Shown here in pieces: positions 1 to 64,000 of a stretch of DNA of 64,000 nucleotides. The DNA lies in assembly GCA_007693595.1 (NCBI GenBank), contig REDI01000010.1, forward strand, positions 62,001 to 126,000, written 5' to 3'. This DNA is from Deltaproteobacteria bacterium. GTDB taxonomy: Bacteria > Myxococcota_A > UBA796 > GCA-2862545. The position numbers were made by a program, and so were the translations under genes. Under the pieces are notes generated by a model. It was not told where the DNA came from, did not search any database, and was given only the letters and a program-made list of their open reading frames with translations. Position 1 is the first letter of the stretch. Every line of letters begins with the position of its first letter.

Positions 1-434
1 AAGATGCGTCCGCCCTCGCCGAGCAGGTCTCGCGCGACCAGATCCTGCACCCAGTACACGAGGCTGTTCGCCATGACGTCGAGGGTCATGTCGAGGTGCC
101 GGCGACCGATGCTCGGATCCCCAAGGAAGGGGCGAAGGGTGCCGAAGGCCAGGCTGTGCAGGACGATCCCCACCTGGCCCCCGTGCTCCGCCAGCCCCGC
201 GGCGAGGGCGTCGAGGGCCTCGGCGCGGGTGTCGTCCGAGGCGGCGTTTCCGTTGTGGAAGATCACCGGCACGCTGTGGCTGCGGAGCTCTTCGATCAGC
301 GCCTCGACCTGTGGGAGCGTGCCCCGCCTATCCATGTGGGCGCCAAAGATTGGGTGCCCGGCCTGGGCGAAGGCCCGCGCCGCTGCAGCTCCAAAGCCGG
401 AGCTCGAACCAAGAATGACGACCCAGGGCTTCAC
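1..434 (-). CDS. SDR-family oxidoreductase, C-terminus beyond window edge
   Basis: Partial short-chain dehydrogenase/reductase of about 143 visible residues. It starts with GTG at 434, which overlaps the TGA of the upstream parvulin gene (GTGA), so the two are probably translationally coupled. The N-terminal nucleotide-binding loop reads GSSSGFG, preceded by the strand WVVIL. A later HSLAFG stretch resembles the HSxAF strand of enoyl-ACP-reductase-like SDRs. The catalytic Tyr/Lys region lies outside the window, so substrate and cofactor preference cannot be judged. SDR family is well supported; an enoyl-reductase role is only a resemblance. Confidence 0.8.
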   Translation of the reverse strand, partial: MKPWVVILGSSSGFGAAAARAFAQAGHPIFGAHMDRRGTLPQVEALIEELRSHSVPVIFHNGNAASDDTRAEALDALAAGLAEHGGQVGIVLHSLAFGTLRPFLGDPSIGRRHLDMTLDVMANSLVYWVQDLVARDLLGEGGRI

Positions 435-1303
435 TCTGCGTCCTCCGCGCCGCTAGGGGCATCGGCGGCCGGGGGATCGGCGAAGGCGGCGGCGACATAC
501 TCGACGTCGGCCTCGTTCATGAGCTCGGCGCGCGCGCTCTTCATGGCGTCGACCTTGATCGCGTCGGCGATCTGATCCCGCACTTCGTCGAGGGGGGTGG
601 CGTCGCGGCGGTCGGTCACCTTGAGCAGGTGGAAGCCGAGGCGCCCTTCGATCGGGCCGACGACCTCGCCGATCTCGGCGGTCTCCCAAGCGCTCTTGAG
701 CTCACGGGCAGGCGGGCGGACCGTCCAGCCGAGGTCGCCGCCGTTCTGACGAGCGCTCCGATCGACAGAGTGCTCCTTGGCGGCGGCCAAAAAGTCGACC
801 TCACCCCCTCGGATCTGCTTGGCGACTTCTTCGGCCTTGTCCTGTTTCTTGATCAGGATGTGCTGCACTTGGGCGCTCGGACGCTTGAACTGCACGGCCA
901 TGGCGTCGTAGCGCTCTTGGATCGCTTCGTCGGTGATCGCGGCCTTGCCGATGCGCTCCAGCATGACGTTGGCGAGGATCTCGCGCTGAGCCAGGGCCAC
1001 GGAGTCTTGGACCTCGGGGTCGAGGTGGAGGCCGTCTTCGATGGCGCGTTGGTAGAGCAGCTCGGCGAAGGCGAGGCGATCGACGACATCGCGCATGCGC
1101 TTCGGATCGTTGAGCAGGGCCTCGCGCTGGGCCTGCGGGACCGGCCGGAGCCCGATGTCGACCAGCTTCTGGGTGACGGGGTTGCCGTTGACCTTGACCA
1201 GGACCTCGCCGTCGAGCTCGAGCTGACCCGGAATGGGCGGCTCGGGCGGTGGGCCGCCGTTGCAGGCGAAGACCAAGAAGAGGGGGACGATCAGTGAGCG
1301 CAC
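431..1303 (-). CDS. Parvulin-type peptidyl-prolyl isomerase lipoprotein (PpiC/PrsA/SurA-like)
   Basis: 290-residue predicted lipoprotein that should assist folding of exported proteins in the periplasm. The N-terminus is a short signal ending LVFAC, with the lipidated Cys at residue 14. Residues 60-140 form a SurA_N-like helical region. Residues 145-233 form the parvulin rotamase domain, with QHILIKK, a GGDLGW turn and a terminal GFHLLKV strand. The GTG at 1303 is chosen because GGAGG lies four bases upstream and the lipobox follows directly. A longer in-frame start at 1480 would run through the divergent thioesterase gene. A GTGA overlap links it to the downstream SDR. The C-terminal tail is Ala/Asp-rich. 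Confidence 0.85.
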   Translation of the reverse strand: MRSLIVPLFLVFACNGGPPPEPPIPGQLELDGEVLVKVNGNPVTQKLVDIGLRPVPQAQREALLNDPKRMRDVVDRLAFAELLYQRAIEDGLHLDPEVQDSVALAQREILANVMLERIGKAAITDEAIQERYDAMAVQFKRPSAQVQHILIKKQDKAEEVAKQIRGGEVDFLAAAKEHSVDRSARQNGGDLGWTVRPPARELKSAWETAEIGEVVGPIEGRLGFHLLKVTDRRDATPLDEVRDQIADAIKVDAMKSARAELMNEADVEYVAAAFADPPAADAPSGAEDAE

Positions 1304-1420
1304 GGGGCCTCCAGAGCTTTGAGGCGGGCGCGTATCTCGGCGAAGCGTCCGTGACCACCACGACCCTACGGGCGCGTCATCTCGCCGCGCAGCCGTTAAG
1401 TGTTGAGAACAGGAGGTCCC

Positions 1421-1855
1421 TTGCCCCGGTTTCATGAGCGCGTCATGGGGGTCTACTTCGACGATCTCGACCCCTTCCATGTGCTACACAACGCAAGATA
1501 TCTACTTCTCTTCGAGCGAACACTGGGTTCACTCTGGGAAGAGATGGGCTTCGGTTCGCTCCAAGGAAGCGCCGAGGCCATGCACCTCGTGCGGGCGAAC
1601 ACCATCGCCTACCATCGACCCATCCAGGGCACGGGCAAGGTGAGGGTGAGGGTCTGGATCGAGCGGCTGGGTCGCACGTCGCTCACCTTCGGCTTCTCGG
1701 TCATGCCCATCGACGAAGACGTCGAGGCCGCCACCGGGGAGCGGGTCGTCGTCCACGTCGAGCACGGTACGTGGCAGCCCCGCCCTTGGAACGAGGACTT
1801 TCGCTCCAAGGTGGCGCCGTGGGTGGTGGCGCAGGCGCTCGGGGAGGTCTCGTGA
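1421..1855 (+). CDS. Acyl-CoA thioesterase, hot-dog fold (4-HBT/YbgC-like)
   Basis: 144-residue cytoplasmic hot-dog-fold thioesterase that should hydrolyse acyl-CoA or acyl-ACP thioesters. Residues 11-24 give the signature region VYFDDLDPFHVLHN; Asp17 aligns with the catalytic Asp of 4-hydroxybenzoyl-CoA thioesterase, and a Tyr/Glu/Arg helix follows. A TTG at 1421 is preferred because AGGAGGT sits just upstream; an in-frame ATG at 1445 would cut into the first strand. The stop overlaps the GTG of the next gene (GTGA), suggesting a two-gene operon. The physiological substrate is not apparent. Confidence 0.82.
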   Translation: MPRFHERVMGVYFDDLDPFHVLHNARYLLLFERTLGSLWEEMGFGSLQGSAEAMHLVRANTIAYHRPIQGTGKVRVRVWIERLGRTSLTFGFSVMPIDEDVEAATGERVVVHVEHGTWQPRPWNEDFRSKVAPWVVAQALGEVS

Positions 1856-2844
1856 TCGCCTGGGTCCTGCTGCTGCTCGCGCTGGGGATCGAGGCGAGGG
1901 CCCAAGACGCCCCCGAGGCCTCGCCCGACACGACGGCGCCCGCCGAGGCTGATCCGGTGGCCAAGCCCGATCCGCTCAAGCGGCTGCCCAAGCCCAAGGA
2001 AGCCGCCGAGAAGGCCCCGCCCCCCGAGCGCCTCGAAGAGGTCCAGCAGGAGCAGCTCGAGGAGGCAGAGGACGAGGATGCGCCGCCCGACTGGGACGCG
2101 ATCGAGGTCGGTGTCGACCTCACGCCCCCTTACGACGACGAAGACGTCGATGAGGAGGTCACGGTCTGGGGCACCGCCGCCATTCGCCAGGCCCGCGACC
2201 GGCTGGTGCTGCGGATGATCTCGGCAGGTTGGGACCCGAAGTCCCGAAAAGAGGACGGCACGATCGTCTTCAAGGGGCCCGAGTCCTGGATGGGCGCCGC
2301 CATGATCTCGCCCGACGGGATGCTCGAGTTTCGGCGGAGCTACGTGAGCGTCGGGCGTCAGTACGACGTCCCGCTCCCTCCTGGGGCACAGTCCGCCGCT
2401 CGGGATCGATCCCTGCTCAACGACCCGTCCTCCGGGCGGGTCGGGGGCATCACGGGTCCCGCCTCCAAGCGCAAGCTCCGTGGGGTCCGCCAGGAGCTGC
2501 AGCGAGAGGTCGAGGACGATCTTCGCCACATGCGCCGAGTGCTCTCCGAGACCGTCCTCCAAGAGCGCCTCTCGGCGTTGCCCGACAAGCTGGATCGGCT
2601 CTGGCGTGAAGGCCTCGCACTCAAGGGAACCGAGCCGCTCGCGACCCACGCCGACCGCCGCGCCGCGGTGATCGACTACTGGGCCAGCCGTCCCGACAGC
2701 CGCGATGGTCGCATGACCCAGCGGGTCGTCTCGGACTGGGCCGGCCAGGTCGTCCAGAACAGCCCTCACCCCTTTACTCCCGAAGAGATCGAGTACGCTC
2801 GAACCCAGCGGCCCGACCTGCCGCCCCTGGTGCAGGAGCGGTGA
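1852..2844 (+). CDS. Secreted protein of unknown function with acidic linker
   Basis: 330 residues, not recognised. It begins with a hydrophobic signal (IAWVLLLLALG, then an EARAQ cleavage region), so it is probably exported to the periplasm or beyond. Residues 20-95 are a low-complexity Ala/Pro/Glu/Asp-rich linker. After that comes a more ordered part, including VTVWGTAAIRQARDRLVLRM and a Gly/Trp-containing segment. The C-terminal third looks helical and charged. The GTG start at 1852 overlaps the thioesterase stop and is preceded by GGGGAGG, so translation is probably coupled to it. No catalytic motif was found. Confidence 0.7.
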   Translation: MIAWVLLLLALGIEARAQDAPEASPDTTAPAEADPVAKPDPLKRLPKPKEAAEKAPPPERLEEVQQEQLEEAEDEDAPPDWDAIEVGVDLTPPYDDEDVDEEVTVWGTAAIRQARDRLVLRMISAGWDPKSRKEDGTIVFKGPESWMGAAMISPDGMLEFRRSYVSVGRQYDVPLPPGAQSAARDRSLLNDPSSGRVGGITGPASKRKLRGVRQELQREVEDDLRHMRRVLSETVLQERLSALPDKLDRLWREGLALKGTEPLATHADRRAAVIDYWASRPDSRDGRMTQRVVSDWAGQVVQNSPHPFTPEEIEYARTQRPDLPPLVQER

Positions 2845-2851
2845 TCGGGAT

Positions 2852-2880
2852 CAGGTTATTGTCATTATGACAATAACCTG
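2852..2880. promoter_or_regulatory. Perfect 14+1+14 bp palindrome, candidate operator
   Basis: Two 14-base arms, CAGGTTATTGTCAT and ATGACAATAACCTG, flank a single central T at 2866 with no mismatch. The element is AT-rich in GC-rich surroundings. It sits in the 74-base gap before the PhyH dioxygenase gene, ending 38 bases before its ATG. A one-base spacer and the absence of a T-tract fit a dimeric repressor site better than an intrinsic terminator. The binding protein is unknown; a terminator for the gene ending at 2844 remains possible. Confidence 0.6.
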
Positions 2881-2918
2881 GTGACTCCGGGGGTCCTCGT
2901 CTTGGAGATTGGCGCCTC

Positions 2919-3665
2919 ATGGATCCACTTCTAGCGCTCGATCGCGATGGCTACGCGGTCCTTCGACGTTTCGTCGGGACCTCCGAGGTGGCGTCGATGT
3001 CGCGGGGCTTCGATCGGCTCCTGCGCCAGGCGGCCGCGCTGCGCGAGACCGGGGATCATCACGGCGCCCGCTTCGTCCTCGATCCAGACCCCTTTCGTCT
3101 CCACCGGGTGGTCTGGTGCGGTGCCGCCGCGCCAGAGCTCCGGCTGGGCGACGACCCACGCTTCGTCGCGCTGGCCTGTCGCATCCTCGGTCGTCCGCGC
3201 GTCATGCAGCTCATCCAGCAAGCGCACTTCAAGCTGCCGGGGGACGGCGTGTCGTTCTCCTGGCACCAAGATGCTTCGAACCGTCGGTACGGCACCGACC
3301 TCTGGACCGATGGAAGCGGTGAGGGCAGCTTCGTGCAGATGGCCCTCGCCATCGATCCCACCCCCTCAGGCACGGGTCCTCTCGCGGTGATCCCTGGCAG
3401 CCACCGCCTCGGCTTCGTCGCCGATCCTCTGACCGGCGCGCTCCCGCCGGGCGCCTTCGACCCGAGCCAGGCGGTCGAGCTTCACCTCGATCCTGGAGAT
3501 CTGGTCGTGTTCGGCCCCTTCCTCGTGCACGGCAGCCGCGCCAACCGCTCGACCCAGCCACGGCGTCTGTTCTTGCAGGGCTACGCCCTTCCTGGCGCAA
3601 ACCGAAGGGTCTATCCTGGCTGCGGCCTGGGGGTCGAGCGGAGGGTCGCCCCGCGGGAGCCCTGA
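2919..3665 (+). CDS. Phytanoyl-CoA dioxygenase (PhyH) family Fe(II)/2-oxoglutarate oxygenase
   Basis: 248-residue enzyme predicted to hydroxylate an organic substrate using Fe(II), O2 and 2-oxoglutarate. The facial triad is visible: H116 and D118 in SWHQDA, and distal H204 in FLVHGSRAN. An Arg in QPRRLF about a dozen residues later would bind the co-substrate carboxylate. The segment GPLAVIPGSHR is typical of the family's double-stranded beta-helix core. Length is within the family range. It stands alone on the plus strand behind the palindrome at 2852-2880, which may control it. The substrate cannot be predicted; family members act on fatty acyl-CoAs, halogenated metabolites or ectoine. Confidence 0.85.
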   Translation: MDPLLALDRDGYAVLRRFVGTSEVASMSRGFDRLLRQAAALRETGDHHGARFVLDPDPFRLHRVVWCGAAAPELRLGDDPRFVALACRILGRPRVMQLIQQAHFKLPGDGVSFSWHQDASNRRYGTDLWTDGSGEGSFVQMALAIDPTPSGTGPLAVIPGSHRLGFVADPLTGALPPGAFDPSQAVELHLDPGDLVVFGPFLVHGSRANRSTQPRRLFLQGYALPGANRRVYPGCGLGVERRVAPREP

Positions 3666-3756
3666 GGGTCGGTCATGCCCCTCTTGCCTCTCGTAGGGCG
3701 TGGAGCAGGGCTTGCACGGACTCCAAGACGCAAGAGCGGCGAGCGGGACCCGTTCC

Positions 3757-4890
3757 TTACGAACACTCCTCTCGAGCCTTGAGCGGGCCCGTTCGGCGAA
3801 GCTCGGCCATCTTGTCGTCGACCCAGGCCTGTTCTCGCACCGCCGCCTCGGCGAAGGCGCGATGGACACCGCGATGTCGGAAGGCGTGGGCCGACCAGGT
3901 GAGGACCGGCTCGAAACCACGAGCGAACTTGTGCTCGCCGCCGTGGCCCGGCTCATAGACGGCGAGCCCCTCGGCGATGCAGCGCTCGATGCCTTGGTAG
4001 TAGCAGAGCTCGAAGTGGAGGAAGGGGATGCGCTCGAGCTGGCCGGCATAGCGCCCGTACAAGCGATCGCCCTTCTGTACGCACATGGCGGCACCGACCG
4101 GCTCATCCCCCTTCTTTGCGATCACCAAGCGAAGCCGGTGAGAGAAGTGCTCGGCGAGGTGCTCGAAGAAGCGGGCGTTGAGAAAGCGATCGGTGTCGCC
4201 GTAGTGACGGACGGTGGCGTCATAGGCACGCCACATCAGCGCCATGTCGGCCGGTGTGGGATCCTCGACCCACGAGAAGTGCAGCTCGCTCAGTGCGGCT
4301 CGCTCGCGGCGGATCTCTTTGCGCTTGCGGCTACGGAAGCGGGCGAGGAAGGAGTCGAAGTCTCGGTAGTCGTGGTTGAGCCAGTGGTATTGGTACTGCA
4401 CGCGGGGGAAGAGCCCGGCGCTGGCGGCGAGGGCGGCCTCGGCCTCGGTGGGGAAGAAGAGGTGCAGGCCATGGGTGTGGGGGAAGGCCTTGGCGACCGC
4501 CTCGAGGACGGCGAGCCTCTCGTTGGGCTCGCGGCTCTTGTGATGCAGCAGGCGCTCCCCCGCGACGGGGGTGAAGGGCACACCCAGGATCACCTTGGGC
4601 TCTAGCGTTAGCCCGGCGTCGTGGGCGGCGCGGCTCCAGTGCCCCTGGTAGACGAACTGCCCGCTCTCGTGCTCGACGATCCAAGCGGGGGCGCCGCCGA
4701 CGAGCAGCCCGTCTTGCTCGAGGGTGATCGGCCTGGGCTGCCAGCCGGTGTCCGCGCAGGCGGCGCCGGATCGCTCCAGTCCCCACAGCCAGGCGTGCTC
4801 GACGAAGGGGGAGGCGTCCTGGGCGAGGTCGTCCCAGGCGGTGGGATCGACCTCGGACCAGCTCTGGTGAACCGTGGCGCGAAGCTTCAC
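3757..4890 (-). CDS. DUF482/COG3146 predicted N-acyltransferase (GNAT-like)
   Basis: 377-residue protein of the DUF482/COG3146 family, which has a FemAB-like acyltransferase fold; the substrate is unknown. Recognisable parts are the N-terminal WDDLAQDASPFVEHAWLWGLERSG, the central YHWLNHDYRDFDSFLARF leading into a basic RSRKRKEIRRER helix, and late YYQGIERCIAEGLAVYEPGHGGEHK and RGFEPV. The GTG at 4890 (VKLRATVH) gives the usual family N-terminus; a TTG at 4920 is an alternative, and neither has a clear ribosome site. The 3' end converges on the PhyH gene. It is divergent from the sigma-54-preceded gene at 5006. Confidence 0.8.
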   Translation of the reverse strand: MKLRATVHQSWSEVDPTAWDDLAQDASPFVEHAWLWGLERSGAACADTGWQPRPITLEQDGLLVGGAPAWIVEHESGQFVYQGHWSRAAHDAGLTLEPKVILGVPFTPVAGERLLHHKSREPNERLAVLEAVAKAFPHTHGLHLFFPTEAEAALAASAGLFPRVQYQYHWLNHDYRDFDSFLARFRSRKRKEIRRERAALSELHFSWVEDPTPADMALMWRAYDATVRHYGDTDRFLNARFFEHLAEHFSHRLRLVIAKKGDEPVGAAMCVQKGDRLYGRYAGQLERIPFLHFELCYYQGIERCIAEGLAVYEPGHGGEHKFARGFEPVLTWSAHAFRHRGVHRAFAEAAVREQAWVDDKMAELRRTGPLKAREECS

Positions 4891-4957
4891 ATCGGGCCCA
4901 TAGCCCGGTCGCGTCGACAAGGCATTGACCAGACGAGACGAACAGCGACGAACGGGA

Positions 4958-4972
4958 TGGCACCTCTCTTGC
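4958..4972 (+). promoter_or_regulatory. Sigma-54 (RpoN) -24/-12 promoter
   Basis: TGGCAC at 4958-4963, five bases, then TTGC at 4969-4972. The invariant GG and GC are separated by exactly ten bases, which is the canonical -24/-12 geometry. Transcription would begin near 4984, about 22 bases before the ATG at 5006, with the ribosome site GGAGGAG between. This is an exact match to the core consensus in an intergenic region on the correct strand. Confidence 0.7.
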
Positions 4973-5005
4973 GTCTATAGGGGTGGAGACAGACGAGGAG
5001 GAGCC

Positions 5006-5641
5006 ATGTCAACCCGGATCAGAGCCATCGCAGAAGGATTGTTCGACGCGGACTGTCCCCTGATCTACGCCGCGGCCGGCGCCGAGGTGATCGCACAGCT
5101 CGAGGGGCGACGACCCTTCGATCGCGACATGGGTGTCCTGCTTGACGCCATGGCTGTGGGCCTGCCCGAGGTGCATGCTCAGGCGCGGCTCTCCGCTGAG
5201 GTGGTGCGCCTCGAGGTCGGCTTGGCCACGGCGGCGCTCGCCCTCCTTCGAGCCGAGATCCGGCCGTCCGCGCTTCGGGGGCTGCGCCCGCTCCTCAAGG
5301 ACATCGGGCCCCCGGATTGGGTGGGCTCGCAAGCCACCGTCGTCGAACGGGCTGGCTTGGAGCTCCTCGCTCGCCGCCCCTGGTCGGCCCGCCGGTGCGC
5401 CAACGTGCTCGTCCAACGAGGGGAGCCGGGCCTCGCGCGGTGGATTCGTATCGCGGCCGCCCAGATCGAGCGGGGTGTCCCGCTCATCGCGCTCGAGAGG
5501 GGTATGGAGCACGCGGCCCGAGATCGCGCCATGCTCACCCCGGCCGCCCGGATCACCCTGCGCCTGCTGACCCAGGCGTATGGGGAGGAGCCCGACGCGC
5601 GCCACGTGCCTGGCGGCTCGACGGTCGCCGTCGCGGTATGA
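5006..5641 (+). CDS. Protein of unknown function behind a sigma-54 promoter
   Basis: 211 residues, not recognised. The sequence is Ala/Leu/Arg-rich and predicted helical throughout, with no signal peptide, membrane segment or catalytic motif. It may be an all-alpha repeat or adaptor-like protein. ATG at 5006 is chosen because GGAGGAG lies four bases upstream and a canonical sigma-54 motif lies at 4958-4972. Longer in-frame starts from 4925 would read through that promoter. It is followed 41 bases later by the leucyltransferase gene on the same strand, so the two may be co-transcribed. Sigma-54 control implies an activator protein encoded elsewhere. Confidence 0.75.
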   Translation: MSTRIRAIAEGLFDADCPLIYAAAGAEVIAQLEGRRPFDRDMGVLLDAMAVGLPEVHAQARLSAEVVRLEVGLATAALALLRAEIRPSALRGLRPLLKDIGPPDWVGSQATVVERAGLELLARRPWSARRCANVLVQRGEPGLARWIRIAAAQIERGVPLIALERGMEHAARDRAMLTPAARITLRLLTQAYGEEPDARHVPGGSTVAVAV

Positions 5642-5682
5642 CACGCTGAGGAGCGCCGTCGCCGTTCTGCTCGAGGGTCTTG

Positions 5683-6477
5683 ATGCGTCGCGAGAAGCTG
5701 GTTCATACAGGCTTTCAGTCTTGTCCGTACCTGCCGGGCCGGGTGGCGCGGCTTCCGCTGTACCGCCAGATGGAGGCGCTCACGCCCGCACAGACTGACG
5801 AGTCCTTCGCCGCGGCCGAGCGCCGGGTGGGGCACAACCTCTACCGGGTGGCCTGCCCCACGTGCATCGCCTGCGAAGGACTGCGGATCTGCGTCCAGGA
5901 CTTCGCGCCCACCCGAAGCCAGGCCAGGGTCGCGCGCCGCTGGCGTCGACTGGGCGAGCGACTTCAGGTCGACATCGGGCCTCCCAGGTGTGATCAAGAG
6001 CGCTTAGACCTCTACCATCGTCACAAGGTCGAGCGGGGCCTCGGCGATCCCGACGATCCCCTCGAGGCCCCGGGCTACGAGGCGTGGCTCGTGCGATCGT
6101 GCGTCAAGACCCTCGAGATGGCCTACCGGATCGACGGGCGACTGGTCGCGGTCGGCATCGTCGACGTCGGCGAGACCGCTTCGAGCTCCGTCTACTTCTA
6201 CTTCGACCCCGCGCCCGAGGTCGCGCGCTTGAGCCCCGGGGTCTACTCCGTCCTGCGCGAGGTCGAGCTCGGTCGGGCCCACCAGCGCCGGTATCACTAC
6301 CTGGGCCTCTATGTGGCAGAGTGCAAGGAGCTAAGGTATAAAGGGAACTACTATCCGCACGAGCGGCGCGTTCACGGGGTATGGCGACCCGTGCTCGGCC
6401 CGGATCAGGGGATCGCCTCGACCAGCAGCGAGACCGGCAGGAAGAGCGGGATGAGCACATCGCCGAAGAGTACGTAG
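5683..6477 (+). CDS. bpt: Aspartate/glutamate leucyltransferase (L/F-transferase class, Bpt)
   Basis: 264-residue Bpt/ATE-family enzyme that transfers leucine from Leu-tRNA onto proteins with N-terminal Asp or Glu, marking them for ClpAP via the N-end rule. N-terminal features match: CPYLPGRVARLPLY, then YRVACPTCIACEGLR with paired Cys-x2-Cys, then APTRSQARVARR. The C-terminal half contains VYFYFDP and the LGLYVAECKELRYKGNYYPHE block conserved in ATE enzymes. The ATG at 5683 has a GAGG upstream; the preceding TTG is redundant. The last 73 bases overlap the convergent prepilin peptidase gene. Confidence 0.9.
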   Translation: MRREKLVHTGFQSCPYLPGRVARLPLYRQMEALTPAQTDESFAAAERRVGHNLYRVACPTCIACEGLRICVQDFAPTRSQARVARRWRRLGERLQVDIGPPRCDQERLDLYHRHKVERGLGDPDDPLEAPGYEAWLVRSCVKTLEMAYRIDGRLVAVGIVDVGETASSSVYFYFDPAPEVARLSPGVYSVLREVELGRAHQRRYHYLGLYVAECKELRYKGNYYPHERRVHGVWRPVLGPDQGIASTSSETGRKSGMSTSPKST

Positions 6478-7250
6478 ATCACCGAGACGAGCCCGAGGAC
6501 CGGCCCGAGGGGTAGGTAGCTGCGTCGCCGGGTCCAGATCAGGTGAAGCAGGCCGATCCCTGAGGCGAGCAGGCTGCCCGCCAGGAGCACGACCCACACC
6601 CCGGGGATCGCACCGAGGAAGGCCCCGATCATCGCCATGAGCTTGGCGTCGCCCCAGCCCAGAGCCTCGCGGCCCGTCAGGACCCGACCAAGGATCGCGA
6701 AGAGAGCCATGATCAGTCCGCCACCGGCAGCCCCCAAGATGGATTGCTGGATCGAGACGGCGGGCCACCCCTCGAAGCCCGCGTAGTGCAGACCGACCAT
6801 GCCGAGCACGCCGATCGGCACCGCCCAGGAGCTTGTTTGATCGGGGATGATCGAGTGTCGAAGATCCACGTAAGACATGACGATCATCGCACAGCAGAAG
6901 GTGAAGTAGACGAGCCAGGCGAGCAGCGTGGTGAGGCTGAGATCTTCGAAGCCGTCGACGAAGCGCTGGAAGAGCAGCCAGCCGATGAGCGCCGTGAGGA
7001 GCTCCACCAGGGGGTAGGTCGGGGCGATCGAGGCCCCGCAGTCTCGACACTTGCCGCGCAGCCAGAGGTAGGAGAGGATCGGGACGAGGTCGTACGGACG
7101 GATCCCGCTGCCGCAGCTCGGACAGTGAGACCGGGGTAGCAAGGAGGCGTCGTAGGGCCAGCGCGCGATGAGCACGTTCAGAAAGCTGCCGATGCACGCG
7201 CCGGTGACCACGGCGAAGCCAGCGTAGGTCGAAAGGAAGATGGCCTCCAT
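6405..7250 (-). CDS. pilD: Type 4 prepilin peptidase / N-methyltransferase (PilD family)
   Basis: 281-residue inner-membrane aspartic peptidase that cleaves and N-methylates type IV pilin or type II secretion pseudopilin precursors. The N-terminal domain has the zinc-binding tetracysteine Cys43, Cys46, Cys68 and Cys71. The catalytic aspartates are D129 in YVDLRHSIIPD and D201 in GWGDAKL. About seven hydrophobic segments follow the usual topology. ATG at 7250 overlaps by one base the stop of the upstream aminotransferase (TGATG). No pilin genes lie nearby, though the orphan CpaF ATPase is at 56.5 kb. The 3' end overlaps bpt. Confidence 0.9.
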   Translation of the reverse strand: MEAIFLSTYAGFAVVTGACIGSFLNVLIARWPYDASLLPRSHCPSCGSGIRPYDLVPILSYLWLRGKCRDCGASIAPTYPLVELLTALIGWLLFQRFVDGFEDLSLTTLLAWLVYFTFCCAMIVMSYVDLRHSIIPDQTSSWAVPIGVLGMVGLHYAGFEGWPAVSIQQSILGAAGGGLIMALFAILGRVLTGREALGWGDAKLMAMIGAFLGAIPGVWVVLLAGSLLASGIGLLHLIWTRRRSYLPLGPVLGLVSVIYVLFGDVLIPLFLPVSLLVEAIP

Positions 7251-8314
7251 CAGCGCACCTCGGATCGGAAGACCCGACAGACGTGGTCGATCTGAGGCTC
7301 GGAGAGCCCCGCGTGCACGGGCAGCGCGAGGAGCTCCTGGCAGAGGGTCTCGGCCAGGGGGCAGGGGGTGAGGCGGGCGCGCCCCTGCAAGGCGGGCTGA
7401 GCATGGAGGGGGCGAGGGTAGTAGATCGCTGTCTCGATCCCGTGGCGTGCGAGGATCTGGATGCAGCGATCGCGCTCTGAGACCCGCACGACGTAGTGAT
7501 GGACCGGGTGCTCCGGCTCGCGGGGGAGGGGGCGTACCCACTGAGGCAGCCCTCGATCGTAGCGGGTTGCGTGGGCGCGTCTTCGGGCCAGTCGCTCGTC
7601 GAGGCGGGGGGCCATCGCCACGAGGACCGCTGCCTGAACGGCGTCGAGGCGGCTATTCCGTCCGACGATCCCGTCGACGGCGTGGTGGAGATGGGCTCCG
7701 GCCAGGCCGTGGTTGGCGAGCGCGCGGGCCTTGGCGGCGAGGGTGGGATCGTCGGTGACGATGAAGCCCCCATCGCCAGCGCTTCCCCAGGTCTTGGTGG
7801 GGTAGGTCGAGCTGGCGCCGAGCAGGCCCTGACCGGGGCGGCCTCCGATGGCCTGGGCGAGGTCGTCGACGACCGGGACGCCGAGGTCGGGGTGAGGCGC
7901 CTGCGCACCGAAGAGGTGGACCGGCACGATCGCCTGGACCGAGGGAGACATGGCGCGGGTGGCGGCGCCGAGATCGAGCAGACCCCGCTCGTCGACATCG
8001 ACGATGACAGGGATCGCCCCGATGGCGCAGACCGCGCCCGCGGTGGCGAAGAAGCTGAGCGCCGGGACGATCACCTCGCCGCCTGGGCGGACCCCGGCGA
8101 CCTGGAGGGCGATCATCAGCGCGTCGGTGCCGCTGTTCACGCCGATGGCGTGGCTCCGGTGGAATCGGTCGGCGGCCAGGCGCTCGGCCTGAGCGACCCG
8201 GTCCCCCCCGACCCATCGGCCGGACCGCAAGACCTCGATCACCTCGCGCTCGATGAGCTCGGACGAGCCTCGGTACAGCCCTTGGAGGTCCGCCATGCGG
8301 ATCGCCGGGATCAC
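7250..8314 (-). CDS. DegT/DnrJ/EryC1/StrS family PLP aminotransferase
   Basis: 354-residue PLP enzyme of the sugar aminotransferase family, which aminates nucleotide-linked keto-sugars for surface polysaccharides or glycans. The PLP lysine is K174 in YPTKTWGSAGDGG. Other signatures are GVNSGTDALMIALQ (phosphate binding), VIVPALSFFATAGAV and VVDDLAQAIGG (aspartate for the pyridine nitrogen). The GTG at 8314 gives the usual family N-terminus (IPAIRMADLQGLY) and overlaps the upstream stop as GTGA. The downstream prepilin peptidase overlaps by one base. No other nucleotide-sugar genes lie beside it, so the sugar is unknown. Confidence 0.88.
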   Translation of the reverse strand: MIPAIRMADLQGLYRGSSELIEREVIEVLRSGRWVGGDRVAQAERLAADRFHRSHAIGVNSGTDALMIALQVAGVRPGGEVIVPALSFFATAGAVCAIGAIPVIVDVDERGLLDLGAATRAMSPSVQAIVPVHLFGAQAPHPDLGVPVVDDLAQAIGGRPGQGLLGASSTYPTKTWGSAGDGGFIVTDDPTLAAKARALANHGLAGAHLHHAVDGIVGRNSRLDAVQAAVLVAMAPRLDERLARRRAHATRYDRGLPQWVRPLPREPEHPVHHYVVRVSERDRCIQILARHGIETAIYYPRPLHAQPALQGRARLTPCPLAETLCQELLALPVHAGLSEPQIDHVCRVFRSEVR

Positions 8315-8964
8315 GAGGGGCCCCGTGGGTTCAAGGCCCAGGCCAGGGCGAGTCCTGCGCCGGACCAGCACAGGGCGTAGGCGATGAGGCCTGGCCAAGG
8401 GGCGGGATCGCCGTGGATCAGGGTATCTTGAAGGTGTAAGCGAAAGAGATCCGGTAGGCTCGCCTGGAGCAGCCAGAGGGGGGTCGGGATGGGGTCGAGG
8501 CCGTGTAGGCCTCGGATCAGTCCAGGGATGTGGCCCAAGGCGACCAGGGCGAACCCCAGCACCGCGGTGGTTGGGGCGGGCAGCACGGGCCGGAAAGCGG
8601 TAGTCAGAGCATAGATCACACCGACCTGAAGCGAGAGGCCGAGGGTCCAGCCGATCAGGCCGAGAGGTGGGGCGCCGACCAGGAAGGCGGCCACGGCGCC
8701 GAAAGGGAGGAGCAGTCCGATCAGTGCCATGATCGAGCACAAGAGTCCGAGCGCCAGGTGCGAGGCGGTCGAGAGCGCGGAGGGCCGGGCCGCGCAGGCC
8801 AACCCGACGGTGACCGAGAGCACACCGAGTCTGAGGAACTGGCTGCCGAGGTCCCAGACGGTGCGGTGGGCTGCGGAATAGCCGAGATCGGCGAGGGTGG
8901 GCAGGATCAGAGCTGCGAGCGCGAAGGTCGCGATCGCAGCCGGGATGATCAGGGTCGAGAGCAT
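8311..8964 (-). CDS. Polytopic membrane protein of unknown function
   Basis: 217 residues with about six hydrophobic segments, beginning MLSTLIIPAAIATFALAALIL and ending with an ALCWSGAGLALAWAL helix. No family was recognised. It is first in a three-gene operon with the aminotransferase (GTGA overlap) and the prepilin peptidase, so it may act in the same envelope process, but nothing in the sequence proves this. ATG at 8964 precedes the first membrane segment; the frame stays open upstream to 9363, but that part is Arg/Ser-rich and looks non-coding. The 285 bases between 8964 and the divergent gene at 9250 hold no clear signal. Confidence 0.65.
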   Translation of the reverse strand: MLSTLIIPAAIATFALAALILPTLADLGYSAAHRTVWDLGSQFLRLGVLSVTVGLACAARPSALSTASHLALGLLCSIMALIGLLLPFGAVAAFLVGAPPLGLIGWTLGLSLQVGVIYALTTAFRPVLPAPTTAVLGFALVALGHIPGLIRGLHGLDPIPTPLWLLQASLPDLFRLHLQDTLIHGDPAPWPGLIAYALCWSGAGLALAWALNPRGPS

Positions 8965-9249
8965 CCGTCGAAGGTGCTGGATCGCGGGGTTGAGCGAAGA
9001 CCGGGCCGAGACGGGCAAGTGGGGCTCCAACGGGGAGGACTGACGAGAACCGACAAGCTGCCGGTGGCTGGAGGATAGCGAACGCTGTAAGCTCTTGGCG
9101 AGAGGGCTGCGTAGCGCCCTTGTCGCTGTGAGGCTCCCGCGACTCGCGACGTAGCCAGATCGACGGCCGGTCCGCCACGAAGTTGCACCCCCTGATCGAA
9201 TATTGCGGCCGCCCAGCGCGTCTGCCGAGTGCGTACCCTGGAGATTCCC

Positions 9250-11268
9250 ATGACCACAGCCAGCCCACTGCTCTTGATGCTCGCCCTTGGCGCTCCTATG
9301 CAGGTCGAGGCGGCCGAGGTCCCATCCGACCGCATCCTTCACGGGTCTTCGCTGTTCGACCACGATCTGGGGGAGTCCTACGCCTACCGGCCCTCTTCGT
9401 CTCGGGGCAGCTCGTCTCGGGGCAGCTCGTCTCGGGGCAGCACGTCTCGGGGCAGCTCGTCTCGGGGCAGCTCGTCTCGGAGCAGCTCACCGCGCAGCAG
9501 CAGCCCCTCCCGGAGCAGCTCACCGCGCAGCAGCAGCCCGTCTCGGAGCAGCTCACCGCGCAGCAGCAGCCCGTCTCGGAGCAGCGCACCGCGGAGCAGC
9601 GCACCGCGGAGCAGCGCACCGCGGAGCAGCGCGCCTCGGAGCAGCAGCCCGTCTCGGAGCAGCGCGCCGCGCAGTTCACCCGCGCCGCGCAGCTCGCCGA
9701 GCCGCGCGCCCGCGCCTCGTACCGCCCCGCCGAGTTCTTCGGGTAGCCGCGCGGCGCCTCCTCCTTCCCGTGGGGCGGGCAGCTCTGGTGGTTCCTGGTC
9801 TTCCCGCCCCGGTGGTCCGTCGGGTGGCTCCACGAGCCGCGGTGGCTCGACGGGCAGTGGGGGGTCCTCGAGCACGACCCAGCGTCGTCCCGACATCAGT
9901 CTTCCGAACAGGGCGGCTCCGGTCCAGCCTGGTCAGACGGGCAGCGGTGGACGGCAGTCCGTCCGCCCGGGGGCAGACCCCAACCAAGGCATCACCCGTC
10001 CTCATGGCGTCACCACCCGTCCGGGGACCTCCACCAGTCGCCCGGGCGCGAGCGAGCGCCCTGGCGGGAGCAGCGTGCGCCCTGGTGGTGTAGGTCAGCG
10101 CACCGACCAGAGACCCGGCTCCAGGACCGATAGCTCGGCGACTCGTCCAGGGAGCTCTTCGACCCGCCCCGGAGGGGGATCTGCCACGCGCCCTGGTGGC
10201 GCCTCCGCTCGTCCTGGCGGCAGCGCCACGCGCCCCGATGGGTCGGCGACGCGCCCCGGTGGCTCGGCGACGCGACCGGGCGGGGGGAGCAGCGGCCAGC
10301 GTCCGGGTCGGGCCAACAGCGTCCGTCCCGACTCCGGCTGGGGCCGTGCCGGTCACGCCCAGCGTGCTCCGGGCACGGCAGCGCGACCCGGCGGGTCCGG
10401 CGCGCGCCCTGGCGGCACCACGTCGAGGGCAAACCGTGGCTATGTGGCGCACCACCGCTCCTACGACCATCGCTACGCGCGGCCTCATTACCGCAGCGTT
10501 CGCCCCTACCATGGGGCCCGCCATGGGGTGCCGAGCCGCATGTACTACCGCCCCTACTACAGCCGGTGGTACGTCCACCCCTTCTACCGCTACCGCCACA
10601 GCGTGATGATCACGAGCTTCGGCTGGCACTGCGATCCTTGGGTCTCGGGCTGGATGCCCCCCACGCGCGCCGGCTGGACGTGGGTGGGCGGCTTCTACCG
10701 CTTCGGCTACTGGCACCCGGGCTACTGGACCCCGATGGATCCGGTCATGCGCACGGGCTTCGCCTACGTGCCCGGCTGGTGGGTCGGCGACCGCTACGTC
10801 GAAGGCTACCAGCGCCCCCAAGAGCGCGATGACGGTGACTGGACCTGGGTCGAGGGCTATTACCTCGAGGACGGCACCTACGTTTGGGGCCACTGGATGC
10901 CCACCAAGGCCGGCCCACAGGGCTACGTCTGGGAGCCGGGCTTCTGGGATGGCGAGACCTACGTCGACGGCTTCTGGCGTCCGCAGTTCCGCCGTGGATT
11001 CTCTTGGATTTCGGCGGCTTATGGCGACGATGGGGTCTTCCACTCCGGCTACTGGCTGCCGAACGAGGAGCGTCAAGGCTACACCTGGGTCCCTGGCTGG
11101 TTCGACGGCAATACCTGGAACGAGGGCAAGTGGGTCGAGGACGACGAGTTCGTCAACGCCGATCTCGACTCTTGGGAGCCGCCCGACGGCTGGCAGGACG
11201 GCTGGGACAACGAGCCCACGACCGAGCCCGAGCCCGGCGTGCTCGCCCTGCCCATCCGTACCGACTGA
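9250..11268 (+). CDS. Secreted repeat protein: Ser/Arg and Arg-Pro-Gly repeats followed by YXWGXW repeats
   Basis: 672-residue exported protein in four zones. Residues 1-29 are a signal peptide (LLLMLALGAPMQVEAAE). Residues 45-200 are tandem Ser/Arg/Pro repeats such as SSSRG and SSPRSSSPS. Residues 210-400 carry dozens of RPGG or TRPG motifs and are probably disordered and strongly cationic. Residues 400-640 are Tyr/Trp-rich tandem units of the YXWGXW type, for example GYYLEDGTYVWGHWM and GYVWEPGFWDG. An envelope or matrix role with polysaccharide- or DNA-binding tails is plausible but inferred. ATG at 9250 has GGAG upstream. Length is likely variable between strains because of the repeats. 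Confidence 0.82.
   Translation: MTTASPLLLMLALGAPMQVEAAEVPSDRILHGSSLFDHDLGESYAYRPSSSRGSSSRGSSSRGSTSRGSSSRGSSSRSSSPRSSSPSRSSSPRSSSPSRSSSPRSSSPSRSSAPRSSAPRSSAPRSSAPRSSSPSRSSAPRSSPAPRSSPSRAPAPRTAPPSSSGSRAAPPPSRGAGSSGGSWSSRPGGPSGGSTSRGGSTGSGGSSSTTQRRPDISLPNRAAPVQPGQTGSGGRQSVRPGADPNQGITRPHGVTTRPGTSTSRPGASERPGGSSVRPGGVGQRTDQRPGSRTDSSATRPGSSSTRPGGGSATRPGGASARPGGSATRPDGSATRPGGSATRPGGGSSGQRPGRANSVRPDSGWGRAGHAQRAPGTAARPGGSGARPGGTTSRANRGYVAHHRSYDHRYARPHYRSVRPYHGARHGVPSRMYYRPYYSRWYVHPFYRYRHSVMITSFGWHCDPWVSGWMPPTRAGWTWVGGFYRFGYWHPGYWTPMDPVMRTGFAYVPGWWVGDRYVEGYQRPQERDDGDWTWVEGYYLEDGTYVWGHWMPTKAGPQGYVWEPGFWDGETYVDGFWRPQFRRGFSWISAAYGDDGVFHSGYWLPNEERQGYTWVPGWFDGNTWNEGKWVEDDEFVNADLDSWEPPDGWQDGWDNEPTTEPEPGVLALPIRTD
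9394..9675 (+). repeat. In-frame 15-bp and 33-bp tandem repeats
   Basis: At least five near-identical 15-base units (AGCTCGTCTCGGGGC) are followed by about three 33-base units and several 15-base variants (AGCAGCGCACCGCGG). All are multiples of three and stay in frame, encoding Ser/Arg/Pro. Slippage or recombination here would change protein length without a frameshift. The antisense Cys-rich and Gln-rich readings across this region are artefacts of the repeat. Confidence 0.85.
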
Positions 11269-11286
11269 ACGAGCTTCTAAGAACGT

Positions 11287-11337
11287 CTCTCGCCCCGGCG
11301 GCCCAAGGGTCGACCGGGGCTCCGCCTCGAGCGAGAG
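11287..11337. terminator. Nested stem-loop between convergent genes
   Basis: An inner stem GCCCCGG (11292-11298) pairs perfectly with CCGGGGC (11314-11320), and its loop contains a further CCC/GGG pairing. Outside it, CTCTCGC at 11287 can alternatively pair with GCGAGAG ending at 11337. The element sits exactly between the 3' ends of the plus-strand repeat protein and the minus-strand SpoU methyltransferase gene. There is no U-tract, so intrinsic termination is plausible but unproven. Confidence 0.4.
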
Positions 11338-11341
11338 GGCC

Positions 11342-11977
11342 TCAAGGGTCGAAGGACCAGCCCGCGCGCTGCGCCGCCGCGTCGTTCAGGGTGCGCTCCC
11401 GTTCGAGCCAGGCCTGCCAGGTCTCGCGCCGAGTCTGCATCGGGAGCCGAGCGCGCTCACCGAGGGCGCGGGCTCGCTCAGCGAGGGGACGGAGGAGCAG
11501 GGCGGCGGCGACCGAGACGTTGAGCGACTGGGCCAGGCCGTACATCGGGATGTGGACCACCCCATCGGCGGCCGCGCGGGCGTGCTCGTCGACCCCTTGC
11601 AGCTCCGCACCCATCCACAGGCAGACCGGACGATCGAGGGGCACCGCCTCGGGAGGCACGCTGTCGTCGTCGAGATCGGCGACGTAGATGGCGTAGCCCG
11701 CGTCGCGGAGGCTCTGGATCGCCGTGGGCGAGTCGGGGTGGTGGTGCAGGTGGAGCCAGCGCTCCGCGCCGCGAGCCGCGCCCTTATTGGGGACGAAGTG
11801 CCCTTCGACGAGATCGACCCGGTGCACCCCGAGGGCGTCGCAGGTGCGCAGGATAGCCGAGACGTTGTGGCGATGGTGGACCGCCTGGATCGCGCAGGCG
11901 ACGTAGCCCAAGCGGGCGTCGAGGGCGGCGTGGATCCGCGCTAGCCGCCGCTGCTTGTTCGGGCTGAGCTCGCTCAC
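11342..11977 (-). CDS. SpoU/TrmH-family RNA 2'-O-methyltransferase
   Basis: 211-residue SPOUT methyltransferase. It carries motif 1 NVSAILRTCDALGVHRVDLV, motif 2 VCLWMGAELQGVDE and motif 3 IPMYGLAQSLNVSVAAALLL, the knot-forming AdoMet-binding residues. Overall size and the C-terminal RRETWQAWLERER extension fit TrmH (tRNA Gm18 methyltransferase) better than RlmB, but the exact RNA target is not certain. GTG at 11977 overlaps the stop of yhbY (GTGA). It is last in the operon def, TPR protein, yhbY, spoU, a translation-related set. Confidence 0.87.
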   Translation of the reverse strand: MSELSPNKQRRLARIHAALDARLGYVACAIQAVHHRHNVSAILRTCDALGVHRVDLVEGHFVPNKGAARGAERWLHLHHHPDSPTAIQSLRDAGYAIYVADLDDDSVPPEAVPLDRPVCLWMGAELQGVDEHARAAADGVVHIPMYGLAQSLNVSVAAALLLRPLAERARALGERARLPMQTRRETWQAWLERERTLNDAAAQRAGWSFDP

Positions 11978-12282
11978 GCCTTGTCGGCCTTCGGGAGCTT
12001 GATCGATGGTTTTTTTGCGCGAGCCTTGTAAAGCACGGCGATGTGCCCGATCACCTGGACGAGCTCGGCGCGGGTCCGGTCGGCGAGGGTAGAGGCGCTC
12101 TCGCTCTTGTCTTGAGGGGCGTCGGGGGAGATCTTGACCTTGATCAGCTCGTGGTGCTCGAGCTCTTCGTTGACCTTGGCGATCACGGGACCCGAGAGCC
12201 CGCCGACGCCCACGGTGGCGACGGGGGCGAGGTGGTGGGCCAGCGCTCGGAGGTGCCGGCGTTGCTTGGAGGTGAGGGCCAT
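11974..12282 (-). CDS. yhbY: YhbY/CRS1-CRM domain RNA-binding protein
   Basis: 102-residue CRM-domain protein that associates with pre-50S ribosomes in other bacteria. The sequence opens LTSKQRRHLRALAHHLAPVATVGVGGLS, with the family's GxxG-type GVGG loop, then KVNEELEHHELIKVKI and a C-terminal VIGHIAVLYKAR strand. A Lys-rich tail (RAKKPSIKLPKADKA) is present. Length is normal for the family. It lies 14 bases downstream of the TPR gene and overlaps the SpoU methyltransferase, consistent with a shared role in ribosome maturation. Confidence 0.9.
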   Translation of the reverse strand: MALTSKQRRHLRALAHHLAPVATVGVGGLSGPVIAKVNEELEHHELIKVKISPDAPQDKSESASTLADRTRAELVQVIGHIAVLYKARAKKPSIKLPKADKA

Positions 12283-12296
12283 AGGGGCTCCGAAGA

Positions 12297-13604
12297 TCAG
12301 GCGGGCGCGGGCAGGTAGGTCGAGATCCGCTCGGCCCGCGGGTCACTGCTGGGGGTGTTGTCGTGGAGCGTCCGAAGGAGCTCACCGAGAGCGCGGGTAT
12401 CGCCCTGGGCCCTGGCCGCCAAGGCCTGTGCGTAGACGTCGTCCCAGGTCGGGGTGCCCTGGGGCTGGGCCTCGGAGAGGAGCGCCAAGGCACGCTTGGT
12501 CTCGATGCCATCCTCGAGGTAGAGCGTGGCGAGCATGCGCTTCATCTCGGGATCCATAGGGCGCGCCGAGCAGGTGCCCGAGGCGCAGGCGTTCTGGTGC
12601 AGGCCCTTCTCGAGGGCGGTCATGGCCTCGGTGCGCTGGCCTCCTCGAACCCGCACGAAGGCGAGAAGCTTGTAGAAGGAAGACTCGAGGGGGTGCTGCT
12701 TGATGAGCTGACGCAGGACCCCGTCGGCCTCGGGAAGCTGGTCGGTCGCGGCGAGGAGCTGAGCAAAGAGGAAGCCTCCCAGCTTGGGATCCTTGGAGCG
12801 GAGCTCACGCAGGACCCTCAGCGCGCCGGGGATGTCGTCGGACTCGGCGAGGGATTGTGCGAGCAGGATGCCGCTGTGGGTCCGTCCGACGGGGTGGTGG
12901 CCGCTCGCGAGCTTGGCGAAGGCGCGCAGCTCCCTCGCTGCGGAGCGCGGATCCCCTAGGCTGTAGGCGCACCGCGCGCGCTCCCACCGCACCAAGGCCG
13001 CGTCGTCGGGCAGGAGGAGCAGGCCCTGCAGCGCCAGATCCGGGCGGCCGTCTTCGAGGTCCATCACGGCGTTCGCGAAGAGCTCCCCGAGGTCTGCGAC
13101 GGTCTCGCGCAAGGAGACAGGGTAGTTCTCGACGACGAGGGCGAGGCGAGCGCGCAGCTCCTCGGCGTCGGGACCGTCGAGCTCGGTGCCGGGGGAGGGG
13201 AGCTGCACGCCACCGCCCAGATGGAGGGGGTCGACCGAGAGGGTCCGCGCTTCTTTGCGCTTGCGAGACTCGGCCTCGCGGGCCTCGGACTCGAGACGTA
13301 GCTCGCGGATCTGCTTTCGGGCGGCGCGGAAGTCGGGCTCGCGACCGCCGGCGTGGTGCTCAGCCGCCAGCTCCATGTGTACGCGGACGCGCTCCTCGTC
13401 GCCCGCGTTGGCCCAAGACAGGGCGGCTTCGAGGTTGACGGTGACGAGCTGGTCGCAGGCCTCGGCGTAGACTTGGCGCGCCTCGTCCAGGTCGAGACCG
13501 ACCGCCTCGTCGCGGGCCATGGCCCAGTCCCCGGCCTCGAGTGCTCGCTTGGCACGGGTCAGGCGTCTCTCGGGGCTCGGGGCCAGCCAGGAGAAGATCC
13601 CCAT
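12297..13604 (-). CDS. TPR-like repeat protein of unknown function
   Basis: 435 residues composed almost entirely of amphipathic helical pairs resembling degenerate tetratricopeptide repeats, for example ALRVLRELRSKDPKLGGFLFAQLLAATDQ and EADGVLRQLIKQHPLESSFYKLLAF. There is no signal peptide or membrane segment, so it is probably a cytoplasmic scaffold. A Cys pair occurs in NACASGTCSARPMDPEM. ATG at 13604 overlaps the stop of def by one base (TGATG), so it is expressed with peptide deformylase. A role in nascent-chain or ribosome-linked assembly is possible but unproven. Confidence 0.75.
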   Translation of the reverse strand: MGIFSWLAPSPERRLTRAKRALEAGDWAMARDEAVGLDLDEARQVYAEACDQLVTVNLEAALSWANAGDEERVRVHMELAAEHHAGGREPDFRAARKQIRELRLESEAREAESRKRKEARTLSVDPLHLGGGVQLPSPGTELDGPDAEELRARLALVVENYPVSLRETVADLGELFANAVMDLEDGRPDLALQGLLLLPDDAALVRWERARCAYSLGDPRSAARELRAFAKLASGHHPVGRTHSGILLAQSLAESDDIPGALRVLRELRSKDPKLGGFLFAQLLAATDQLPEADGVLRQLIKQHPLESSFYKLLAFVRVRGGQRTEAMTALEKGLHQNACASGTCSARPMDPEMKRMLATLYLEDGIETKRALALLSEAQPQGTPTWDDVYAQALAARAQGDTRALGELLRTLHDNTPSSDPRAERISTYLPAPA

Positions 13605-14242
13605 CAGTCCTCCAGGTTGTGGTGGCGCATCGCCGCGGCGAGCGCGTCGTGGGGTTCGAGGGTCGGGTCGAGCTCGATGGCGAAGTCGTCGAGGGGCTCG
13701 TCGTCGCCTTCTTGTTGCGGGGGGAGCTCGAGCTGTTGGTGCAGCGGGCCGAAGCGCTGGAACTCGGGGAGGAAGGCGAGGGTGCGCGGGTCGGCCTTGT
13801 CGATGTAGAGCACGCCGTCGAGGTGATCGCACTCGTGCTGGGCGACGATCGCGGGAAAGCCTTGGAGGAAGAAGGCGCGCGGGGTGCCCTCGGCGTCGAG
13901 GTAGCGGGCGTGGACCGCGGCGGGTCGGGCGACCCGGCCTCGTAGACCCGCGATCGAGAGGCAGCCTTCGTAGACCGCCTCGGTCTGATCGGTGAGCGGG
14001 GTGAGCTCGGGGTTGATCCAGATCTCAGGGGGCTCGTCGGCATCGAGGGTGAGCACGACCAGCCGCGTCGAGACGTGTACCTGGGGCGCGGCGAGGCCTG
14101 CGCCTTCGTACTCCGCCATGGTCTCGAGCATGTCGGTGATGAGCTGGCGGATCTCTGGGGCATGGATGCGCTCGGGGTCGAGCGGTGGTGCCACGATGCG
14201 GAGAATGGGGTGGCCCAGCTGGGCGACCTTGAGGATGGCCAC
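13604..14242 (-). CDS. def: Peptide deformylase
   Basis: 212-residue metalloenzyme that removes the formyl group from nascent N-terminal methionine. All three family motifs are intact: GAGLAAPQ (residues 47-54), EGCLS (92-96, metal ligand Cys94) and QHECDHLDG (135-143, metal ligands H136 and H140, catalytic E137). A C-terminal acidic tail of about 30 residues (QQEGDDEPLDDFAIELDP) is unusual for the family. GTG at 14242 with GGAGG five bases upstream gives the usual ILKVAQLGHPILR start; the frame runs open to 14350 but lacks a ribosome site there. First gene of its operon. Confidence 0.93.
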   Translation of the reverse strand: MAILKVAQLGHPILRIVAPPLDPERIHAPEIRQLITDMLETMAEYEGAGLAAPQVHVSTRLVVLTLDADEPPEIWINPELTPLTDQTEAVYEGCLSIAGLRGRVARPAAVHARYLDAEGTPRAFFLQGFPAIVAQHECDHLDGVLYIDKADPRTLAFLPEFQRFGPLHQQLELPPQQEGDDEPLDDFAIELDPTLEPHDALAAAMRHHNLED

Positions 14243-14366
14243 GATGCCTCCGAGGAAGGTACGTTCCTCTAGCCGGCTGGCGGCGATCTCGCAGGTCCCG
14301 ATCCGTCTCGATGCTGCGCGGATCTCTGGATTCGCGTAGACTCTCGCCACTCAGCCAAGGTGTGCC

Positions 14367-15350
14367 ATGAGTCCTCCCTCTGCCGTTCCTCTCGAAGATC
14401 CACAAGCCCTCGCCGCCCATCGGGCCGAAGCCGAGGCGGCGGGCGTGGCCGATCACGTGCGCTTCTTTCGGGTCGAGACGGGGGCGAGCGAGCTCCACGT
14501 CGCGGTCGCGGGGCCCGATGACGGCGTGGCCGTGCTGATGCTGCACGGCTTCCCCGATCTGTGGTGCACCTGGGCGCCCCAGATCCCCGCCCTCGTAGAG
14601 GCAGGATACCGGCTCATCCTGCCTGACCAACGCGGGTATAACCGCAGCAGTAAGCCCGAGAGCCTCGAGGGCTACACCCTCGACCAGCTCGGTGGAGATG
14701 CCCTGGCGTTGCTCGAAGCCTTCGGTCATACCGAGGCGCCCGTTCAGCTCGTCGGCCATGACTGGGGAGCGGCGGTGTCCTGGTGGCTGGCCGAGAACCA
14801 CCCCGAGCGCTTCCAGACCGTCACCATCCTGAACTGCCCGCCCATGAAGGTGCTGGCCAAGGCGGCGCGCTCGGATCCCAAGCAGATCATGAAGAGTTGG
14901 TACATTCTCTTCTTCCAGGTGCCATGGATCTCCGAGAAGGTGCTGGGCGCCGGCCGTGGGAAGCGCATGGTCTCGGCGCTGCGAAAGGGATCGCGTGCTG
15001 GGGCCTACTCGGAGCCCGAGCTGGAGTGCTATCGGCAGGCCTGGGCGCAGCCGGGGGCGGTGCGCGGCATGCTGAGCTGGTATCGGGCCTCGGCCCTCAG
15101 CCTCAAGCGGGCAGGGCCCTCCCGGCGGATCCCCCTCCCGCTGACCCTGCTGTGGGGCGAGCGGGACATCGCGCTGCGCACGAGCCTGATCGAACCGAGC
15201 ATCGCCCGATGTGACCAAGCCGAGGTGCACTCCTTCCCCGAGGCGGGTCACTGGGTCCACCGGGATCAACCCGACGAGGTCGCCCAGGCGATCCTCGCCT
15301 CGTTTCAACGGAGTCCACCGCGGGTCGAGAGCGACGATGCCTCGACCTGA
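14367..15350 (+). CDS. Alpha/beta hydrolase, epoxide-hydrolase-like
   Basis: 327-residue alpha/beta hydrolase. The oxyanion motif HGFPDLW (60-66), the nucleophile D132 in GHDWGAA, the acid D267 in WGERDIAL and H295 in AGHWVHRDQP form a complete triad of the epoxide-hydrolase/dehalogenase type (Asp nucleophile rather than Ser). Cap-domain tyrosines (SWYILFF, SWYRASAL) are consistent with epoxide ring opening. ATG at 14367 is divergent from def. The stop overlaps the start of the following CBS-domain gene by 14 bases. The substrate is unknown. Confidence 0.85.
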   Translation: MSPPSAVPLEDPQALAAHRAEAEAAGVADHVRFFRVETGASELHVAVAGPDDGVAVLMLHGFPDLWCTWAPQIPALVEAGYRLILPDQRGYNRSSKPESLEGYTLDQLGGDALALLEAFGHTEAPVQLVGHDWGAAVSWWLAENHPERFQTVTILNCPPMKVLAKAARSDPKQIMKSWYILFFQVPWISEKVLGAGRGKRMVSALRKGSRAGAYSEPELECYRQAWAQPGAVRGMLSWYRASALSLKRAGPSRRIPLPLTLLWGERDIALRTSLIEPSIARCDQAEVHSFPEAGHWVHRDQPDEVAQAILASFQRSPPRVESDDAST

Positions 15351-16410
15351 TGAAGATCTGGGCCGGCTCGCGGCGGAGGCCCTCCGGGTGCGCCACTGGA
15401 TGACCCGCGACGTGCTGCACGCAGCCCCCGACGAGCCCATCGCTGAGGTCCGCCTCTGGATGGATGCGCGGGGCTTTTCGCTCGTGCCGCTTCGCGAGGA
15501 GCCGGTCGAACGCTACGTCTGCCGCGAGGACCTCGACGGCGCGGAGGGGGCGCTGGCCTCGGTGGCGCGACCCATCGCGCTCCCCCACCTCGTCGAGGCC
15601 GACCTCTCGCTCGACGCGGCGCTCCCCCGGCTGGCGACGCACGGCTGGTTCTTCGTGCTCGAGGGGGATCGGGTGGTGGGCATCATCACCCGCGCCGACC
15701 TGCGCAGGCCCGCGGTGCGGCTGCACACCCTGGCCCACCTGCTCGTGCTCGAAGAAGGCCTCGATACCCTGCTACGAAGCTATGGTGCCTATCGGTCGGT
15801 GGCGCGGCGCTCCTTCGTACACGTCGTGCAAGACACGGTGGCCTGCCCGCCGCTGCTGGCGGATCTGGGGCTCGACCGCGACGCTGCGTCCGACGTCCTG
15901 CACAACCTCCGCCGCTTGCGCAACCACCTCGCCCACGGGCGCTCTTTGCTCGATCACACGCTCGAGCTGCCCGACGCCGTCGCCGAGGCGGCTCGGGCGG
16001 CGAAGCTGTGCGCGCGTGTCTGGCAGCTCATCGACGACCGCGATCAGATCTGGCAGGCCTATGCCCAGGCGAGCTTGTCGGGCCAGGGCGACGGTCTGCC
16101 CGCATCTGCCGTCGTGATCACCGCCTACAACCCTGGCGACGAGGTGCTCCCATCCGAGCAGAACGCGCGGCGCGACCGCGCCCTTGGCGCGATCCTGACG
16201 GCTAGAGGGCTGCCCTTCGTGAGGAGCGTGGCGCGGGCGCCGGGCGGCGACTTCGAGGAGCCCGGCTTCGCCGTCGAGGGGTTGGACCGCTTCCGGGCCC
16301 TGGAGCTGGCCCAGCGCTTCGGCCAGCGGGCGATCTACGAGCTCACGCCCGAGGAGATCCGGGTGATCGACATGCAGGGTCGCGCGCGTCGTACCGTGAG
16401 CCGTGGCTGA
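15337..16410 (+). CDS. CBS-pair / HEPN-like / DUF3293 fusion protein
   Basis: 357 residues in three parts. Residues 15-125 are a CBS pair (RHWMTRDVLHAAPDEPIAEV and VVGIITRADL), usually a sensor of adenine nucleotides. Residues 150-240 are helical and contain LRRLRNHLAHGR, in which R195 and H200 form an Rx4H motif typical of HEPN RNases. Residues 258-345 match DUF3293 (ITAYNPGDEVLPSEQNARRDRAL, then FGQRAIYEL). Such an architecture suggests nucleotide-controlled RNA cleavage, but that is inference; the HEPN call rests on one motif plus helicity. ATG at 15337 overlaps the upstream hydrolase. A GT87 gene overlaps its 3' end. Confidence 0.75.
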   Translation: MPRPDEDLGRLAAEALRVRHWMTRDVLHAAPDEPIAEVRLWMDARGFSLVPLREEPVERYVCREDLDGAEGALASVARPIALPHLVEADLSLDAALPRLATHGWFFVLEGDRVVGIITRADLRRPAVRLHTLAHLLVLEEGLDTLLRSYGAYRSVARRSFVHVVQDTVACPPLLADLGLDRDAASDVLHNLRRLRNHLAHGRSLLDHTLELPDAVAEAARAAKLCARVWQLIDDRDQIWQAYAQASLSGQGDGLPASAVVITAYNPGDEVLPSEQNARRDRALGAILTARGLPFVRSVARAPGGDFEEPGFAVEGLDRFRALELAQRFGQRAIYELTPEEIRVIDMQGRARRTVSRG

Positions 16411-17710
16411 GTCCGGGCGGCTGCGGCGCCTGGGCTGGTGGCTCCTGGGGCTGGCGTGGGTGGTGCACCTCTGGGGGATGTGGAGCGTGCTGCCCGCCGC
16501 CCTCGAGTCGAGCCATGGGCGCGATCTGGCGACCTACTACTACGCCGCGCAGGTCTCGCTACAGGGCGACGATCCCTACCTCCGCGCCACCCTCGACGCC
16601 GCCGCCCAGGCCGAGGGCGCCCGAACCAGGGTCTATCCGCTGCTCTATCCGCCGATCTTCCTGCTCTTCACCGTCTGGATGCCCGCCCTCGACCTCTTCG
16701 GGGCCTACCTCATGGGGCTGGTCCTGAACGAGCTGGCGCTGATCGCGGTGATGCTGGCGCTCTGGTGGGGCTGGCCTCGGCGGCCCTCGGTGGTGGTGAT
16801 CGCGGCCTGCGTGGCCTCTGTGGCGTCTTTTGTGCCGAACAACGCCCTGATGGGACAGGTGAACCTGCTGGTGCTGGCGCTCACCCTTTGGGGGGTGGCG
16901 CTGACGGTGAGAGGGCGCGCGAGCTGGGGCGGGGCGCTGCTGGGCTTGGCGGTGGGGGTCAAGCTCGTCCCGTTGTTGATCGTGGGCTGGTGGCTGGCTC
17001 GAGGCCGCTGGAGGGAGGCCCGCGCGGCGGGGCTGAGCCTGCTGGGGCTGGGGATCGGCTCGGTCCTTGCCTTCGGGGTCCAACCCTGGCGGTCCTTCTT
17101 GGGGGCGACCCTGCCTTCGCTGCGGTCGGGTGCCTACGGGGGCCTCGGGCTGCCGGTACACCTCCTGGGGAACCACAGCCTGGCGGATTGGTGGCACCGA
17201 CTGCTCCCGTCGGGGGGGGCGCTGCTCTCACCGGGGGCGCAGCTCCTGACCCACGGTGGGGGCGTCTTGCTGTTGGCGGTTCTGGCCCTCGCTTGGAGGC
17301 GCGCCCGGCCCTCGGGGTGGGTCGATCTCGTGCACGCCTCGGGGTGGCTCACCGCGGCCCTGCTGCTGCCAGTCTTCACCTACGAGCACCATCTGGTGTG
17401 GGCCCTCCCCGCGATGGCCGTCACCGGGGCCCTCGGCTGGGGCCAACGCGGCCTGGGGCGCGTCGTCTGGCTCGGGATCTGGGGGCTGTGTGTCTTTGGG
17501 ATCACCCTGGACCTCGGCCTCATCCGGGAGTCGCCTGACGTGCTGGGCCCGTGGGCTGCGGCGGGGCTGCGAGAGGGGAAGACGGTGGGGTTGCTGGGGT
17601 TGCTGGTGCTGTGTGGTATCGGTGGTGCGGCCGCGGGCGTCAGCGATCCCGCCGCCGGATCCGCTCGTGGCGAAGGCGGTGGTCCCCATCGAAGAGCGCG
17701 CGCAGGCTGA
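16403..17710 (+). CDS. GT87-family polyprenyl-phosphate-mannose-type mannosyltransferase
   Basis: 435-residue integral membrane GT-C glycosyltransferase with about ten membrane segments. The N-terminal region carries GRDLATYYYAAQVSLQGDDPYL, where the Asp residues and the Tyr run match the catalytic first loop of GT87 (DUF2029) enzymes. FVPNNALMGQVNLLVLAL also fits the family. Substrate and acceptor cannot be read from sequence; relatives add mannose to lipid-linked glycans. GTG at 16403 overlaps the CBS fusion gene. The Gly/Arg-rich C-terminus overlaps the convergent fetB by 71 bases and may be dispensable. Confidence 0.75.
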   Translation: MAESGRLRRLGWWLLGLAWVVHLWGMWSVLPAALESSHGRDLATYYYAAQVSLQGDDPYLRATLDAAAQAEGARTRVYPLLYPPIFLLFTVWMPALDLFGAYLMGLVLNELALIAVMLALWWGWPRRPSVVVIAACVASVASFVPNNALMGQVNLLVLALTLWGVALTVRGRASWGGALLGLAVGVKLVPLLIVGWWLARGRWREARAAGLSLLGLGIGSVLAFGVQPWRSFLGATLPSLRSGAYGGLGLPVHLLGNHSLADWWHRLLPSGGALLSPGAQLLTHGGGVLLLAVLALAWRRARPSGWVDLVHASGWLTAALLLPVFTYEHHLVWALPAMAVTGALGWGQRGLGRVVWLGIWGLCVFGITLDLGLIRESPDVLGPWAAAGLREGKTVGLLGLLVLCGIGGAAAGVSDPAAGSARGEGGGPHRRARAG

Positions 17711-18440
17711 TCAGAACCGCCAGGACCGATCCGAGCGCGACGGCTGCGGCGATCATGAACATGATCACGATCTGGTAGCGGGCCGCCTGATCGGGGGGCG
17801 TGCCGCCGAGGAGCTGGCCGGTCATCATGCCGGGGATCGTCACCAGGCCCACGGCGCTCATGGCGTTGAGGATCGGTATCATCGCCATGCGAACCGATTC
17901 GGCAGCGACCGGGCGAGCCGCCTCCCACCAGGTCGCCCCCATCGACAGCAGGGCCTCGACGCGGGGGCGCTGCTCGTCGAGGACCGAGAGGCAGCGGTCG
18001 ATCCCGAGTGAGAGTCCGGTGAGGGCGTTGCCGAGCACCATGCCGAGCAGCGGGATCAGGTAGCGGGGATCCCACCAGGGATCGACGCCGACGATCACCG
18101 CGCTCCCAAGCAGGGCCGAGCCACCACAGCCGATGAGCAGGGCGAGAAAGGCCGCGCCGTGGATCCCACGGTACGTCCGTGCGCTCCGGCGCACCGCCTC
18201 GCGGGCCGCCAAGGCGATCATCAGGGTGCCGATCCCCATCACCATCCAGGGCTGCTCGAAGGTAAAGATCGGGACCAGGATCCAGCCGAGCAGGAGGAGT
18301 TGGACCACCGTGCGTGCCGAGGCGATGAGCACCTTGCGGGTCAGCCCGAGGCGCAGCCAGAGCGACAAGGCCCCGTTGAGGAGGATCAGGCTGGTGGCCA
18401 GGGCGAGCTGCCACGGGCCGATCTCGGCGAGCTCGGTCAT
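17640..18440 (-). CDS. fetB: FetB-like (UPF0014) metal-export ABC permease
   Basis: 266-residue permease with about seven membrane segments of the FetB/YbbM family, associated with iron export and peroxide resistance in E. coli. Signature stretches include ARTVVQLLLLGWIL, PLLGMVLGNALTGLSLG, EALLSMGATWWEA and VGLVTIPGMMTGQLLGG. ATG at 18440 overlaps the stop of the ATPase gene (ATGA). The C-terminus ends in a basic HRLRHERIRRRDR tail overlapping the GT87 gene. Together with the ATPase it forms a complete two-subunit transporter. Confidence 0.88.
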   Translation of the reverse strand: MTELAEIGPWQLALATSLILLNGALSLWLRLGLTRKVLIASARTVVQLLLLGWILVPIFTFEQPWMVMGIGTLMIALAAREAVRRSARTYRGIHGAAFLALLIGCGGSALLGSAVIVGVDPWWDPRYLIPLLGMVLGNALTGLSLGIDRCLSVLDEQRPRVEALLSMGATWWEAARPVAAESVRMAMIPILNAMSAVGLVTIPGMMTGQLLGGTPPDQAARYQIVIMFMIAAAVALGSVLAVLISLRALFDGDHRLRHERIRRRDR

Positions 18441-19057
18441 GGATGGAGCTCCACGAAGCGGTCTGCCACCCGGGCGGCCTGGGTGGGGTCGTGGGTCACC
18501 CACAGGATCGTCTGATCGCGCAAGCTCCGCTCCACGGCGGCGGTGGCCTCGGGATCGAGGGCGCTGGTCGGCTCGTCGAGGAGCAGCACCGCAGGACGAC
18601 GCGAGAGGGCGAGGGCCAGGGCGATCCGCTGTCGCTCCCCCCCCGAGAGCGCGCTCCAAGGGCGGTCCCAGGCGCGGGGGTCGAGGCCCCAGGCTTCCGC
18701 GAGGGCGAGGGGATCCTTGGCCGCTCGACCCCTCTGGTGTCGCAGCCCCGCGACTAGGGCCATCAGATCCCGCGGCGTTCCGGGGTGTGCTGGCACATCC
18801 TGGGCCACCAGGCAGACCCGGCTCCGCCAGACCGGGGCCCCGAGCTCGGCGGCGGGGAGGCCATCCAAGAAGAGCTCGGCGTCGGCGAGCGGATCGAGCC
18901 AGGCGATCAAGCGCAGCAGGAGGGTCTTGCCCGTGCCCGAGGGGCCGCGAAGCGCGACGGTCTCGCCTGGATCGATCTGGAGCTCGATCCCATGGAAGAG
19001 ACGTCGTTCCTGGACGGATCGCGAGAGCTTGGCGGCGCGCAGGCGGGGAGGGGGCAT
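18437..19057 (-). CDS. fetA: FetA-like ABC transporter ATPase
   Basis: 206-residue ATPase that energises the FetB permease. Walker A GPSGTGKT is at 38-45, the Q-loop is in LVAQDVPA, the signature LSGGERQR starts near 137, Walker B is VLLLDEPTSALD (157-168), and the switch His is in WVTHDP. It is shorter than import-type ATPases, as expected for FetA. ATG at 19057 is divergent from the queuosine-precursor transporter with only 38 bases between the starts, so their promoters must overlap. Metal specificity is inferred from the family. Confidence 0.87.
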   Translation of the reverse strand: MPPPRLRAAKLSRSVQERRLFHGIELQIDPGETVALRGPSGTGKTLLLRLIAWLDPLADAELFLDGLPAAELGAPVWRSRVCLVAQDVPAHPGTPRDLMALVAGLRHQRGRAAKDPLALAEAWGLDPRAWDRPWSALSGGERQRIALALALSRRPAVLLLDEPTSALDPEATAAVERSLRDQTILWVTHDPTQAARVADRFVELHP

Positions 19058-19095
19058 GAGGGTAGATCCGGAGTGAGGCCGAAGGGGACGAGGTC

Positions 19096-19983
19096 ATGAA
19101 GCTCCGTACCTTTACACCCCTCGCGCCGCCTCGCCCGCCACCAGCGCGTTATCGCCCGCCCATGCCCGGTCCCGAGCCCCGCCCTAGCCCCTTCTCGGCC
19201 GACCTCAGCGTCGACGGTCGGGCCTATCCACGATATGAGCGTGTCTACCTGATCTTGGCCGCGACCTTTGCAGTCCTGCTGGTGCTCACCAACATCATCG
19301 GCATGAAGCTCTTCTATGCGCCGGCCTACTCGATCACCTCCTCGGTCCTCTTCTTCATTCCGCGGGACGCCAACGGCTTCGCGCTCACCACCGGCATCCT
19401 CACTTACCCGCTCACCTTCCTCGTCACCGACATCGTCAGCGAGGTCTACGGCAAGCGTCGTGCGGACTTCATGGTGCTGCTGGGCTTCTTGATGAGCTTG
19501 CTCATGCTCGGGGTCACCCAGCTCGCCTTGTGGGTCCCGGCCCATCCTTACTGGGTTCCGAGCGAGGGCGGCTTCTATCCCACCATCGAGGGCTACCAGC
19601 ACGCTTATGCCAGCGTGTTCAGCTTGAACGGCGTGCTGCTCTTCGGCTCGATGCTCGCGTATGCGGGGGCCCAGCTCACCGACAACTGGCTCTACCACTT
19701 CTACAAGCGGCTCACGAAGGGTCGGCACTTATGGCTGCGAAACAACGGCAGCACCATGGTCAGCCAGGCGGTCGACACGGCCATCGTCAACTCGATGCTG
19801 TTCTACGTCGGCTTCGGGTGGGGCTTTTGGCAGGGTGTTCAGGTGATGCTCACGATCTACTTCTACAAGCTGATGATCGCAGCCCTCGACACGCCCCTGA
19901 TCTACCTCGGGGTCTACCTGGTGCGCAGGGTGCTTGGCCAAGGAGAAGCCGGATCGTCGAGCCCCGGCGCGGGAGAGATGTAG
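19096..19983 (+). CDS. yhhQ: Queuosine precursor transporter (YhhQ/VUT family)
   Basis: 295-residue membrane protein with about six helices that should import a queuosine precursor (preQ0, preQ1 or queuine). Diagnostic segments are TYPLTFLVTDIVSEVYGKRRA, GAQLTDNWLYHFYKRLTKG and NNGSTMVSQAVDTAIVNSMLFY. Residues 1-48 are a Pro/Arg-rich extension not usual in the family, so a start at the internal ATG near 19162 is possible; the ATG at 19096 has ACGAGG upstream. No queuosine biosynthesis genes lie nearby. It is divergent from fetA. Confidence 0.88.
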   Translation: MKLRTFTPLAPPRPPPARYRPPMPGPEPRPSPFSADLSVDGRAYPRYERVYLILAATFAVLLVLTNIIGMKLFYAPAYSITSSVLFFIPRDANGFALTTGILTYPLTFLVTDIVSEVYGKRRADFMVLLGFLMSLLMLGVTQLALWVPAHPYWVPSEGGFYPTIEGYQHAYASVFSLNGVLLFGSMLAYAGAQLTDNWLYHFYKRLTKGRHLWLRNNGSTMVSQAVDTAIVNSMLFYVGFGWGFWQGVQVMLTIYFYKLMIAALDTPLIYLGVYLVRRVLGQGEAGSSSPGAGEM

Positions 19984-20012
19984 GTGGGTCTACCGTTCGC
20001 GGCCGGCCCACC

Positions 20013-20031
20013 CTCCGTGGACACCACGGGG
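20013..20031. terminator. Short GC hairpin between convergent genes
   Basis: CCGTGG at 20015-20020 and CCACGG at 20024-20029 form a 6-bp stem around ACA, extended by a T-G wobble and a C-G pair. It lies between the 3' ends of the queuosine-precursor transporter and a minus-strand lipoprotein gene. There is no U-tract, so it is a candidate terminator only. Confidence 0.35.
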
Positions 20032-20045
20032 CACCCCCCCGAGCC

Positions 20046-21227
20046 TCAGTCGGTCCCTCCTTCGACCTCGGTCTCCGCGGTCTCCTCGGTCTCCTCGGTC
20101 TCCTCGGTCTCCTCGGTCTCCTCGGTCTCCTCCTCTTCTTCTTTAATGAGGAAGTCCCCCGAGAGCTGGACGGTCGTGATCCGCTGTCGATCGAGCTCGA
20201 CGTGTTCGAGCTCGCTGCCCTCCGGGGTGTCGACGGTGATGCGGTAGGCTGCTTGTTCGACCGGATCGGAGGTCTCGAGGTTCTGGCACGCGGTCGTCCC
20301 CTGGACCTTGATCAGGTAGCTCCCCGCGTCGAGGGTTGAGGGGCCGACCATGGGGCAGAGCCGCTCGTCGGAGCCCTCGGGGCAGTCGATGTTGCGAGAC
20401 CCGAAGGCGACGGTGCACCCTTCGTCGTTGTCTTGATTGATCGAGATCCGGGGTTGGAACCAGCGGGTAGGGTCGTGGGCATCGACCTGCACGAAGATCG
20501 TGGCTTCGGTCGGTAGCGTCAGCCGCAGGACATCGGTGAAGCCCTCGACACAGTCGACGTCGCGGTCCAGGAAGAGGTCCGTCGTGATCGGCTCGCGAGG
20601 ATCCCCGTCGTAGTCATCGTCCAAGACGTCGTCGCAGGAGGTGATGAGCGGAGGCGGCGGCCCCCGGATCTCGAAGTGTTGGTCGACGACGATCCCGTCT
20701 CCGTCCAGGCTGAAGCCGCCCGCGCTCACCCATCCCACCGCGACCTCGCCGCCCTCGTGTTCCCAGTCGGTCAGGGCCACGAGCTCATTGAAGACCTCGG
20801 ACGCGAACTCGTAGCCCAACCCCGTGATGCCTACGCGGTCTCCGCCGTAGAGGCTCCAGATCTGGTCGTTCTGCGTCCAAGGGCAGGTGGGCACATGGTC
20901 GTCCACGATCTGGACCTCGGTGTCGAAGCGCCACTCCAGCGAGGCGGCGGAGTGGGCCGTGCCGGCGCGGTAGTAGACCTCGGTCTCGGGGTTGGCGAAG
21001 CCACGAAGGCGCAGGTCCAGATCGCAGACGGGCTCCTCGTTGACGGTGCGGGTGTAGCGAAAGGTGCCCGCGATCTCCGCATCGCCGAACCAAGTGGCGT
21101 CTGACTCGAAGTGGGTGTCGGAGTCGGAGTCGGTGTCGGTGTCGGCGATCGATTGAGTGTCCGAGTCGTCCTCGCCAGCGCAAGCGAAGAGGGCGAGCAA
21201 GACAAGATAGATGGGCCTGGGCTTCAT
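20046..21227 (-). CDS. Lipoprotein with Asp/Ser/Thr tether and Glu-Thr repeat tail
   Basis: 393-residue predicted lipoprotein, function not recognised. The signal ends LLALFACAG with the lipid Cys at about residue 16, followed by the low-complexity tether DDSDTQSIADTDTDSDSDTHFESD. The body (residues 45-360) has paired Cys residues and resembles secreted pre-peptidase-like beta-sandwich domains near its end (GSYLIKVQGTTAC). The C-terminus is a repetitive acidic EET array encoded by 9-base repeats. It lies 61 bases downstream of pfkA on the same strand. A surface location is likely; no enzyme motif is seen. Confidence 0.75.
   Translation of the reverse strand: MKPRPIYLVLLALFACAGEDDSDTQSIADTDTDSDSDTHFESDATWFGDAEIAGTFRYTRTVNEEPVCDLDLRLRGFANPETEVYYRAGTAHSAASLEWRFDTEVQIVDDHVPTCPWTQNDQIWSLYGGDRVGITGLGYEFASEVFNELVALTDWEHEGGEVAVGWVSAGGFSLDGDGIVVDQHFEIRGPPPPLITSCDDVLDDDYDGDPREPITTDLFLDRDVDCVEGFTDVLRLTLPTEATIFVQVDAHDPTRWFQPRISINQDNDEGCTVAFGSRNIDCPEGSDERLCPMVGPSTLDAGSYLIKVQGTTACQNLETSDPVEQAAYRITVDTPEGSELEHVELDRQRITTVQLSGDFLIKEEEEETEETEETEETEETEETAETEVEGGTD
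20070..20132 (-). repeat. Seven 9-bp tandem repeats coding Glu-Glu-Thr
   Basis: Seven consecutive units of GGTCTCCTC on the plus strand (the first with GC in place of TC) encode (EET)n near the C-terminus of the minus-strand lipoprotein. Copy-number change would keep the reading frame. Confidence 0.85.
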
Positions 21228-21288
21228 GCGGCGACTCCTTTCTATTTCCTTGGGGAAACACGTTGAAAAAGCAAGAATGGGGGGTTCG

Positions 21289-22341
21289 TTACAGCGCGAT
21301 CACGCCTTCATAGGTCTCCATCATACGCACCCGTCGGCGGGTGACCGGGCTGGTGCCATCGAGCAGCGCCTCGGTCTCGCGCAGGACGTGCTCCAGCTCG
21401 AAGAGAACGACGGAGGGATCGGAGGTTGGGACGCCGCCTTCGGACCAGGGCTGCCAGGCGACCATCCGGTCGGTGCTGCCTTGAAGGAGCGCCTCGACCG
21501 CGCCGATGGCGAGCCGGCCGGCGATCATGCGATCCTGGTAGGAGGGGGCGCCGCCGCGGACGACGTGACCGAGGACTGTCGCGCGCACATCGACACCGCC
21601 GAGCTGGGCGTCGGTGTAGGCCTGGAGCTCCGAGACGAGCCGCTCGGTGGGGAGCTGGACCCCTTCGGCTTTGATGATTAGTACCTTTCGCTTCGGGCTA
21701 TCGCCGGTGAGGCTCACGTGGAGCAGCGCCTTGAGGTCGTTGAGGATCTTCTGCTCGGCCTTGCCTTGTTCGCGGATCAGGCAGGCCTCGGCGCCCGCCG
21801 CGACCGCGCTGGCCATGGCGAGGTAGCCGCAGTGCCGCCCCATGACCTCGATGACGAAGACGCGACGGTGGGCGCGAGCGGTGTCGGCGACCCGGTCGGT
21901 GGCTTGTACGATGGTGTTGAGGGCGGTGTCGACGCCGATACACAGCCCGGTGCAGCCGATGTCGTTGTCGATGGAGGCCGGCATCCCGACCACTCTCGTG
22001 CCGGTCTGGGTGGCGAGGAGGTGGGCGCCGGTGAGGGAACCGTTCCCTCCGATGACGATCAGGGGCATGTCCTGGAGGTGGCTGGCGGCCAGCGCTCGAC
22101 CCTCCTCGGTCCGAAAGCGACCGCTGCGGGCTGAGCCTAGGATAGTTCCTCCGAAGGCTCCGATCGGGTCGACCTCGCGAGGTTGGAGCGGGGCCATGCG
22201 CCCGTCGATCAGTCCGTCGTAGCCGTTCTCGACCCCGAAGACCTCGAGGCCGTGCCGGGTGGCGGCCTTGACGATCGCCCGGATGGCCGCGTTCATTCCA
22301 GGGGCGTCGCCGCCGGACGTCAGCACTGCGATGCGTCTCAT
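21289..22341 (-). CDS. pfkA: 6-phosphofructokinase
   Basis: 350-residue phosphofructokinase that converts fructose 6-phosphate to fructose 1,6-bisphosphate. Visible motifs are TSGGDAPGMNAAIR (nucleotide loop), GGTILGSARSGRF, the catalytic PASIDNDI (Asp127 of E. coli PfkA conserved) and MGRHCGYLA. GDAPG rather than GDCPG and absence of PKTIDND favour the ATP-dependent type. The Mg-ATP loop reads GGNGSLTGA, with Asn where E. coli PfkA has Asp103. The ATG at 22341 has GGAGG five bases upstream; the open frame upstream to 22512 is Ser/Arg-rich and rejected. Confidence 0.92.
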   Translation of the reverse strand: MRRIAVLTSGGDAPGMNAAIRAIVKAATRHGLEVFGVENGYDGLIDGRMAPLQPREVDPIGAFGGTILGSARSGRFRTEEGRALAASHLQDMPLIVIGGNGSLTGAHLLATQTGTRVVGMPASIDNDIGCTGLCIGVDTALNTIVQATDRVADTARAHRRVFVIEVMGRHCGYLAMASAVAAGAEACLIREQGKAEQKILNDLKALLHVSLTGDSPKRKVLIIKAEGVQLPTERLVSELQAYTDAQLGGVDVRATVLGHVVRGGAPSYQDRMIAGRLAIGAVEALLQGSTDRMVAWQPWSEGGVPTSDPSVVLFELEHVLRETEALLDGTSPVTRRRVRMMETYEGVIAL

Positions 22342-22597
22342 AGGGCCTCCTAGAAGAGATGATGCCACAGCCGGAGGGGTCGAAGGAGGTCGGGCCACGT
22401 TCACGCGGGCCGTCCCCATACTGGGCGTGGCCGAACGATGGCGCAGGAGCGCCTCGGCGAAGGAGCTGCCCCCGTGACCACCCGGTGTGAGGGAGTCCCT
22501 TTCCCCGAGCACTCGCCAACAGGCGATGGCGCTCCGGGGGGCGAGCCGGGCGGCGTCCAGGCGCGAAGGGAAGGAGGAGCCTTCTGGAGCCCCCGAG

Positions 22598-23443
22598 CTA
22601 GGCGGGTAGCCGTCGGAAGTGCATCCCCCAGTCCACCCCGACGGTCTCGCCGTCCTGGAGCGGCTCCCAGACGTTTGGCTCGGGGTCGACGGCCTCGCTC
22701 GTGAGGATCAGGTGGCGCACGATCCCCGAGTCCACCGGAGCTTCGCACATGCGGGGCTTGTACAGCGCACAGGCGCTCCGCTCGGGGCAGCGGGTCTTGT
22801 GGGTGCTGAAGTGCAGCGAGACGCGGGAACAGTGCCCGATCATCACGTTGCCGTTGGTGGCGATGCAGGTGAGCTTGGTCTGTAGGTCGCCGTAGTGGTC
22901 GGTGATGGCCAGGATGTCGCGGGCTGTCGCGCGCAGGGCCTCGGCGCAGGCGTCGAAGGGCAGGCCGGGCAGGTGGATGTCTTCGAAGCGGCGCACGAGC
23001 CGGGTCAGGAAGGCGTAGAAGAAGATCTCGCTATCGGTACTACCTAGGATATTCGGTAAGAAGCGCGGCATGATCAGCGCACGCAGGTCCTCGCGGATCT
23101 GAGGGGACTCGTTGTAACCGGCGATCTGGCCGTTATGAGCAAAGATCCACTTACCGAACTGGAAGGGGTGGCAGTTGAGCAGGTTGACCGGACCGACGTT
23201 GGCTTGTCGAATATGGCCTAGGAAGGTGTTGGTGCTGACGACGCTGCCGAGCTCGCCGAACAACCCATCGGACAGCGCTTGGCGAGTGTTTCGGTAGATG
23301 TGGGGATACTCGTCGACGTAGTAGCCGATACCCCACCCGTCGGGGTGGGCCTCGCTCTGGGTCGCCAGCGCGTTCTCGGCCGCGATGAGCGAGCGGTGAA
23401 CGGCGCTCTTGAGCGAAGTCCGAAAGGCGTAGAGGCGGCACAT
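22598..23443 (-). CDS. Class II (Ntn) glutamine amidotransferase, YafJ/EgtC-like
   Basis: 281-residue Ntn-fold amidohydrolase. The N-terminal Cys2 nucleophile (MCRLYAF) is exposed after Met removal. HPDGWGIGYY, FLGHIRQANVG, WIFAHNGQIAGY and STDSEIFFYAFL are the standard glutamine-binding and oxyanion segments. Relatives include YafJ and EgtC, which remove gamma-glutamyl groups. No other ergothioneine gene is present, so EgtC function is not assigned. It is the last gene of the leftward carotenoid operon, seven bases after the methyltransferase-TPR gene. Confidence 0.82.
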   Translation of the reverse strand: MCRLYAFRTSLKSAVHRSLIAAENALATQSEAHPDGWGIGYYVDEYPHIYRNTRQALSDGLFGELGSVVSTNTFLGHIRQANVGPVNLLNCHPFQFGKWIFAHNGQIAGYNESPQIREDLRALIMPRFLPNILGSTDSEIFFYAFLTRLVRRFEDIHLPGLPFDACAEALRATARDILAITDHYGDLQTKLTCIATNGNVMIGHCSRVSLHFSTHKTRCPERSACALYKPRMCEAPVDSGIVRHLILTSEAVDPEPNVWEPLQDGETVGVDWGMHFRRLPA

Positions 23444-23450
23444 CGGGCGA

Positions 23451-25040
23451 TCAGGCCGGCGAGGGGGCTTCGGCGCTGACCCGCTCGATGCCCTTCTTGG
23501 CTAGCGCATAGTCAGGGTCGATCTCGAGGGCCTTTTCATAGGCGTGCAGGGCCGAGTTTCGATCTCCGTGCATCTCCAGGCAGACCCCGTAGTTGAACCA
23601 GCCGGCGCGACGGTGTGGCTGCTCGCGAGTGACGCGCTCGAAGAGGGCGTTCGCCTCTGCGATTCGGCGCATGCGAAAGAGGAGCCTCGCCGAGAGGAAG
23701 ACGACGTCGTCGGTGGGGCCGATCGGGAAAGAACGCTTGACCACCTCTTCGATACAGTTGACTAGATCTTGCCGCTGGTCCGCCTCGGCCTCTTCGATCT
23801 GCTTGGCGAAGAGCTCGCCGAAGCGCGCGAACAAGACCGGATCGAAGCAGGACAGTCGCATCAGGTTGAGCAACATCGGCAGCTCGGGCTCGATCTTGAG
23901 TGCGCGGAACTGCTGATAGAAGCGATGGTACTCGCAAGGGCCGAAGGTGTCGATGTGGTCGGTGTAGCTCTGCTTCCAGCGGCGCAAGGCCGCCGGCTCC
24001 CCGCCGGTCAGGGCGAAGCTCGCCATGGTGAAGCGGGTATAGGGGGCGCGAGTGGTCAGGAACTCGCCGCCGTGGTTCTCGGCGAGCACGCCGACCGCGT
24101 CCATGTTGGCCATGAAAGAGAAGCTGCCATGCTTGGGCGGTTGTCCGATCCGTCGACGGTCCAGATCGGCCAGGCGCCGGTAGCCCTTGTCGCCGATCAG
24201 GATGCACCCGCGGTGGCCCGAGGTCTCCATGAGCGCGTCGATGGCGCGAAGTCCCCCGACGGGGAGCATGATCTCGGCGGCGCGTAGCCCGCTGAGGTAG
24301 CGGTTGAGGATCCCGTCGAGGAGCGGATCGTTGTAGTGCGGCATGCTCACAGGGTGAGGCATGGACGTCAGCTCGACGTGGGCCGAGGCGTCGTTGGCTT
24401 GGGGATCGACCGTCGGTGGGAGCAGGGTGCGGTAGCGCAACTCCTGCAGCCGCCCATCGCGGATGAGGAAGGCGTCTTGGCGCAGGGTGTCGATGACGTA
24501 GTTGATGATGAGCATGAGCGGGTTGGGCTCAGGCTGCTCGCCGAGGACCTCGCCGCTGTGGATCAGCTTGATGGGGCCGGGCTCGTCGGCGTCGAAGAGG
24601 GCGAAGTCGACCCGGCCGCGCGCGACCAGGTCCGTGAACTCGTCGCGCTTCGAGAAGCCGTCGACGTTGGCCTGGTTGAAGTCGGTGAGGACCACGCGGA
24701 AGGTGGGCAGGCCTAGCCGTGCGCTCAGCTCGTCGAGCTCGCGCGCGAGTAAGAAGCCCAAGCGGCCGCCGCCCGATCCGAGCTCGACCACGTTGATCGG
24801 GCGATCGGGATCGATGCGCCCCAGGGGGTGGTCCTGGCCCAGCGCCAGCGCGTCTTCGAGGAAGCCGACGAGCACCCGCGCGTAGCTCGCGGCCACCTTG
24901 GCGTTGCCCGTGACGTAGTGCGGCACCGTGTGGGTGCTCCAGGCCTTCGGGCCGGCGCTGGCGTAGAAACGCTTCTGAATGTCCCATATGACGGACGCAC
25001 TGAGGGGGACGTAGGGTTCGATGGGCTGATGATCCGACAT
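23451..25040 (-). CDS. SAM-dependent methyltransferase fused to C-terminal TPR
   Basis: 529-residue two-part protein. Residues 80-260 form a Rossmann methyltransferase with motif I VVELGSGGGRLGFLLA (85-100) and a later LIINYVIDTLRQDAF block, resembling the MidA/NDUFAF7 (COG1565) group. Residues 440-525 contain tetratricopeptide repeats, the last reading RNSALHAYEKALEIDPDYALAKKGI. The substrate is not apparent; the group includes protein arginine methyltransferases. ATG at 25040 has GGAGG four bases upstream. It lies 63 bases after the CarH-like gene, in the same direction as the carotenoid genes. Confidence 0.75.
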   Translation of the reverse strand: MSDHQPIEPYVPLSASVIWDIQKRFYASAGPKAWSTHTVPHYVTGNAKVAASYARVLVGFLEDALALGQDHPLGRIDPDRPINVVELGSGGGRLGFLLARELDELSARLGLPTFRVVLTDFNQANVDGFSKRDEFTDLVARGRVDFALFDADEPGPIKLIHSGEVLGEQPEPNPLMLIINYVIDTLRQDAFLIRDGRLQELRYRTLLPPTVDPQANDASAHVELTSMPHPVSMPHYNDPLLDGILNRYLSGLRAAEIMLPVGGLRAIDALMETSGHRGCILIGDKGYRRLADLDRRRIGQPPKHGSFSFMANMDAVGVLAENHGGEFLTTRAPYTRFTMASFALTGGEPAALRRWKQSYTDHIDTFGPCEYHRFYQQFRALKIEPELPMLLNLMRLSCFDPVLFARFGELFAKQIEEAEADQRQDLVNCIEEVVKRSFPIGPTDDVVFLSARLLFRMRRIAEANALFERVTREQPHRRAGWFNYGVCLEMHGDRNSALHAYEKALEIDPDYALAKKGIERVSAEAPSPA

Positions 25041-25103
25041 GGCGCCTCCTCTCGAAGACCGCCTTATAGCAGACGCGGAGCGGTTCGCGAGGCGAAGTGG
25101 GGC

Positions 25104-25967
25104 TCAGCGATCGAGACGGAGCAACAGATCTTCGAAGGTCGCACAGTAAAGTAAGCGATCGGTGCTCTCGCCCGTCAGCGGTTCGACCCCCGGCCCGCCG
25201 AGGGCGAGCATTGTGGAGGGTGGCGTCATCGTGAGCAAGCGCTGTGCATGTTCGCGGACCGCGTCGGGCTCGCGGCGATTGATAAGGGACTGGCAGATCA
25301 ACGCCACATCGCGGGTGTGAAGGAGCCCGTCGAGATCTTCGAGGGGAAGATCGGCGCCGAGGTAGACGATCCTCCACCCGCGCAGCGCGAGCTTGACCGC
25401 GACCGCCAACAAGGGGATCTCGTGTTGCTCTCCGGGAAAGCCGGCACACAGCGCGACGGGCCCCCCGGCCGGTCCGCTCTCGAGGCGGTGGAGTACCGTG
25501 ATGAGCTGCTCGCGGACGAAGGCGCTGGTGAAGTGCTCTTGGGCGATGCTCACGGAGCCGGCGTGCCAGCGGTCTCCGACGTCGCGTAGGACCGGCAGCA
25601 GCACGTCGTCGATCATGCGGCGGATCGGGTAGGTGCTGATCAGATGGAAGGCGCGATCGGCCTCGACCCGGTCAAAGGCGAGCAGCGCTCCCCTCAAGGC
25701 ATCCCGGAGATGGTCGAGGGGCTGCTCGCCGTCGGCGCGAGCGGGCTCGCCGGTCTTTCGGAGCAGCTCCACCGCTTCGCCGATCCGGTGTCCCTTCTCG
25801 AGAAGCTGGGTGAGGCGGTGGAGGATCTGCACGTCTTCGTCATCGTAGACGCGGTGTCCCCCGTCGGTGCGGTTGGGTTTGGGGACACCATAGCGACGCT
25901 CCCAAGCGAGGAGCGTATTCCGGGGGATCCCGGTCATGTCGACGACGGTTCGGATGCGGTAGGCCAT
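25104..25967 (-). CDS. carH: MerR-family, cobalamin-binding light-responsive repressor (CarH/CarA-like)
   Basis: 287-residue regulator. Residues 3-70 are a MerR-type winged helix (YRIRTVVDMTGIPRNTLLAWERRYG). Residues 85-165 form the helical cap with the Wx9EH motif (W134, E144, H145) that contacts adenosylcobalamin in CarH. Residues 168-285 form the B12-binding Rossmann part with E180-Q-H182, where His182 matches the lower axial ligand. The usual Gly three positions after that His (ExHxxG) is Pro185 here. In Thermus and Myxococcus such proteins repress carotenoid genes in the dark and release DNA in light. It starts four bases after crtB, within the operon it probably controls. Confidence 0.88.
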   Translation of the reverse strand: MAYRIRTVVDMTGIPRNTLLAWERRYGVPKPNRTDGGHRVYDDEDVQILHRLTQLLEKGHRIGEAVELLRKTGEPARADGEQPLDHLRDALRGALLAFDRVEADRAFHLISTYPIRRMIDDVLLPVLRDVGDRWHAGSVSIAQEHFTSAFVREQLITVLHRLESGPAGGPVALCAGFPGEQHEIPLLAVAVKLALRGWRIVYLGADLPLEDLDGLLHTRDVALICQSLINRREPDAVREHAQRLLTMTPPSTMLALGGPGVEPLTGESTDRLLYCATFEDLLLRLDR

Positions 25968-25971
25968 GGCC

Positions 25972-26919
25972 TCAGGCTCCGCAGCCGGGAAGATCCCGGA
26001 GTTCGAGGTGGAGCTCGGAACGGTGGTGGGGGAGGGGAGCGAGCAGATAGCGCGCCAGGTCGAGCAGCCCGAGCAGGCTCAAGACCACCTTGGCGGGGGT
26101 CGAGGTGAAGGCGCGGTGTTGCCACGGGTCGCAGTCCCGCTGCCGTAGGGCGGTGCCGATGCCCCGGTAGACGCGGCTGGCGACGTGGATCGCGAGCCTT
26201 GCGCGGAGCGGGATGTAGCGCATCCCCTGGTTGGCGCTGGCGTAGTAGGTGTCGGCGAGCGCGAGGAGATCCCGCACGACCCGGCTCAGCGCCTCGCGCT
26301 CGGCGTGGTTTAAGGAGGGGCCGGGGCCCGCCGCCTGTAGCAGGCGCTCGGAGCTCAGCCCGACGTCCTCCAGCCGCCTCGCGGGAAGGTAGACGCGACC
26401 TCGGACGGCGTCTTCGTGGACGTCTCGACAGATGTTGGTGATCTGCATCGCCACCCCGAGATCGACGGCGAAGGGGCTCGCGGCGGGGTCGTAGACCCCG
26501 AGCACGGCGCACATCATCAGGCCCACGGTCCCCGCGACCCGATAGCTGTAGCGGAGCAGCTCGGCGTCATCGGCGAAGCGCACGGTGCCCAGATCGCCTC
26601 GAACCCCGTGGAGGAGCTGGAGCGCGGGCTCGATCCCGATTGGGCCGCGGTCGAGCACGGCGCGGGTGTGGGCGATCAGCGGCCGGGGGGAGGCGCGGTC
26701 CCGGAGCTCCGCGTCGAGCGCGTCGAGCGCCCCGACCGCATCGACCGCGCTGTCCGCCTCGTCCACCAGGTCGTCGACCTGACGGCAGAAGGCGTAGAGC
26801 ACCGCTGCATCGTCGAGCTGGTGACGGGGAAGAAGCGCTCCCGCCCACCGGAACGAGCGGGCGTGGGTAGACAGCACGGCGCGGCTGTCTTGGAGCAAGG
26901 CGGGGGGATTGGAGTTCAT
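25972..26919 (-). CDS. crtB: Phytoene synthase
   Basis: 315-residue squalene/phytoene synthase family enzyme that condenses two geranylgeranyl diphosphates to phytoene. Aspartate-rich motif 1 is in YAFCRQVDDLVDE and motif 2 in QITNICRDVHEDAVRGRVYLP. HARSFRWAGALLP near the N-terminus is also typical. The start overlaps the crtI stop as ATGA. Phytoene rather than squalene synthesis is supported by the crtE and crtI neighbours. Confidence 0.93.
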   Translation of the reverse strand: MNSNPPALLQDSRAVLSTHARSFRWAGALLPRHQLDDAAVLYAFCRQVDDLVDEADSAVDAVGALDALDAELRDRASPRPLIAHTRAVLDRGPIGIEPALQLLHGVRGDLGTVRFADDAELLRYSYRVAGTVGLMMCAVLGVYDPAASPFAVDLGVAMQITNICRDVHEDAVRGRVYLPARRLEDVGLSSERLLQAAGPGPSLNHAEREALSRVVRDLLALADTYYASANQGMRYIPLRARLAIHVASRVYRGIGTALRQRDCDPWQHRAFTSTPAKVVLSLLGLLDLARYLLAPLPHHRSELHLELRDLPGCGA

Positions 26920-28439
26920 GCGGACTTGCGCGGCTCCTTCTTGCCGGGAAGAGCGAGGGGGTCGTCAGCGGTCGGAACCAGCTTATCGACGACGGCGGCG
27001 GTCTGGAGGACGCCGGGCATGCCCGCACCGGGGTGAACGCTCGCGCCCACGAAGAAGAGCCCTCCGACGTCGGGGGACTTGTTGTGGTAGCGGAACCAGG
27101 CCGACTGGGTGAGCACCGGCTCGATCCCGAAGGCCGCGCCGTCCATGCTGCGCAGCTTGCCCTCGAAGTAGCGAGGATCGATGTGGAAGCTGTGCTCGAG
27201 GTTGTCCTTGATGCCCGGCAGGTGGGACTTTTCGAGGGAGTCGAGGATCCGCTGCCAGTAGGGCTCGGCCTCCTTGCTCCAGTCGATGCCTGACTTTTGG
27301 TTGGGGACGGGCGAGAGCACGTAGAAGCCGTCCTTGCCCTCCGGGGCCAGCGTCGGATCCGTCCATCCGGGGCGATGGAGGTAGAGGCTGAAGTCGTCCG
27401 CGAGCACGCGCTTGTGGAAGATGTCGCGGAGGAGGCCCCTGTAGCGAGGGCCCATGATGATCGTGTGGTGACGGACATCGGGGTAGGGCTTGCTCGATCC
27501 GAAGTAGGCCACGAAGAGACTCATCGACTGCCGCTTGCGCGAGACGTTCCGGTCGGTGTGGACCCGGCGATGCTCGGGCGCGATCAGCTTGGTGTAGACC
27601 ACGCTGGGGTCGGCGTTCGAGACGATCAGGTCGCAGTCGAAGGTCTGACCGCCCTCGGTGTGCACCGCGCTCACCACTCCGTTGGTCACGGCGATGCGCT
27701 CGACGGGGGCGTTGAGGTGGACCTCAACCCCGATGTCCTCGAGGAGCCGGCCCATCGCGGCGACCATCGCGTTGGTACCCCCCTTGGGGAACCAGACCCC
27801 CCACTTGCGCTCGAGCCAGTGGATCAGCAGGTAGATACTGGAGGCGTCGAAGGGGTTGCCCCCGATGAGGAGCGGCTGGAAGGTGAAGACCTGGCGGAGT
27901 CGCTCGTCGCGGATGTAGCTGCTCACCATACTGTAGACGCTTCGGTAGGATCCGAGGCGCATCATGTCGGGCACCGCGCGGAGCATGGTGCCGAGCTCGT
28001 GGAAGGGCTGGTCGACGAGCTCGTCGTAGCCGACCGAGAAGATGTCGTGGGACTTCTGCGCGAGCTTGCGGTAGCCATCGACGTCGCCGGGGGACATCTC
28101 GGCGATCTGGGCCAAGATGCGCTCCTCTTCGCCGACGTAGTCGAAGTGGCTCCCGTCGGGGAACTCGACCCGATAGTAGGGGTCGACCGGCACCATCTCG
28201 TAGTAGTCGTCGGGATCCCGGCCGGCCATGCGGAAGAGCTCCTCGAAGAGGTGGGGAGCGGTGACCACGGTGGGGCCCGCGTCGTAGGTGAAGCCGTCGC
28301 GCTTGAACACGCTCGCGCGGCCGCCGAGCTGCTCATTGGCCTCGAGGAGGATGGTCCGGTAGCCCTTGGTGCGGAGCCGGATGGCGGCGGCGAGTCCGCC
28401 GAGTCCCGATCCGATGACGATCGCAGTTTGGGTAGTCAT
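26916..28439 (-). CDS. crtI: Phytoene desaturase (bacterial CrtI type)
   Basis: 507-residue FAD-dependent desaturase that converts phytoene to lycopene. The N-terminal dinucleotide fold is VIGSGLGGLAAAIRLRTKGYRTILLE; YDAGPTVVTAPHLFEELF follows. The C-terminal signature region VGGLFFVGASVHPGAGMPGVLQTA matches the bacterial-type phytoene dehydrogenase pattern. Length is normal. It lies one base after crtE and overlaps crtB (ATGA), so the desaturase is translationally linked to phytoene synthase. The number of desaturation steps cannot be read from sequence; lycopene is inferred from the cyclase in the operon. Confidence 0.93.
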   Translation of the reverse strand: MTTQTAIVIGSGLGGLAAAIRLRTKGYRTILLEANEQLGGRASVFKRDGFTYDAGPTVVTAPHLFEELFRMAGRDPDDYYEMVPVDPYYRVEFPDGSHFDYVGEEERILAQIAEMSPGDVDGYRKLAQKSHDIFSVGYDELVDQPFHELGTMLRAVPDMMRLGSYRSVYSMVSSYIRDERLRQVFTFQPLLIGGNPFDASSIYLLIHWLERKWGVWFPKGGTNAMVAAMGRLLEDIGVEVHLNAPVERIAVTNGVVSAVHTEGGQTFDCDLIVSNADPSVVYTKLIAPEHRRVHTDRNVSRKRQSMSLFVAYFGSSKPYPDVRHHTIIMGPRYRGLLRDIFHKRVLADDFSLYLHRPGWTDPTLAPEGKDGFYVLSPVPNQKSGIDWSKEAEPYWQRILDSLEKSHLPGIKDNLEHSFHIDPRYFEGKLRSMDGAAFGIEPVLTQSAWFRYHNKSPDVGGLFFVGASVHPGAGMPGVLQTAAVVDKLVPTADDPLALPGKKEPRKSA

Positions 28440-28440
28440 G

Positions 28441-29526
28441 TCAGATCTCCGAGCGGGTGTGCGCGAAGTCGCGCGGGGCAGTGTGAGCGATCGGGGCGAT
28501 GGCCTTGGCGACCAGGGTCATGGCCACGGCGTGCAGGCGAGGCTCGGCGAGCAGGAGGGGGTCGTCGTCGATGGCTTGCTCCAGCCGCGCCATGCGCTGC
28601 CAGACGGCGTCGAGGGCGCCGTCGCGGCGGAAGCGCTGGATGGCCTTCGCTACCTGAGCGGGGGAGGTGTCGGTGCGGGGCGCGGCGAGCAGGGCGATGA
28701 GCCAGTCGCGATCCTCGGGGTGCAGGCGCAGGTGCTCGCTCACCAGGGCGCTCACCTTGCCTTCGTACAGGTCCGACCCGACGACATCTCGCCCTTTGTC
28801 GCCATAGAGGTCGAGCACGTCGTCTTGGATCTGGAAGAGCACGCCGATCCGGTGGAAGGGAGCTGCGAGCTGGGCCGCTGCGTCGGCGGTCCGACCGGCG
28901 ATGAGGGCCGCCCCCTCGACGGGCAGGCCGAAGAGGGCCGCGGTCTTGCCCTGGGTGGCGGAGGCGTAGCTGGTCCAGTCGAGCTTGCCGAGTTGCAGCA
29001 TGTCGAACTCATTGGCCTGGCCTCGGGCGACTCGCTCCGCGTTGACCGCCAGGGTGCGGCTGAGGTGCCACTTGACCGCGTCGGGGACCGGGAGCGCGTC
29101 GAGGACCCGGTAGGGGAGCATGAGCATGAGGTCGCCCGCGTTGATCGCCTGGGCCAGTCCGTGCCGGACCCAGGTGGCGGTGGAGCCGCGGCGCACCCGG
29201 TCGCCGTCCTGGACGTCGTCGTGGAGCAGGGTGGCGTTGTGCAAGAGCTCACAAGAGGCCGCCCAAGCGGTCGCGTTCTCGCGCTGACCGTCCAGGGCCT
29301 CGACCGCGCCGAGCGCGAGTCGAGCTCGCAGCCGCTTGCCGCCGCTGGCGAGGTGCTCGCTGGTCATGGCGCTGAGTCGGTCGAAGGCGCTGCCAGAGCA
29401 GACCTCGAGCATCAGAGTCTCGACGTCAGCGAGGCCCTCCTCGCTCCAGATGCCGCGCGGTCGTCGCGTGCTGACCGCGGCACGCGCGATGGGCTGGGGT
29501 TGGGCGTAGCCGGAGACCTTGTTCAC
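28441..29526 (-). CDS. crtE: Geranylgeranyl diphosphate synthase (polyprenyl synthase family)
   Basis: 361-residue isoprenyl diphosphate synthase that supplies C20 precursor. The first aspartate-rich motif is LLHDDVQDGDRVRRG (D103, D104, D107) and the second QIQDDVLDLYGD (D235, D236, D239). GGKRLRARL binds isopentenyl diphosphate. The short DDxxD spacing and size fit GGPP synthases of carotenoid clusters. GTG at 29526 overlaps the lycopene cyclase stop (GTGA). Chain length C20 is inferred from context. Confidence 0.92.
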   Translation of the reverse strand: MNKVSGYAQPQPIARAAVSTRRPRGIWSEEGLADVETLMLEVCSGSAFDRLSAMTSEHLASGGKRLRARLALGAVEALDGQRENATAWAASCELLHNATLLHDDVQDGDRVRRGSTATWVRHGLAQAINAGDLMLMLPYRVLDALPVPDAVKWHLSRTLAVNAERVARGQANEFDMLQLGKLDWTSYASATQGKTAALFGLPVEGAALIAGRTADAAAQLAAPFHRIGVLFQIQDDVLDLYGDKGRDVVGSDLYEGKVSALVSEHLRLHPEDRDWLIALLAAPRTDTSPAQVAKAIQRFRRDGALDAVWQRMARLEQAIDDDPLLLAEPRLHAVAMTLVAKAIAPIAHTAPRDFAHTRSEI

Positions 29527-30752
29527 GAGGCACCTCTGAGCTGTGGGTTAAGGACGCGGAGCAGGGATGAACGCCCGCGGCCCAGGGCGAGCGCGACGAT
29601 GGCTCGCCGCAGGGGTGGGTCGAGGCGCGCGAAGACCTGGGTCATCGCGCGGGCGACCTGACCGGGGGTCGAGGTGGCGCTCAGGTAGGCGCGCCACGAC
29701 GGCTCGGGCAAGTCGAAGAAGCACTGGAAGAACGACGCGGTCTGGCCGTCGTCGAGGGAGAGCAAGAGCTCGAGGCCCAGGTCGTGCAGGGCGCGGGTGC
29801 GCCGGAGAGGGGCGGGCCAGATCTGAGCCCACGCCGCTTGAACGGCGGCGAGAGGGCCCTGGTCGAGGTGCTCGTCGAGGGCTGCGGCGACGGGAGCCGC
29901 CAGGTGCAGGGCTCGAGTGAGCTGGTAGCCGGTCGCGGGGTGGACCAGGCCGGCGGCCGCGCCGAAGGGCAAGAGCCGGTCGACGGTGGGGATCGGGGTG
30001 TTCATGGGGATGATGCACCGTTCGACCTCGAGTTCGCGCGAGGCGTGGATCCCGAGATGGGCGAGCCGCTTGTAGAGTCGGCTCCGAAGCAGCTCGAGGG
30101 GGACGGCGGGTCGAGCCGCCAGGGAAGTCTCCTCGAGGAAGACGAGGTTCGAGGCAAGTGGCAGGGCGTAGAGGAAGCTGGGTACTCCGTCGCGCTCGGT
30201 AGGGCTCAGGTGGTCTGAGGAGAAGTCCATCAGCCGCATCTCGCCTTCGGCCCATGGGTGGTGGTCGACTTCGGCGAGGATGCCGTAGGCGGCTTGAAAG
30301 GCGGTCGGAGCGGCAGCCCCAGGATCGAGGCTGCGGCCGATGGCGTTGACCACCACGGCTCCGCGGCGACTCGGACCTCGGTGGAGGTGTACCTCGCTGT
30401 AGCTCGGGTGATGCGCGACGTGGGCGGCCCGGCCCGTGACGAGCTCGCCTCCATGGTCGGCGAGGCGCCCCAAGAGCTGGTCGCGCAGCGCGTGCTTGTC
30501 GATGCGTGCGTAGGTGCCCCCGAGCGGCCGGGGACCGGCGCCGAGGTCGGCGGTGGGTAGGGTCCAGGTCGCGCTCAAGGGGACGTGGTCGGGCAGGTCG
30601 TGCGCCCACGCGCCATAGGTAGGCGCCCAGGTGCGATCGGGGCTCGGATCGACGACCTGTACGGTCATACCTCGCTCGGCGGCAGCAGCCGCGAGGGCGA
30701 GGCCGGCAGGGCCGGCTCCGAGGATGATCAGCGTGGGGAGAGACTGGGACAC
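29523..30752 (-). CDS. crtL: Lycopene cyclase, CrtL/CrtY flavoprotein type
   Basis: 409-residue flavoprotein cyclase that forms beta-ionone rings on lycopene. The N-terminus has the dinucleotide fold LIILGAGPAGLALAAAAAERG, then TYGAWAHDLPDHVPL. The region FLYALPLASNLVFLEETSLAARP carries the conserved FLEET segment, and IPTVDRLLPFGAAAGLVHPATGY the late substrate-binding motif. GTG at 30752 is chosen because GAGG lies upstream and the frame before it runs into the regulatory repeats. It is first in the leftward operon, with a predicted 5' leader of only about 20 bases. Confidence 0.88.
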   Translation of the reverse strand: MSQSLPTLIILGAGPAGLALAAAAAERGMTVQVVDPSPDRTWAPTYGAWAHDLPDHVPLSATWTLPTADLGAGPRPLGGTYARIDKHALRDQLLGRLADHGGELVTGRAAHVAHHPSYSEVHLHRGPSRRGAVVVNAIGRSLDPGAAAPTAFQAAYGILAEVDHHPWAEGEMRLMDFSSDHLSPTERDGVPSFLYALPLASNLVFLEETSLAARPAVPLELLRSRLYKRLAHLGIHASRELEVERCIIPMNTPIPTVDRLLPFGAAAGLVHPATGYQLTRALHLAAPVAAALDEHLDQGPLAAVQAAWAQIWPAPLRRTRALHDLGLELLLSLDDGQTASFFQCFFDLPEPSWRAYLSATSTPGQVARAMTQVFARLDPPLRRAIVALALGRGRSSLLRVLNPQLRGAS

Positions 30753-30758
30753 GGAACC

Positions 30759-30786
30759 TCGACAAAACTTCTGCACATGGTATACA
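30759..30786 (+). promoter_or_regulatory. Predicted promoter of the rightward crtC operon
   Basis: TCGACA at 30759-30764 (five of six to TTGACA), a 16-base spacer, then TATACA at 30781-30786. The -10 hexamer coincides with one of the 11-bp repeats of the CarH-type operator, so repressor binding should block this promoter. Predicted from sequence only. Confidence 0.45.
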
Positions 30787-30808
30787 TCGTGTGTACACGT
30801 TATGCAAA
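30770..30808. promoter_or_regulatory. CarH-type operator: 11-bp direct repeats of TnTACA
   Basis: Reading the plus strand, TATACA at 30781 and TGTACA at 30792 match TnTACA exactly and start 11 bases apart. Weaker copies in the same register are TCTGCA at 30770 and TGCAAA at 30803. Thermus CarH binds tandem 11-bp repeats of the form nTnTACAn overlapping its promoter, and a CarH-like gene lies in the leftward operon. The array covers the predicted -35/-10 elements of both divergent carotenoid operons. Confidence 0.72.
30779..30807 (-). promoter_or_regulatory. Predicted promoter of the leftward crtL-crtE-crtI-crtB-carH operon
   Basis: On the minus strand TTGCAT (plus 30802-30807) is followed after 17 bases by TATACC (plus 30779-30784). 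Spacing is ideal for the housekeeping sigma factor and the -10 matches four of six positions. A start near 30772 would leave a leader of about 20 bases containing the GAGG ribosome site before the GTG at 30752. The operator repeats lie between and across both hexamers. Confidence 0.55.
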
Positions 30809-30849
30809 CGCTAGTCGAAGAAACTCTTCGCGGTGCCCCGGAGCTGCCC

Positions 30850-31929
30850 ATGATGTCGATCACGGACCCGAACTCCGACTTTTCAGAAGATCTGTTGGAC
30901 GCGCACGGGGGCTTTCTGTGGTGGTATGTGGATCTCGTCGACGACGACGGCAACGGGTGCGTGTTGATCTGGTCGTTCGGCTTACCTTTCTTGCCTGGTC
31001 GAGAGTCGGCGGCGGTGTCGGGTCGGGGGCGCACTCCCAGGGAGCGGCCCAGCTTGAATATTGCGATCTACAGGAACTTTCGTCCTGAGCTCTATGTGCT
31101 GCAAGAGGTGGACCCCGCGGACGCGCGTTGGGATCGGGTGGCGGGTCGGGTGCACATCGGCGCCAGTTCGATGCAAACCATCTTATCCCAGGGGCAGCGG
31201 CAGCTCTCTATGCGGGTCGACTGTACCATGCCCGGTGGACAATCTTTGACAGGCGCCGTGGATCTCAGCGGTCCGGGCTGCCGCTTGACTCGATCGCTGG
31301 GCGAAGATCCGAACCACGCTTGGTCGCCCCTATGCACCGCCGCCGAGGGGCGGGCACAGTTCTTCGTTGAGGGTCGACCCTTCTTGTCGGTGAAGGGGAG
31401 GGCCTACCACGACCGCAACGGCTCCACTCGGCCCCTCCGAGGGCTCGGCATCCGGCACTGGATCTGGGGCCGCAGCCCCATGGGTGACGAAGAGCGGATC
31501 TGGTACCTGCTCTGGCCTCACCGGGGGCCGGCCGAGGCTTGGGGCTTCGAGGTCGCCTCCGATGGGGAGCTCCGGCCGGTCGAGCATCTTGAGGTCGAGC
31601 GCTCCGGGCCCAGGCTGGGGATCTTCGGTATGCCGTGGCATCGGCGCATCACCCTGACGCAGGCGGGCCGCTGCTGGCTCCGGGTGGAGCACGCCCACAC
31701 CGTCGACCTCGGCTTCTTCTATGGCCGGTGGATCGCCCGGACCGTAGGGCCCGACGGGCAGCGAGGCACGGGCATCGCCGAGGCGGTGCGGCCAGGGCGG
31801 GTCGATCGGGCCTGGAACCGCTGGCTGGTGCGGATGGCGGTCCACCGAGCTCACGCGCCCAACTCGCCCTTCTTGCCCCTCTTCGCCGGGGTACGTCGGG
31901 GTGCGGCGTCTCTTGAGGTGAGCCCATGA
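30850..31929 (+). CDS. crtC: Carotenoid 1,2-hydratase-like protein (CrtC family)
   Basis: 359 residues resembling CrtC hydratases, which add water to the terminal double bond of acyclic carotenoid ends. The N-terminal GGFLWWYVDLVDDDGNGCVLIWSFGLPFLPG matches the Trp/Tyr-rich start of the family's lipocalin-like fold; later segments such as IRHWIWGRSPMGDEERIWYLLWP and RRITLTQAGRCWLRVEHAHTVDLGFFYGRW are also Trp-rich. ATG at 30850 has GGAG six bases upstream; an ATG at 30802 lies inside the operator and lacks a ribosome site. First gene of the rightward operon; ATGA overlap with the glycosyltransferase. Confidence 0.78.
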   Translation: MMSITDPNSDFSEDLLDAHGGFLWWYVDLVDDDGNGCVLIWSFGLPFLPGRESAAVSGRGRTPRERPSLNIAIYRNFRPELYVLQEVDPADARWDRVAGRVHIGASSMQTILSQGQRQLSMRVDCTMPGGQSLTGAVDLSGPGCRLTRSLGEDPNHAWSPLCTAAEGRAQFFVEGRPFLSVKGRAYHDRNGSTRPLRGLGIRHWIWGRSPMGDEERIWYLLWPHRGPAEAWGFEVASDGELRPVEHLEVERSGPRLGIFGMPWHRRITLTQAGRCWLRVEHAHTVDLGFFYGRWIARTVGPDGQRGTGIAEAVRPGRVDRAWNRWLVRMAVHRAHAPNSPFLPLFAGVRRGAASLEVSP

Positions 31930-33062
31930 TGCCCTGGCTCTGGCTTCTGGTCTTGCCCGTCGCTCTCGCCACTGCGATGAGCCTGTTCAACCTTCTCGCG
32001 TGGCCGCGCGCCCGCCGCTCCATGGTGTATCGGGGCGCGGTGAGCGTGCTCGTGCCCGCCCGCAACGAAGAGGCGAGCATCGGGCCGGTGGTCGACGCGA
32101 TCCTGGCCCAGAACCACCCGATCCTCGAGGTCGTGGTCTTCGATGATGGTAGCACGGACGCGACTCCTGAGCGGCTCGCGAGCCGCTCGTCGGATCCGCG
32201 CCTTCGGGTCGTAGAGGGCGACGGCTTGCCCGCGGGCTGGGTCGGCAAGCCCCACGCCTGTCATCAGCTCGCGGCTCGCGCGCGAGGCGATCTTCTGCTC
32301 TTCGTCGACGCCGACGTGGTGCTCGATCCTCACGCCGTCGGTCGTATCGCGGCCCTGCTCTCGCGCTACGGCGCCGACGTGCTCACCGCCGTCCCAGCGC
32401 AGGAGACGGGCAGCTTCGTCGAGCGCTTGGTCTTGCCCCTGCTGCACCTGACCTACACCGCTTGGCTGCCACTCCCGCTCGTACACCTCACCCACGATCC
32501 AAGATTTCTTGCGGCAAACGGTCAGATCCTCGCCGTCCGTCGAGACGCCTACGACGCGATCGGTGGCTTCGAGGCGGTGCGCACCGAAGTCGTCGATGAC
32601 ATGGCCTTCTGCCGCCGCGCCAAGCGGGCGCGTCGGCGAGTCGTCTTCGCCGATGGCTCAACCCTCGCCCGCTGTCGGATGTACGGCTCCGCTGCGGAGG
32701 TCTGGAAGGGGTTCTCGAAGAACCTCTACGAGGGCCTCGGCGAGAGCCCCGCGCTGCTGCTCGGGGTCCTCTCGCTCTATAGCCTCGCTTTTATCGTGCC
32801 CTTCTTGGCGCTCCCCCTGACCCTCTTCGTCCCGGAGCTGGCCGCGCCGGCCGTGGTCGCGGTGGGCCTGAACGTGCTGCTCCGCGTGATGCTGGCGGTG
32901 CGCTTTGGGCACTCTTGGCAGGGGGTGCTGCTGCATCCTGTCGCGGTGGCGATCTTGCTCGCCATCGCGCTGAACTCCTACGTGTGGGCTCGGCGTGGCA
33001 GCATCGAGTGGGCGGGTCGAACCTATGCGCCGCGGGCGGAGCGCGGGGTGCCCCATGGCTGA
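31926..33062 (+). CDS. Family 2 glycosyltransferase, probable carotenoid glycosyltransferase
   Basis: 378-residue membrane-anchored GT2 enzyme. An N-terminal helix precedes the GT-A domain: SVLVPARNEEASIGPVV, VVVFDDGSTDATPERLA, then the DxD-type LLFVDADVVLDP, and a later EVVDDMAFCRRAKRARRR acid/base region. Three hydrophobic segments close the C-terminus. This arrangement resembles CrtQ-type carotenoid glycosyltransferases. Position between crtC and crtD suggests it glycosylates the hydroxyl introduced by CrtC; that is inference. Start overlaps crtC (ATGA), and its end overlaps crtD by 8 bases. Confidence 0.78.
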   Translation: MMPWLWLLVLPVALATAMSLFNLLAWPRARRSMVYRGAVSVLVPARNEEASIGPVVDAILAQNHPILEVVVFDDGSTDATPERLASRSSDPRLRVVEGDGLPAGWVGKPHACHQLAARARGDLLLFVDADVVLDPHAVGRIAALLSRYGADVLTAVPAQETGSFVERLVLPLLHLTYTAWLPLPLVHLTHDPRFLAANGQILAVRRDAYDAIGGFEAVRTEVVDDMAFCRRAKRARRRVVFADGSTLARCRMYGSAAEVWKGFSKNLYEGLGESPALLLGVLSLYSLAFIVPFLALPLTLFVPELAAPAVVAVGLNVLLRVMLAVRFGHSWQGVLLHPVAVAILLAIALNSYVWARRGSIEWAGRTYAPRAERGVPHG

Positions 33063-34533
33063 GGTCCTGATCGTCGGCGGAGGGCTCGGTGGGCTGGCGG
33101 CAGCGGTGGTGCTCGCAGCGCGCGGGGTCTCGGTCGAGGTGTTCGAGGCCGCGCCGGTGGTCGGGGGCAAGGCTGGCGAGCAGGTGGTCGACGGCGTCGC
33201 GTTTGACACGGGCCCCAGCGTGCTCACCCTGCCCGAGATCCTTCGCGAGCTGCTCGCCGAGGCCGACGTCACGCTCGAGGAGGTGCTCACCTTGCGGCGT
33301 CCCGATCCGGCCTTTCGCTACACCTGGCCCGACGGCACCGAGCTTGACGTGCATCAAGCGACCGAAGCGACCGAAGCGAGCGTGCGCGCGGCCCTCGGCC
33401 CCCGTGCGGCGGGAGAGTTTTCAGCCTTCATGCGCTACAGCAAGAAGATCTGGGACGCCGCGGCCCCCCACTTCGTGCTCGCCGAGGCGCCCAGCCTTCC
33501 AGGGATCGCCTCCCTCGGTCTGGCTGGGCTGCGCGCCGCCTCGAAGATCGATCCTTTCCGCACCATGCGCCAGGCGATCCAGGCCCAGATCGATGATCCC
33601 CATCTCCGCGACATCTTTCTTCGCTTCGCGACCTACAATGGTTCCGATCCTGCGCGCGCCCCCGCCACCCTGAACTGCATCGCCCACGTCGAGATGGGGC
33701 TGGGATCGTTTGGGGTTGAAGGGGGGATGAAGCGGTTGCCCGAGGTGCTCGCTACGGTGGCAGAGCAGCGGGGCGCGCGCATCCACACCTCCGCGCTGGT
33801 CAGCGCGCTCCTGGTCGATGGCGAAGGCGTGGCCGGGGTCGAGATCGGTGGCTCGGAGCGACGGCAGGCCCGGCACGTGATCGTCAACGCCGACGTGGCC
33901 CACCTCGTCCGGGCCTTGCTCCCCGACGATGCCAAGCACGGCCTGACCGTCGGCCGCGCCCTGAGCACCTCGGGCTGGACGGCGGTGTTGCGCGTGCCTC
34001 GACGAGAACGACCGGCTCATCAAGCCCACTTTCCCGAGCGCTACGCCGCTGAGTTCACCGATCTCTTCGACCGGGAGCGCGCGCCGGAAGATCCCACCGT
34101 CTACCTATGCTGTCAAGAGGCGGCTCACGGCCGCTCCGGCTGGGAAGATCAGAGCCCGGTCTTCGTCATGGCCAACGCGCCCGCCGAGCCCGAGGCGGGG
34201 CCGCGCGATGTAGCGCAGTGGCGTGCGCTCCGCGCTCGGGTGATCGAGCGACTGGTCGGGGCGGGGCTCGTCCCCGCCGAGCCCGAGATCGTCTGGGAGC
34301 GGACCCCGGCCGGCCTGGCCGAGGCGTTCCCAGGCAGCCAGGGGGCGCTGTACGGCGCGGCATCCAACTCGATGTTCTCGGCCTTTCAGCGACCATCCAA
34401 CGCAGTCTCTCGCCTGCCAGGGCTCTACCTGGCCTCCGGGAGCGCCCACCCAGGCGGGGGCGTACCTTTGTGTCTTCAGTCAGGGCGTCTGGCTGCGGGC
34501 GCCTGTCTTCGCGCACTAAGGAAGGATGTATGA
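33055..34533 (+). CDS. crtD: CrtD-like carotenoid 3,4-desaturase (CrtI family paralogue)
   Basis: 492-residue FAD-dependent desaturase. The dinucleotide fold is LIVGGGLGGLAAAVVLAARGVSVEVFE, followed by KAGEQVVDGVAFDTGPSVLTLP. The C-terminal GLYLASGSAHPGGGVPLCLQSGRLAA matches the CrtI/CrtD signature, with GGGVP instead of the GAGMP seen in the crtI of this window. Proximity to crtC suggests 3,4-desaturation of 1-hydroxylated carotenoids. ATG at 33055 is taken because it directly precedes the FAD motif. The stop overlaps the next gene (ATGA). Confidence 0.8.
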   Translation: MAEVLIVGGGLGGLAAAVVLAARGVSVEVFEAAPVVGGKAGEQVVDGVAFDTGPSVLTLPEILRELLAEADVTLEEVLTLRRPDPAFRYTWPDGTELDVHQATEATEASVRAALGPRAAGEFSAFMRYSKKIWDAAAPHFVLAEAPSLPGIASLGLAGLRAASKIDPFRTMRQAIQAQIDDPHLRDIFLRFATYNGSDPARAPATLNCIAHVEMGLGSFGVEGGMKRLPEVLATVAEQRGARIHTSALVSALLVDGEGVAGVEIGGSERRQARHVIVNADVAHLVRALLPDDAKHGLTVGRALSTSGWTAVLRVPRRERPAHQAHFPERYAAEFTDLFDRERAPEDPTVYLCCQEAAHGRSGWEDQSPVFVMANAPAEPEAGPRDVAQWRALRARVIERLVGAGLVPAEPEIVWERTPAGLAEAFPGSQGALYGAASNSMFSAFQRPSNAVSRLPGLYLASGSAHPGGGVPLCLQSGRLAAGACLRALRKDV

Positions 34534-35261
34534 TCGGGCTGTTCCTCACTGCGCTCGCCTCGGCCACCCCGGTCTCTAGCGAGCCCCTCGCGCCCGGCCC
34601 CTACGTCATGCTGGTCGATGTGGCCTCTCGGTCCGAGATCGCCTTCGCCGGCAAGACCGAGGTCCTCACCCGCTCCCTGCTGCGGGTCGACCTACGAGCC
34701 TCGTCTGAGGGCCTCGAGGTGCACCAGGAGGTCTGCGATGTTCGGATCATCTCGGACAGCAAGGCACGCACCGAGATCCCCGAGTCGTTCATCACCTCGA
34801 TCCCCCCTCAGCGCTACACCGCGACCCTCCGCCCGATGAAGGACGGTCGCTGGCGCTTTCAGGCTGATCCCGGACCCTCGGTGGTGGGCTTTCAGCCCGA
34901 AGAAGGTCAGGAGGAGCTCCCGACTCGGCGGGGGGACTCACGGGTCACCGACCCCGATGGCGACGGCTACCCCGGCGTGACGGTGCGCCTTCATACGCCG
35001 GTGATCGGGCCGGTTCGGATCTACATCGTGCAGCGCGGTCACTCGCGCTACACGGGCGAGGTGGTCGACGGCGAGGTTCACGGTCAGGTCGAGATCGTGA
35101 CCATGGAGCAGCACACCTTGGGGGCCAGCTTCGCGCCCTTCGCCGTCAACCCCACCATCCACCCCGTCCCGGCGCAGAGCCGTTTCGTCCTTCGGCCGGC
35201 CGGCGCGGACGAGGACTGCAGCTCCCTTCGGCAAGCGTGGGATGGGAGTTTCGGGAGCTAG
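34530..35261 (+). CDS. Secreted protein of unknown function in the carotenoid operon
   Basis: 243 residues, not recognised. It starts MIGLFLTALASATPVSSEP, a short signal peptide, and continues as a predicted all-beta protein (YVMLVDVASRSEIAFAG, TVRLHTPVIGPVRIYIVQRGHSRYTGEV). A DPDGDGYPGV segment could bind calcium. The ATG overlaps the crtD stop (ATGA), so it is translationally coupled to a carotenoid desaturase. It may handle or sense carotenoids in the envelope, but nothing in the sequence establishes this. Last gene of the rightward operon; it ends four bases before the convergent glutathione peroxidase gene. Confidence 0.72.
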   Translation: MIGLFLTALASATPVSSEPLAPGPYVMLVDVASRSEIAFAGKTEVLTRSLLRVDLRASSEGLEVHQEVCDVRIISDSKARTEIPESFITSIPPQRYTATLRPMKDGRWRFQADPGPSVVGFQPEEGQEELPTRRGDSRVTDPDGDGYPGVTVRLHTPVIGPVRIYIVQRGHSRYTGEVVDGEVHGQVEIVTMEQHTLGASFAPFAVNPTIHPVPAQSRFVLRPAGADEDCSSLRQAWDGSFGS

Positions 35262-35265
35262 GCCC

Positions 35266-35823
35266 CTAGAGGAGGGCCTCGAGGGCCTCGATCACTTCGG
35301 GCGCGTCGGGCTTGACCTGCGGCGAGAAGCGATGGCGGACCACCCCCTCGCGATCGACGAGGAACTTTTCGAAGTTCCAGCCGATGTCTTGGCCGCCACC
35401 GGCCTCGCTCTGGATCAGGTACTGGTAGAGGGGGCTACGGCCCGCGCCGTTCACCTCTTGCTTGTGGAGCAGGGGAAAGTCGACCCCGTAGGTCATAGAG
35501 CAGAACTGCTGGATCTCGTCGGCAGAGCCAGGCTCCTGACCGAGGAACTGGTTGCATGGCGCCCCGAGGATCACCAGTCCTCGCTCCCCGTAGGTCTTGT
35601 GGAGCGCGACGAGCTGCTCGTACTGAGGGGTGAGCCCACACCGGCTCGCGACGTTGACGAAGAGCACCACCTTGCCCTTGTAGGCCGAGGGGTCCAGGGG
35701 CGCCCCGTCGAGCGCCTTGAGCTCGATCTCGTCGAGGGAGGCCGGTCCGGGACCCTCGGGGGGCTTGCCGTACTTGACCTTGGTGAGCACGGCGTTGGCC
35801 TTCTTCGCGATGTCTTTGAGCAT
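35266..35823 (-). CDS. Glutathione peroxidase (GPx/BsaA family thiol peroxidase)
   Basis: 185-residue thiol peroxidase that reduces hydrogen and lipid peroxides. The peroxidatic Cys is in VNVASRCGLTPQY, a second Cys in LGAPCNQFLGQEPG, and the catalytic Trp/Asn in WNFEKFLVDR. The non-seleno Cys form probably uses thioredoxin. ATG at 35823 has GGAGG upstream. An N-terminal helix of about 35 residues (LKDIAKKANAVLTKVKYG) precedes the domain. It converges on the carotenoid operon, consistent with a photo-oxidative defence neighbourhood. Confidence 0.9.
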   Translation of the reverse strand: MLKDIAKKANAVLTKVKYGKPPEGPGPASLDEIELKALDGAPLDPSAYKGKVVLFVNVASRCGLTPQYEQLVALHKTYGERGLVILGAPCNQFLGQEPGSADEIQQFCSMTYGVDFPLLHKQEVNGAGRSPLYQYLIQSEAGGGQDIGWNFEKFLVDREGVVRHRFSPQVKPDAPEVIEALEALL

Positions 35824-35927
35824 GGGACCTCCAGCAGGATACGAGGTCTTCACACGGGATCCGGTCTCGCGCTAGCACGGACGCGCCAGAGATCAGGGAC
35901 CGACGACGTCGCCTCGCCCCAGAGCGA

Positions 35928-36782
35928 TCAGTCCGAGTCGTCGGCGCAGATCTCGGCCTTCTCTCGGTCAGATTCGACGAAGCGTCGGCTGGTGGTTGCG
36001 ATGAATGCGGCGTTGCTGCTGTGAACGCCCGATACGCGCAGGTCGCGCCAGACCGAGAAGACGTGCACGGTCTGGCCTGGCGCGATCTCGTAGAAGAGGT
36101 CGAGGTGGTAGTCTTGACGGAAGTAGCCGCCCCCCCTCGTGAAGACGCCGGGCTCGGCGAGGTGGGCACGACCGAGCCCGAGCTTGGTCCCATCGGGTAG
36201 GTCGACCCAGCGGATCTGACCATGAATGGTGGCGTCGTAGGTGGAGCCGACCACCGAGACCGTGTAGTCGGTGCTCCAGGCTAGGTCGTCGCGCTGTCCG
36301 TTCAAGAAGGGGGCCGCATCTTGGAGGTACGTGCGCTCGTAAAAGTCGTAGCCTCCGTGGATCTCGTCTTGATCCAGGCGGACGTGCACCGCCACGGTGT
36401 CTTCGACCGTGCACGGGATCACGGAGGCGATCAGCATGCCTTGTTGATCCGCGAGCACGACGTAGGTGCCGTCCTCGATGAGGGCCTCGTCGATCGCGTC
36501 GCGCTCCTCTTCGGGGAGCGTCTCGAGGGCGGTGCGCCCCACTGCGGCGACGGCTTCGGCGTTGAGCGGGAGCAGGAGCCCTTCGAGGGGCTCATCGAGG
36601 TCGTCGAGCCCCAGCCCTTGGCGCAGGTTGAGCAGCGCCTCTTCGACCGCGCCAGCCTCGCCGTCGGGCTGGTGCTGGTAGAGCCAAGCGGCGGCGCCAT
36701 CGGCGTCTTCGGGGATGTCGTCGAGTCGTCGGCAGGCGCTCATGACGAGGAGCAGGCAGGTGGCGGTCGAGGCGAGGCGCAT
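35928..36782 (-). CDS. Lipoprotein of unknown function
   Basis: 284-residue predicted lipoprotein with signal MRLASTATCLLLVMSAC, lipid Cys at 17. Residues 20-110 are helical and acidic (EEALLNLRQGLGLDDLDEPLEGLLLP); residues 110-270 look beta-rich, with CTVEDTVAVHVRL and YHLDLFYEIAPGQTVHVFSVWRDLRV. No motif assigns a function. It ends CADDSD. It lies 63 bases downstream of the PPK2 gene on the same strand. Confidence 0.72.
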   Translation of the reverse strand: MRLASTATCLLLVMSACRRLDDIPEDADGAAAWLYQHQPDGEAGAVEEALLNLRQGLGLDDLDEPLEGLLLPLNAEAVAAVGRTALETLPEEERDAIDEALIEDGTYVVLADQQGMLIASVIPCTVEDTVAVHVRLDQDEIHGGYDFYERTYLQDAAPFLNGQRDDLAWSTDYTVSVVGSTYDATIHGQIRWVDLPDGTKLGLGRAHLAEPGVFTRGGGYFRQDYHLDLFYEIAPGQTVHVFSVWRDLRVSGVHSSNAAFIATTSRRFVESDREKAEICADDSD

Positions 36783-36845
36783 GAACTCTCTCCGGGGTCG
36801 GCCCCTTGTTGTAGCCTTGGAGTGCGCCGTTGGCGACCAGCGGTG

Positions 36846-37697
36846 TCAGCCCCCAGCCTGAGGTGGGGGGCCGTAGAGGTCGGGCACGAAGGTCTGCTCG
36901 TCTTTGGGGGGGCGCACGTAGCCGGTCTCGGGGGCGCGGGGGGGAAGCTCGATGGGGCCGGGCACCAGATCGGCGTAGTCGAACTGCGAGAGCAGGTGGT
37001 TCATGAAGTTCAGTCGGGCCCGTTTCTTGTCGTCGGAAGGCACGACATACCAGGGCGCGAGCTTGGTGTCGGTGTACTCGAACATGGTGTCTTTGGCCTT
37101 GGAGTAGTCCACCCAGCGTGCGCGCGACTCCAGGTCCATAGGGCTGATCTTCCAGCGCTTGGTCGTGTTCTGGATCCGGGACTGGAAGCGACGTTCCTGC
37201 TCTTTGGCGCTGACGGAGAACCAGTATTTGAGCAGGACGATGCCGTCGCGGATCAGCAGGTTCTCGAAGCGGGGGCAGGCGCGGAGGAAGTTCTCGTACT
37301 CTTCGTCGGTGCAGAAGCCCATGACACGCTCGACGCCCGCTCGATTGTACCAGCTCCGGTCGAACATGGCGATCTCGCCAGCGGCGGGCAGGTGCGTGAC
37401 GTAGCGCTGAAAGTACCACTGGGACCGCTCGCGCTCGGTCGGCTTGGCCAGGGCGACGATGTGGGCGTAGCGAGGGTTCAGGACTTCGGCGACGCGCTTG
37501 ATCGTACCGCCCTTGCCTGCGGCATCACGCCCCTCGAAGACGATCACCACGCGCTTGTCGTGGTGGCGGATCCAGTATTGCAGCTTGACCAGCTCCGCTT
37601 GGAGTCGGGTCAACTCGCGGTTGTAATAGGCGGACTTCAGCTTGCCGCGCTTGTTGTACTGCGGGGGTTCGAGCGGTTCGAGCACGCGGGCCTCCAA
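36846..37697 (-). CDS. ppk2: Polyphosphate kinase 2
   Basis: 283-residue PPK2 family enzyme that transfers phosphate between polyphosphate and nucleoside di- or monophosphates. Walker A is in FEGRDAAGKGG (54-64), Walker B in MFDRSWYNRAGVERVMG (111-127), and the lid module includes RFQSRIQNTTKRWKISPMDLESRARW. Size and the single domain place it among short PPK2 proteins (class I-like); nucleotide preference cannot be fixed by eye. It is flanked upstream by the photolyase operon. Confidence 0.93.
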   Translation of the reverse strand: MEARVLEPLEPPQYNKRGKLKSAYYNRELTRLQAELVKLQYWIRHHDKRVVIVFEGRDAAGKGGTIKRVAEVLNPRYAHIVALAKPTERERSQWYFQRYVTHLPAAGEIAMFDRSWYNRAGVERVMGFCTDEEYENFLRACPRFENLLIRDGIVLLKYWFSVSAKEQERRFQSRIQNTTKRWKISPMDLESRARWVDYSKAKDTMFEYTDTKLAPWYVVPSDDKKRARLNFMNHLLSQFDYADLVPGPIELPPRAPETGYVRPPKDEQTFVPDLYGPPPQAGG

Positions 37698-37767
37698 GGG
37701 TCGGTCGAGGGCCTGCCAGGGTACTCCTTGGAGCGCTGGAGATGCAAGGACGCGACCAGCGGTTCGC

Positions 37768-39231
37768 TCACCTCCCCCACCGCTCCAGCCAGTCCGAGAG
37801 CCTCAGCTTGCGGCGGGTAGACTGGCTCGTCATGTAGCGGATCTTTCCGTAGATCGGTCGCTCCGGTCCCCAGGCGCGGTCGAATCGGCCCATCACCCAG
37901 CCGATCCCGGCGTAGGAGTTAGGGTCCCGGCCATCGAGGGCGTAGCGATTGTTCAGCTCCACCAGGACCTCGAAGCAGCGCTCCGGGCTGTCGGTCCACG
38001 CGAGCACGCGCTTGCCCCAGAGCATGCGCAGATAGTTGTGCATCACGCCGCTGTGGACGAGCTCTCGCTGGGCGGCGTTCCACAGGGCATCGCCCGTCTC
38101 GGCGCGGGCGAGCGTCTCGAGGTCGTACAGCGCCTCGCGGGGATCGTCTCGGTGCTCGTCGAGGGTCGCGCGGGCCCAGGCGGGTAGGCCGCGGTAGTGC
38201 TCAAAGTTCCTTCCTTCAAGAAAGGCAGCCTGGTGCGCTAGCTCTCGCCAGGTGATCACCTCTTCGAGGAAGGCCTCGGCTCCCTCGTTCAGTCCCCAGG
38301 CCCCCGCTTGTTTCGCGAAGCGATCGGGATCCATCTGGTCGGGATGCCAGCCCTCGTGTTCGAGGATGGCGTGGACCACTCGAGCTCCGCCGATGTGGCC
38401 GAAGTGGAGCCAGGGTGAGAGCCCACTGGAGGCCGCTTCGTCGGGGTGGTTGCGGTCGACGTAGCTCCCCAGCCGCCGCAGGAAGCCCTGGAGCCGTTCC
38501 TCGGCCTCGGAGGGGCCCCCGGGACGATCCGGGACGGGGGCGATGCGGTGATCGATGGGGAGCGCGTCGAGGCCCGCTGGGGCGAGCAGGGCCTGGAGAT
38601 CAGCGGGGGGCCAGCGGTCGAGGATGGGGTCGGGGACGTCGGCCGGCGCTTGGGGGGCGAGGGCCAAGGGCTGGGCGTGGGGTGCGCTGGGGGGGGCGCT
38701 CGCGAAGGTCTTGTGCACAAAGCGGCGGAAGTCGACCGCGCGCTTGTAGCCCTTATCCGCCAACCGTAGCGGGAGAACCCCACAGCCGTCGACCGCCTCG
38801 ATTCGGGTCTGGAGGCGGGCGGTGGCTCGGGCGAGCAGGGCGGGCCAGCGATAGCCAGGGTGCTCGTCGGCGACCACCAGGCAGGCGTGCTCGGCCAGGG
38901 CGGCGAGCAGGCCTCGACCCGCCCGCTCGGTGGGCTCGACATAAGGCAGGTAGGTGACTCCCGCCTCGCGGAAGGTCCGTTGGTTGTCGGCCATCCCCTG
39001 TAGGACGAAGGCATGGAAGCGGTCGCAGGCCCAGCGGTAGGAACAGTCGAGCGGCTCGAAGACCAGGAGTGGACGCTCGAGCTCGCGGGCCCGCGCGACC
39101 GCGTGCTGGAGGGCGTGGTTCCAGGTGGGGCGCCGCTGAGCGGTCATCCAGTAGAGCACGTAGCGCCCGCCGGCTCTTACCGCGCGGTCGGAGGGCACGG
39201 TGAGGCGTAGGGGATCGAGGTCAAGGTTCAC
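37768..39231 (-). CDS. phr: Class II CPD photolyase
   Basis: 487-residue flavoprotein that repairs cyclobutane pyrimidine dimers using blue light. The N-terminal Rossmann part has YVLYWMTAQRRPTWNHALQHA, diagnostic of class II. The FAD-binding C-terminal half contains WGLNEGAEAFLEEVITWRELAHQ, HSGVMHNYLRMLWGKRVL and NRYALDGRDPNSYAGIGWVMGRFDRAWGPE, with MTSQSTRRK at the end. GTG at 39231 has GGAG seven bases upstream and overlaps the preceding gene by 11 bases. It fits the light-stress theme set by the carotenoid cluster, but I see no CarH repeats upstream of its operon. Confidence 0.92.
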   Translation of the reverse strand: MNLDLDPLRLTVPSDRAVRAGGRYVLYWMTAQRRPTWNHALQHAVARARELERPLLVFEPLDCSYRWACDRFHAFVLQGMADNQRTFREAGVTYLPYVEPTERAGRGLLAALAEHACLVVADEHPGYRWPALLARATARLQTRIEAVDGCGVLPLRLADKGYKRAVDFRRFVHKTFASAPPSAPHAQPLALAPQAPADVPDPILDRWPPADLQALLAPAGLDALPIDHRIAPVPDRPGGPSEAEERLQGFLRRLGSYVDRNHPDEAASSGLSPWLHFGHIGGARVVHAILEHEGWHPDQMDPDRFAKQAGAWGLNEGAEAFLEEVITWRELAHQAAFLEGRNFEHYRGLPAWARATLDEHRDDPREALYDLETLARAETGDALWNAAQRELVHSGVMHNYLRMLWGKRVLAWTDSPERCFEVLVELNNRYALDGRDPNSYAGIGWVMGRFDRAWGPERPIYGKIRYMTSQSTRRKLRLSDWLERWGR

Positions 39232-39784
39232 GCTTGTCTCCGGGCAGGGGGAGCCCCAGGTGCACGCTGCCCTGGGCGTAGAGCGCGCCCGCACCGCCAT
39301 CTCCCGACCAGACCCAGCCTGCGCCACCTTGGGCGCTGAGGTGTACGCGTCCGATCCGGCCGCCGAGGAAGGGCTCGACCACGACCGGCCAGCGGGACTG
39401 GGAGCGCTGGAGGTCGACCGCCACGGGAAGCGCGAGCTGGACCCCGCCGTCGATCGCGCCGCGGCGCTCCAGGCGGGCCCAGGGGCTCACCGACAGGCCG
39501 AACGGGAGCGCGGGCCCGAACAGCCCCCCGACCGCCAGGCCGTAGCCGACCCGCCACCCCTCGTCGGGCCCGTGGTGGTGAGAGAGGGCTGCGCCGAGCT
39601 CGGCGGTGCCCGCGGGCCACCGGAGTCCTGCACCCAGCGCGACCACCGGCGCGCCTTCGCGGGCGGGGAGGCGCACTGCGGCGCCCACGGTCGGAGCCCC
39701 CAGGCTCACCACCAGATCCCCGTCCACCGGGGCGCGAAGCGCGACGGGATCGGCGATCGAGAGCTGCGCGAAGAGGAGGATCAT
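39221..39784 (-). CDS. Predicted secreted beta-rich (outer-membrane-like) protein
   Basis: 187 residues, family not recognised. It begins MILLFAQLSIA, a short possible signal peptide, and then alternates short hydrophobic strands rich in Gly, Val and Leu with charged turns (VVSLGAPTVGAAVRLP, YGLAVGGLFGPALPFGLSVSPWARLE). This resembles a small outer-membrane barrel. ATG at 39784 overlaps the upstream hydrolase stop (ATGA), and its end overlaps the photolyase start. Confidence 0.6.
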   Translation of the reverse strand: MILLFAQLSIADPVALRAPVDGDLVVSLGAPTVGAAVRLPAREGAPVVALGAGLRWPAGTAELGAALSHHHGPDEGWRVGYGLAVGGLFGPALPFGLSVSPWARLERRGAIDGGVQLALPVAVDLQRSQSRWPVVVEPFLGGRIGRVHLSAQGGAGWVWSGDGGAGALYAQGSVHLGLPLPGDKREP

Positions 39785-40662
39785 CGAGCGACCTCGACGC
39801 CGTCGAAGTCCGCACTCGTGAAGGCCTCCCAGGCCTCGGGATCCTCGCGGAGCGCAGCGTCGAGCCAGGTGTCGAAGACCCGCATGGCGTCGAGGCGGGC
39901 CTCTTCGACGGGGCGGAGGCGGGGACCATCGCGATCGAGCTCGGCCTGGCTCACCTCATCGGCCCAGTCATAGTGGTTCAAGCCTTGAACCTCGGCGAAG
40001 AGGCGAGGGCCCACAAACCGCTCGAAGCCAGCGCGGATCCGGTCCGGGTCCGCGCGCTCGTCGGTCTCGCCCGTGATCGAGAGCATGGGGCTGTCGGGTC
40101 GCCGGTCGGGTCGCACGGTGCCTGTGGGGTAGGCCGCGATGATCCCGAGCGTAGAGAAGTCCTCTGGGTCGGCCGCCCAGGCCTCGGCGGCCGTGACCCC
40201 GCCCAGACTGTGCCCGGTGACCGCGGCAGGGCGCTCGTCGAGCAGGCCGTGGAGTGGGCCACCGTCCATCGACGCTTCACGCACGCGATGGAGGGCTTCG
40301 CGGGCGTTTCCTGGGGCAAAGAGAGCGAGGTTGGCAGGGGGAGTGGGCACGATCACGGCGAAGCCCCGGCTGGCGAGGTGCTCGGACATCCAGCGGTAGC
40401 GATCAGGCCGCACCAGTCCCCCGGACAGGAGCACGACCGCGTGGGTTGGGCCCACGATCTCGCCGTCATCGTCGAGGGGAACATGGACCTCGAGGTGGAC
40501 GCGCTCCGTCACCCGCGCCGGCGCCCGCCACGAGGTTCGCCCGACCCCGAAAGGTCCCGGCTGCCCCGCGATGAGCGGGGTCGAATCGTTCGCTGGCCGC
40601 ACTTGGGTGAGCGGGGCGGGCTCGGCACAGCCGAGGAGCAGGACCAGGAGAATCGAGCGCAT
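39781..40662 (-). CDS. Alpha/beta-hydrolase lipoprotein (PAF-acetylhydrolase-like)
   Basis: 293-residue predicted lipoprotein, signal MRSILLVLLLGCAEP with lipid Cys at about 12. The hydrolase fold has nucleophile Ser in TGHSLGGVTAAEA, an acid in TGETDERAD and a His in GLNHYDWADE. HAVVLLSGGLVRPDRYRWMSEHLASRGFAVIVPTPP resembles the dienelactone-hydrolase / platelet-activating-factor-acetylhydrolase group. The substrate is not predictable. It is first in a three-gene operon with the small barrel-like protein (ATGA overlap) and photolyase. Confidence 0.78.
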   Translation of the reverse strand: MRSILLVLLLGCAEPAPLTQVRPANDSTPLIAGQPGPFGVGRTSWRAPARVTERVHLEVHVPLDDDGEIVGPTHAVVLLSGGLVRPDRYRWMSEHLASRGFAVIVPTPPANLALFAPGNAREALHRVREASMDGGPLHGLLDERPAAVTGHSLGGVTAAEAWAADPEDFSTLGIIAAYPTGTVRPDRRPDSPMLSITGETDERADPDRIRAGFERFVGPRLFAEVQGLNHYDWADEVSQAELDRDGPRLRPVEEARLDAMRVFDTWLDAALREDPEAWEAFTSADFDGVEVAR

Positions 40663-40826
40663 ACGGTCGCGTATCGTCGGGATCTCGGGCTCGCCCGTCG
40701 GGCTGGTGCGACGGTGATGTAGCGGACCGGCTAGACTCTTTGGGAGGGCTACGCATCCCGAGGGGTCTCGGGTTACGCCCGCGGTCCTACCGTCTCACCG
40801 CCCGAGGAGACGCCATCGATACCCTC

Positions 40827-41927
40827 GTGCCCATCGTCTGCCTGGTGATCGGAGCGTCGCTCCCACTCGCCCTGATCGGCATGGTCTTCGCCCGAGGACT
40901 CCGCCAGCTCAACGCGGCCGGGGCCTACCGCGAGGTGGCCCACGCCCTCGGTCTCGAGGTCGACACCCGCGGGGTGTCGATCCACGGGGTGCTCGCGGCT
41001 CGCCCGCTGTGGGTGGGCGAGGTCATGGTCGGACACGGTCCGGCCCGCCGCACCGAGGTTCACGGGGTGATCGGCCTTCGCCGCGCCCTCGGCCTGGGCC
41101 TCGATATCCAGCGTCGCCGGCGAGGGCGCCGGTCGGCCGGCCTGCCCTTGGGTCACCCTGAGCTCGATCGGCGCCTCATCGCCGAGGCCTCTTGGGCCGA
41201 AGGCCTCCAGCGCCTCCTCGACGCGGGCGCTCGGGCGCCGCTGGTCCGCTTGATGAACCACTGCCCCGACGTGCAGATCGTCGACGATCAGGTCCGCCTC
41301 CTCCTGCGCCGTGCGCCCAGCCGGCCCGCGGATCTGGCGGCCGTGGTCGAGCACCTCGAGCTCGTCGCGGAAGCCCTCGAAGGGGCCCGCGAGGCTGTGC
41401 TCCCCCCCGCCGAGCTCGAGGCCTGGGTCGAGCCGTGGTCCGAGCTGGCCACCACCCTCGATTTAGGCTTTGTGCCCAACCTTCCCTCGCTCCGCGGTCG
41501 ACTCGGCGACAACCTGGTCGAGGTCAGCCCGGAGCTCACCGATCGAGGCTACCGTGCGCGCGTCATCGTGCTCTTCGATCCCGAAGAGACGACCGGCCTT
41601 CTCATCGAGCCCCAGAAGGCTCCCGACGGCTACCAGTTCGTCGGTCAGGACATCCAAGTCGAAGACCCGCCCTTCGATGACGCCTTCGTGATCAAGGGCT
41701 TCGATCCCGAAGAGGTCCGGGGTCGCCTCACCGACGAGGTGCGCCGGGGACTGCTCGAGCTCCGCGGGCACGGCTTTCTTCGCCTCACGGATACCCACCT
41801 GCGGCTCTCAGGGGTGTCCGGTGAGGTCGAGGTGCTCGATGACGTGCTTCAGACGGTCCGTCGAGTCGCAGACGCGGTGGCCCCACCCCCCGCCTCGGCG
41901 CCCCGATGGATCGAGCAGCGATCCTGA
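40827..41927 (+). CDS. Membrane-anchored protein of unknown function
   Basis: 366 residues, not recognised. An N-terminal hydrophobic helix (PIVCLVIGASLPLALIGMVFA) anchors a large soluble part. That part has beta-rich ends and a central helical region (AAVVEHLELVAEALEGAREAVL), plus acidic segments such as VEDPPFDDAFVIKGFDPEEVRGRL. The start is uncertain: GTG at 40827 is chosen as directly preceding the helix, but no ribosome site is well placed; the frame is open from a TTG at 40740. Divergent from the hydrolase operon and convergent with the NYN gene. Confidence 0.65.
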   Translation: MPIVCLVIGASLPLALIGMVFARGLRQLNAAGAYREVAHALGLEVDTRGVSIHGVLAARPLWVGEVMVGHGPARRTEVHGVIGLRRALGLGLDIQRRRRGRRSAGLPLGHPELDRRLIAEASWAEGLQRLLDAGARAPLVRLMNHCPDVQIVDDQVRLLLRRAPSRPADLAAVVEHLELVAEALEGAREAVLPPAELEAWVEPWSELATTLDLGFVPNLPSLRGRLGDNLVEVSPELTDRGYRARVIVLFDPEETTGLLIEPQKAPDGYQFVGQDIQVEDPPFDDAFVIKGFDPEEVRGRLTDEVRRGLLELRGHGFLRLTDTHLRLSGVSGEVEVLDDVLQTVRRVADAVAPPPASAPRWIEQRS

Positions 41928-41958
41928 GCGGTGTGATCTCGCCCGCGCCGCCGCAGGG

Positions 41959-42936
41959 TCAGCGGCGTCGGATGACCGTGCGCACGACCTTGACGTCTTC
42001 TTCGGCGGTGTCCGCGCTGTCTTGGGCCTGGTCGTCGTCTTCGGTCCAGCGCTCGGCGTCTTCTTGGCTCATGCCGCGGCTGCCCTTGTCGTTGCCCATG
42101 CCGAAGTCGGTGGGGTCGTCGATGGTGCGGAGCGCGGTCTTGCCTTCGACCTGGTAGGTCTCGACACGACCCTGGGCCATGAGGCGCTGGACGGACTGGC
42201 GCCGAAGCTCGGGGGCGTCGGGGATGTTGTGCCCTTTCCAGCGGTGGATGAAGTAGTGCGCGCCGACGAAGCCGCCGCCGGACTTGAAGTGGGCTTCGGC
42301 CCGTGAGAGTTCGCGGTGGAGCTCCTGGTCGACGTCGCGGGTGGCGACCGGCGCGGGGAGGGTGGGGGCGTCGTCGGCGAGGTCGCCGTAGCTGAACTGA
42401 TCGATGTGTTCGAGCAGGTTGATGTGGCCCCAGGCCGATCGGGTGAGCGACCGCGAGAGTCCTCCGGCGCCGAAGGTGGCGATCCAGGTCTTTTTGCCCA
42501 CGGAATGCACGGCTTCGAGTCCGGGAGAGATGTCGAGATCGCCCGAGAAGACGACGGCGATGTCGTAGGCGTCGCGGACGGCGAGGAGGATCATGTCGGC
42601 GACCAAAGAGGTGTCGACCATCTTCTCTTCGGTGAAGTGGGCGGACTGCCCACAGTGAGGGCAGTCGCGGCTGTTCGCCCGCCGGTTGAAGCGCTTGACG
42701 AAGAAGCCGGGGCGCCGCTCGAGCTCATCGAGGAGATCGGTGAGGGCGTGTCGATCGCCGCTGTCGTCGTGGGCCGTGGGGACGCCCGTGTAGTAATAGG
42801 CGGCGAAGAGCTCGGTTCCACCAACATGATCCACGACCCACTCCGCGAGTTGCCCGTGGTTGAGCCACCGATCCCGAGCGGCGCGGCTCAGGTCTTTCAT
42901 ATGGTTCTTACCGTCAAAAAACAAAGCGACGCGCAT
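41959..42936 (-). CDS. NYN-domain (LabA/DUF88-like) PIN-fold ribonuclease
   Basis: 325-residue protein with an N-terminal NYN domain, a PIN-like metal-dependent RNase fold. It opens MRVALFFDGKNHMKDL (first catalytic Asp), contains EEKMVDTSLVADMILLAV (central acidic motif) and VVFSGDLDISPGLEAV (third motif). A Cys-x2-Cys-Gly element (DCPHCGQSAHF) precedes the central motif and could bind zinc. Residues 200-290 look like a winged-helix or OST-HTH-like region; the C-terminus is acidic and disordered. ATG at 42936 precedes the first catalytic strand; the longer frame to 43008 is rejected. Divergent from htpG. Confidence 0.82.
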   Translation of the reverse strand: MRVALFFDGKNHMKDLSRAARDRWLNHGQLAEWVVDHVGGTELFAAYYYTGVPTAHDDSGDRHALTDLLDELERRPGFFVKRFNRRANSRDCPHCGQSAHFTEEKMVDTSLVADMILLAVRDAYDIAVVFSGDLDISPGLEAVHSVGKKTWIATFGAGGLSRSLTRSAWGHINLLEHIDQFSYGDLADDAPTLPAPVATRDVDQELHRELSRAEAHFKSGGGFVGAHYFIHRWKGHNIPDAPELRRQSVQRLMAQGRVETYQVEGKTALRTIDDPTDFGMGNDKGSRGMSQEDAERWTEDDDQAQDSADTAEEDVKVVRTVIRRR

Positions 42937-43128
42937 GGTAGGGGGGCTCACGAGAGAGGAACAACGATAGGTCGTACTCGGGGGGTGTAACCGCTTACCG
43001 CGAGACATTGCACGTCTTGGATTGCCATCGGGTCACCGGGGGGGACTTGTCGCGCTCGCTCGGCGTGCCTAGTCCATGCGCCCGATGGACACCCTTCCCG
43101 TCTGCTCCCCCTTGCCAAGGAGTTCACT

Positions 43129-45018
43129 TTGAGCGCGACTGAACACGGATTTCAGGCCGAGGTCCAACAGCTTCTCGACCTCATGATCCACTCCGTTTAC
43201 TCCGACCGCGAGGTCTTCCTTCGCGAGCTCGTGAGCAACGCGGCCGATGCCCTCGATAAGGCACGGTTCATGTCGCTGACCCGCCCTGAGCTGCTCCCCG
43301 CCGGCTCCTCCGACCCCGGTGTGCGCATCACGGTGGATCCCGACGCCAAGACCCTGACCATCGAAGACGATGGCATCGGCATGACCCGCGACGAGGTCGT
43401 TCAGTACCTCGGAACCATCGCGCACTCAGGCACCAAGAGCTTCGTCGAGAAGCTGCGCGCCTCGAAGGAGGCCGAAGAAGGAGCGCCGGAGCTGATCGGC
43501 CAGTTCGGGATCGGCTTCTACTCGGCCTTCATGGTGGCCCGTCAGGTCGATGTCGAGACCCGGTCCGCCGAGCCCGACGCCGAGCCGGTGCGGTGGGTCT
43601 CCGAAGGCGCGGGGACCTACACGCTGGACCAGGGTGAGCGCGAGCACCGCGGGACCTCGATCACCCTTCACCTCCGCTCCGATGCCGACGAATACGCCGA
43701 CGCGTCCCGCCTGAGCAGCATCGTGGAGCGGTATAGCAACTTCGTGACCTGGCCCATCCTTGTCGACGAGGAGCAGGCCAACGAGGGCAAGGCCCTGTGG
43801 CGCCAGCGGCCAGCCGAGGTCACCGACGAGCAGTCCGCTGCCTTCTACAAGTCGATCAGCGGGGACTGGTCCGACCCGGCGCTGACCATCCACTTCAAGG
43901 TCGACACCCCTATCCAATACAGCGCCATGCTCTTCATCCCCGAGCAGCGCCCCTGGGATCTCTTCACGCCCAACGTCGACCGAGGCCCCAGGCTCTATGC
44001 ACGCAACGTGCTGATCACCGAGCATGCCAAGGGCCTCCTCCCCGACTGGCTGCGCTTCGTGCGCGGGGTGGTCGACAGCGAAGACATCTCGCTGAACGTC
44101 AGCCGCGAGATGGTCCAGCAGACCCCCATCCTGCAGAAGATCGGCACCGCCCTCGTCAAGCGGGTGATCAAGGAGCTCGGTCGACTCGCGGGTCGCGAGG
44201 GCGACTCCGAAGAGGCCCAGGCCGACCGAGACCGCTACGCCAAGATCTGGCGCAACTTCGGCTTGCTCCTCAAGGAAGGCTACTACCACTCCGGCCCCGA
44301 CCTGCGGGATCGCGTTCTACCGCTCCTTCGGTTCAACGCCCGGTCCCACGAAGGGCCCGACGGCTTGATCAGCCTGGCCGATTACAAGCAGGCCATGCCC
44401 GAAGGCCAGGACAAGATCTGGTTCATCACCGCGCCCGATCGCGACACGGCGCTCCAGAGCCCGGCCCTCGAGGCTTTTGCCCGCAAGGGCTACGATGTGC
44501 TCTTGCTCACCGACCCGGTCGATGAGTGGCTGGTCACGGTCCTCGAAGAGTTCGATGGCACCCCCGTCCAGAGCGTCGCGCGGGGCGAGGTCGATCTGGG
44601 TGACGACGATGAAGACGATGCCGAGAGGGCCGACCTCTCAGGTCTGCTCCCCTTCATGAAGACCCTCTTCGACGGACAGGTCGTCGATGTGCGTGGGTCC
44701 AGTCGCCTGACCGACTCGGCCGCCGTCTTGGTCGACGCCGACGATGGGATCAGCTCGAACCTCGAGCGCATCCTCAAGCAGGCGAACCAGGCTGTCCCCA
44801 CGAGCCGCCGAGTGCTCGAAGTCAACCCCAAGCACCCCCTGATCCAGCACCTCGCGGCGCTGCACGAGCGCGGCGAAGACCAAGTCGTCGAGCCGCTCAC
44901 GCGACTCCTCCTCGACGAGGCGCGCCTGCTCGATGGCAGCCTCGATGAGCCCGCCGCTATGGGGCGCCGCGTACAGGACCTGCTCCAGCAGGTGGCCGCG
45001 CGCGCCGCACAGGTCTGA
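43129..45018 (+). CDS. htpG: Molecular chaperone HtpG (Hsp90)
   Basis: 629-residue Hsp90 chaperone. The ATP-binding domain shows VFLRELVSNAADALDKAR, IEDDGIGMTRDEV and LIGQFGIGFYSAFMVA; the middle domain has YARNVLITEHAKGLLPDWLRFVRGVVDSEDISLNVSREM, with the catalytic Arg. The C-terminal dimerisation domain is complete. The start is a TTG at 43129, with AAGGAG six bases upstream. The peroxiredoxin gene follows 53 bases later on the same strand. The 192-base gap upstream must hold its promoter, but I could not identify a convincing heat-shock element. Confidence 0.96.
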   Translation: MSATEHGFQAEVQQLLDLMIHSVYSDREVFLRELVSNAADALDKARFMSLTRPELLPAGSSDPGVRITVDPDAKTLTIEDDGIGMTRDEVVQYLGTIAHSGTKSFVEKLRASKEAEEGAPELIGQFGIGFYSAFMVARQVDVETRSAEPDAEPVRWVSEGAGTYTLDQGEREHRGTSITLHLRSDADEYADASRLSSIVERYSNFVTWPILVDEEQANEGKALWRQRPAEVTDEQSAAFYKSISGDWSDPALTIHFKVDTPIQYSAMLFIPEQRPWDLFTPNVDRGPRLYARNVLITEHAKGLLPDWLRFVRGVVDSEDISLNVSREMVQQTPILQKIGTALVKRVIKELGRLAGREGDSEEAQADRDRYAKIWRNFGLLLKEGYYHSGPDLRDRVLPLLRFNARSHEGPDGLISLADYKQAMPEGQDKIWFITAPDRDTALQSPALEAFARKGYDVLLLTDPVDEWLVTVLEEFDGTPVQSVARGEVDLGDDDEDDAERADLSGLLPFMKTLFDGQVVDVRGSSRLTDSAAVLVDADDGISSNLERILKQANQAVPTSRRVLEVNPKHPLIQHLAALHERGEDQVVEPLTRLLLDEARLLDGSLDEPAAMGRRVQDLLQQVAARAAQV

Positions 45019-45071
45019 CCTCCGCAGGAATGTCCTGCCGACCTCTTCACCCCGACCCCACAGGAGTCCCC

Positions 45072-45644
45072 ATGACCATCATCGGAAAGCCCGCCCCTCA
45101 CTTTGAGGGCCCCGCCGCCAAAGACGGCGAGATCGTCAACATCAGCCTGAGTGATTACCAGGGCAAGTGGCTCATCCTCTTCTTCTACCCGCTCGACTTC
45201 ACCTTCGTCTGCCCCACCGAGCTGGTCGCCTTCTCAGACGCCACCGAGACCTTCCGCGCGCACAACGCCGAGGTCTTGGGCGTCTCGGTCGACTCGGTCC
45301 ACACCCACCTCGCCTGGATGCGCACCCCCCGCTCCGAGGCGGGCGTCGGGGAGCTGAACTACCCGCTCCTCTCCGACATCTCCAAGCAGATCGCGGCGGC
45401 CTACGACGTGCTGATCGGCGATGTCGCCCTGCGCGGCGTCTTCATCATCGATCCCGATGGCGTCGTTCAGAGCGCGACCATCAACAACCTCGATGTTGGG
45501 CGCAACGTCGCCGAGGTCGTTCGCACCCTGCGCGGGTACCAATACGCCCGTGAGTCGGGCAATGTCTGCCCTGCCAACTGGCAAGACGGCGATGAGGGCA
45601 TGTCCGCGAGTCTCGATGGAGTCAAGGGCGTCATCGGCGGCTGA
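45072..45644 (+). CDS. ahpC: 2-Cys peroxiredoxin (AhpC/Prx1 type)
   Basis: 190-residue peroxiredoxin. Peroxidatic C47 is in FYPLDFTFVCPTEL and resolving C166 in GNVCPANW, so it is a typical 2-Cys enzyme reduced by thioredoxin or AhpF. The GVSVDSVHTHLAW segment completes the active site. ATG at 45072 has CAGGAG five bases upstream. It lies directly after htpG, giving a stress-response pair. Confidence 0.95.
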   Translation: MTIIGKPAPHFEGPAAKDGEIVNISLSDYQGKWLILFFYPLDFTFVCPTELVAFSDATETFRAHNAEVLGVSVDSVHTHLAWMRTPRSEAGVGELNYPLLSDISKQIAAAYDVLIGDVALRGVFIIDPDGVVQSATINNLDVGRNVAEVVRTLRGYQYARESGNVCPANWQDGDEGMSASLDGVKGVIGG

Positions 45645-45685
45645 TACGCGGTCGAGCTTCGCGCTCGGAGCCGATAGGTGCCTTC

Positions 45686-47086
45686 ATGTCCAAGCCCTGG
45701 CGATTCCTATTACCCCTCGCGTTCGTCGCGGGTGTCGTAGGTCTCGCTGGGGCCTTTTCTTGGGGCTTCGCGGCGGAGCGCTACCAGGTCTTTCCGCGTG
45801 CCCAGATCGAGCAGGCTCGCCAGCTCTGGCACCAGGCGCAGCGGCCGGCCGCTCCCGACGTCGAGGGCCGATGGCGCTTGCGGGATGGTCGGCGGCCCTG
45901 GCTCCTCGAAGATCCTCAGGCCTACACCTGGGAGCAGCTCCAGGCGCTCGGCTATGCCGAGGGCACGCAGAGCCCCGAGGGGGATGTCGGGGTGCTGGTG
46001 CTGGAGCGCTCTGCGACACCAGGGCTGAGCTTGGTGACCTCGGGTCACGCTCCCGAGGCGCTGCTCTTGGATTTACGCGGTGAGGTCGTGCATCGCTGGT
46101 CCGCCGACGCCCAGACGATCTTTCCCGAGGTCGTGGCCCAGGGCCGACCCGCCCGCCCCTACTACCGGCGAGCCATCCTCCTGCCCGATGGGTCGATCCT
46201 GGCGATGATCGTGGACTTGGGGTTCTTTCGGCTGGGCCTCGACGGCGAGGTGCTATGGCGCTGGGAGGGCGAGGCGCACCATGACTTCTCGGTCGATGGT
46301 CAGGGGGGGGTCTGGGTCTTAGCGAGGGAGGTCACCACCGCGCGGCCCCCGCTTCCTCCGGGGCCGATGATCGAAGATCTGGCGGTCCGCCTCGATCTCG
46401 ACACAGGCGAGGAGCTCCAGCGCTTCTCGCTCTTCGACGCGCTGGCGGACTCTCCTCATCGCAACCAGCTTCATGGCCTCGCCCAAGCTAAGGAAGGGGA
46501 CTACTTCCACACCAACTCCCTCAAGGTGCTCGACGGCGCCCACGCCGATCGCCTGCCTGCCTTTTCCCAGGGCAGGTTGCTCTTGTCGATGCGACACCTC
46601 AACCTGGTCCTGGTGGTCGATCCCGACACGACCTCGACGGTCTGGGCCTGGCGGGGACCGTGGCGGTATCAGCACGAGCCGCTGGTGGTCCCGCCCGGGC
46701 ATCTGCTCGTGTTCGATAACCTCAGCATGTGGCCGCGCAGTCGGGCGGTCGAGGTCGATCCGGCGAGTCAGCGCGTGGTGTGGTCGTTCGACGGAGGCAC
46801 ACGACCGCTCGTGAGTGAGACCTGCGGCACCGTTCAGCGCTTGCCCAACGGCCACACGATCGCGGTCGCCTCCGATACCGGGCGAGCGGTCGAGGTCGAC
46901 CCCGAGGGGCGGATCGTCTGGGACTGGGTGAGCCCGTACCGCGCGGGCCCCGACCAAGACCTCATCGCCACCCTCTTTCAGGCGCAGCGCCTCACGGGTC
47001 CCGAGCTGGGACCCTTCGCGGATCGGGCCGAGTCGCCCCAGATCTCCGAGCCCTCGGACCGACCCGCGAAGGGCGCCCCACCGTGA
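45686..47086 (+). CDS. Arylsulfotransferase (ASST)-like protein
   Basis: 466-residue protein with an N-terminal membrane anchor (FLLPLAFVAGVVGLAGAFSWGFA) and a beta-propeller body of the arylsulfotransferase type: LLLDLRGEVVHRWSADA, ILLPDGSILAMIVDLGFFRLGLDGEVLWRWEGEAHHDFSVD, HRNQLHGLAQ and GTVQRLPNGHTIAVASDTGRAVEVD. Repeated W-x-W and D-G-x-x-L blades are typical. Whether it transfers sulfate is unproven; many bacterial relatives are uncharacterised. The stop overlaps the next gene's GTG (GTGA), linking it to a membrane glycosyltransferase. Confidence 0.75.
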   Translation: MSKPWRFLLPLAFVAGVVGLAGAFSWGFAAERYQVFPRAQIEQARQLWHQAQRPAAPDVEGRWRLRDGRRPWLLEDPQAYTWEQLQALGYAEGTQSPEGDVGVLVLERSATPGLSLVTSGHAPEALLLDLRGEVVHRWSADAQTIFPEVVAQGRPARPYYRRAILLPDGSILAMIVDLGFFRLGLDGEVLWRWEGEAHHDFSVDGQGGVWVLAREVTTARPPLPPGPMIEDLAVRLDLDTGEELQRFSLFDALADSPHRNQLHGLAQAKEGDYFHTNSLKVLDGAHADRLPAFSQGRLLLSMRHLNLVLVVDPDTTSTVWAWRGPWRYQHEPLVVPPGHLLVFDNLSMWPRSRAVEVDPASQRVVWSFDGGTRPLVSETCGTVQRLPNGHTIAVASDTGRAVEVDPEGRIVWDWVSPYRAGPDQDLIATLFQAQRLTGPELGPFADRAESPQISEPSDRPAKGAPP

Positions 47087-48678
47087 TCGCCCCCCCCTGG
47101 GGCCCGGCCCTGGCGGTGACCCTCGTCATGATCGGCTGGGGCGTGGTGCTCGGCTTAGCCCAACGGGGGGGCTCAGGGCGGTGGGTCGCGGTCGGGGTCG
47201 CGGTGGCCTTGGCGTTGAGCATGGTCGGCTGGCACGTCGATGATGCAGGCATCGTCTACGCTTATGCGCGCGCCCTGGCGGAGGGCCGCGGGCTCTCGCC
47301 GGGGCCTGGACTCGCTCCGGTCGAGGGCTTCAGTGATCCGCTCTGGGTGGCCTCGCTCACCCCCTTTGTTGCAGTCGGAGCCCCTGCGCCGCTGGCTGCG
47401 AAGGTGCTGCAGCTCGGGCTTGGGGCGGCGGTGGTCTGGGGCTCGCATCGCCTCGCGCTCCGCACGGGGGCCAGCGCGCTCGGGGCCGACGTCACCGCGA
47501 TGATGGTGGCAGGATCCGGGGTGCTCGCGGTGTGGTCGGCCTCGGGTCTCGAGGTCGCCCTGTTCGCCTGGCTGCTGCTGGTCGCGGCGGGAGCGGCGCA
47601 CGGCGACCCGCGCACCCGGGCGGAGGCCGGGGTTTCTCCCTGGTTCGAAGGCGGGGTCGTGACCGTCGCGGTCGCGCTTTTGTGCTGGAGCCGGCCCGAA
47701 GGGGGGCTTGCAGGCTGGGCGGTCGCGGCCATCCTCGGCATGCTGGCAGCGCGGCGCTGGGTGGTTGGTCCCGCGACCGTAGGGCTGGTGCTGGGTACGG
47801 TCTCCCTGTTCGGGCTGCGCTGGTGGCTGCTGGGGGAACTCTGGCCGAACACCGCCTTGGCCAAGCTTCCGGCCTACGACCTATGGACCTTGCTTCGGGG
47901 CGGCGCTTACCTGGGGGGCGCCGCGCTGATGACGGGTTTTCTTCCTTTGTTGCTCGGGGCCATGCCCGCAGGGCTGGGCCGAGGCCGCCGCACCGTCTTC
48001 GGTGCGGTGGGGATCGCTTCGATGGCCGCTGTCTTTGTGCTCATCGCTGGAGGGGACTGGATGCTCCATGCGCGCTTGCTCGCGCCGTATGTCCCGGTCG
48101 TCTTCGCGCTGGCCGTGCCGGAGGTCGTTACGACGATCCGTCGAAGAACTCGAGGCTCGACCGGCGCTTCCGTGCTGCTGGTCCTCGCCGCCCTGTGCGG
48201 AGGGATCACCTTGGCCGACGCGGTCGCCCGCCCCACGTTGCCCATGGATCTCGGGCTCCGCAAGGGCGAGCTCTTCGATGCGATCACGGGCGATGCCTGC
48301 CCAGAGTCCACCGTCGCGACCCCCGACGCCGGGGGCGTCCTCTATGGATCACCGACCCTCGAGCTCACCGATCTCGCGGGACTCCTCGACGCTGAGGCGG
48401 CCCGTCACCGCCGCCATCCTGGCTACTGGCCCGCCCGCATGCAGGTGCAGCGGCCTGCCCTCATCGATCTTCACGATGGATGGGCCCATCGGACCGGACT
48501 CTCCGACGAGGTGCTCACCGAGCTGGGCTATGCCATCCTCTGCCGGCGATGGCCCGCTCCCGAGGCTCCGACCTTGTGGTTGCACCACCGATGCGATGCC
48601 CCGCGCCGCGCCCAGACCCAGGCCCGGATCGACTTGTTTTGCGCCGAGGGTCTCCGCGGGCTGGAGCCGCTACCGTAG
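47083..48678 (+). CDS. Polytopic GT-C-type glycosyltransferase (AftB-like)
   Basis: 531-residue membrane protein with about ten helices. The first extracytoplasmic loop reads DDAGIVYAYARALAEGRGLSPGPGLAPVEGFSDPLW, matching polyprenyl-phosphate-dependent arabinofuranosyl- and related GT-C enzymes, in which the Asp pair is catalytic. The C-terminal 130 residues are soluble and Arg/His-rich. GTG at 47083 overlaps the arylsulfotransferase-like gene, suggesting joint modification of a surface glycan. Donor and acceptor unknown. The 3' end overlaps corA by nine bases. Confidence 0.72.
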   Translation: MIAPPWGPALAVTLVMIGWGVVLGLAQRGGSGRWVAVGVAVALALSMVGWHVDDAGIVYAYARALAEGRGLSPGPGLAPVEGFSDPLWVASLTPFVAVGAPAPLAAKVLQLGLGAAVVWGSHRLALRTGASALGADVTAMMVAGSGVLAVWSASGLEVALFAWLLLVAAGAAHGDPRTRAEAGVSPWFEGGVVTVAVALLCWSRPEGGLAGWAVAAILGMLAARRWVVGPATVGLVLGTVSLFGLRWWLLGELWPNTALAKLPAYDLWTLLRGGAYLGGAALMTGFLPLLLGAMPAGLGRGRRTVFGAVGIASMAAVFVLIAGGDWMLHARLLAPYVPVVFALAVPEVVTTIRRRTRGSTGASVLLVLAALCGGITLADAVARPTLPMDLGLRKGELFDAITGDACPESTVATPDAGGVLYGSPTLELTDLAGLLDAEAARHRRHPGYWPARMQVQRPALIDLHDGWAHRTGLSDEVLTELGYAILCRRWPAPEAPTLWLHHRCDAPRRAQTQARIDLFCAEGLRGLEPLP

Positions 48679-49758
48679 CCAGCCTCGGGCTCGCATGAGG
48701 CCCAGCATCAGCAGCGCCAGTCCGGCCATGATCGCGAGCACGGCGGGGTAGGACCACCACCACTGTAGCTCGGGCATCCACTCGAAGTTCATCCCGTAGA
48801 TCCCCGCGATGAAGGTCAGGGGGATGAAGAGGGTGGCGACCACAGTGAGCCCTCGCATGACCTCGTTGGTCTTCTGGCTGGTGGTGGCGAGGTGCACCTC
48901 GAGCGTCGAGATCAGTCGCTCTCGAGCCGACTCGAGTCGATCGAGTAAGAGATCGAGGTGATCCAGCACGTCGCGAAGGTAGGGATGGACCTCGGGGCTA
49001 AGCCGGGTGGGCGCGTCGCGGAGCAAGACCGTTAGCGCCAGCCGCAGGGGCGCGATCGAGCGACGCAGTCGCCGAACCTCCCCTCGAAGTTCGTGGATCG
49101 TGCGGCCGGGAGAGAAGTTGATCTCGGAGAAGACGTCTTCTTCGAGGCGCTCCATCTTGTCTTCGAGGGCGACCAGGAGGGTGAAGTAGGCATCGACCAC
49201 CGCGTCGATGAGCGCGCAGAAGAGGTAGTCGGCGCCCATGCGTCGTATTCGGCCTGCGCTGGTGCGGATGCGCTTTCGGACCGGCTCGAAGGGGTCGCCG
49301 GGCCTCTCTTGGAAGGACAGGACCCAGCCATCGCCCAAGGCGAGCGCGACGTGCTCGACTTTCGGTGAGCCGTGGTCGGGGTCGGGGCTGAGGTATTTCG
49401 CGGTGAGGAAGAGGGTGTTGCCGTAGTCATCGGCTTTTGGTCGGCCGTCGACCGAGAGCACGTCTTCGATGGCGAGGGGGTGGAGGCCGAAGCGCTCGCA
49501 GACCTGCGAGATCGCGTTGGCGTCGTGCAGGCCCACGAAGTCCACCCAGCGCACACTCCCTGCGCCGGTTATGATGGTCGGACGCTCTACCTCGGAGAGG
49601 GAGGTGTGCTCGTGCTCGCTCACCTGCGCACCATCGTAGTCGAAGCGGTGCGCTCGGATGGGCACATCGACCGCATCGCCGGTGTACACGGCTGAACCCG
49701 GAGGAAGACCTGCCTTGGCGGCGTGTCCGCTTCGGGGGCGCTTGGGTCGTCGAGTCAT
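48670..49758 (-). CDS. corA: CorA-family Mg/Co transporter
   Basis: 362-residue metal-ion channel. Two C-terminal membrane helices carry the selectivity motif YGMNFEWMPEL; the first is GLTVVATLFIPLTFIAGI. The long cytoplasmic funnel includes VDFVGLHDANAISQVCERFGLHPLAIEDVL and ERLISTLEVHLATTSQKTNEVMRG (stalk helix). The N-terminal 20 residues are basic and may be untranslated if a later start is used. Convergent with the GT-C gene. Confidence 0.92.
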   Translation of the reverse strand: MTRRPKRPRSGHAAKAGLPPGSAVYTGDAVDVPIRAHRFDYDGAQVSEHEHTSLSEVERPTIITGAGSVRWVDFVGLHDANAISQVCERFGLHPLAIEDVLSVDGRPKADDYGNTLFLTAKYLSPDPDHGSPKVEHVALALGDGWVLSFQERPGDPFEPVRKRIRTSAGRIRRMGADYLFCALIDAVVDAYFTLLVALEDKMERLEEDVFSEINFSPGRTIHELRGEVRRLRRSIAPLRLALTVLLRDAPTRLSPEVHPYLRDVLDHLDLLLDRLESARERLISTLEVHLATTSQKTNEVMRGLTVVATLFIPLTFIAGIYGMNFEWMPELQWWWSYPAVLAIMAGLALLMLGLMRARGWLR

Positions 49759-49816
49759 GGGGGGCCTCTCGGGGAAGCGCCGGGACTAACCCGACGCTAC
49801 CGAGAGCGAGTGGCGC

Positions 49817-51094
49817 TCACTCGATCACGTCGAGGCGATAGACCGTCTTGTGCTCCATGTGGGCGATGAAGATCGTTCCGTCGAGGGTGGTGATGCCGCC
49901 CATGCCCGCGCCGAGGCCGGTGTCGAAGGTGCGGATGATCGTCCCTTCCCGATCGAAGATCGTGAGGTGACCCGAGGCGTTGTCTCCGACCACCAGCAGG
50001 TCATGGCTGAGGCTGGCCAGGCCGCTCGGCACCGGCTCGCCGCCCCACTCCTGCCTGAGGGTCTGTTCCCCGATCATGACCGAGGTCGCGGGCGCGACGA
50101 AGAGGTCGCCCTCGATCCCCTCAGCGGTGAACCAGGTGCCGTCCGGGGTGCCGGAGGCGGTGTCCATCTGGATGACGCGCCCGCCGCCAGAGTCCGCAAA
50201 GATCAGCTCGGCGTCGACCTGGACGATGTTGCTCGGGACATCGGCGACGCGGGTAAAGGCGTGGACGCCGAGATCGAAGCGCATGACGTCGGCGTCGCCA
50301 TGATAGAAGTGCCCCGGAACGTGGGGGGCGACGAAGTCGTAGTGATCGATCGTGCCGAGGGACCCATTGAGGAGCCAATAGCGGTTATCGTACTCCCAGG
50401 CTAGACCCATACAGTACTCGGTGCCGTGGACCATGTCGAGGTGGGCGCCGTTGGACCAGGAATACGGCCCGTTCTCGCCGTTGTAGACGTCGGGGTCGGC
50501 CGTCCAAAGGGTCGGGCCGTTGTAGGGGCCGCCATCGGTAAGGTTTCCGGTGAAGTGCTCGGAGCAGGTGGCGAAGATGTCGGGGTAGTAGGTTCGCTCG
50601 TCGAGGGTCGACTGGTTGGTGTCGGGGTTCATGGCGCCGGGGTCGTCGGGGTCGATCCCCGTCTCTTCGGCGCCGAAGGCGATGCCCGAGGGTCGGCGCA
50701 TGAAGTGCCACGCGTTGTGGTCGATCACGAGCTCGGCGCGTTCGTTCTCGACGGTGGCGGCGATCGGCGCGAAGGGGTGGAGGATCGCCACCGTGGAGCC
50801 GTTGAGCCCGGCGCAGTCGCCGACGAAGCCGGTGGTACACTCGGTCTCGTCGTTGAAGTCGGGGTGGCGGGGGAGGCGCTGCACGGCCCACAGCCGACCT
50901 TGGTGAGAGACCGAGAGGTCCACCGGGATCCATCGTCGCTGGGGACTGGCCGTGCCCTCGACGGCTTCGTAGAGCACGACCGCTTCGAAATCGACGTCCT
51001 GGGCGATGAGGGGGTTTGAGTCATCGTCGGCACCGTTGCAGGCAAGACTCAGGGCAACGAGGGCAGCGAGGGGTTTCAGGGTGCGAGAATGCAA
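49817..51094 (-). CDS. Lipoprotein with predicted beta-propeller
   Basis: 425-residue predicted lipoprotein. The start is a TTG at 51094 with GGAGG six bases upstream, giving signal MHSRTLKPLAALVALSLACNG with lipid Cys at 19. The body has spaced beta segments rich in Gly, Asp and aromatic residues (GRLWAVQRLPRHPDFND, GGRVIQMDTASGTPDGTWF, SGHLTIFDREGTIIRTFDTGLGAGMGGITTLDGTIFIAH) that look like NHL/YncE-type propeller blades. Several Cys pairs may form disulfides. No catalytic motif; a binding or surface role is likely. Confidence 0.72.
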   Translation of the reverse strand: MHSRTLKPLAALVALSLACNGADDDSNPLIAQDVDFEAVVLYEAVEGTASPQRRWIPVDLSVSHQGRLWAVQRLPRHPDFNDETECTTGFVGDCAGLNGSTVAILHPFAPIAATVENERAELVIDHNAWHFMRRPSGIAFGAEETGIDPDDPGAMNPDTNQSTLDERTYYPDIFATCSEHFTGNLTDGGPYNGPTLWTADPDVYNGENGPYSWSNGAHLDMVHGTEYCMGLAWEYDNRYWLLNGSLGTIDHYDFVAPHVPGHFYHGDADVMRFDLGVHAFTRVADVPSNIVQVDAELIFADSGGGRVIQMDTASGTPDGTWFTAEGIEGDLFVAPATSVMIGEQTLRQEWGGEPVPSGLASLSHDLLVVGDNASGHLTIFDREGTIIRTFDTGLGAGMGGITTLDGTIFIAHMEHKTVYRLDVIE

Positions 51095-51157
51095 GGGAGA
51101 CCTCCAAGGGGTTCCCGGTGATAGCCCCAATGACCCCCGATCGAATGTCAAGGCTTG

Positions 51158-52162
51158 TTAGGACTCCTGAAAGAGTCCGTGCCACCACGCCTCAAAGTCT
51201 TCGGTGAGGACGACGGCTCGGAGCCGCGCCGCCAGGAGGTCTGTGGTGGTGTGGGTCCAGACATCGCGAAGCTCTACTTCTTCGAGCCAGGCGCCCAGGG
51301 TGCCGTCGCCTGTCTCGCGCAGGGCCTGCTCGACCCGCGCCTCGGTTCGGTCGACGAAGTCCGGTCGATCGACCTCGGTGCGCAGCGCGTCGAGCGCCAC
51401 GTCGAGGGTGGCGAGCGGGTCGAGATCTTCGAGGTCTTCGAGGAGCTCGGCCAAGGGGGTGTCGAGGATCTCCTCGAGCAGCTCAAGGCGAAACTCCGCC
51501 ATACTCTGGGCTCGCTCGGGATCGGTGAGCTGCTCTGAGATCTGGCTCAGCGCTCGGGTCGTGGCGTCGCCGAGGAAGTCTCGGACTCTCCGCTCGAGCG
51601 CCTGCTCGAACTCTTCGCTCACCGCATGGGCGAGGTCGGAGGCCGCATCCGCGACGCCCGCCGCCGCGAGCAAGCCCTTGCCCAGCGCGCGACCGCGACT
51701 GGCGGCCCGCCGTCCGAGCCCGCCGAGCTTGTCATCGGTGGTGCGCATGCGCCGACCGAAGCGAGACACCGTGTCTTCGAGCACGCGTGAGACCAGCTCG
51801 CGCATGGCCTTCTGCCGAACGATCCGATCCGTGAGCCGCGGGGGAGGGGTGAAGGGGCGCCCTAGTACCTCGCGCAGCGGGGGGACGAGCTCGCTGGGCA
51901 GGACCTCGCGCAGGGGGCGCTCATCGCGATCGAGGCGGCCTTTGGCGCGCTCCAAGCGACGCTCTACTGCGCCGCGAAGGGTCCCGCCGCGGGTCGCCGC
52001 TTTGAGAGCGGTCGCGACCTGGCTGGCGATCCACCGAGAGGACGCCAGCTCCGACAGGGGGGTCTGGGTGGTGGTGCGCACCATGAGGGCTGCGAGCTCG
52101 CGTAGGGACTCGGCTTGGTCGTCGCGCAGCCGGGCGAGCGCGCGGTCGGCAGGGTCGGTCAT
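51158..52162 (-). CDS. Helical protein of unknown function
   Basis: 334 residues, not recognised. It is predicted almost fully helical with strongly alternating Arg/Glu/Leu content, for example RRLERAKGRLDRDERPLREVLP and LLEEILDTPLAELLEDLEDLDPLATLDVALDALRTEVD. A small-residue stretch (GKGLLAAAGVADAASDLAHAV) could associate with membranes. It ends AWWHGLFQES. The second half resembles in style the unknown protein at 54515-55267, without clear homology. It lies 23 bases downstream of a lipoprotein gene. Confidence 0.68.
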   Translation of the reverse strand: MTDPADRALARLRDDQAESLRELAALMVRTTTQTPLSELASSRWIASQVATALKAATRGGTLRGAVERRLERAKGRLDRDERPLREVLPSELVPPLREVLGRPFTPPPRLTDRIVRQKAMRELVSRVLEDTVSRFGRRMRTTDDKLGGLGRRAASRGRALGKGLLAAAGVADAASDLAHAVSEEFEQALERRVRDFLGDATTRALSQISEQLTDPERAQSMAEFRLELLEEILDTPLAELLEDLEDLDPLATLDVALDALRTEVDRPDFVDRTEARVEQALRETGDGTLGAWLEEVELRDVWTHTTTDLLAARLRAVVLTEDFEAWWHGLFQES

Positions 52163-52185
52163 GGGGGCTCCAGCCGCTGTGCGGG

Positions 52186-53394
52186 CTAGTTCTGGAAGAC
52201 AGCGCCGACGTTCCACTGGATCCCCGCCATGCCGGTGTCGGCACGATTGAAGGGGATGGTGCCGGCGCCGGTGCGGACCCGACCGACGAGCACGGTGATC
52301 TGCTGCCCTGGGGTCCATCCCGCGAATGCGGAGGAGGGGATGTTGTAGGTGCCGTTATCGATGAGCACGCAGCTCACTTCTTCGGCGATCGAACCCGCCG
52401 CGCTATAGCGCAGCAGACGAACGAGCATGTAGTCGCCCCCGCTGCCGGTCCAGGTGAGGCGGAAGCCCCGGTTGACCGAGGGCGCTGCGGTGGCGCTGAT
52501 CGGGGGCTCGGTCACCGAGAAGCTCGCGGGTGTGGACAAGGCGCCGTGGAGCGTGAAGGCGGGCCAGTTGGCCCCACCGTCGGAGATCAGGTCGTAGGTG
52601 GCGCTGTTTGCGAACTGAGAGGCCACGTTGCCGGTGGACTCGTACAGAAAGGTGCGCTCCGGTTCCTGGTTCAGGTTCAGCACATTGGAGGTGCCCCGGC
52701 GAAGGGTGAACCGCGGGATCCCTGGGGAGTAGACGGTGATATCGGGCCCGTCGTAAGAGTACTCGCTGACACAGCTATCGAGCCCCGGCGCGTAGAAGCG
52801 CCACAGCTCGATGTCGTTGGGCTCGGTGAAGTAGACGTAGCCGTTCGCTTCGGGCGGGGGCGTGCCTTCGGCCCAGTACCCGCCGACCCAGCGAAAGTGG
52901 CTGAAGGCGCCCAAGGTGCCGAGCCGGTTCTGTCCATCGGGCCAGTAGAAGAAGCCATCGTCGACCTGACCGCCGTGGGTATCGGTCGTGACGCGCACGC
53001 GATTGTAGCCGGCTGGGCCTGCGGGGGTCGTGACGCGCACGACCCCGGTGCCTGCTGACGTGACGGTGGCGCGGGTGTTGCCGAACCAGACCTGGGCAGA
53101 CATATCGAAGGGTCCACCACGGATCTCGACGGTCTGACCCCCGGCGTTCGTGCCGTGGGCTGGCTCGATACTGTCGATGTCGAGGGCCAGGAGGTCGCTG
53201 TCGAGGTCGGACTCGGTGTCGGTGTCGACATCCGTGTCGACGTCGGTGTCGACATCGGTGTCGGTGTCGGTGTCGGTGTCTGCGTCGCCTCCTCCTGGGG
53301 TGGCGACCCGGCCTTCGGGGTAGTAGGCCGTCATGCCACCGCAGGAGCCCAGCAGGATGGCTGCGAGCAGGGGGAGTCTGTATGGGGTTCGCAT
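52186..53394 (-). CDS. Lipoprotein with Asp-Thr/Val tether and IPT/TIG domain
   Basis: 402-residue predicted lipoprotein. The signal LLAAILLGSCGG places the lipid Cys at about residue 18. An acidic tether of DTD and DVD repeats follows (residues 37-70). Residues 72-155 form an IPT/TIG immunoglobulin-like domain: IDSIEPAHGTNAGGQTVEIRG, VWFGNTRATV, GYNRVRVTTDTHGGQVDDGFFYW. The remainder is beta-rich and unassigned, with a Cys pair. Surface display and ligand or matrix binding are inferred. The tether is encoded by a GTCGGT-type repeat and resembles the one in the lipoprotein at 20046-21227. Confidence 0.75.
   Translation of the reverse strand: MRTPYRLPLLAAILLGSCGGMTAYYPEGRVATPGGGDADTDTDTDTDVDTDVDTDVDTDTESDLDSDLLALDIDSIEPAHGTNAGGQTVEIRGGPFDMSAQVWFGNTRATVTSAGTGVVRVTTPAGPAGYNRVRVTTDTHGGQVDDGFFYWPDGQNRLGTLGAFSHFRWVGGYWAEGTPPPEANGYVYFTEPNDIELWRFYAPGLDSCVSEYSYDGPDITVYSPGIPRFTLRRGTSNVLNLNQEPERTFLYESTGNVASQFANSATYDLISDGGANWPAFTLHGALSTPASFSVTEPPISATAAPSVNRGFRLTWTGSGGDYMLVRLLRYSAAGSIAEEVSCVLIDNGTYNIPSSAFAGWTPGQQITVLVGRVRTGAGTIPFNRADTGMAGIQWNVGAVFQN
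53215..53280 (-). repeat. Hexanucleotide-type repeat coding the DTD/DVD tether
   Basis: GTGTCG-phase units, some degenerate (for example GACATC), run through about 66 bases and encode alternating Asp with Thr or Val just after the lipobox. The unit length keeps frame, so tether length could vary by slippage. Confidence 0.75.
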
Positions 53395-53563
53395 GGCTTC
53401 ACCGAGGATGAAGAGGGCCAGAAGTGCGCTGGCGACGAACTATAGCAGACGCCTCAGCGTATCGCTACCGGCCGGGTTGCCCCGAGCGTCCGATGGGATG
53501 AAGGGGGACGTTCTGTGATGGGCACGGGGCCTGCGGGCTGCTACGTCACGCCTGGGAGGTTGG

Positions 53564-54091
53564 GTGAACTTCGATCAGACCAGTGCGGACTGCCATGTCT
53601 TTACCTACAAGGAGGGCCTGTTATCGAGGGTGGGGCACGACCTCAAGTTGCGCTGCGAACGCTTCCACGGTGTGCTCGAGCCCGATCGGGTCGAAGTGAC
53701 CTTCGATGCCTCGGCCTTCTCCGTGGTCGGAGCTCTCAGAGATGGCAGGGTCGATCCCGGCGCTCTCTCTTCCAAAGACGAGCGTCAAATCGTCGACAAC
53801 ATCCGCAAGGGCGTCTTGCATCCCGATCGCTTTCCCAAGATCCGGTTCACTGCCACCGCGCTCCAGCACGAGACCCGAGCGCTGAACGTGCAGGGCACCC
53901 TCGAACTCCACGGAGTCTCTAAGCCCATCTCCGCCCGTGCGAGGCAGGTCGATGGGCGCTACCTCGCCGAAGTCGAGATCTACACCCCCGACTTTGGGAT
54001 CCCGCCCTTTTCCGCCCTCCTGGGCACCCTCAAGGTCAAGCCCAAGGTCAAGGTTCGTCTGTCGATCCCTCAGCCCGCCAGCGCATCTTAG
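53564..54091 (+). CDS. YceI-family lipid-binding protein, cytoplasmic form
   Basis: 175-residue YceI-like protein, a lipocalin-like barrel that binds polyisoprenoids or other amphiphiles. Family segments are SRVGHDLKLRCERFHGVLE, VEVTFDASAFSV, FPKIRFTATAL and LNVQGTLELHGVSKPIS. Unlike most members it has no signal peptide. GTG at 53564 has GGGAGG five bases upstream. It stands alone on the plus strand, convergent with the pterin dehydratase operon. Confidence 0.85.
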   Translation: MNFDQTSADCHVFTYKEGLLSRVGHDLKLRCERFHGVLEPDRVEVTFDASAFSVVGALRDGRVDPGALSSKDERQIVDNIRKGVLHPDRFPKIRFTATALQHETRALNVQGTLELHGVSKPISARARQVDGRYLAEVEIYTPDFGIPPFSALLGTLKVKPKVKVRLSIPQPASAS

Positions 54092-54218
54092 GGTCGGTTC
54101 GGCTGGGGCCCGCGCACGCTGCCGGACGCGCGGCCGGCCGCCGGGCCCTTCGCGGTGGAAGGCGGGTGTTCACCCTCGGCGCCGAAGCGGCTCCCTGGGA
54201 CTCGGAGTTCGGTCCTCG

Positions 54219-54518
54219 CTACGATGCGTTCAGCTCCTCCATGAAGCCAGCCAGCGTCAGATCCAGCGAGGTCAGCCCTCCCGCGTCGTGGGTCGTGAGC
54301 GCGACCTCGACGGTCTTGTAGACGTTGCGCCAGTCGGGGTGGTGATCGAGGGCCTCGGCTCGGAGCGCCACTCGGGTCATGAAGCCGAAGGCTTGGTTGA
54401 AGTCTTGAAACGTGAAGGTGCGACGCAGGCAGCGCTCCGCTTCGTCGTAGGTCCACGCGGGCAGGGAGCTCAGGGCGGTGGCGATAGCAGCGTCATCGAG
54501 CAAGGCTGGACGGGTCAC
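54219..54518 (-). CDS. phhB: Pterin-4a-carbinolamine dehydratase
   Basis: 99-residue enzyme that dehydrates 4a-hydroxytetrahydropterin, normally recycling the cofactor of aromatic amino acid hydroxylases; in some bacteria it supports molybdopterin metabolism. The signature is intact: EALDHHPDWRNVYKTVEVALTTHDAGGLTSLDLTLA. Length matches the family. GTG at 54518 overlaps the upstream membrane protein stop (GTGA). No aromatic hydroxylase gene is in view. Confidence 0.9.
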   Translation of the reverse strand: MTRPALLDDAAIATALSSLPAWTYDEAERCLRRTFTFQDFNQAFGFMTRVALRAEALDHHPDWRNVYKTVEVALTTHDAGGLTSLDLTLAGFMEELNAS

Positions 54519-55267
54519 GCGGTCCTCTCTGGGGCATCGGGTGGGGTGGGGTTCGCAGTCTCGGGCGCCGGCGCGTCCGGCAGGGCGGCGATCTCGCGGC
54601 GGAGGGCGGCGCGGAGCTTCTCGTGGACCTCGGGCACCCAGATCGCACGGGCGAGCGTCTGCACCACCGCCTCGAGGGAGGCGTTGAGGGGATCTCCTTC
54701 GGTCGGGCTCGCGGGGTCGTGCTGCTGCTCCTTGCGTGCCTCTTGGCGCATCCGCGACCGCGCCACGCCGAGCCACCGCCACATCTCTCGGCGTGTCGTA
54801 CGAAAGATCAGCCCGACCGCCCGCTCGAAGGGCTTGGTGCTCACCCCTCTGGAGGCGCGCTGGATCGCGGCGCGAGCGCGGATGACGTCGCCGGGGAGCA
54901 GGCCGGCCGCGAGGGCCTCGTCGACCATGACGGCGCGGGCGACCACGTCGCTGAAGGTGTCGACCATCGCCTTGATAAGCAAGAACCAGAGAAGGAAGCG
55001 GAGGGCTCGCTTGATGGGCCAGACGAGCAGGCCCCAGATGAGCCCGAGGCAGCCCCCTGCGGTCGCTCCCCCGAGTAGCCGGGCCTCGCGTCCGCTCAGC
55101 TTGACGTCGTACGGAGCGAGCTGAAGACGCGCCAGACGTGCCCGGAGCTGATCGGCGATCCACATGTCGAGGAGCGGGATCGGGATCAGGTGGGTGAGGC
55201 TGATGAGCAAGGCGTACCGAGCCACCAGCAGCAGGTCCAACGAGGCGTCTGTCGGTTGCTCGTCCAC
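54515..55267 (-). CDS. Membrane-associated protein of unknown function
   Basis: 250 residues, not recognised. Residues 10-130 contain hydrophobic segments (LLLVARYALLISLTHLIPIPLLDMW, GGATAGGCLGLIWGLLVWPI, FLLWFLLIKAMVDTF); the rest is helical, charged and ends in a Pro/Ala-rich tail. GTG at 55267 overlaps the stop of a 41-residue flavoprotein remnant (TAGTG), and its own stop overlaps the pterin dehydratase start (GTGA), so all three are probably co-transcribed. Confidence 0.68.
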   Translation of the reverse strand: MDEQPTDASLDLLLVARYALLISLTHLIPIPLLDMWIADQLRARLARLQLAPYDVKLSGREARLLGGATAGGCLGLIWGLLVWPIKRALRFLLWFLLIKAMVDTFSDVVARAVMVDEALAAGLLPGDVIRARAAIQRASRGVSTKPFERAVGLIFRTTRREMWRWLGVARSRMRQEARKEQQHDPASPTEGDPLNASLEAVVQTLARAIWVPEVHEKLRAALRREIAALPDAPAPETANPTPPDAPERTA

Positions 55268-55392
55268 TAGGCGACCCGGTTGATCCCGTTGAGCGCCGCG
55301 ACCCGGAGCCCCGACTTGGCCGCCTTCATGGCAGCCCCTTCGACTCCCGGGCCGGATCCGATCACCACCAGGTCGTATTCCTCGGCGCTCAC
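55267..55392 (-). pseudogene. 41-residue remnant of a flavoprotein disulfide-reductase-type dinucleotide fold
   Basis: A complete short frame from GTG 55392 to TAG 55267 encodes MSAEEYDLVVIGSGPG, then EGAAMKAAKSGLRVAAL, and ends. This is the first beta-alpha-beta unit of an FAD-dependent pyridine nucleotide disulfide oxidoreductase such as soluble transhydrogenase or dihydrolipoamide dehydrogenase. In SthA the motif reads GSGPGGEGAAM, with Gly where this has Val. Nothing downstream continues the enzyme. A purine-rich ribosome site (AGGGGG) precedes the GTG, so it may still be translated. It is most likely a decayed gene kept for coupling to the next gene; a real small protein is the alternative. 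Confidence 0.6.
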
Positions 55393-55408
55393 GGTGGCCC
55401 CCTGGGTT

Positions 55409-56389
55409 CTAGTCGTGGAGGATGTAGCCAAAGATCAGTGGTGCGACGATGGTGGCGTCGGACTGGATCATGAACTTAGGGGTGGCGACGTCGAGCTTAC
55501 CCCAGGTGATCTTTTCGTTGGGAACGGCGCCAGAGTAGCCACCGTAGCTGGTGACGGCGTCGCTGATCTGGCAGAACCAGCCCCAGAAGCGGGTGTCTTC
55601 GAGGCCGAGGTCTTGGATCAAGCATGGAACCGCGCAGATCGGAAAGTCTCCGGCGATGCCACCGCCGATCTGAAAGAAGCCGATCGAGGGGGTGCTCGGG
55701 TCGTTGGGCTGCCGGTCGCGATACCAGCGCAGCAGTCGCTCGAACTGCTCGGTGTCGGAGATCACACAGTGATGGTGGGCCACCTTCTCGCGCATGACGG
55801 CGCCGACGAACATGTTGCCGGTGGTGGAGTCGGCCCAACCTGGGGTCCAGATTGGGACCCCACACTCCTTGGCGGCTAGGACCCAGGAGTCGCTGGGGTC
55901 GATCTGGAAGTGTTCGCTGAGGGAGGGGTCATCGAGCACGCGCCAAAGGAACTCCGCGGGGGCGTGTCGACGATCTTCGTCGCAGGCTCTGGACCACTCG
56001 ACAATGAGCCTGGCCTCGAGCTCATGCATCACGTCTTCGGGGATGCAGGTATCGGTCACCCGGTTCAGGCCTCGGTCGTAGAGGGCCTTCTCGTCCTCGG
56101 CACGGAGCGCGCGCCAGTTGGGGATCTCGACGTAGTCCTTTGCGGCGAGGAGGTTGAAGAGATCTTCTTCGAGGTTGGCTCCGGTGCAGCAGATCCCGTG
56201 GACTTTGCCCTGTCGGATCATTCGGCTGAGGATTCGGCCGAGTCGGGCGGTCGACATGGCACCTGCGAGGGTGACGAACATCTCGCCGCCGGCTTCGAGA
56301 TGCGCTTCGTAGGATCGGGCGGCTGCGACGAGCTCTCGGGCGTTGTAGTGCAGGAAGTGATGGTCGAGAAAGGCGCGGACCGTGCTCAT
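55409..56389 (-). CDS. Deoxyhypusine synthase-like protein (DHS family)
   Basis: 326-residue NAD-dependent enzyme of the deoxyhypusine/homospermidine synthase superfamily. Key segments are FVTLAGAMSTARLGRILSRMI, CCTGANLEEDLFN, PGWADSTTGNMFV, IGFFQIGGGIAGDF and the catalytic-lysine motif NEKITWGKLD (K298, matching SWGK of eukaryotic DHS). Bacteria lack canonical eIF5A, so the substrate is probably a small polyamine or an unknown protein. ATG at 56389 has GGAGG seven bases upstream; the longer frame to 56794 would run into the divergent ATPase gene. Confidence 0.85.
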   Translation of the reverse strand: MSTVRAFLDHHFLHYNARELVAAARSYEAHLEAGGEMFVTLAGAMSTARLGRILSRMIRQGKVHGICCTGANLEEDLFNLLAAKDYVEIPNWRALRAEDEKALYDRGLNRVTDTCIPEDVMHELEARLIVEWSRACDEDRRHAPAEFLWRVLDDPSLSEHFQIDPSDSWVLAAKECGVPIWTPGWADSTTGNMFVGAVMREKVAHHHCVISDTEQFERLLRWYRDRQPNDPSTPSIGFFQIGGGIAGDFPICAVPCLIQDLGLEDTRFWGWFCQISDAVTSYGGYSGAVPNEKITWGKLDVATPKFMIQSDATIVAPLIFGYILHD

Positions 56390-56466
56390 CGAGGGACCTC
56401 CGGCGGGAGGGTGTAATCGTTCCGCTCCGGCGCCACCACCGGAGCACGCGGTGGAGCTTTGCGATA

Positions 56467-56482
56467 TGGCCCGCAGCTTGCA
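56467..56482 (+). promoter_or_regulatory. Sigma-54-type -24/-12 promoter upstream of cpaF
   Basis: TGGCCC at 56467-56472, five bases, then TTGCA at 56478-56482, with GG and GC separated by exactly ten bases. One position of the -24 element (C for A) departs from consensus. A start near 56493 precedes the AGGAGGAG ribosome site at 56501 and the ATG at 56511. Confidence 0.55.
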
Positions 56483-56510
56483 AGAGAGATGAGCTGGCTC
56501 AGGAGGAGCG

Positions 56511-57746
56511 ATGGACTCAGTGATGTTGCGTAGGGCGGTGGAAGAGGGGGTCTGGGAGACCTTCGTGCAGGCCGAGGGCTCAGGAGGCGATCTGCACGCG
56601 GTCGCCTCGTGGATCGCACACCAGCGGGCGCAGGGCACCGGGATGGCGGCCGAGGAGGTGCACAGAGTCGTGCAGGACGTGACCGAGGCGGTCCGTCGAT
56701 ACGATCTGCTCTGGCCGCTGATGTTCGATCCGCACGTGACCGAGATCATGGTGAATGGTCCCGATCGGATCTTCATCGAGCGGGAGGGGCGCATGGAGGC
56801 TACGGGCTTGCGCTACCGCTCCGCCCAGCAGCTCCTCGCCACGGTCGAGCGGATCGTCAGCGTCGATCCTCACGCACGCCTCGACGGTTCCCGCCCGATG
56901 GTCGACGTGGCGCTCCCCGATGGTTCGCGGGCGAACATCGCGATTCCTCCGGTGGTTCAGGGGGGGGCGCACCTCACCATCCGAAAGTATCAGGGTCGCT
57001 TCGAGAGCATCCAGGGTATGGTCAACGCCGGCTCCATGGATGAACGGATGGCCACGCTGCTCCGGGCTGCGACCCAGGCTCGGCTGAACATCTTGTTTTC
57101 GGGGGGAGCCGGCTCGGGAAAGACCACGCTGCTCGAGGTGCTGTCGCGCAACATCTCCCGCGAAGAGCGCATCGTCTGCATCGAGGACGCCCTCGAGATC
57201 CACCTTCAGCACCCCCATGTGGTGCGCATGCTGACTCGCGAGCGGAATATCGAAGGCAAAGGCGAGATCACCATCGGCGATCTCTTTCGGAACTGCTTGC
57301 GCATGCGACCCAGCCGCATCCTCCTTGGCGAGATCCGGGGTAAGGAAGCGTTCGACTACCTTCAAGCCCTCAATGGTGGGCACCAGGGCACGATGGCTGT
57401 CATCCACGCGTCCAGCCCCGAGGAGGCAGTCCTCCGCCTACAAAACCTCGTCCCGCTCGCCGGCCTCAGCCTTCCGAACTCCGTCGTCGGGCGGCAGATC
57501 GCCCACGGGATCCACCTGATCGTTCAGCACGAGCAGCTTCCGGGGGGACAGCGCAAGATCAGCCGCCTGACCGAGGTGTTCGGGGTCGACGAACACGGGG
57601 AAGTCCGCCTGCGCGACCTCTTTGTCTTTCGACCCCAAGCCATGGGTGAAGGGCGCTTCGAGGCGATGGGGGTCGTGCCCGAGTGGTTCCAGCGGGTCGA
57701 GTGGTCGGGGTTTCACTGTGACCGAGAGATGTTTCAGAAGGGCTGA
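56511..57746 (+). CDS. cpaF: CpaF/TadA-family secretion ATPase
   Basis: 411-residue hexameric ATPase of the type II/IV secretion superfamily, CpaF (Tad pilus) branch. The N-terminal domain has MFDPHVTEIMVNGPDRIFIEREGRME; Walker A is FSGGAGSGKTTLLEVL; the Asp box reads RIVCIEDALEIHL; then RMRPSRILLGEIRGKEAFDYLQALNGGHQGTMAVIHASS (Walker B and His box). It is longer on neither end than usual. No other tad, pilin or secretion gene is adjacent, so it is an orphan; the prepilin peptidase at 6.4 kb is the only possible partner in view. Confidence 0.9.
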   Translation: MDSVMLRRAVEEGVWETFVQAEGSGGDLHAVASWIAHQRAQGTGMAAEEVHRVVQDVTEAVRRYDLLWPLMFDPHVTEIMVNGPDRIFIEREGRMEATGLRYRSAQQLLATVERIVSVDPHARLDGSRPMVDVALPDGSRANIAIPPVVQGGAHLTIRKYQGRFESIQGMVNAGSMDERMATLLRAATQARLNILFSGGAGSGKTTLLEVLSRNISREERIVCIEDALEIHLQHPHVVRMLTRERNIEGKGEITIGDLFRNCLRMRPSRILLGEIRGKEAFDYLQALNGGHQGTMAVIHASSPEEAVLRLQNLVPLAGLSLPNSVVGRQIAHGIHLIVQHEQLPGGQRKISRLTEVFGVDEHGEVRLRDLFVFRPQAMGEGRFEAMGVVPEWFQRVEWSGFHCDREMFQKG

Positions 57747-57773
57747 GATGCGCCGCCCGCTCCCCGCGAGCGC

Positions 57774-59906
57774 TCAGCGCGTGCTGTCCAGCATGTCGCG
57801 AGTCGGGCCCACCACGACGTAGGTCCACGGCGCGATGCTGAGGCGCACCCAGGAGACGAGCTGGCCCCGGACCTCGCGCTGCCCGGTCTTGCCGGAGCGC
57901 GCGACGGCGTCCCACAAGCTGGGATCGAGCGCCTGAGTCGGGGCGCCTTCAGGCGTGGGTCCGCGCTTGCTGTCGAGGAAAATATGCCCGTTCTCCGACA
58001 CCAGGTAGGCGGTGGCGGTCGGGGGTACGACGTGCGCGGGGGCCATCAGATCGTCGACCAGATGCTCGATCATCAGGTCGAAGGACGCGACGCCCATGAC
58101 GCGGTCTTCGCGGTCGCGCAGGGCGAGCGAGGCCGAAACCATCAGGCCCATGCCACCCATGTCGGTGTAGGGCTTGGTCCAGTGCACGCCGGGGCTCTCT
58201 CGGGCGCCGACGTACCAAGGACGGCCTCGGGGGTCGAAGTCGGGAGGGACACCGCTCTTGCCGGGGAGCGAGGCCATCACGCCTTCTTCGGTGCCGATCA
58301 CCACCCAGACGACCGGGAGGCCGGTGGTGCGGACGGCCTCGCGGCGGGCGGCGGAGCTCCGCTGAGCGGCATCGGGGGCGCTGTCGAGCAGGGCTCTCCA
58401 CATCCAAGGCTGGACGCTGGCGATGCGGTGCAAGGTGGGCCCGACCTGCGCCTGGCTCGCGGAGGAGGGGACGTGAAGCACGGGGTGTTCGAGGCTAATC
58501 TTTCCGTTATAGCGGGGGCTTTGGGAGAGGTCTGGTGGGGCTCGCTCGGGATCGTCAAAGTCTGACACCAGGTAGAAGCGTTCGGTGGTGGGTTTGCGGA
58601 TCAGGCTCTCTTCGGTCGCGTAGGACAGCCCGGTGAGCAGCGCCTCGTACTGCTTGAGCTCGGCGTCCATCGCCTGACCTTGGGCGGCGATCCTGGAGAG
58701 AAACTCTTGGCTCGCCTCTCGCTTGGACTCGGCGAGGTGCCGCTGGACGGCGAAGATCCCAGCCCCCAGCACGACCGAGGTGCTGGTGACGAGCGCGCCC
58801 AGCACGAGCAGACCGCCCACCGCCCCAAGCAGGAGCCCTCGGTTGCGACCCGCCCAGCGGTTGAGCTTTTGGAAGATCGTGTCGGGCGCCGCGCTCACCG
58901 GCTCGTCTCGAAGGTAGTGCCGGAGATCTTCGGCCATGCGATCGACGGAGGCGTAGCGGTCGTCGCGGTGGTAAGCGCAGGCCTTATGGATGATCGCCCG
59001 TAGCTCCCTTGGGATCGGCTCGAGCTTGCTGTAGGGCTTGAGCGGGGCGCGGGTGCCGTCCTGGGCCGCCATCACCAGCTCGACGGCGTCGGTGCCGCTG
59101 TTGGCGCGCCGCAGGCTGACGAGCTCGTAGAGGATGAGCCCTAGGGCGTACTGATCGCTCCGCTCATCGAGCTCGGGGTTCAGCCCTTGGGCCTGTTCGG
59201 GAGACATGTAGCTCGGGGTGCCGATCGCGAGGCCGAACTGGGTCTGATGGGCTGCCCCGGTCTGGACCTCGGCCGTCTCGCGGTCGTCGGTTCCGATCAG
59301 TTTCGCGATGCCCCAGTCCATGACCGTGATCTCGCGAAAGGTGCCGACCATGATGTTTTCGGGCTTGAGATCTCGGTGAATCACGCCCCGCTTATGGGCG
59401 TACGACATCGCGTCGCAGACGTGCAGGAAAAGCTCAAGTCGCGCGCGTAAGTCAAGGTGCTCGGGGATCTTCCGCCGCTGGTGTGCCTCGCGGGCCTTCT
59501 GGAGCAGGTCGTCGAGGGTCTCGCCCCGGATCAGCTTCATCGCGTAGGCGAGGGAGCCATCGGGTTCGATCTCGAAGCTGAAGATCGGCATGATCGCCGG
59601 ATGATCGAGCTGGGCGGTGATCTGGGCCTCGGTGCGGAAACGGCGGACCAGCGCCCCTTGGGTCGAGAGGTGCGGGTGGAGTCGCTTGACCGCCACTTGG
59701 CGTCGGAGGGCCGGGTCCGACGCGAGCACGACTTCGCCCATCGCCCCCGCGCCCAGGGTGCTCAGCTCCGTATAGCGGCTCGTCGCCGAGAGCTTCCGCG
59801 GTGCGCCCGGCTGCCCCTCGGAGAGGGTGATCGTGACCTCGCCGCTCAGGAAGACCTCGCGGACCTGCTGATCGGACAGAAAGCCCTGATCGCGCATGCG
59901 CGCCAA
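57774..59906 (-). CDS. Transmembrane Ser/Thr protein kinase with extracytoplasmic Cache sensor
   Basis: 710 residues from the TTG at 59906. The N-terminal kinase domain (about 40-330) has LGAGAMGEVVLA, the ATP Lys in VAVKRL, HRDLKPENIM, a DWG in place of DFG (VMDWGIAKL), and GTPSYMSPEQA. One membrane helix follows (GLLLGAVGGLLVLGALVTS). The C-terminal 300 residues form a double Cache sensor with FDPRGRPWYVGARES and WTKPYTDMGGMGLMVSASL. The frame continues open to a CTG at 60050 that overlaps the glyS stop and has GGAG five bases upstream, so the true protein may be 48 residues longer. Substrates unknown. Confidence 0.88.
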   Translation of the reverse strand: MARMRDQGFLSDQQVREVFLSGEVTITLSEGQPGAPRKLSATSRYTELSTLGAGAMGEVVLASDPALRRQVAVKRLHPHLSTQGALVRRFRTEAQITAQLDHPAIMPIFSFEIEPDGSLAYAMKLIRGETLDDLLQKAREAHQRRKIPEHLDLRARLELFLHVCDAMSYAHKRGVIHRDLKPENIMVGTFREITVMDWGIAKLIGTDDRETAEVQTGAAHQTQFGLAIGTPSYMSPEQAQGLNPELDERSDQYALGLILYELVSLRRANSGTDAVELVMAAQDGTRAPLKPYSKLEPIPRELRAIIHKACAYHRDDRYASVDRMAEDLRHYLRDEPVSAAPDTIFQKLNRWAGRNRGLLLGAVGGLLVLGALVTSTSVVLGAGIFAVQRHLAESKREASQEFLSRIAAQGQAMDAELKQYEALLTGLSYATEESLIRKPTTERFYLVSDFDDPERAPPDLSQSPRYNGKISLEHPVLHVPSSASQAQVGPTLHRIASVQPWMWRALLDSAPDAAQRSSAARREAVRTTGLPVVWVVIGTEEGVMASLPGKSGVPPDFDPRGRPWYVGARESPGVHWTKPYTDMGGMGLMVSASLALRDREDRVMGVASFDLMIEHLVDDLMAPAHVVPPTATAYLVSENGHIFLDSKRGPTPEGAPTQALDPSLWDAVARSGKTGQREVRGQLVSWVRLSIAPWTYVVVGPTRDMLDSTR

Positions 59907-60046
59907 GAAGAGGGTGGCGTCGCCGTCGGGTTCGTCGTCGCGGAAGCGGCTCCACAGGGAGTCGAGCGCAGCCCCCAGGTGAGGCTCCAGCCGCTCCCGG
60001 AGGCCGCTGAGGTCGTCGCTTTGCGGCTCGCGTTGGCGGGTCGGGC

Positions 60047-61549
60047 TCAGAGCTTCTCCGCCAGGAAGGGGGTGAGCTTATCGGTGGCGATCCGCTGTTG
60101 GTAGCCGGTGTCGCGGTCCCGCACCGTGACGGTCTGGTCTTCGAGGGTCTGGTGGTCGACCGTGATGCAGAAGGGGGTTCCGATCTCGTCCATGCGGGCG
60201 TAGCGCTTGCCGATGCTCTGCTTGATGTCGTGTTGCACCACGTAGCGCTCCCGGAGCTCCCGGAAGATGCGGTCGGAGATCTCGGGGAGGCCGTCTTTCT
60301 TGGTGAGGGGGAAGATGCCTGCCTTCACCGGGGCCAGCGAGGGCTTGAGGCGGAGGAGCTCGGGGCTGGGGCGGCTCTCGTCGAGGTCGTAGGCGTCGGC
60401 GAGCAACACCAGCACCCCGCGGCTCAAGCCCGCGGCGGGCTCGATGACGTCGGGGAGATAGCGCTCGCGGGTCTGAGGGTCGAAGAACTCCAGCTTCTTG
60501 TTGCTGTGCTCTTGGTGCTGGGTGAGGTCGTAGCACGAGCGGTGCGCGACCCCCTCAAGCTCGCCGTGGCCGGGCTCGGTGAAGGGGTAGGCATACTCGA
60601 TGTCGACGGTGCCAGCGCCCTTCTTGGCGTAGTGAGCCAGCTCGTCTCGCTCGTGGGTGCGCAGGATCAAGCGCTCGGCCTGGACCCCCTGATCCTTCCA
60701 CCACTGGAGCCGCGCCTGGGACCAGAACTCGAACCACTTGACGGCTTCGGAGGAGTGGCAGAACCACTCCATCTCCATCTGCTCGAACTCGCGAGAGCGG
60801 AAGATGAAGTTGCGGGGGGTGACTTCGTTGCGGAAGGCCTTTCCGATCTGGGCGATGCCGAAGGGGGGGGCGACCCGGCTGGAGTCGAGCACGTTCTTGA
60901 AGTTCAGGAAGATACCTTGGGCGGTCTCGGGGCGTAGGTAGGCGAGGTTGTCTTGGGTGGCGGTGGCGCCCACGTAGGTCTGGAACATCAGGTTGAACTG
61001 GCGCGGCTCGGTGAGGCTGCCGGGCTCCTTCGTGTCGGGGCCGATGACGCCTGCGTAGGCCGCGGGGTCGAGGCTCAGCAGGGGCGTGACCCGGTACTGG
61101 TCGCGATCGCGCTTGGCCTTCTTGATCTTGGAGAGCGCGGTGTCGGCTTCGCCCTCGACGAAGGCGAAGCCCGGCCCTTCGCCGTCGCTGGGCAAGAAGA
61201 CGTGCAGGTGATCGGCCCGGTATCGGCGCTTGGACTCGCGGCAGTCGACCATAGGATCGTTGAAGCCGCCGACGTGGCCCGAGGCCTCCCAGACCTTCGG
61301 GTTCTGGATGATCGAGCTGTCGAGGCCGACGATCTGCAGGGGCTCACCATCGGGGCCGAGGGGCGGGACCTCGACCATGTCGCGCCACCAGGCGTCGCGC
61401 AGGTTGTTCTTGAGCTGGGCGCCGAGAGGGCCATAGTCCCAGAAGCCGTTGATGCCGCCGTAGATCTCGGAGGCGGGAAAGATGAAGCCTCGACGCTTGC
61501 AGAGGGCGACGAGCTTCTCCATGAGAGCGGGTCCGGTGGGGCGGGGCAT
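60047..61549 (-). CDS. glyS: Glycyl-tRNA synthetase (single-chain, archaeal/eukaryotic-type)
   Basis: 500-residue class II synthetase that charges tRNA-Gly; the homodimeric GlyRS form, not the alpha2beta2 form. N-terminal EIYGGINGFWDYGPLGAQLKNNLRDAWW, motif 2 FGIAQIGKAFRNEVTPRNFIFRSREFEQMEMEWF, motif 3 with PDVIEPAAGLSRGVLVLLADAY, then the anticodon-binding domain to the C-terminus. ATG at 61549 has GGAGGA just upstream. The kinase gene follows, possibly overlapping by a CTGA junction. Confidence 0.96.
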   Translation of the reverse strand: MPRPTGPALMEKLVALCKRRGFIFPASEIYGGINGFWDYGPLGAQLKNNLRDAWWRDMVEVPPLGPDGEPLQIVGLDSSIIQNPKVWEASGHVGGFNDPMVDCRESKRRYRADHLHVFLPSDGEGPGFAFVEGEADTALSKIKKAKRDRDQYRVTPLLSLDPAAYAGVIGPDTKEPGSLTEPRQFNLMFQTYVGATATQDNLAYLRPETAQGIFLNFKNVLDSSRVAPPFGIAQIGKAFRNEVTPRNFIFRSREFEQMEMEWFCHSSEAVKWFEFWSQARLQWWKDQGVQAERLILRTHERDELAHYAKKGAGTVDIEYAYPFTEPGHGELEGVAHRSCYDLTQHQEHSNKKLEFFDPQTRERYLPDVIEPAAGLSRGVLVLLADAYDLDESRPSPELLRLKPSLAPVKAGIFPLTKKDGLPEISDRIFRELRERYVVQHDIKQSIGKRYARMDEIGTPFCITVDHQTLEDQTVTVRDRDTGYQQRIATDKLTPFLAEKL

Positions 61550-61660
61550 TACTCCTCCTTTCGTGGTCGGGCCCCTAGCCCGATCCTCCCGATCGGGCCC
61601 GTACAGAGGGGTGAGCGTTCGCGATGGGTCCAGCGGTTCGCAGAGCGAGGAGGTTCGCAG

Positions 61661-62344
61661 CTAGCGCGCCTCGGCCCACCACCGCTCCCAGGCGCCGGCG
61701 GATCTGAACCCGGCCTCGAGTGCCATTTTTACGCGGTCTCGGCGGTCCATACGCACATCGAGGCAGACCCCGGAGTGTCGGCGCAGGAGGGCTGCGAGCA
61801 GGGCCGCCCCGGTCGTGTCGCGACGCGCGGCGCGGGCGAGGCGGGGTGGACTGATCAGGGTCACTCCGTCGGCGCGGAGGCACGGCCCAGCGGCCCCCAG
61901 GAGCTTGCCCTGGCGCTCGACCGCCAGCCAGCCTCCGACGTCCATCCAAGCGGGATCGAAGTCGTGGTGGGGATCGGCGAGATCCGCGACGGCAGCGTGG
62001 TCCTCGGGTCCCAGGGGGCGGAGCCCCACCGGCTCCGCGAGGATGGCCTGAGCGCCGACGAAGCGCTGCATGGGTCCTAGCATCGTGAGGCGGTGGGTCC
62101 GCGCTACGATCCCCGCGGCGGCGGGTCCCGTCCGCAGCTCGAAGCGGTCGGGGAGCTCCCGGAGGTGGGCGGCGAGCAACCGCGCGGTGCGATCGAAGGG
62201 GGCGGTTCCGATGGCATGGACCAGCGGCGGCGCCTCGATCACCGCGACCACAGCGTCCCCGTCGCGCCAGGTGGCGGTGATTCGAGGGCCCCAAGCGATC
62301 AGGTCGAGCTGAGGCCAGGCGGTGATGGGGTCATGACCCGTCAT
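61661..62344 (-). CDS. GNAT-like N-acetyltransferase, divergent
   Basis: 227 residues. The second half resembles a GNAT fold: GLRPLGPEDHAAVADL, GGWLAVERQGKLLGAAGP, then LLAALLRRHSGVCLDVRMDRRDRVKMALEAGFRSAGAWERWW, which mirrors the terminal N-x-x-A-x-x-x-Y-x-x-x-GF strand-helix of the family. The CoA-binding loop is weak. The N-terminal half is Ala/Arg-rich and less clear. Substrate unknown. It is upstream of glyS on the same strand with a 111-base gap. Confidence 0.6.
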   Translation of the reverse strand: MTGHDPITAWPQLDLIAWGPRITATWRDGDAVVAVIEAPPLVHAIGTAPFDRTARLLAAHLRELPDRFELRTGPAAAGIVARTHRLTMLGPMQRFVGAQAILAEPVGLRPLGPEDHAAVADLADPHHDFDPAWMDVGGWLAVERQGKLLGAAGPCLRADGVTLISPPRLARAARRDTTGAALLAALLRRHSGVCLDVRMDRRDRVKMALEAGFRSAGAWERWWAEAR

Positions 62345-62419
62345 GAGGCCCGAACCTTTGGCTGGGGACGGCGCTGTATCCTCTCTCCCCCTTGGGTCCC
62401 GAGGTCTCCCGGATGCCGA

Positions 62420-63415
62420 TCATAAGGTCGCCTGCGCCTTGTCTTGGATCGCCCGCACCGCATCCAGGCCTCGCCGGACCGCGTCAGCCCCCTCGCGGTG
62501 CGTCTGAGCCAGGGCGCGCTTGAAAGCGCCCGAGCCCGCCTGACCGTAGAAGAGGGGGGCGAGGTTTCGCAGGATGTGCTGGGGACGGACCGTCGGGCTC
62601 GCTGCGTGGGTCGCGTACTCCGCGAAAGCCTCGGCGACGGTGAAGCGATCGGGGAGCCGATCCGCCGCGTCGTAGAAGCGCCGATCGACCTCGGCGAGGA
62701 TCCATGGGTTGTGCCAGACCCCTCGCCCGATCATCACCGCGTCGACGTGCTGTCGGTGCTCCGTCGCTTGATCGAGGGTGAGGATGCCCCCGTTGATCTC
62801 GACGAAGGCGGCGGGCAGGTCGCGCTTGAGGCGGTAGACGTCCGCGTAGCGAAGCGGAGGGATGGTCCGGTTCTGCTTCGGGGAGAGCCCCTGGAGCCAC
62901 GCCTTGCGGGCGTGTACGGTGAGCCGCGCCGCCCCAGCGGAGAGCACCGCCTCTGCGAAGCGGTGCAAGTCGTGGTAGCGGTCGTGTTCATCGACCCCGA
63001 TCCGGCACTTGACGGTGATCGGGACGTCGACCTCGGCCCGCATCGCCCGCACGAGGGTCGCGACGTGGTCGGGGCGCCGCATGAGGCAGGCACCAAAGCT
63101 TCCCCGCTGCACCCTCGAGCTCGGGCAGCCGATGTTGAGGTTGATCTCGTCGTAGCCCCAGTCGGCTCCCATGCGCGCAGCCTGGGCGAGCAGGGTCGGA
63201 TCGTCGCCGCCGAGCTGGAGGGCGACCGGGTGTTCGCTCGGATCAAAGTCGAGCAGGGCCGGAGGATCGCCGTGGTGCAGGGCGGCGGCGGTCACCATCT
63301 CGGTATACAGCAAGATCCTCCGGCTGATCCGGCGGTAGAGCCACCGGGTGTGCCGGTCGGTCACGTCCATCATCGGAGCGACGCTGATCGGCGCGGGCAG
63401 GAGGGTCGAGCTCAT
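62420..63415 (-). CDS. dusA: tRNA-dihydrouridine synthase A
   Basis: 331-residue flavoenzyme that reduces U20 (and 20a) of tRNA. N-terminal VAPMMDVTDRHTRWLYRRIS, then YDEINLNIGCPSSRVQRGSFGACLMRRP with the catalytic Cys in FGAC, VKCRIGVDEHDRYHDL, LTVHARKAWLQGLSPKQNR and FMN-phosphate VMIGRGVWHNPW. These residues and the length are diagnostic of the DusA subgroup. It lies 34 bases after the small basic protein gene. Confidence 0.94.
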   Translation of the reverse strand: MSSTLLPAPISVAPMMDVTDRHTRWLYRRISRRILLYTEMVTAAALHHGDPPALLDFDPSEHPVALQLGGDDPTLLAQAARMGADWGYDEINLNIGCPSSRVQRGSFGACLMRRPDHVATLVRAMRAEVDVPITVKCRIGVDEHDRYHDLHRFAEAVLSAGAARLTVHARKAWLQGLSPKQNRTIPPLRYADVYRLKRDLPAAFVEINGGILTLDQATEHRQHVDAVMIGRGVWHNPWILAEVDRRFYDAADRLPDRFTVAEAFAEYATHAASPTVRPQHILRNLAPLFYGQAGSGAFKRALAQTHREGADAVRRGLDAVRAIQDKAQATL

Positions 63416-63449
63416 GGTTCGGGGGCGAGGGAGGACCCCGCCCGAGCGA

Positions 63450-63590
63450 TCACGCCCGGACCTTGCGGGTCAGGCGGCCGCCGTTGCGGCGCTTCTTGAG
63501 CTGATGGTTCTTGCGGAGGCGCTCTTTGGCCTTCTTGGCCTTGAGCTTGGCCTTGAGACGGTTGGAGGCTTTGTTTCGCATGCGGGCCAT
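63450..63590 (-). CDS. Small, highly basic protein (46 residues)
   Basis: ATG at 63590 with GGAGG five bases upstream opens a 46-residue frame ending TGA at 63450. The start reads MARMRNKASNRLKAKL, continues as Lys/Arg-rich helix (KAKKAKERLRKNHQLKKRRNG) and ends RLTRKVRA. About half the residues are Lys or Arg, with no acidic residue apart from one Glu. A ribosomal-associated or nucleic-acid-binding role is likely by composition; no family was recognised. The good ribosome site, the start placement and the spacing to dusA make it a real gene. Confidence 0.75.
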   Translation of the reverse strand: MARMRNKASNRLKAKLKAKKAKERLRKNHQLKKRRNGGRLTRKVRA

Positions 63591-63671
63591 GGTGCCCTCC
63601 GTGGATAGGGGGTGAAGCCCAGCGGGTCTAACGGGCTTGGGGGGGCAGGGGCAACCGGCTCGGCCTATCCC

Positions 63672-64000
63672 TCATGGAGCCGCAAGCCGAGATCCCAGGT
63701 CCGCCGCGATGGACTCGATCTGTGCCTGATCCAAGGCGTCGAAGGCGGCGGGGTGATCGCTGTCGATATCCAGCACGGCGAGCAGCTCGCCCCCAGGGCG
63801 GATCACCGGCACCACGAGCTCGCTCTTGGTGCTGGACGAGCAGGCGATGTGATCCGGGAAGGACTCGACGTCGTCGAGGCGGAGGCTCCGGCCAGAGTCG
63901 GCCACCGCGCCGCACACCCCCTGACCCGCGCCGATCCGCAGACACCCGTGGCCCCCTTGGTACGGGCCGATGATCAAGCTGCCGTTGGGCAGAACGCGGT
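63672..64000 (-). CDS. msrC: Free methionine-(R)-sulfoxide reductase (GAF domain), N-terminus beyond window edge
   Basis: Partial GAF-domain reductase of about 109 visible residues; the N-terminus lies past 64000. All three redox cysteines of fRMsr are present: in GHGCLRI, GQGVCGAV and DHIACSSS, followed by KSELVVPVI. It reduces free methionine-R-sulfoxide, using thioredoxin in characterised homologues. It adds another oxidative-stress enzyme to the window. Confidence 0.9.
   Translation of the reverse strand, partial: RVLPNGSLIIGPYQGGHGCLRIGAGQGVCGAVADSGRSLRLDDVESFPDHIACSSSTKSELVVPVIRPGGELLAVLDIDSDHPAAFDALDQAQIESIAADLGSRLAAP

What the first reader, a model, noticed from the sequence alone, without database searches (positions are those of the whole stretch)
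30759..30808. CarH-type light/B12 operator shared by two divergent carotenoid operons
The gap between the lycopene cyclase and crtC-like genes has two exact TnTACA copies starting 11 bases apart (30781, 30792), plus weaker copies in register at 30770 and 30803. Tandem 11-bp nTnTACAn repeats are the known binding site of Thermus CarH. Candidate -35/-10 elements for both directions (minus: TTGCAT-17-TATACC; plus: TCGACA-16-TATACA) fall inside the array, so one repressor could silence both operons in the dark. The matching regulator is encoded at 25104-25967 in the leftward operon.
Basis: partly seen in the sequence, partly recalled or inferred. Interest (0 to 1): 0.8.

Follow-up and report, generated by a model that had tools for sequence, protein, structure and literature searches.

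The report
Light-repressor site between carotenoid operons
The short gap between two back-to-back carotenoid gene sets carries five regularly spaced copies of the DNA word recognised by CarH, a vitamin-B12 light sensor encoded in the same cluster, so one switch probably keeps pigment genes off in the dark; this is a new example of a known arrangement.

Summary
Against the published CarH repeat (nnnnTnnACAn, 11 bp), the gap holds five in-register repeats: 30759 TCGACA, 30770 TCTGCA, 30781 TATACA, 30792 TGTACA, 30803 TGCAAA. That is DR1-dr2-DR3-DR4-dr5, the same order as at the Myxococcus xanthus crt promoter. It is the best such array in the window, and the rest of the 4.9-Mb genome holds no four-repeat match with two or fewer mismatches. 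A congeneric genome keeps the repeats in exact register together with both candidate promoters. Gaps upstream of the crtC-like gene across the order are enriched for 11-bp TnnACA arrays (Fisher p about 1e-10, near relatives, window and congener left out). The gene at 25104-25967 has the CarH fold, Wx9EH motif and B12 ligand His. So the CarH reading holds. CarH operators serving divergent promoters are already described in Sorangium cellulosum, so this is a new member of a known kind. Corrections: the crtC-like start is probably ATG 30850, and each promoter is weak alone. Unexpected: all 29 examined regulators of this type in the order have Leu/Ile/Val at recognition-helix Arg24. An unlinked paralogue keeping Arg24 is a rival binder.

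The parts
30759..30764 (+). DR1, TCGACA (11-bp unit 30755-30765); also the candidate plus-strand -35
   Evidence: Full match to TnnACA, in register; identical and in register in the congener L087. It abuts the crtY ribosome-binding site, so part of its conservation may have that cause.
30770..30775 (+). dr2, TCTGCA (unit 30766-30776), one mismatch to TnnACA
   Evidence: TGTGCA in the congener
30781..30786 (+). DR3, TATACA (unit 30777-30787); also the candidate plus-strand -10
   Evidence: Full match; identical in the congener
30792..30797 (+). DR4, TGTACA (unit 30788-30798)
   Evidence: Full match; TATACG in the congener
30803..30808 (+). dr5, TGCAAA (unit 30799-30809), one mismatch; overlaps the candidate minus-strand -35
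   Evidence: identical in the congener; TGCAA recurs across the order
30802..30807 (-). candidate -35 TTGCAT of the leftward crtY operon
   Evidence: TTGCAG-17-TATACC in the congener and TTGCAA-17-TATAAG/C in L088, L089 and L100; not above shuffles in the window alone
30779..30784 (-). candidate -10 TATACC of the leftward operon
   Evidence: 17-nt spacing, conserved in the congener; inferred start near 30772
30757..30760 (-). ribosome-binding site GAGG of crtY, 4 nt before GTG 30752
   Evidence: sequence; GAGG and GTG also in the congener
30840..30843 (+). ribosome-binding site GGAG of the crtC-like gene, 6 nt before ATG 30850
   Evidence: sequence
29523..30752 (-). lycopene cyclase (crtY/crtL type), first gene of the leftward operon
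   Evidence: PF05834 E 5e-75; TIGR01790 above cut-off
28441..29526 (-). polyprenyl (geranylgeranyl) diphosphate synthase, crtE-like; overlaps crtY by 4 bp
   Evidence: PF00348
26916..28439 (-). phytoene desaturase, crtI
   Evidence: TIGR02734 above cut-off
25972..26919 (-). phytoene synthase, crtB
   Evidence: PF00494
25104..25967 (-). CarH-family regulator, last carotenoid-linked gene of the leftward operon (4 bp after crtB)
   Evidence: MerR HTH and B12-binding domains; best solved relatives are Thermus CarH; AlphaFold model pLDDT 92.8, top Foldseek hits all CarH; Wx9EH, EQH
30850..31929 (+). crtC-like carotenoid 1,2-hydratase, first gene of the rightward operon (probable start ATG 30850 rather than 30802)
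   Evidence: NF045922 E 4e-10, below its cut-off; most homologues align from about residue 17 of the longer reading, i.e. 30850
31926..33062 (+). glycosyltransferase, CruG/HpnB-like; overlaps crtC by 4 bp
33055..34533 (+). 1-hydroxycarotenoid 3,4-desaturase-like, crtD
   Evidence: NF045637 E 2e-116

Best explanation
The gap 30753-30849 holds one CarH operator: five head-to-tail 11-bp repeats (three full, two imperfect) lying over the overlapping, divergent promoters of crtYEIB-carH (leftward) and crtC-GT-crtD (rightward). In the dark, adenosylcobalamin-bound CarH oligomers bind the array and keep RNA polymerase off both promoters. Light breaks the Co-C bond, CarH falls apart and releases the DNA, and both operons are expressed together. 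Because carH is in the leftward operon, it represses its own synthesis. Shown here: the array, its register, its uniqueness, its conservation, the gene order, the CarH fold and photoreceptor motifs, and a cobalamin adenosyltransferase gene in the genome. Inferred from characterised homologues: binding, oligomeric state, light response and repression of both promoters.
For: Array of 18/20 specified bases, 0 of 20,000 shuffles as good. Unique in 4.9 Mb at two or fewer mismatches over four repeats. Exact DR1-dr2-DR3-DR4-dr5 order of M. xanthus Pcrt (PMC9304148). The congener, whose crtC protein is 59% identical, keeps the five repeats in register and both promoters, and aligns best inside the repeats. 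Across the order, 25 other crtC-upstream gaps carry 11-bp TnnACA arrays beyond shuffles (Fisher 2e-15; 1e-10 for 18 loci with near relatives removed), and period 11 scores highest of 8-14. Divergent sigma70-like promoters across the order: p 3e-8 and 4e-10. CarH fold, Wx9EH and His ligand. PduO-type adenosyltransferase and cobalamin riboswitches in the genome. The same arrangement is footprinted in Sorangium cellulosum.
Against: No binding, transcription or light data. The recognition helix lacks Arg24 (LxWERRY instead of RxWERRY), so its contacts must differ from Thermus CarH. A second CarH-like protein that keeps Arg24 is encoded elsewhere. Promoters are not above chance in the window alone. 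The protein scores 160.8 against the NCBIfam CarH cut-off of 400. The order-wide p-values treat related genomes as independent.
Confidence: 0.82

Rival explanations
1. The array is a B12 light-regulator operator, but the main binder is the unlinked paralogue at G000:C24:105983-106774, alone or with the linked CarH.
For: The paralogue keeps the canonical LRTWERRY helix, Wx9EH and the His ligand; the linked CarH has Leu at position 24.
Against: carH is linked to the crt genes through most of the order. The paralogue of this genome sits beside an SDR and an FAD oxidoreductase gene, and its own upstream region shows a different, weak series (TGAACA/TGAATA/TGCGTA).
Confidence: 0.08
2. CarH binds here mainly as dimers on inverted repeats, as first proposed for M. 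xanthus CarA, and the 11-bp direct repeats are secondary.
For: GTATAC and GTGTACAC are palindromes and an imperfect palindrome spans 30780-30809. Some members of family f2 have near-perfect dyads such as GTTGCAAACTATATACAC-AAC-GTGTATATATCGCAAC (L113).
Against: In the window and congener the five-repeat direct register is kept exactly, and period 11 scores highest across the order.
Confidence: 0.12
3. CarH represses only one of the two operons from this site; the other has a different promoter or control.
For: Each promoter is weak by consensus in the window alone.
Against: The array lies in the middle of the only gap between the two operons, over candidate promoters for both directions that are conserved in the congener.
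Confidence: 0.12
4. Chance or plain promoter DNA: two overlapping AT-rich promoters in a GC-rich genome happen to look like TnnACA repeats.
For: TATACA serves as both -10 and repeat; an adjacent repeat pair alone is found 14 times in the genome.
Against: 0 of 20,000 dinucleotide shuffles; unique in the genome; conserved in register in the congener, including repeats outside the promoter hexamers.
Confidence: 0.03

Closest known systems
Sorangium cellulosum CarH operators PcrtSc1 and PcrtSc2 (PMC9304148)
   Same: One site of tandem 11-bp TnnACA repeats between divergent carotenoid genes, with overlapping promoters inside; dark, AdoCbl-dependent binding shown there
   Different: Three repeats rather than five; different gene pairs; there shown with a DBD chimera, here only computed
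Myxococcus xanthus Pcrt (PB) operator of CarH/CarA (PMC9304148, PMC8156234)
   Same: Identical DR1-dr2-DR3-DR4-dr5 order over about 55 bp
   Different: Single promoter with TTGACA in DR4; second regulator CarA; CarA recognition helix keeps Arg (2JML)
Haliangium ochraceum PcrtHo (PMC9304148)
   Same: Mixed full and imperfect repeats over -35/-10 of a crt cluster containing carH
   Different: Four repeats (two full, two imperfect)
Thermus thermophilus CarH and its three-repeat operator (5C8D/5C8E)
   Same: Protein fold, Wx9EH with His after Trp, B12 ligand His, 11-bp repeats
   Different: About 33% identity; Arg24 and Arg176 replaced by Leu and Gln; operator controls one promoter

Membership tests
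CarH operator | Tandem 11-bp repeats with TnnACA, full or imperfect, three or more in register | tested here: met
   Five in register, three full; 0 of 20,000 shuffles
CarH operator | Overlaps -35 and/or -10 of a carotenoid promoter | tested here: inconclusive
   Candidates lie in the array and are conserved in the congener, but are not above chance in the window alone
CarH operator | Bound by AdoCbl-CarH in the dark and released in light | not testable with these tools
   needs EMSA and footprinting
CarH photoreceptor | MerR-type DNA-binding domain plus B12-binding domain with CarH fold | tested here: met
   Pfam; Foldseek top hits 5C8D/E/F, cobalamin-domain TM about 0.82
CarH photoreceptor | Wx9EH motif, with His after Trp | tested here: met
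   WHAGSVSIAQEH
CarH photoreceptor | B12-binding motif D/ExHx2G/P-x41-SxT/V-x22-27-GG | tested here: met
   EQHEIP-x41-SLI-x27-GG read from the translation; T/V is replaced by Ile, a conservative departure
CarH photoreceptor | RxWERRY recognition helix | tested here: not met
   LxWERRY; Leu/Ile/Val at this Arg in the window and in 28 of 28 relatives examined
[quoted passage not shown]
   Gln and Asp
CarH photoreceptor | NCBIfam NF052513 equivalog cut-off (400 bits) | tested here: not met
   160.8 bits; none of the 14 control genomes passes either

The most novel reading that the evidence does not exclude
In this order the carotenoid-linked CarH has lost the recognition-helix Arg that Thermus CarH, M. 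xanthus CarA and the paralogues keep, and reads its operator in a changed way: TGCAAA-type half sites beside TATACA, with direct-repeat layouts in some genera and palindromic ones in others. It would be a natural series of CarH specificity and geometry variants on one conserved divergent promoter.
Probability: 0.3. Interest if true: 0.55.

Novelty: new member of a known kind. Interest (0 to 1): 0.33.

Why it matters
It extends B12-based light control of carotenoid genes, by prediction, to a lineage with no experimental data that I could find, and shows the whole switch (sensor, operator, both target operons) kept as a unit in much of an order. The loss of Arg24 in a regulator that still sits beside TnnACA arrays gives a direct test of what that residue does in CarH-DNA recognition.

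Tried and rejected
Strict TnTACA as the motif: too narrow; the published TnnACA explains one more full repeat. ATG 30802 as the crtC start: homologues mostly begin near residue 17 of that reading (ATG 30850), which also has a ribosome-binding site. Strict sigma70 consensus scan: nothing found. The other genomic array (G000:C63:131320, 3 mismatches): beside a CobW-like GTPase gene, not a carotenoid locus, no better than the control pattern. PMC6240859 (B. megaterium CarH) is not held. The organism could not be named with these tools.

Full report
What is there. The gap between the lycopene cyclase gene (minus strand, GTG 30752) and the crtC-like gene reads GGAACCTCGACAAAACTTCTGCACATGGTATACATCGTGTGTACACGTTATGCAAACGC.... 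All are present. The published CarH repeat, from Thermus, Bacillus and myxobacterial operators, is 5'-nnnnTnnACAn-3', repeated every 11 bp, with imperfect copies called dr (PMC9304148). Under that definition TCGACA at 30759 is a further full repeat in the same register. The array is DR1 (30759), dr2 (30770), DR3 (30781), DR4 (30792), dr5 (30803), 18 of 20 specified bases. The paper reports the same DR1-dr2-DR3-DR4-dr5 order for M. xanthus Pcrt and its close relatives.

Is it chance? The array is the best in the 64-kb window on both strands for 2, 3, 4 and 5 repeats. None of 20,000 dinucleotide shuffles of the 97-bp gap reached it. In the 4.9-Mb genome the four-repeat pattern with at most three mismatches is found only here (one mismatch, plus overlapping registers and strand) and once elsewhere with three mismatches; the mirrored control gives two. 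The three-repeat pattern DR1-N16-DR3-DR4 is found once in the genome.

Conservation. The congener (locus L087) has, upstream of its crtC, TCGACA, TGTGCA, TATACA, TATACG, TGCAAA and TGAACA, every 11 bp, in the same place. It also keeps TTGCAG-17-TATACC on the minus strand and TCGACA-16-TATACA on the plus strand (read). The pairwise alignment is best inside these blocks. Its crtC protein is 59% identical, so this is not recent identity. In the order, carH-crtB-crtI-crtE(-crtY) and crtC-GT-crtD are usually divergent. The regions upstream of crtC, 28 in all, score above their own shuffles for four-repeat TnnACA arrays (Fisher 2e-17). The best period is 11 among 8-14, with 9 second. Leaving out the window and the congener gives 2e-15 for 25 loci and 1e-10 for 18 loci with near relatives removed. 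These p-values assume independence that relatives do not fully have, and several single loci are not significant. Sigma70-like promoters facing both ways are likewise enriched across the order (3e-8, 4e-10), although in the window each is unremarkable alone (p 0.086 and 0.449).

Gene starts. Most crtC homologues align from about residue 17 of the frame opened at ATG 30802, that is from ATG 30850, which has GGAG 6 nt upstream. The array is therefore most likely all outside coding sequence. The crtY start GTG 30752, with GAGG, is shared with the congener. DR1 touches that ribosome-binding site, so its conservation has two possible causes.

The regulator. 25104-25967 has MerR and B12-binding domains. 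Its best solved relatives are Thermus CarH. The AlphaFold model (pLDDT 92.8) matches CarH structures first, with TM about 0.82 over the cobalamin domain; the lower whole-chain value (about 0.6) probably reflects domain placement. It has WHAGSVSIAQEH (Wx9EH with His after Trp) and the EQH ligand motif. By the criterion used in PMC9304148, an intact Wx9EH together with the B12 motif marks a CarH rather than a CarA. The genome has a cobalamin adenosyltransferase and two cobalamin riboswitches, so AdoCbl is probably available.

Departures. The recognition helix reads LLAWERRYG. The Arg of RxWERRY (Thermus Arg24) is Leu, Ile or Val in the window and in all 28 relatives of this type with a readable domain. 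It is Arg in Thermus CarH, in M. xanthus CarA (2JML), in the actinobacterial proteins found, and in the unlinked paralogues of the same order. The paralogue in this genome (G000:C24:105983-106774) keeps Wx9EH and sits beside an SDR and an FAD oxidoreductase gene (these two named by eye from the translations). It is the main rival binder, but it is not linked to crt genes. Arg176 of the Thermus dimer interface is Gln here.

How it probably works. Shown: operator-like array, register, rarity, conservation, gene order, CarH fold and motifs. Inferred from homologues: AdoCbl-CarH oligomers cover the array in the dark and block both promoters; light releases them; both halves of the carotenoid pathway and carH itself switch on together.

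Known or new. A single CarH site serving two divergent carotenoid promoters was mapped in Sorangium cellulosum, with overlapping promoters noted by the authors. Five-repeat operators are known in Cystobacterineae. This is a new member of a known kind in a lineage I could not name. The recognition-helix change and the palindromic versions in family f2 (L113, L114) are the less expected part and deserve a bench test.

Noticed in passing
window 25104-25967 and loci L057-L084: Recognition-helix Arg24 of CarH replaced by Leu/Ile/Val in this type of CarH throughout the order, while paralogues and other phyla keep Arg.
   Followed up: partly
L085:7897-8829 (G000:C24): Second CarH/LitR-like gene with Arg24 and Wx9EH, beside an SDR and an FAD-dependent oxidoreductase gene; upstream weak series TGAACA/TGAATA/TGCGTA every 11 bp.
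   Followed up: partly
L113, L114: Near-perfect inverted repeat upstream of crtC (GTTGCAAACTATATACAC-AAC-GTGTATATATCGCAAC in L113), suggesting a palindromic operator geometry in some genera.
   Followed up: no
L043:1501-1539 (G019:C53:15884-15922): Four perfect TnnACA repeats in a row between a lipoprotein-like gene and an lgt-like gene (named by eye), not at carotenoid genes.
   Followed up: no
L002-L010, upstream of carH: Actinobacterial carH genes have classic tandem three-repeat arrays just upstream, often two arrays about 50-60 bp apart.
   Followed up: no
window 37768-39327 (-): Class II (phr2-type) DNA photolyase near the crt cluster; a phr2 gene is also close to crtD in the congener L136.
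   Followed up: no
G000:C63:131320 (L141): Weak four-repeat array (3 mismatches) between a CobW-like GTPase gene and a divergent gene with a signal-peptide-like start (named by eye).
   Followed up: no
window 23451-25040 (-): Downstream of carH, a protein with a methyltransferase-like N-terminal part (by eye) and C-terminal TPR repeats.
   Followed up: no
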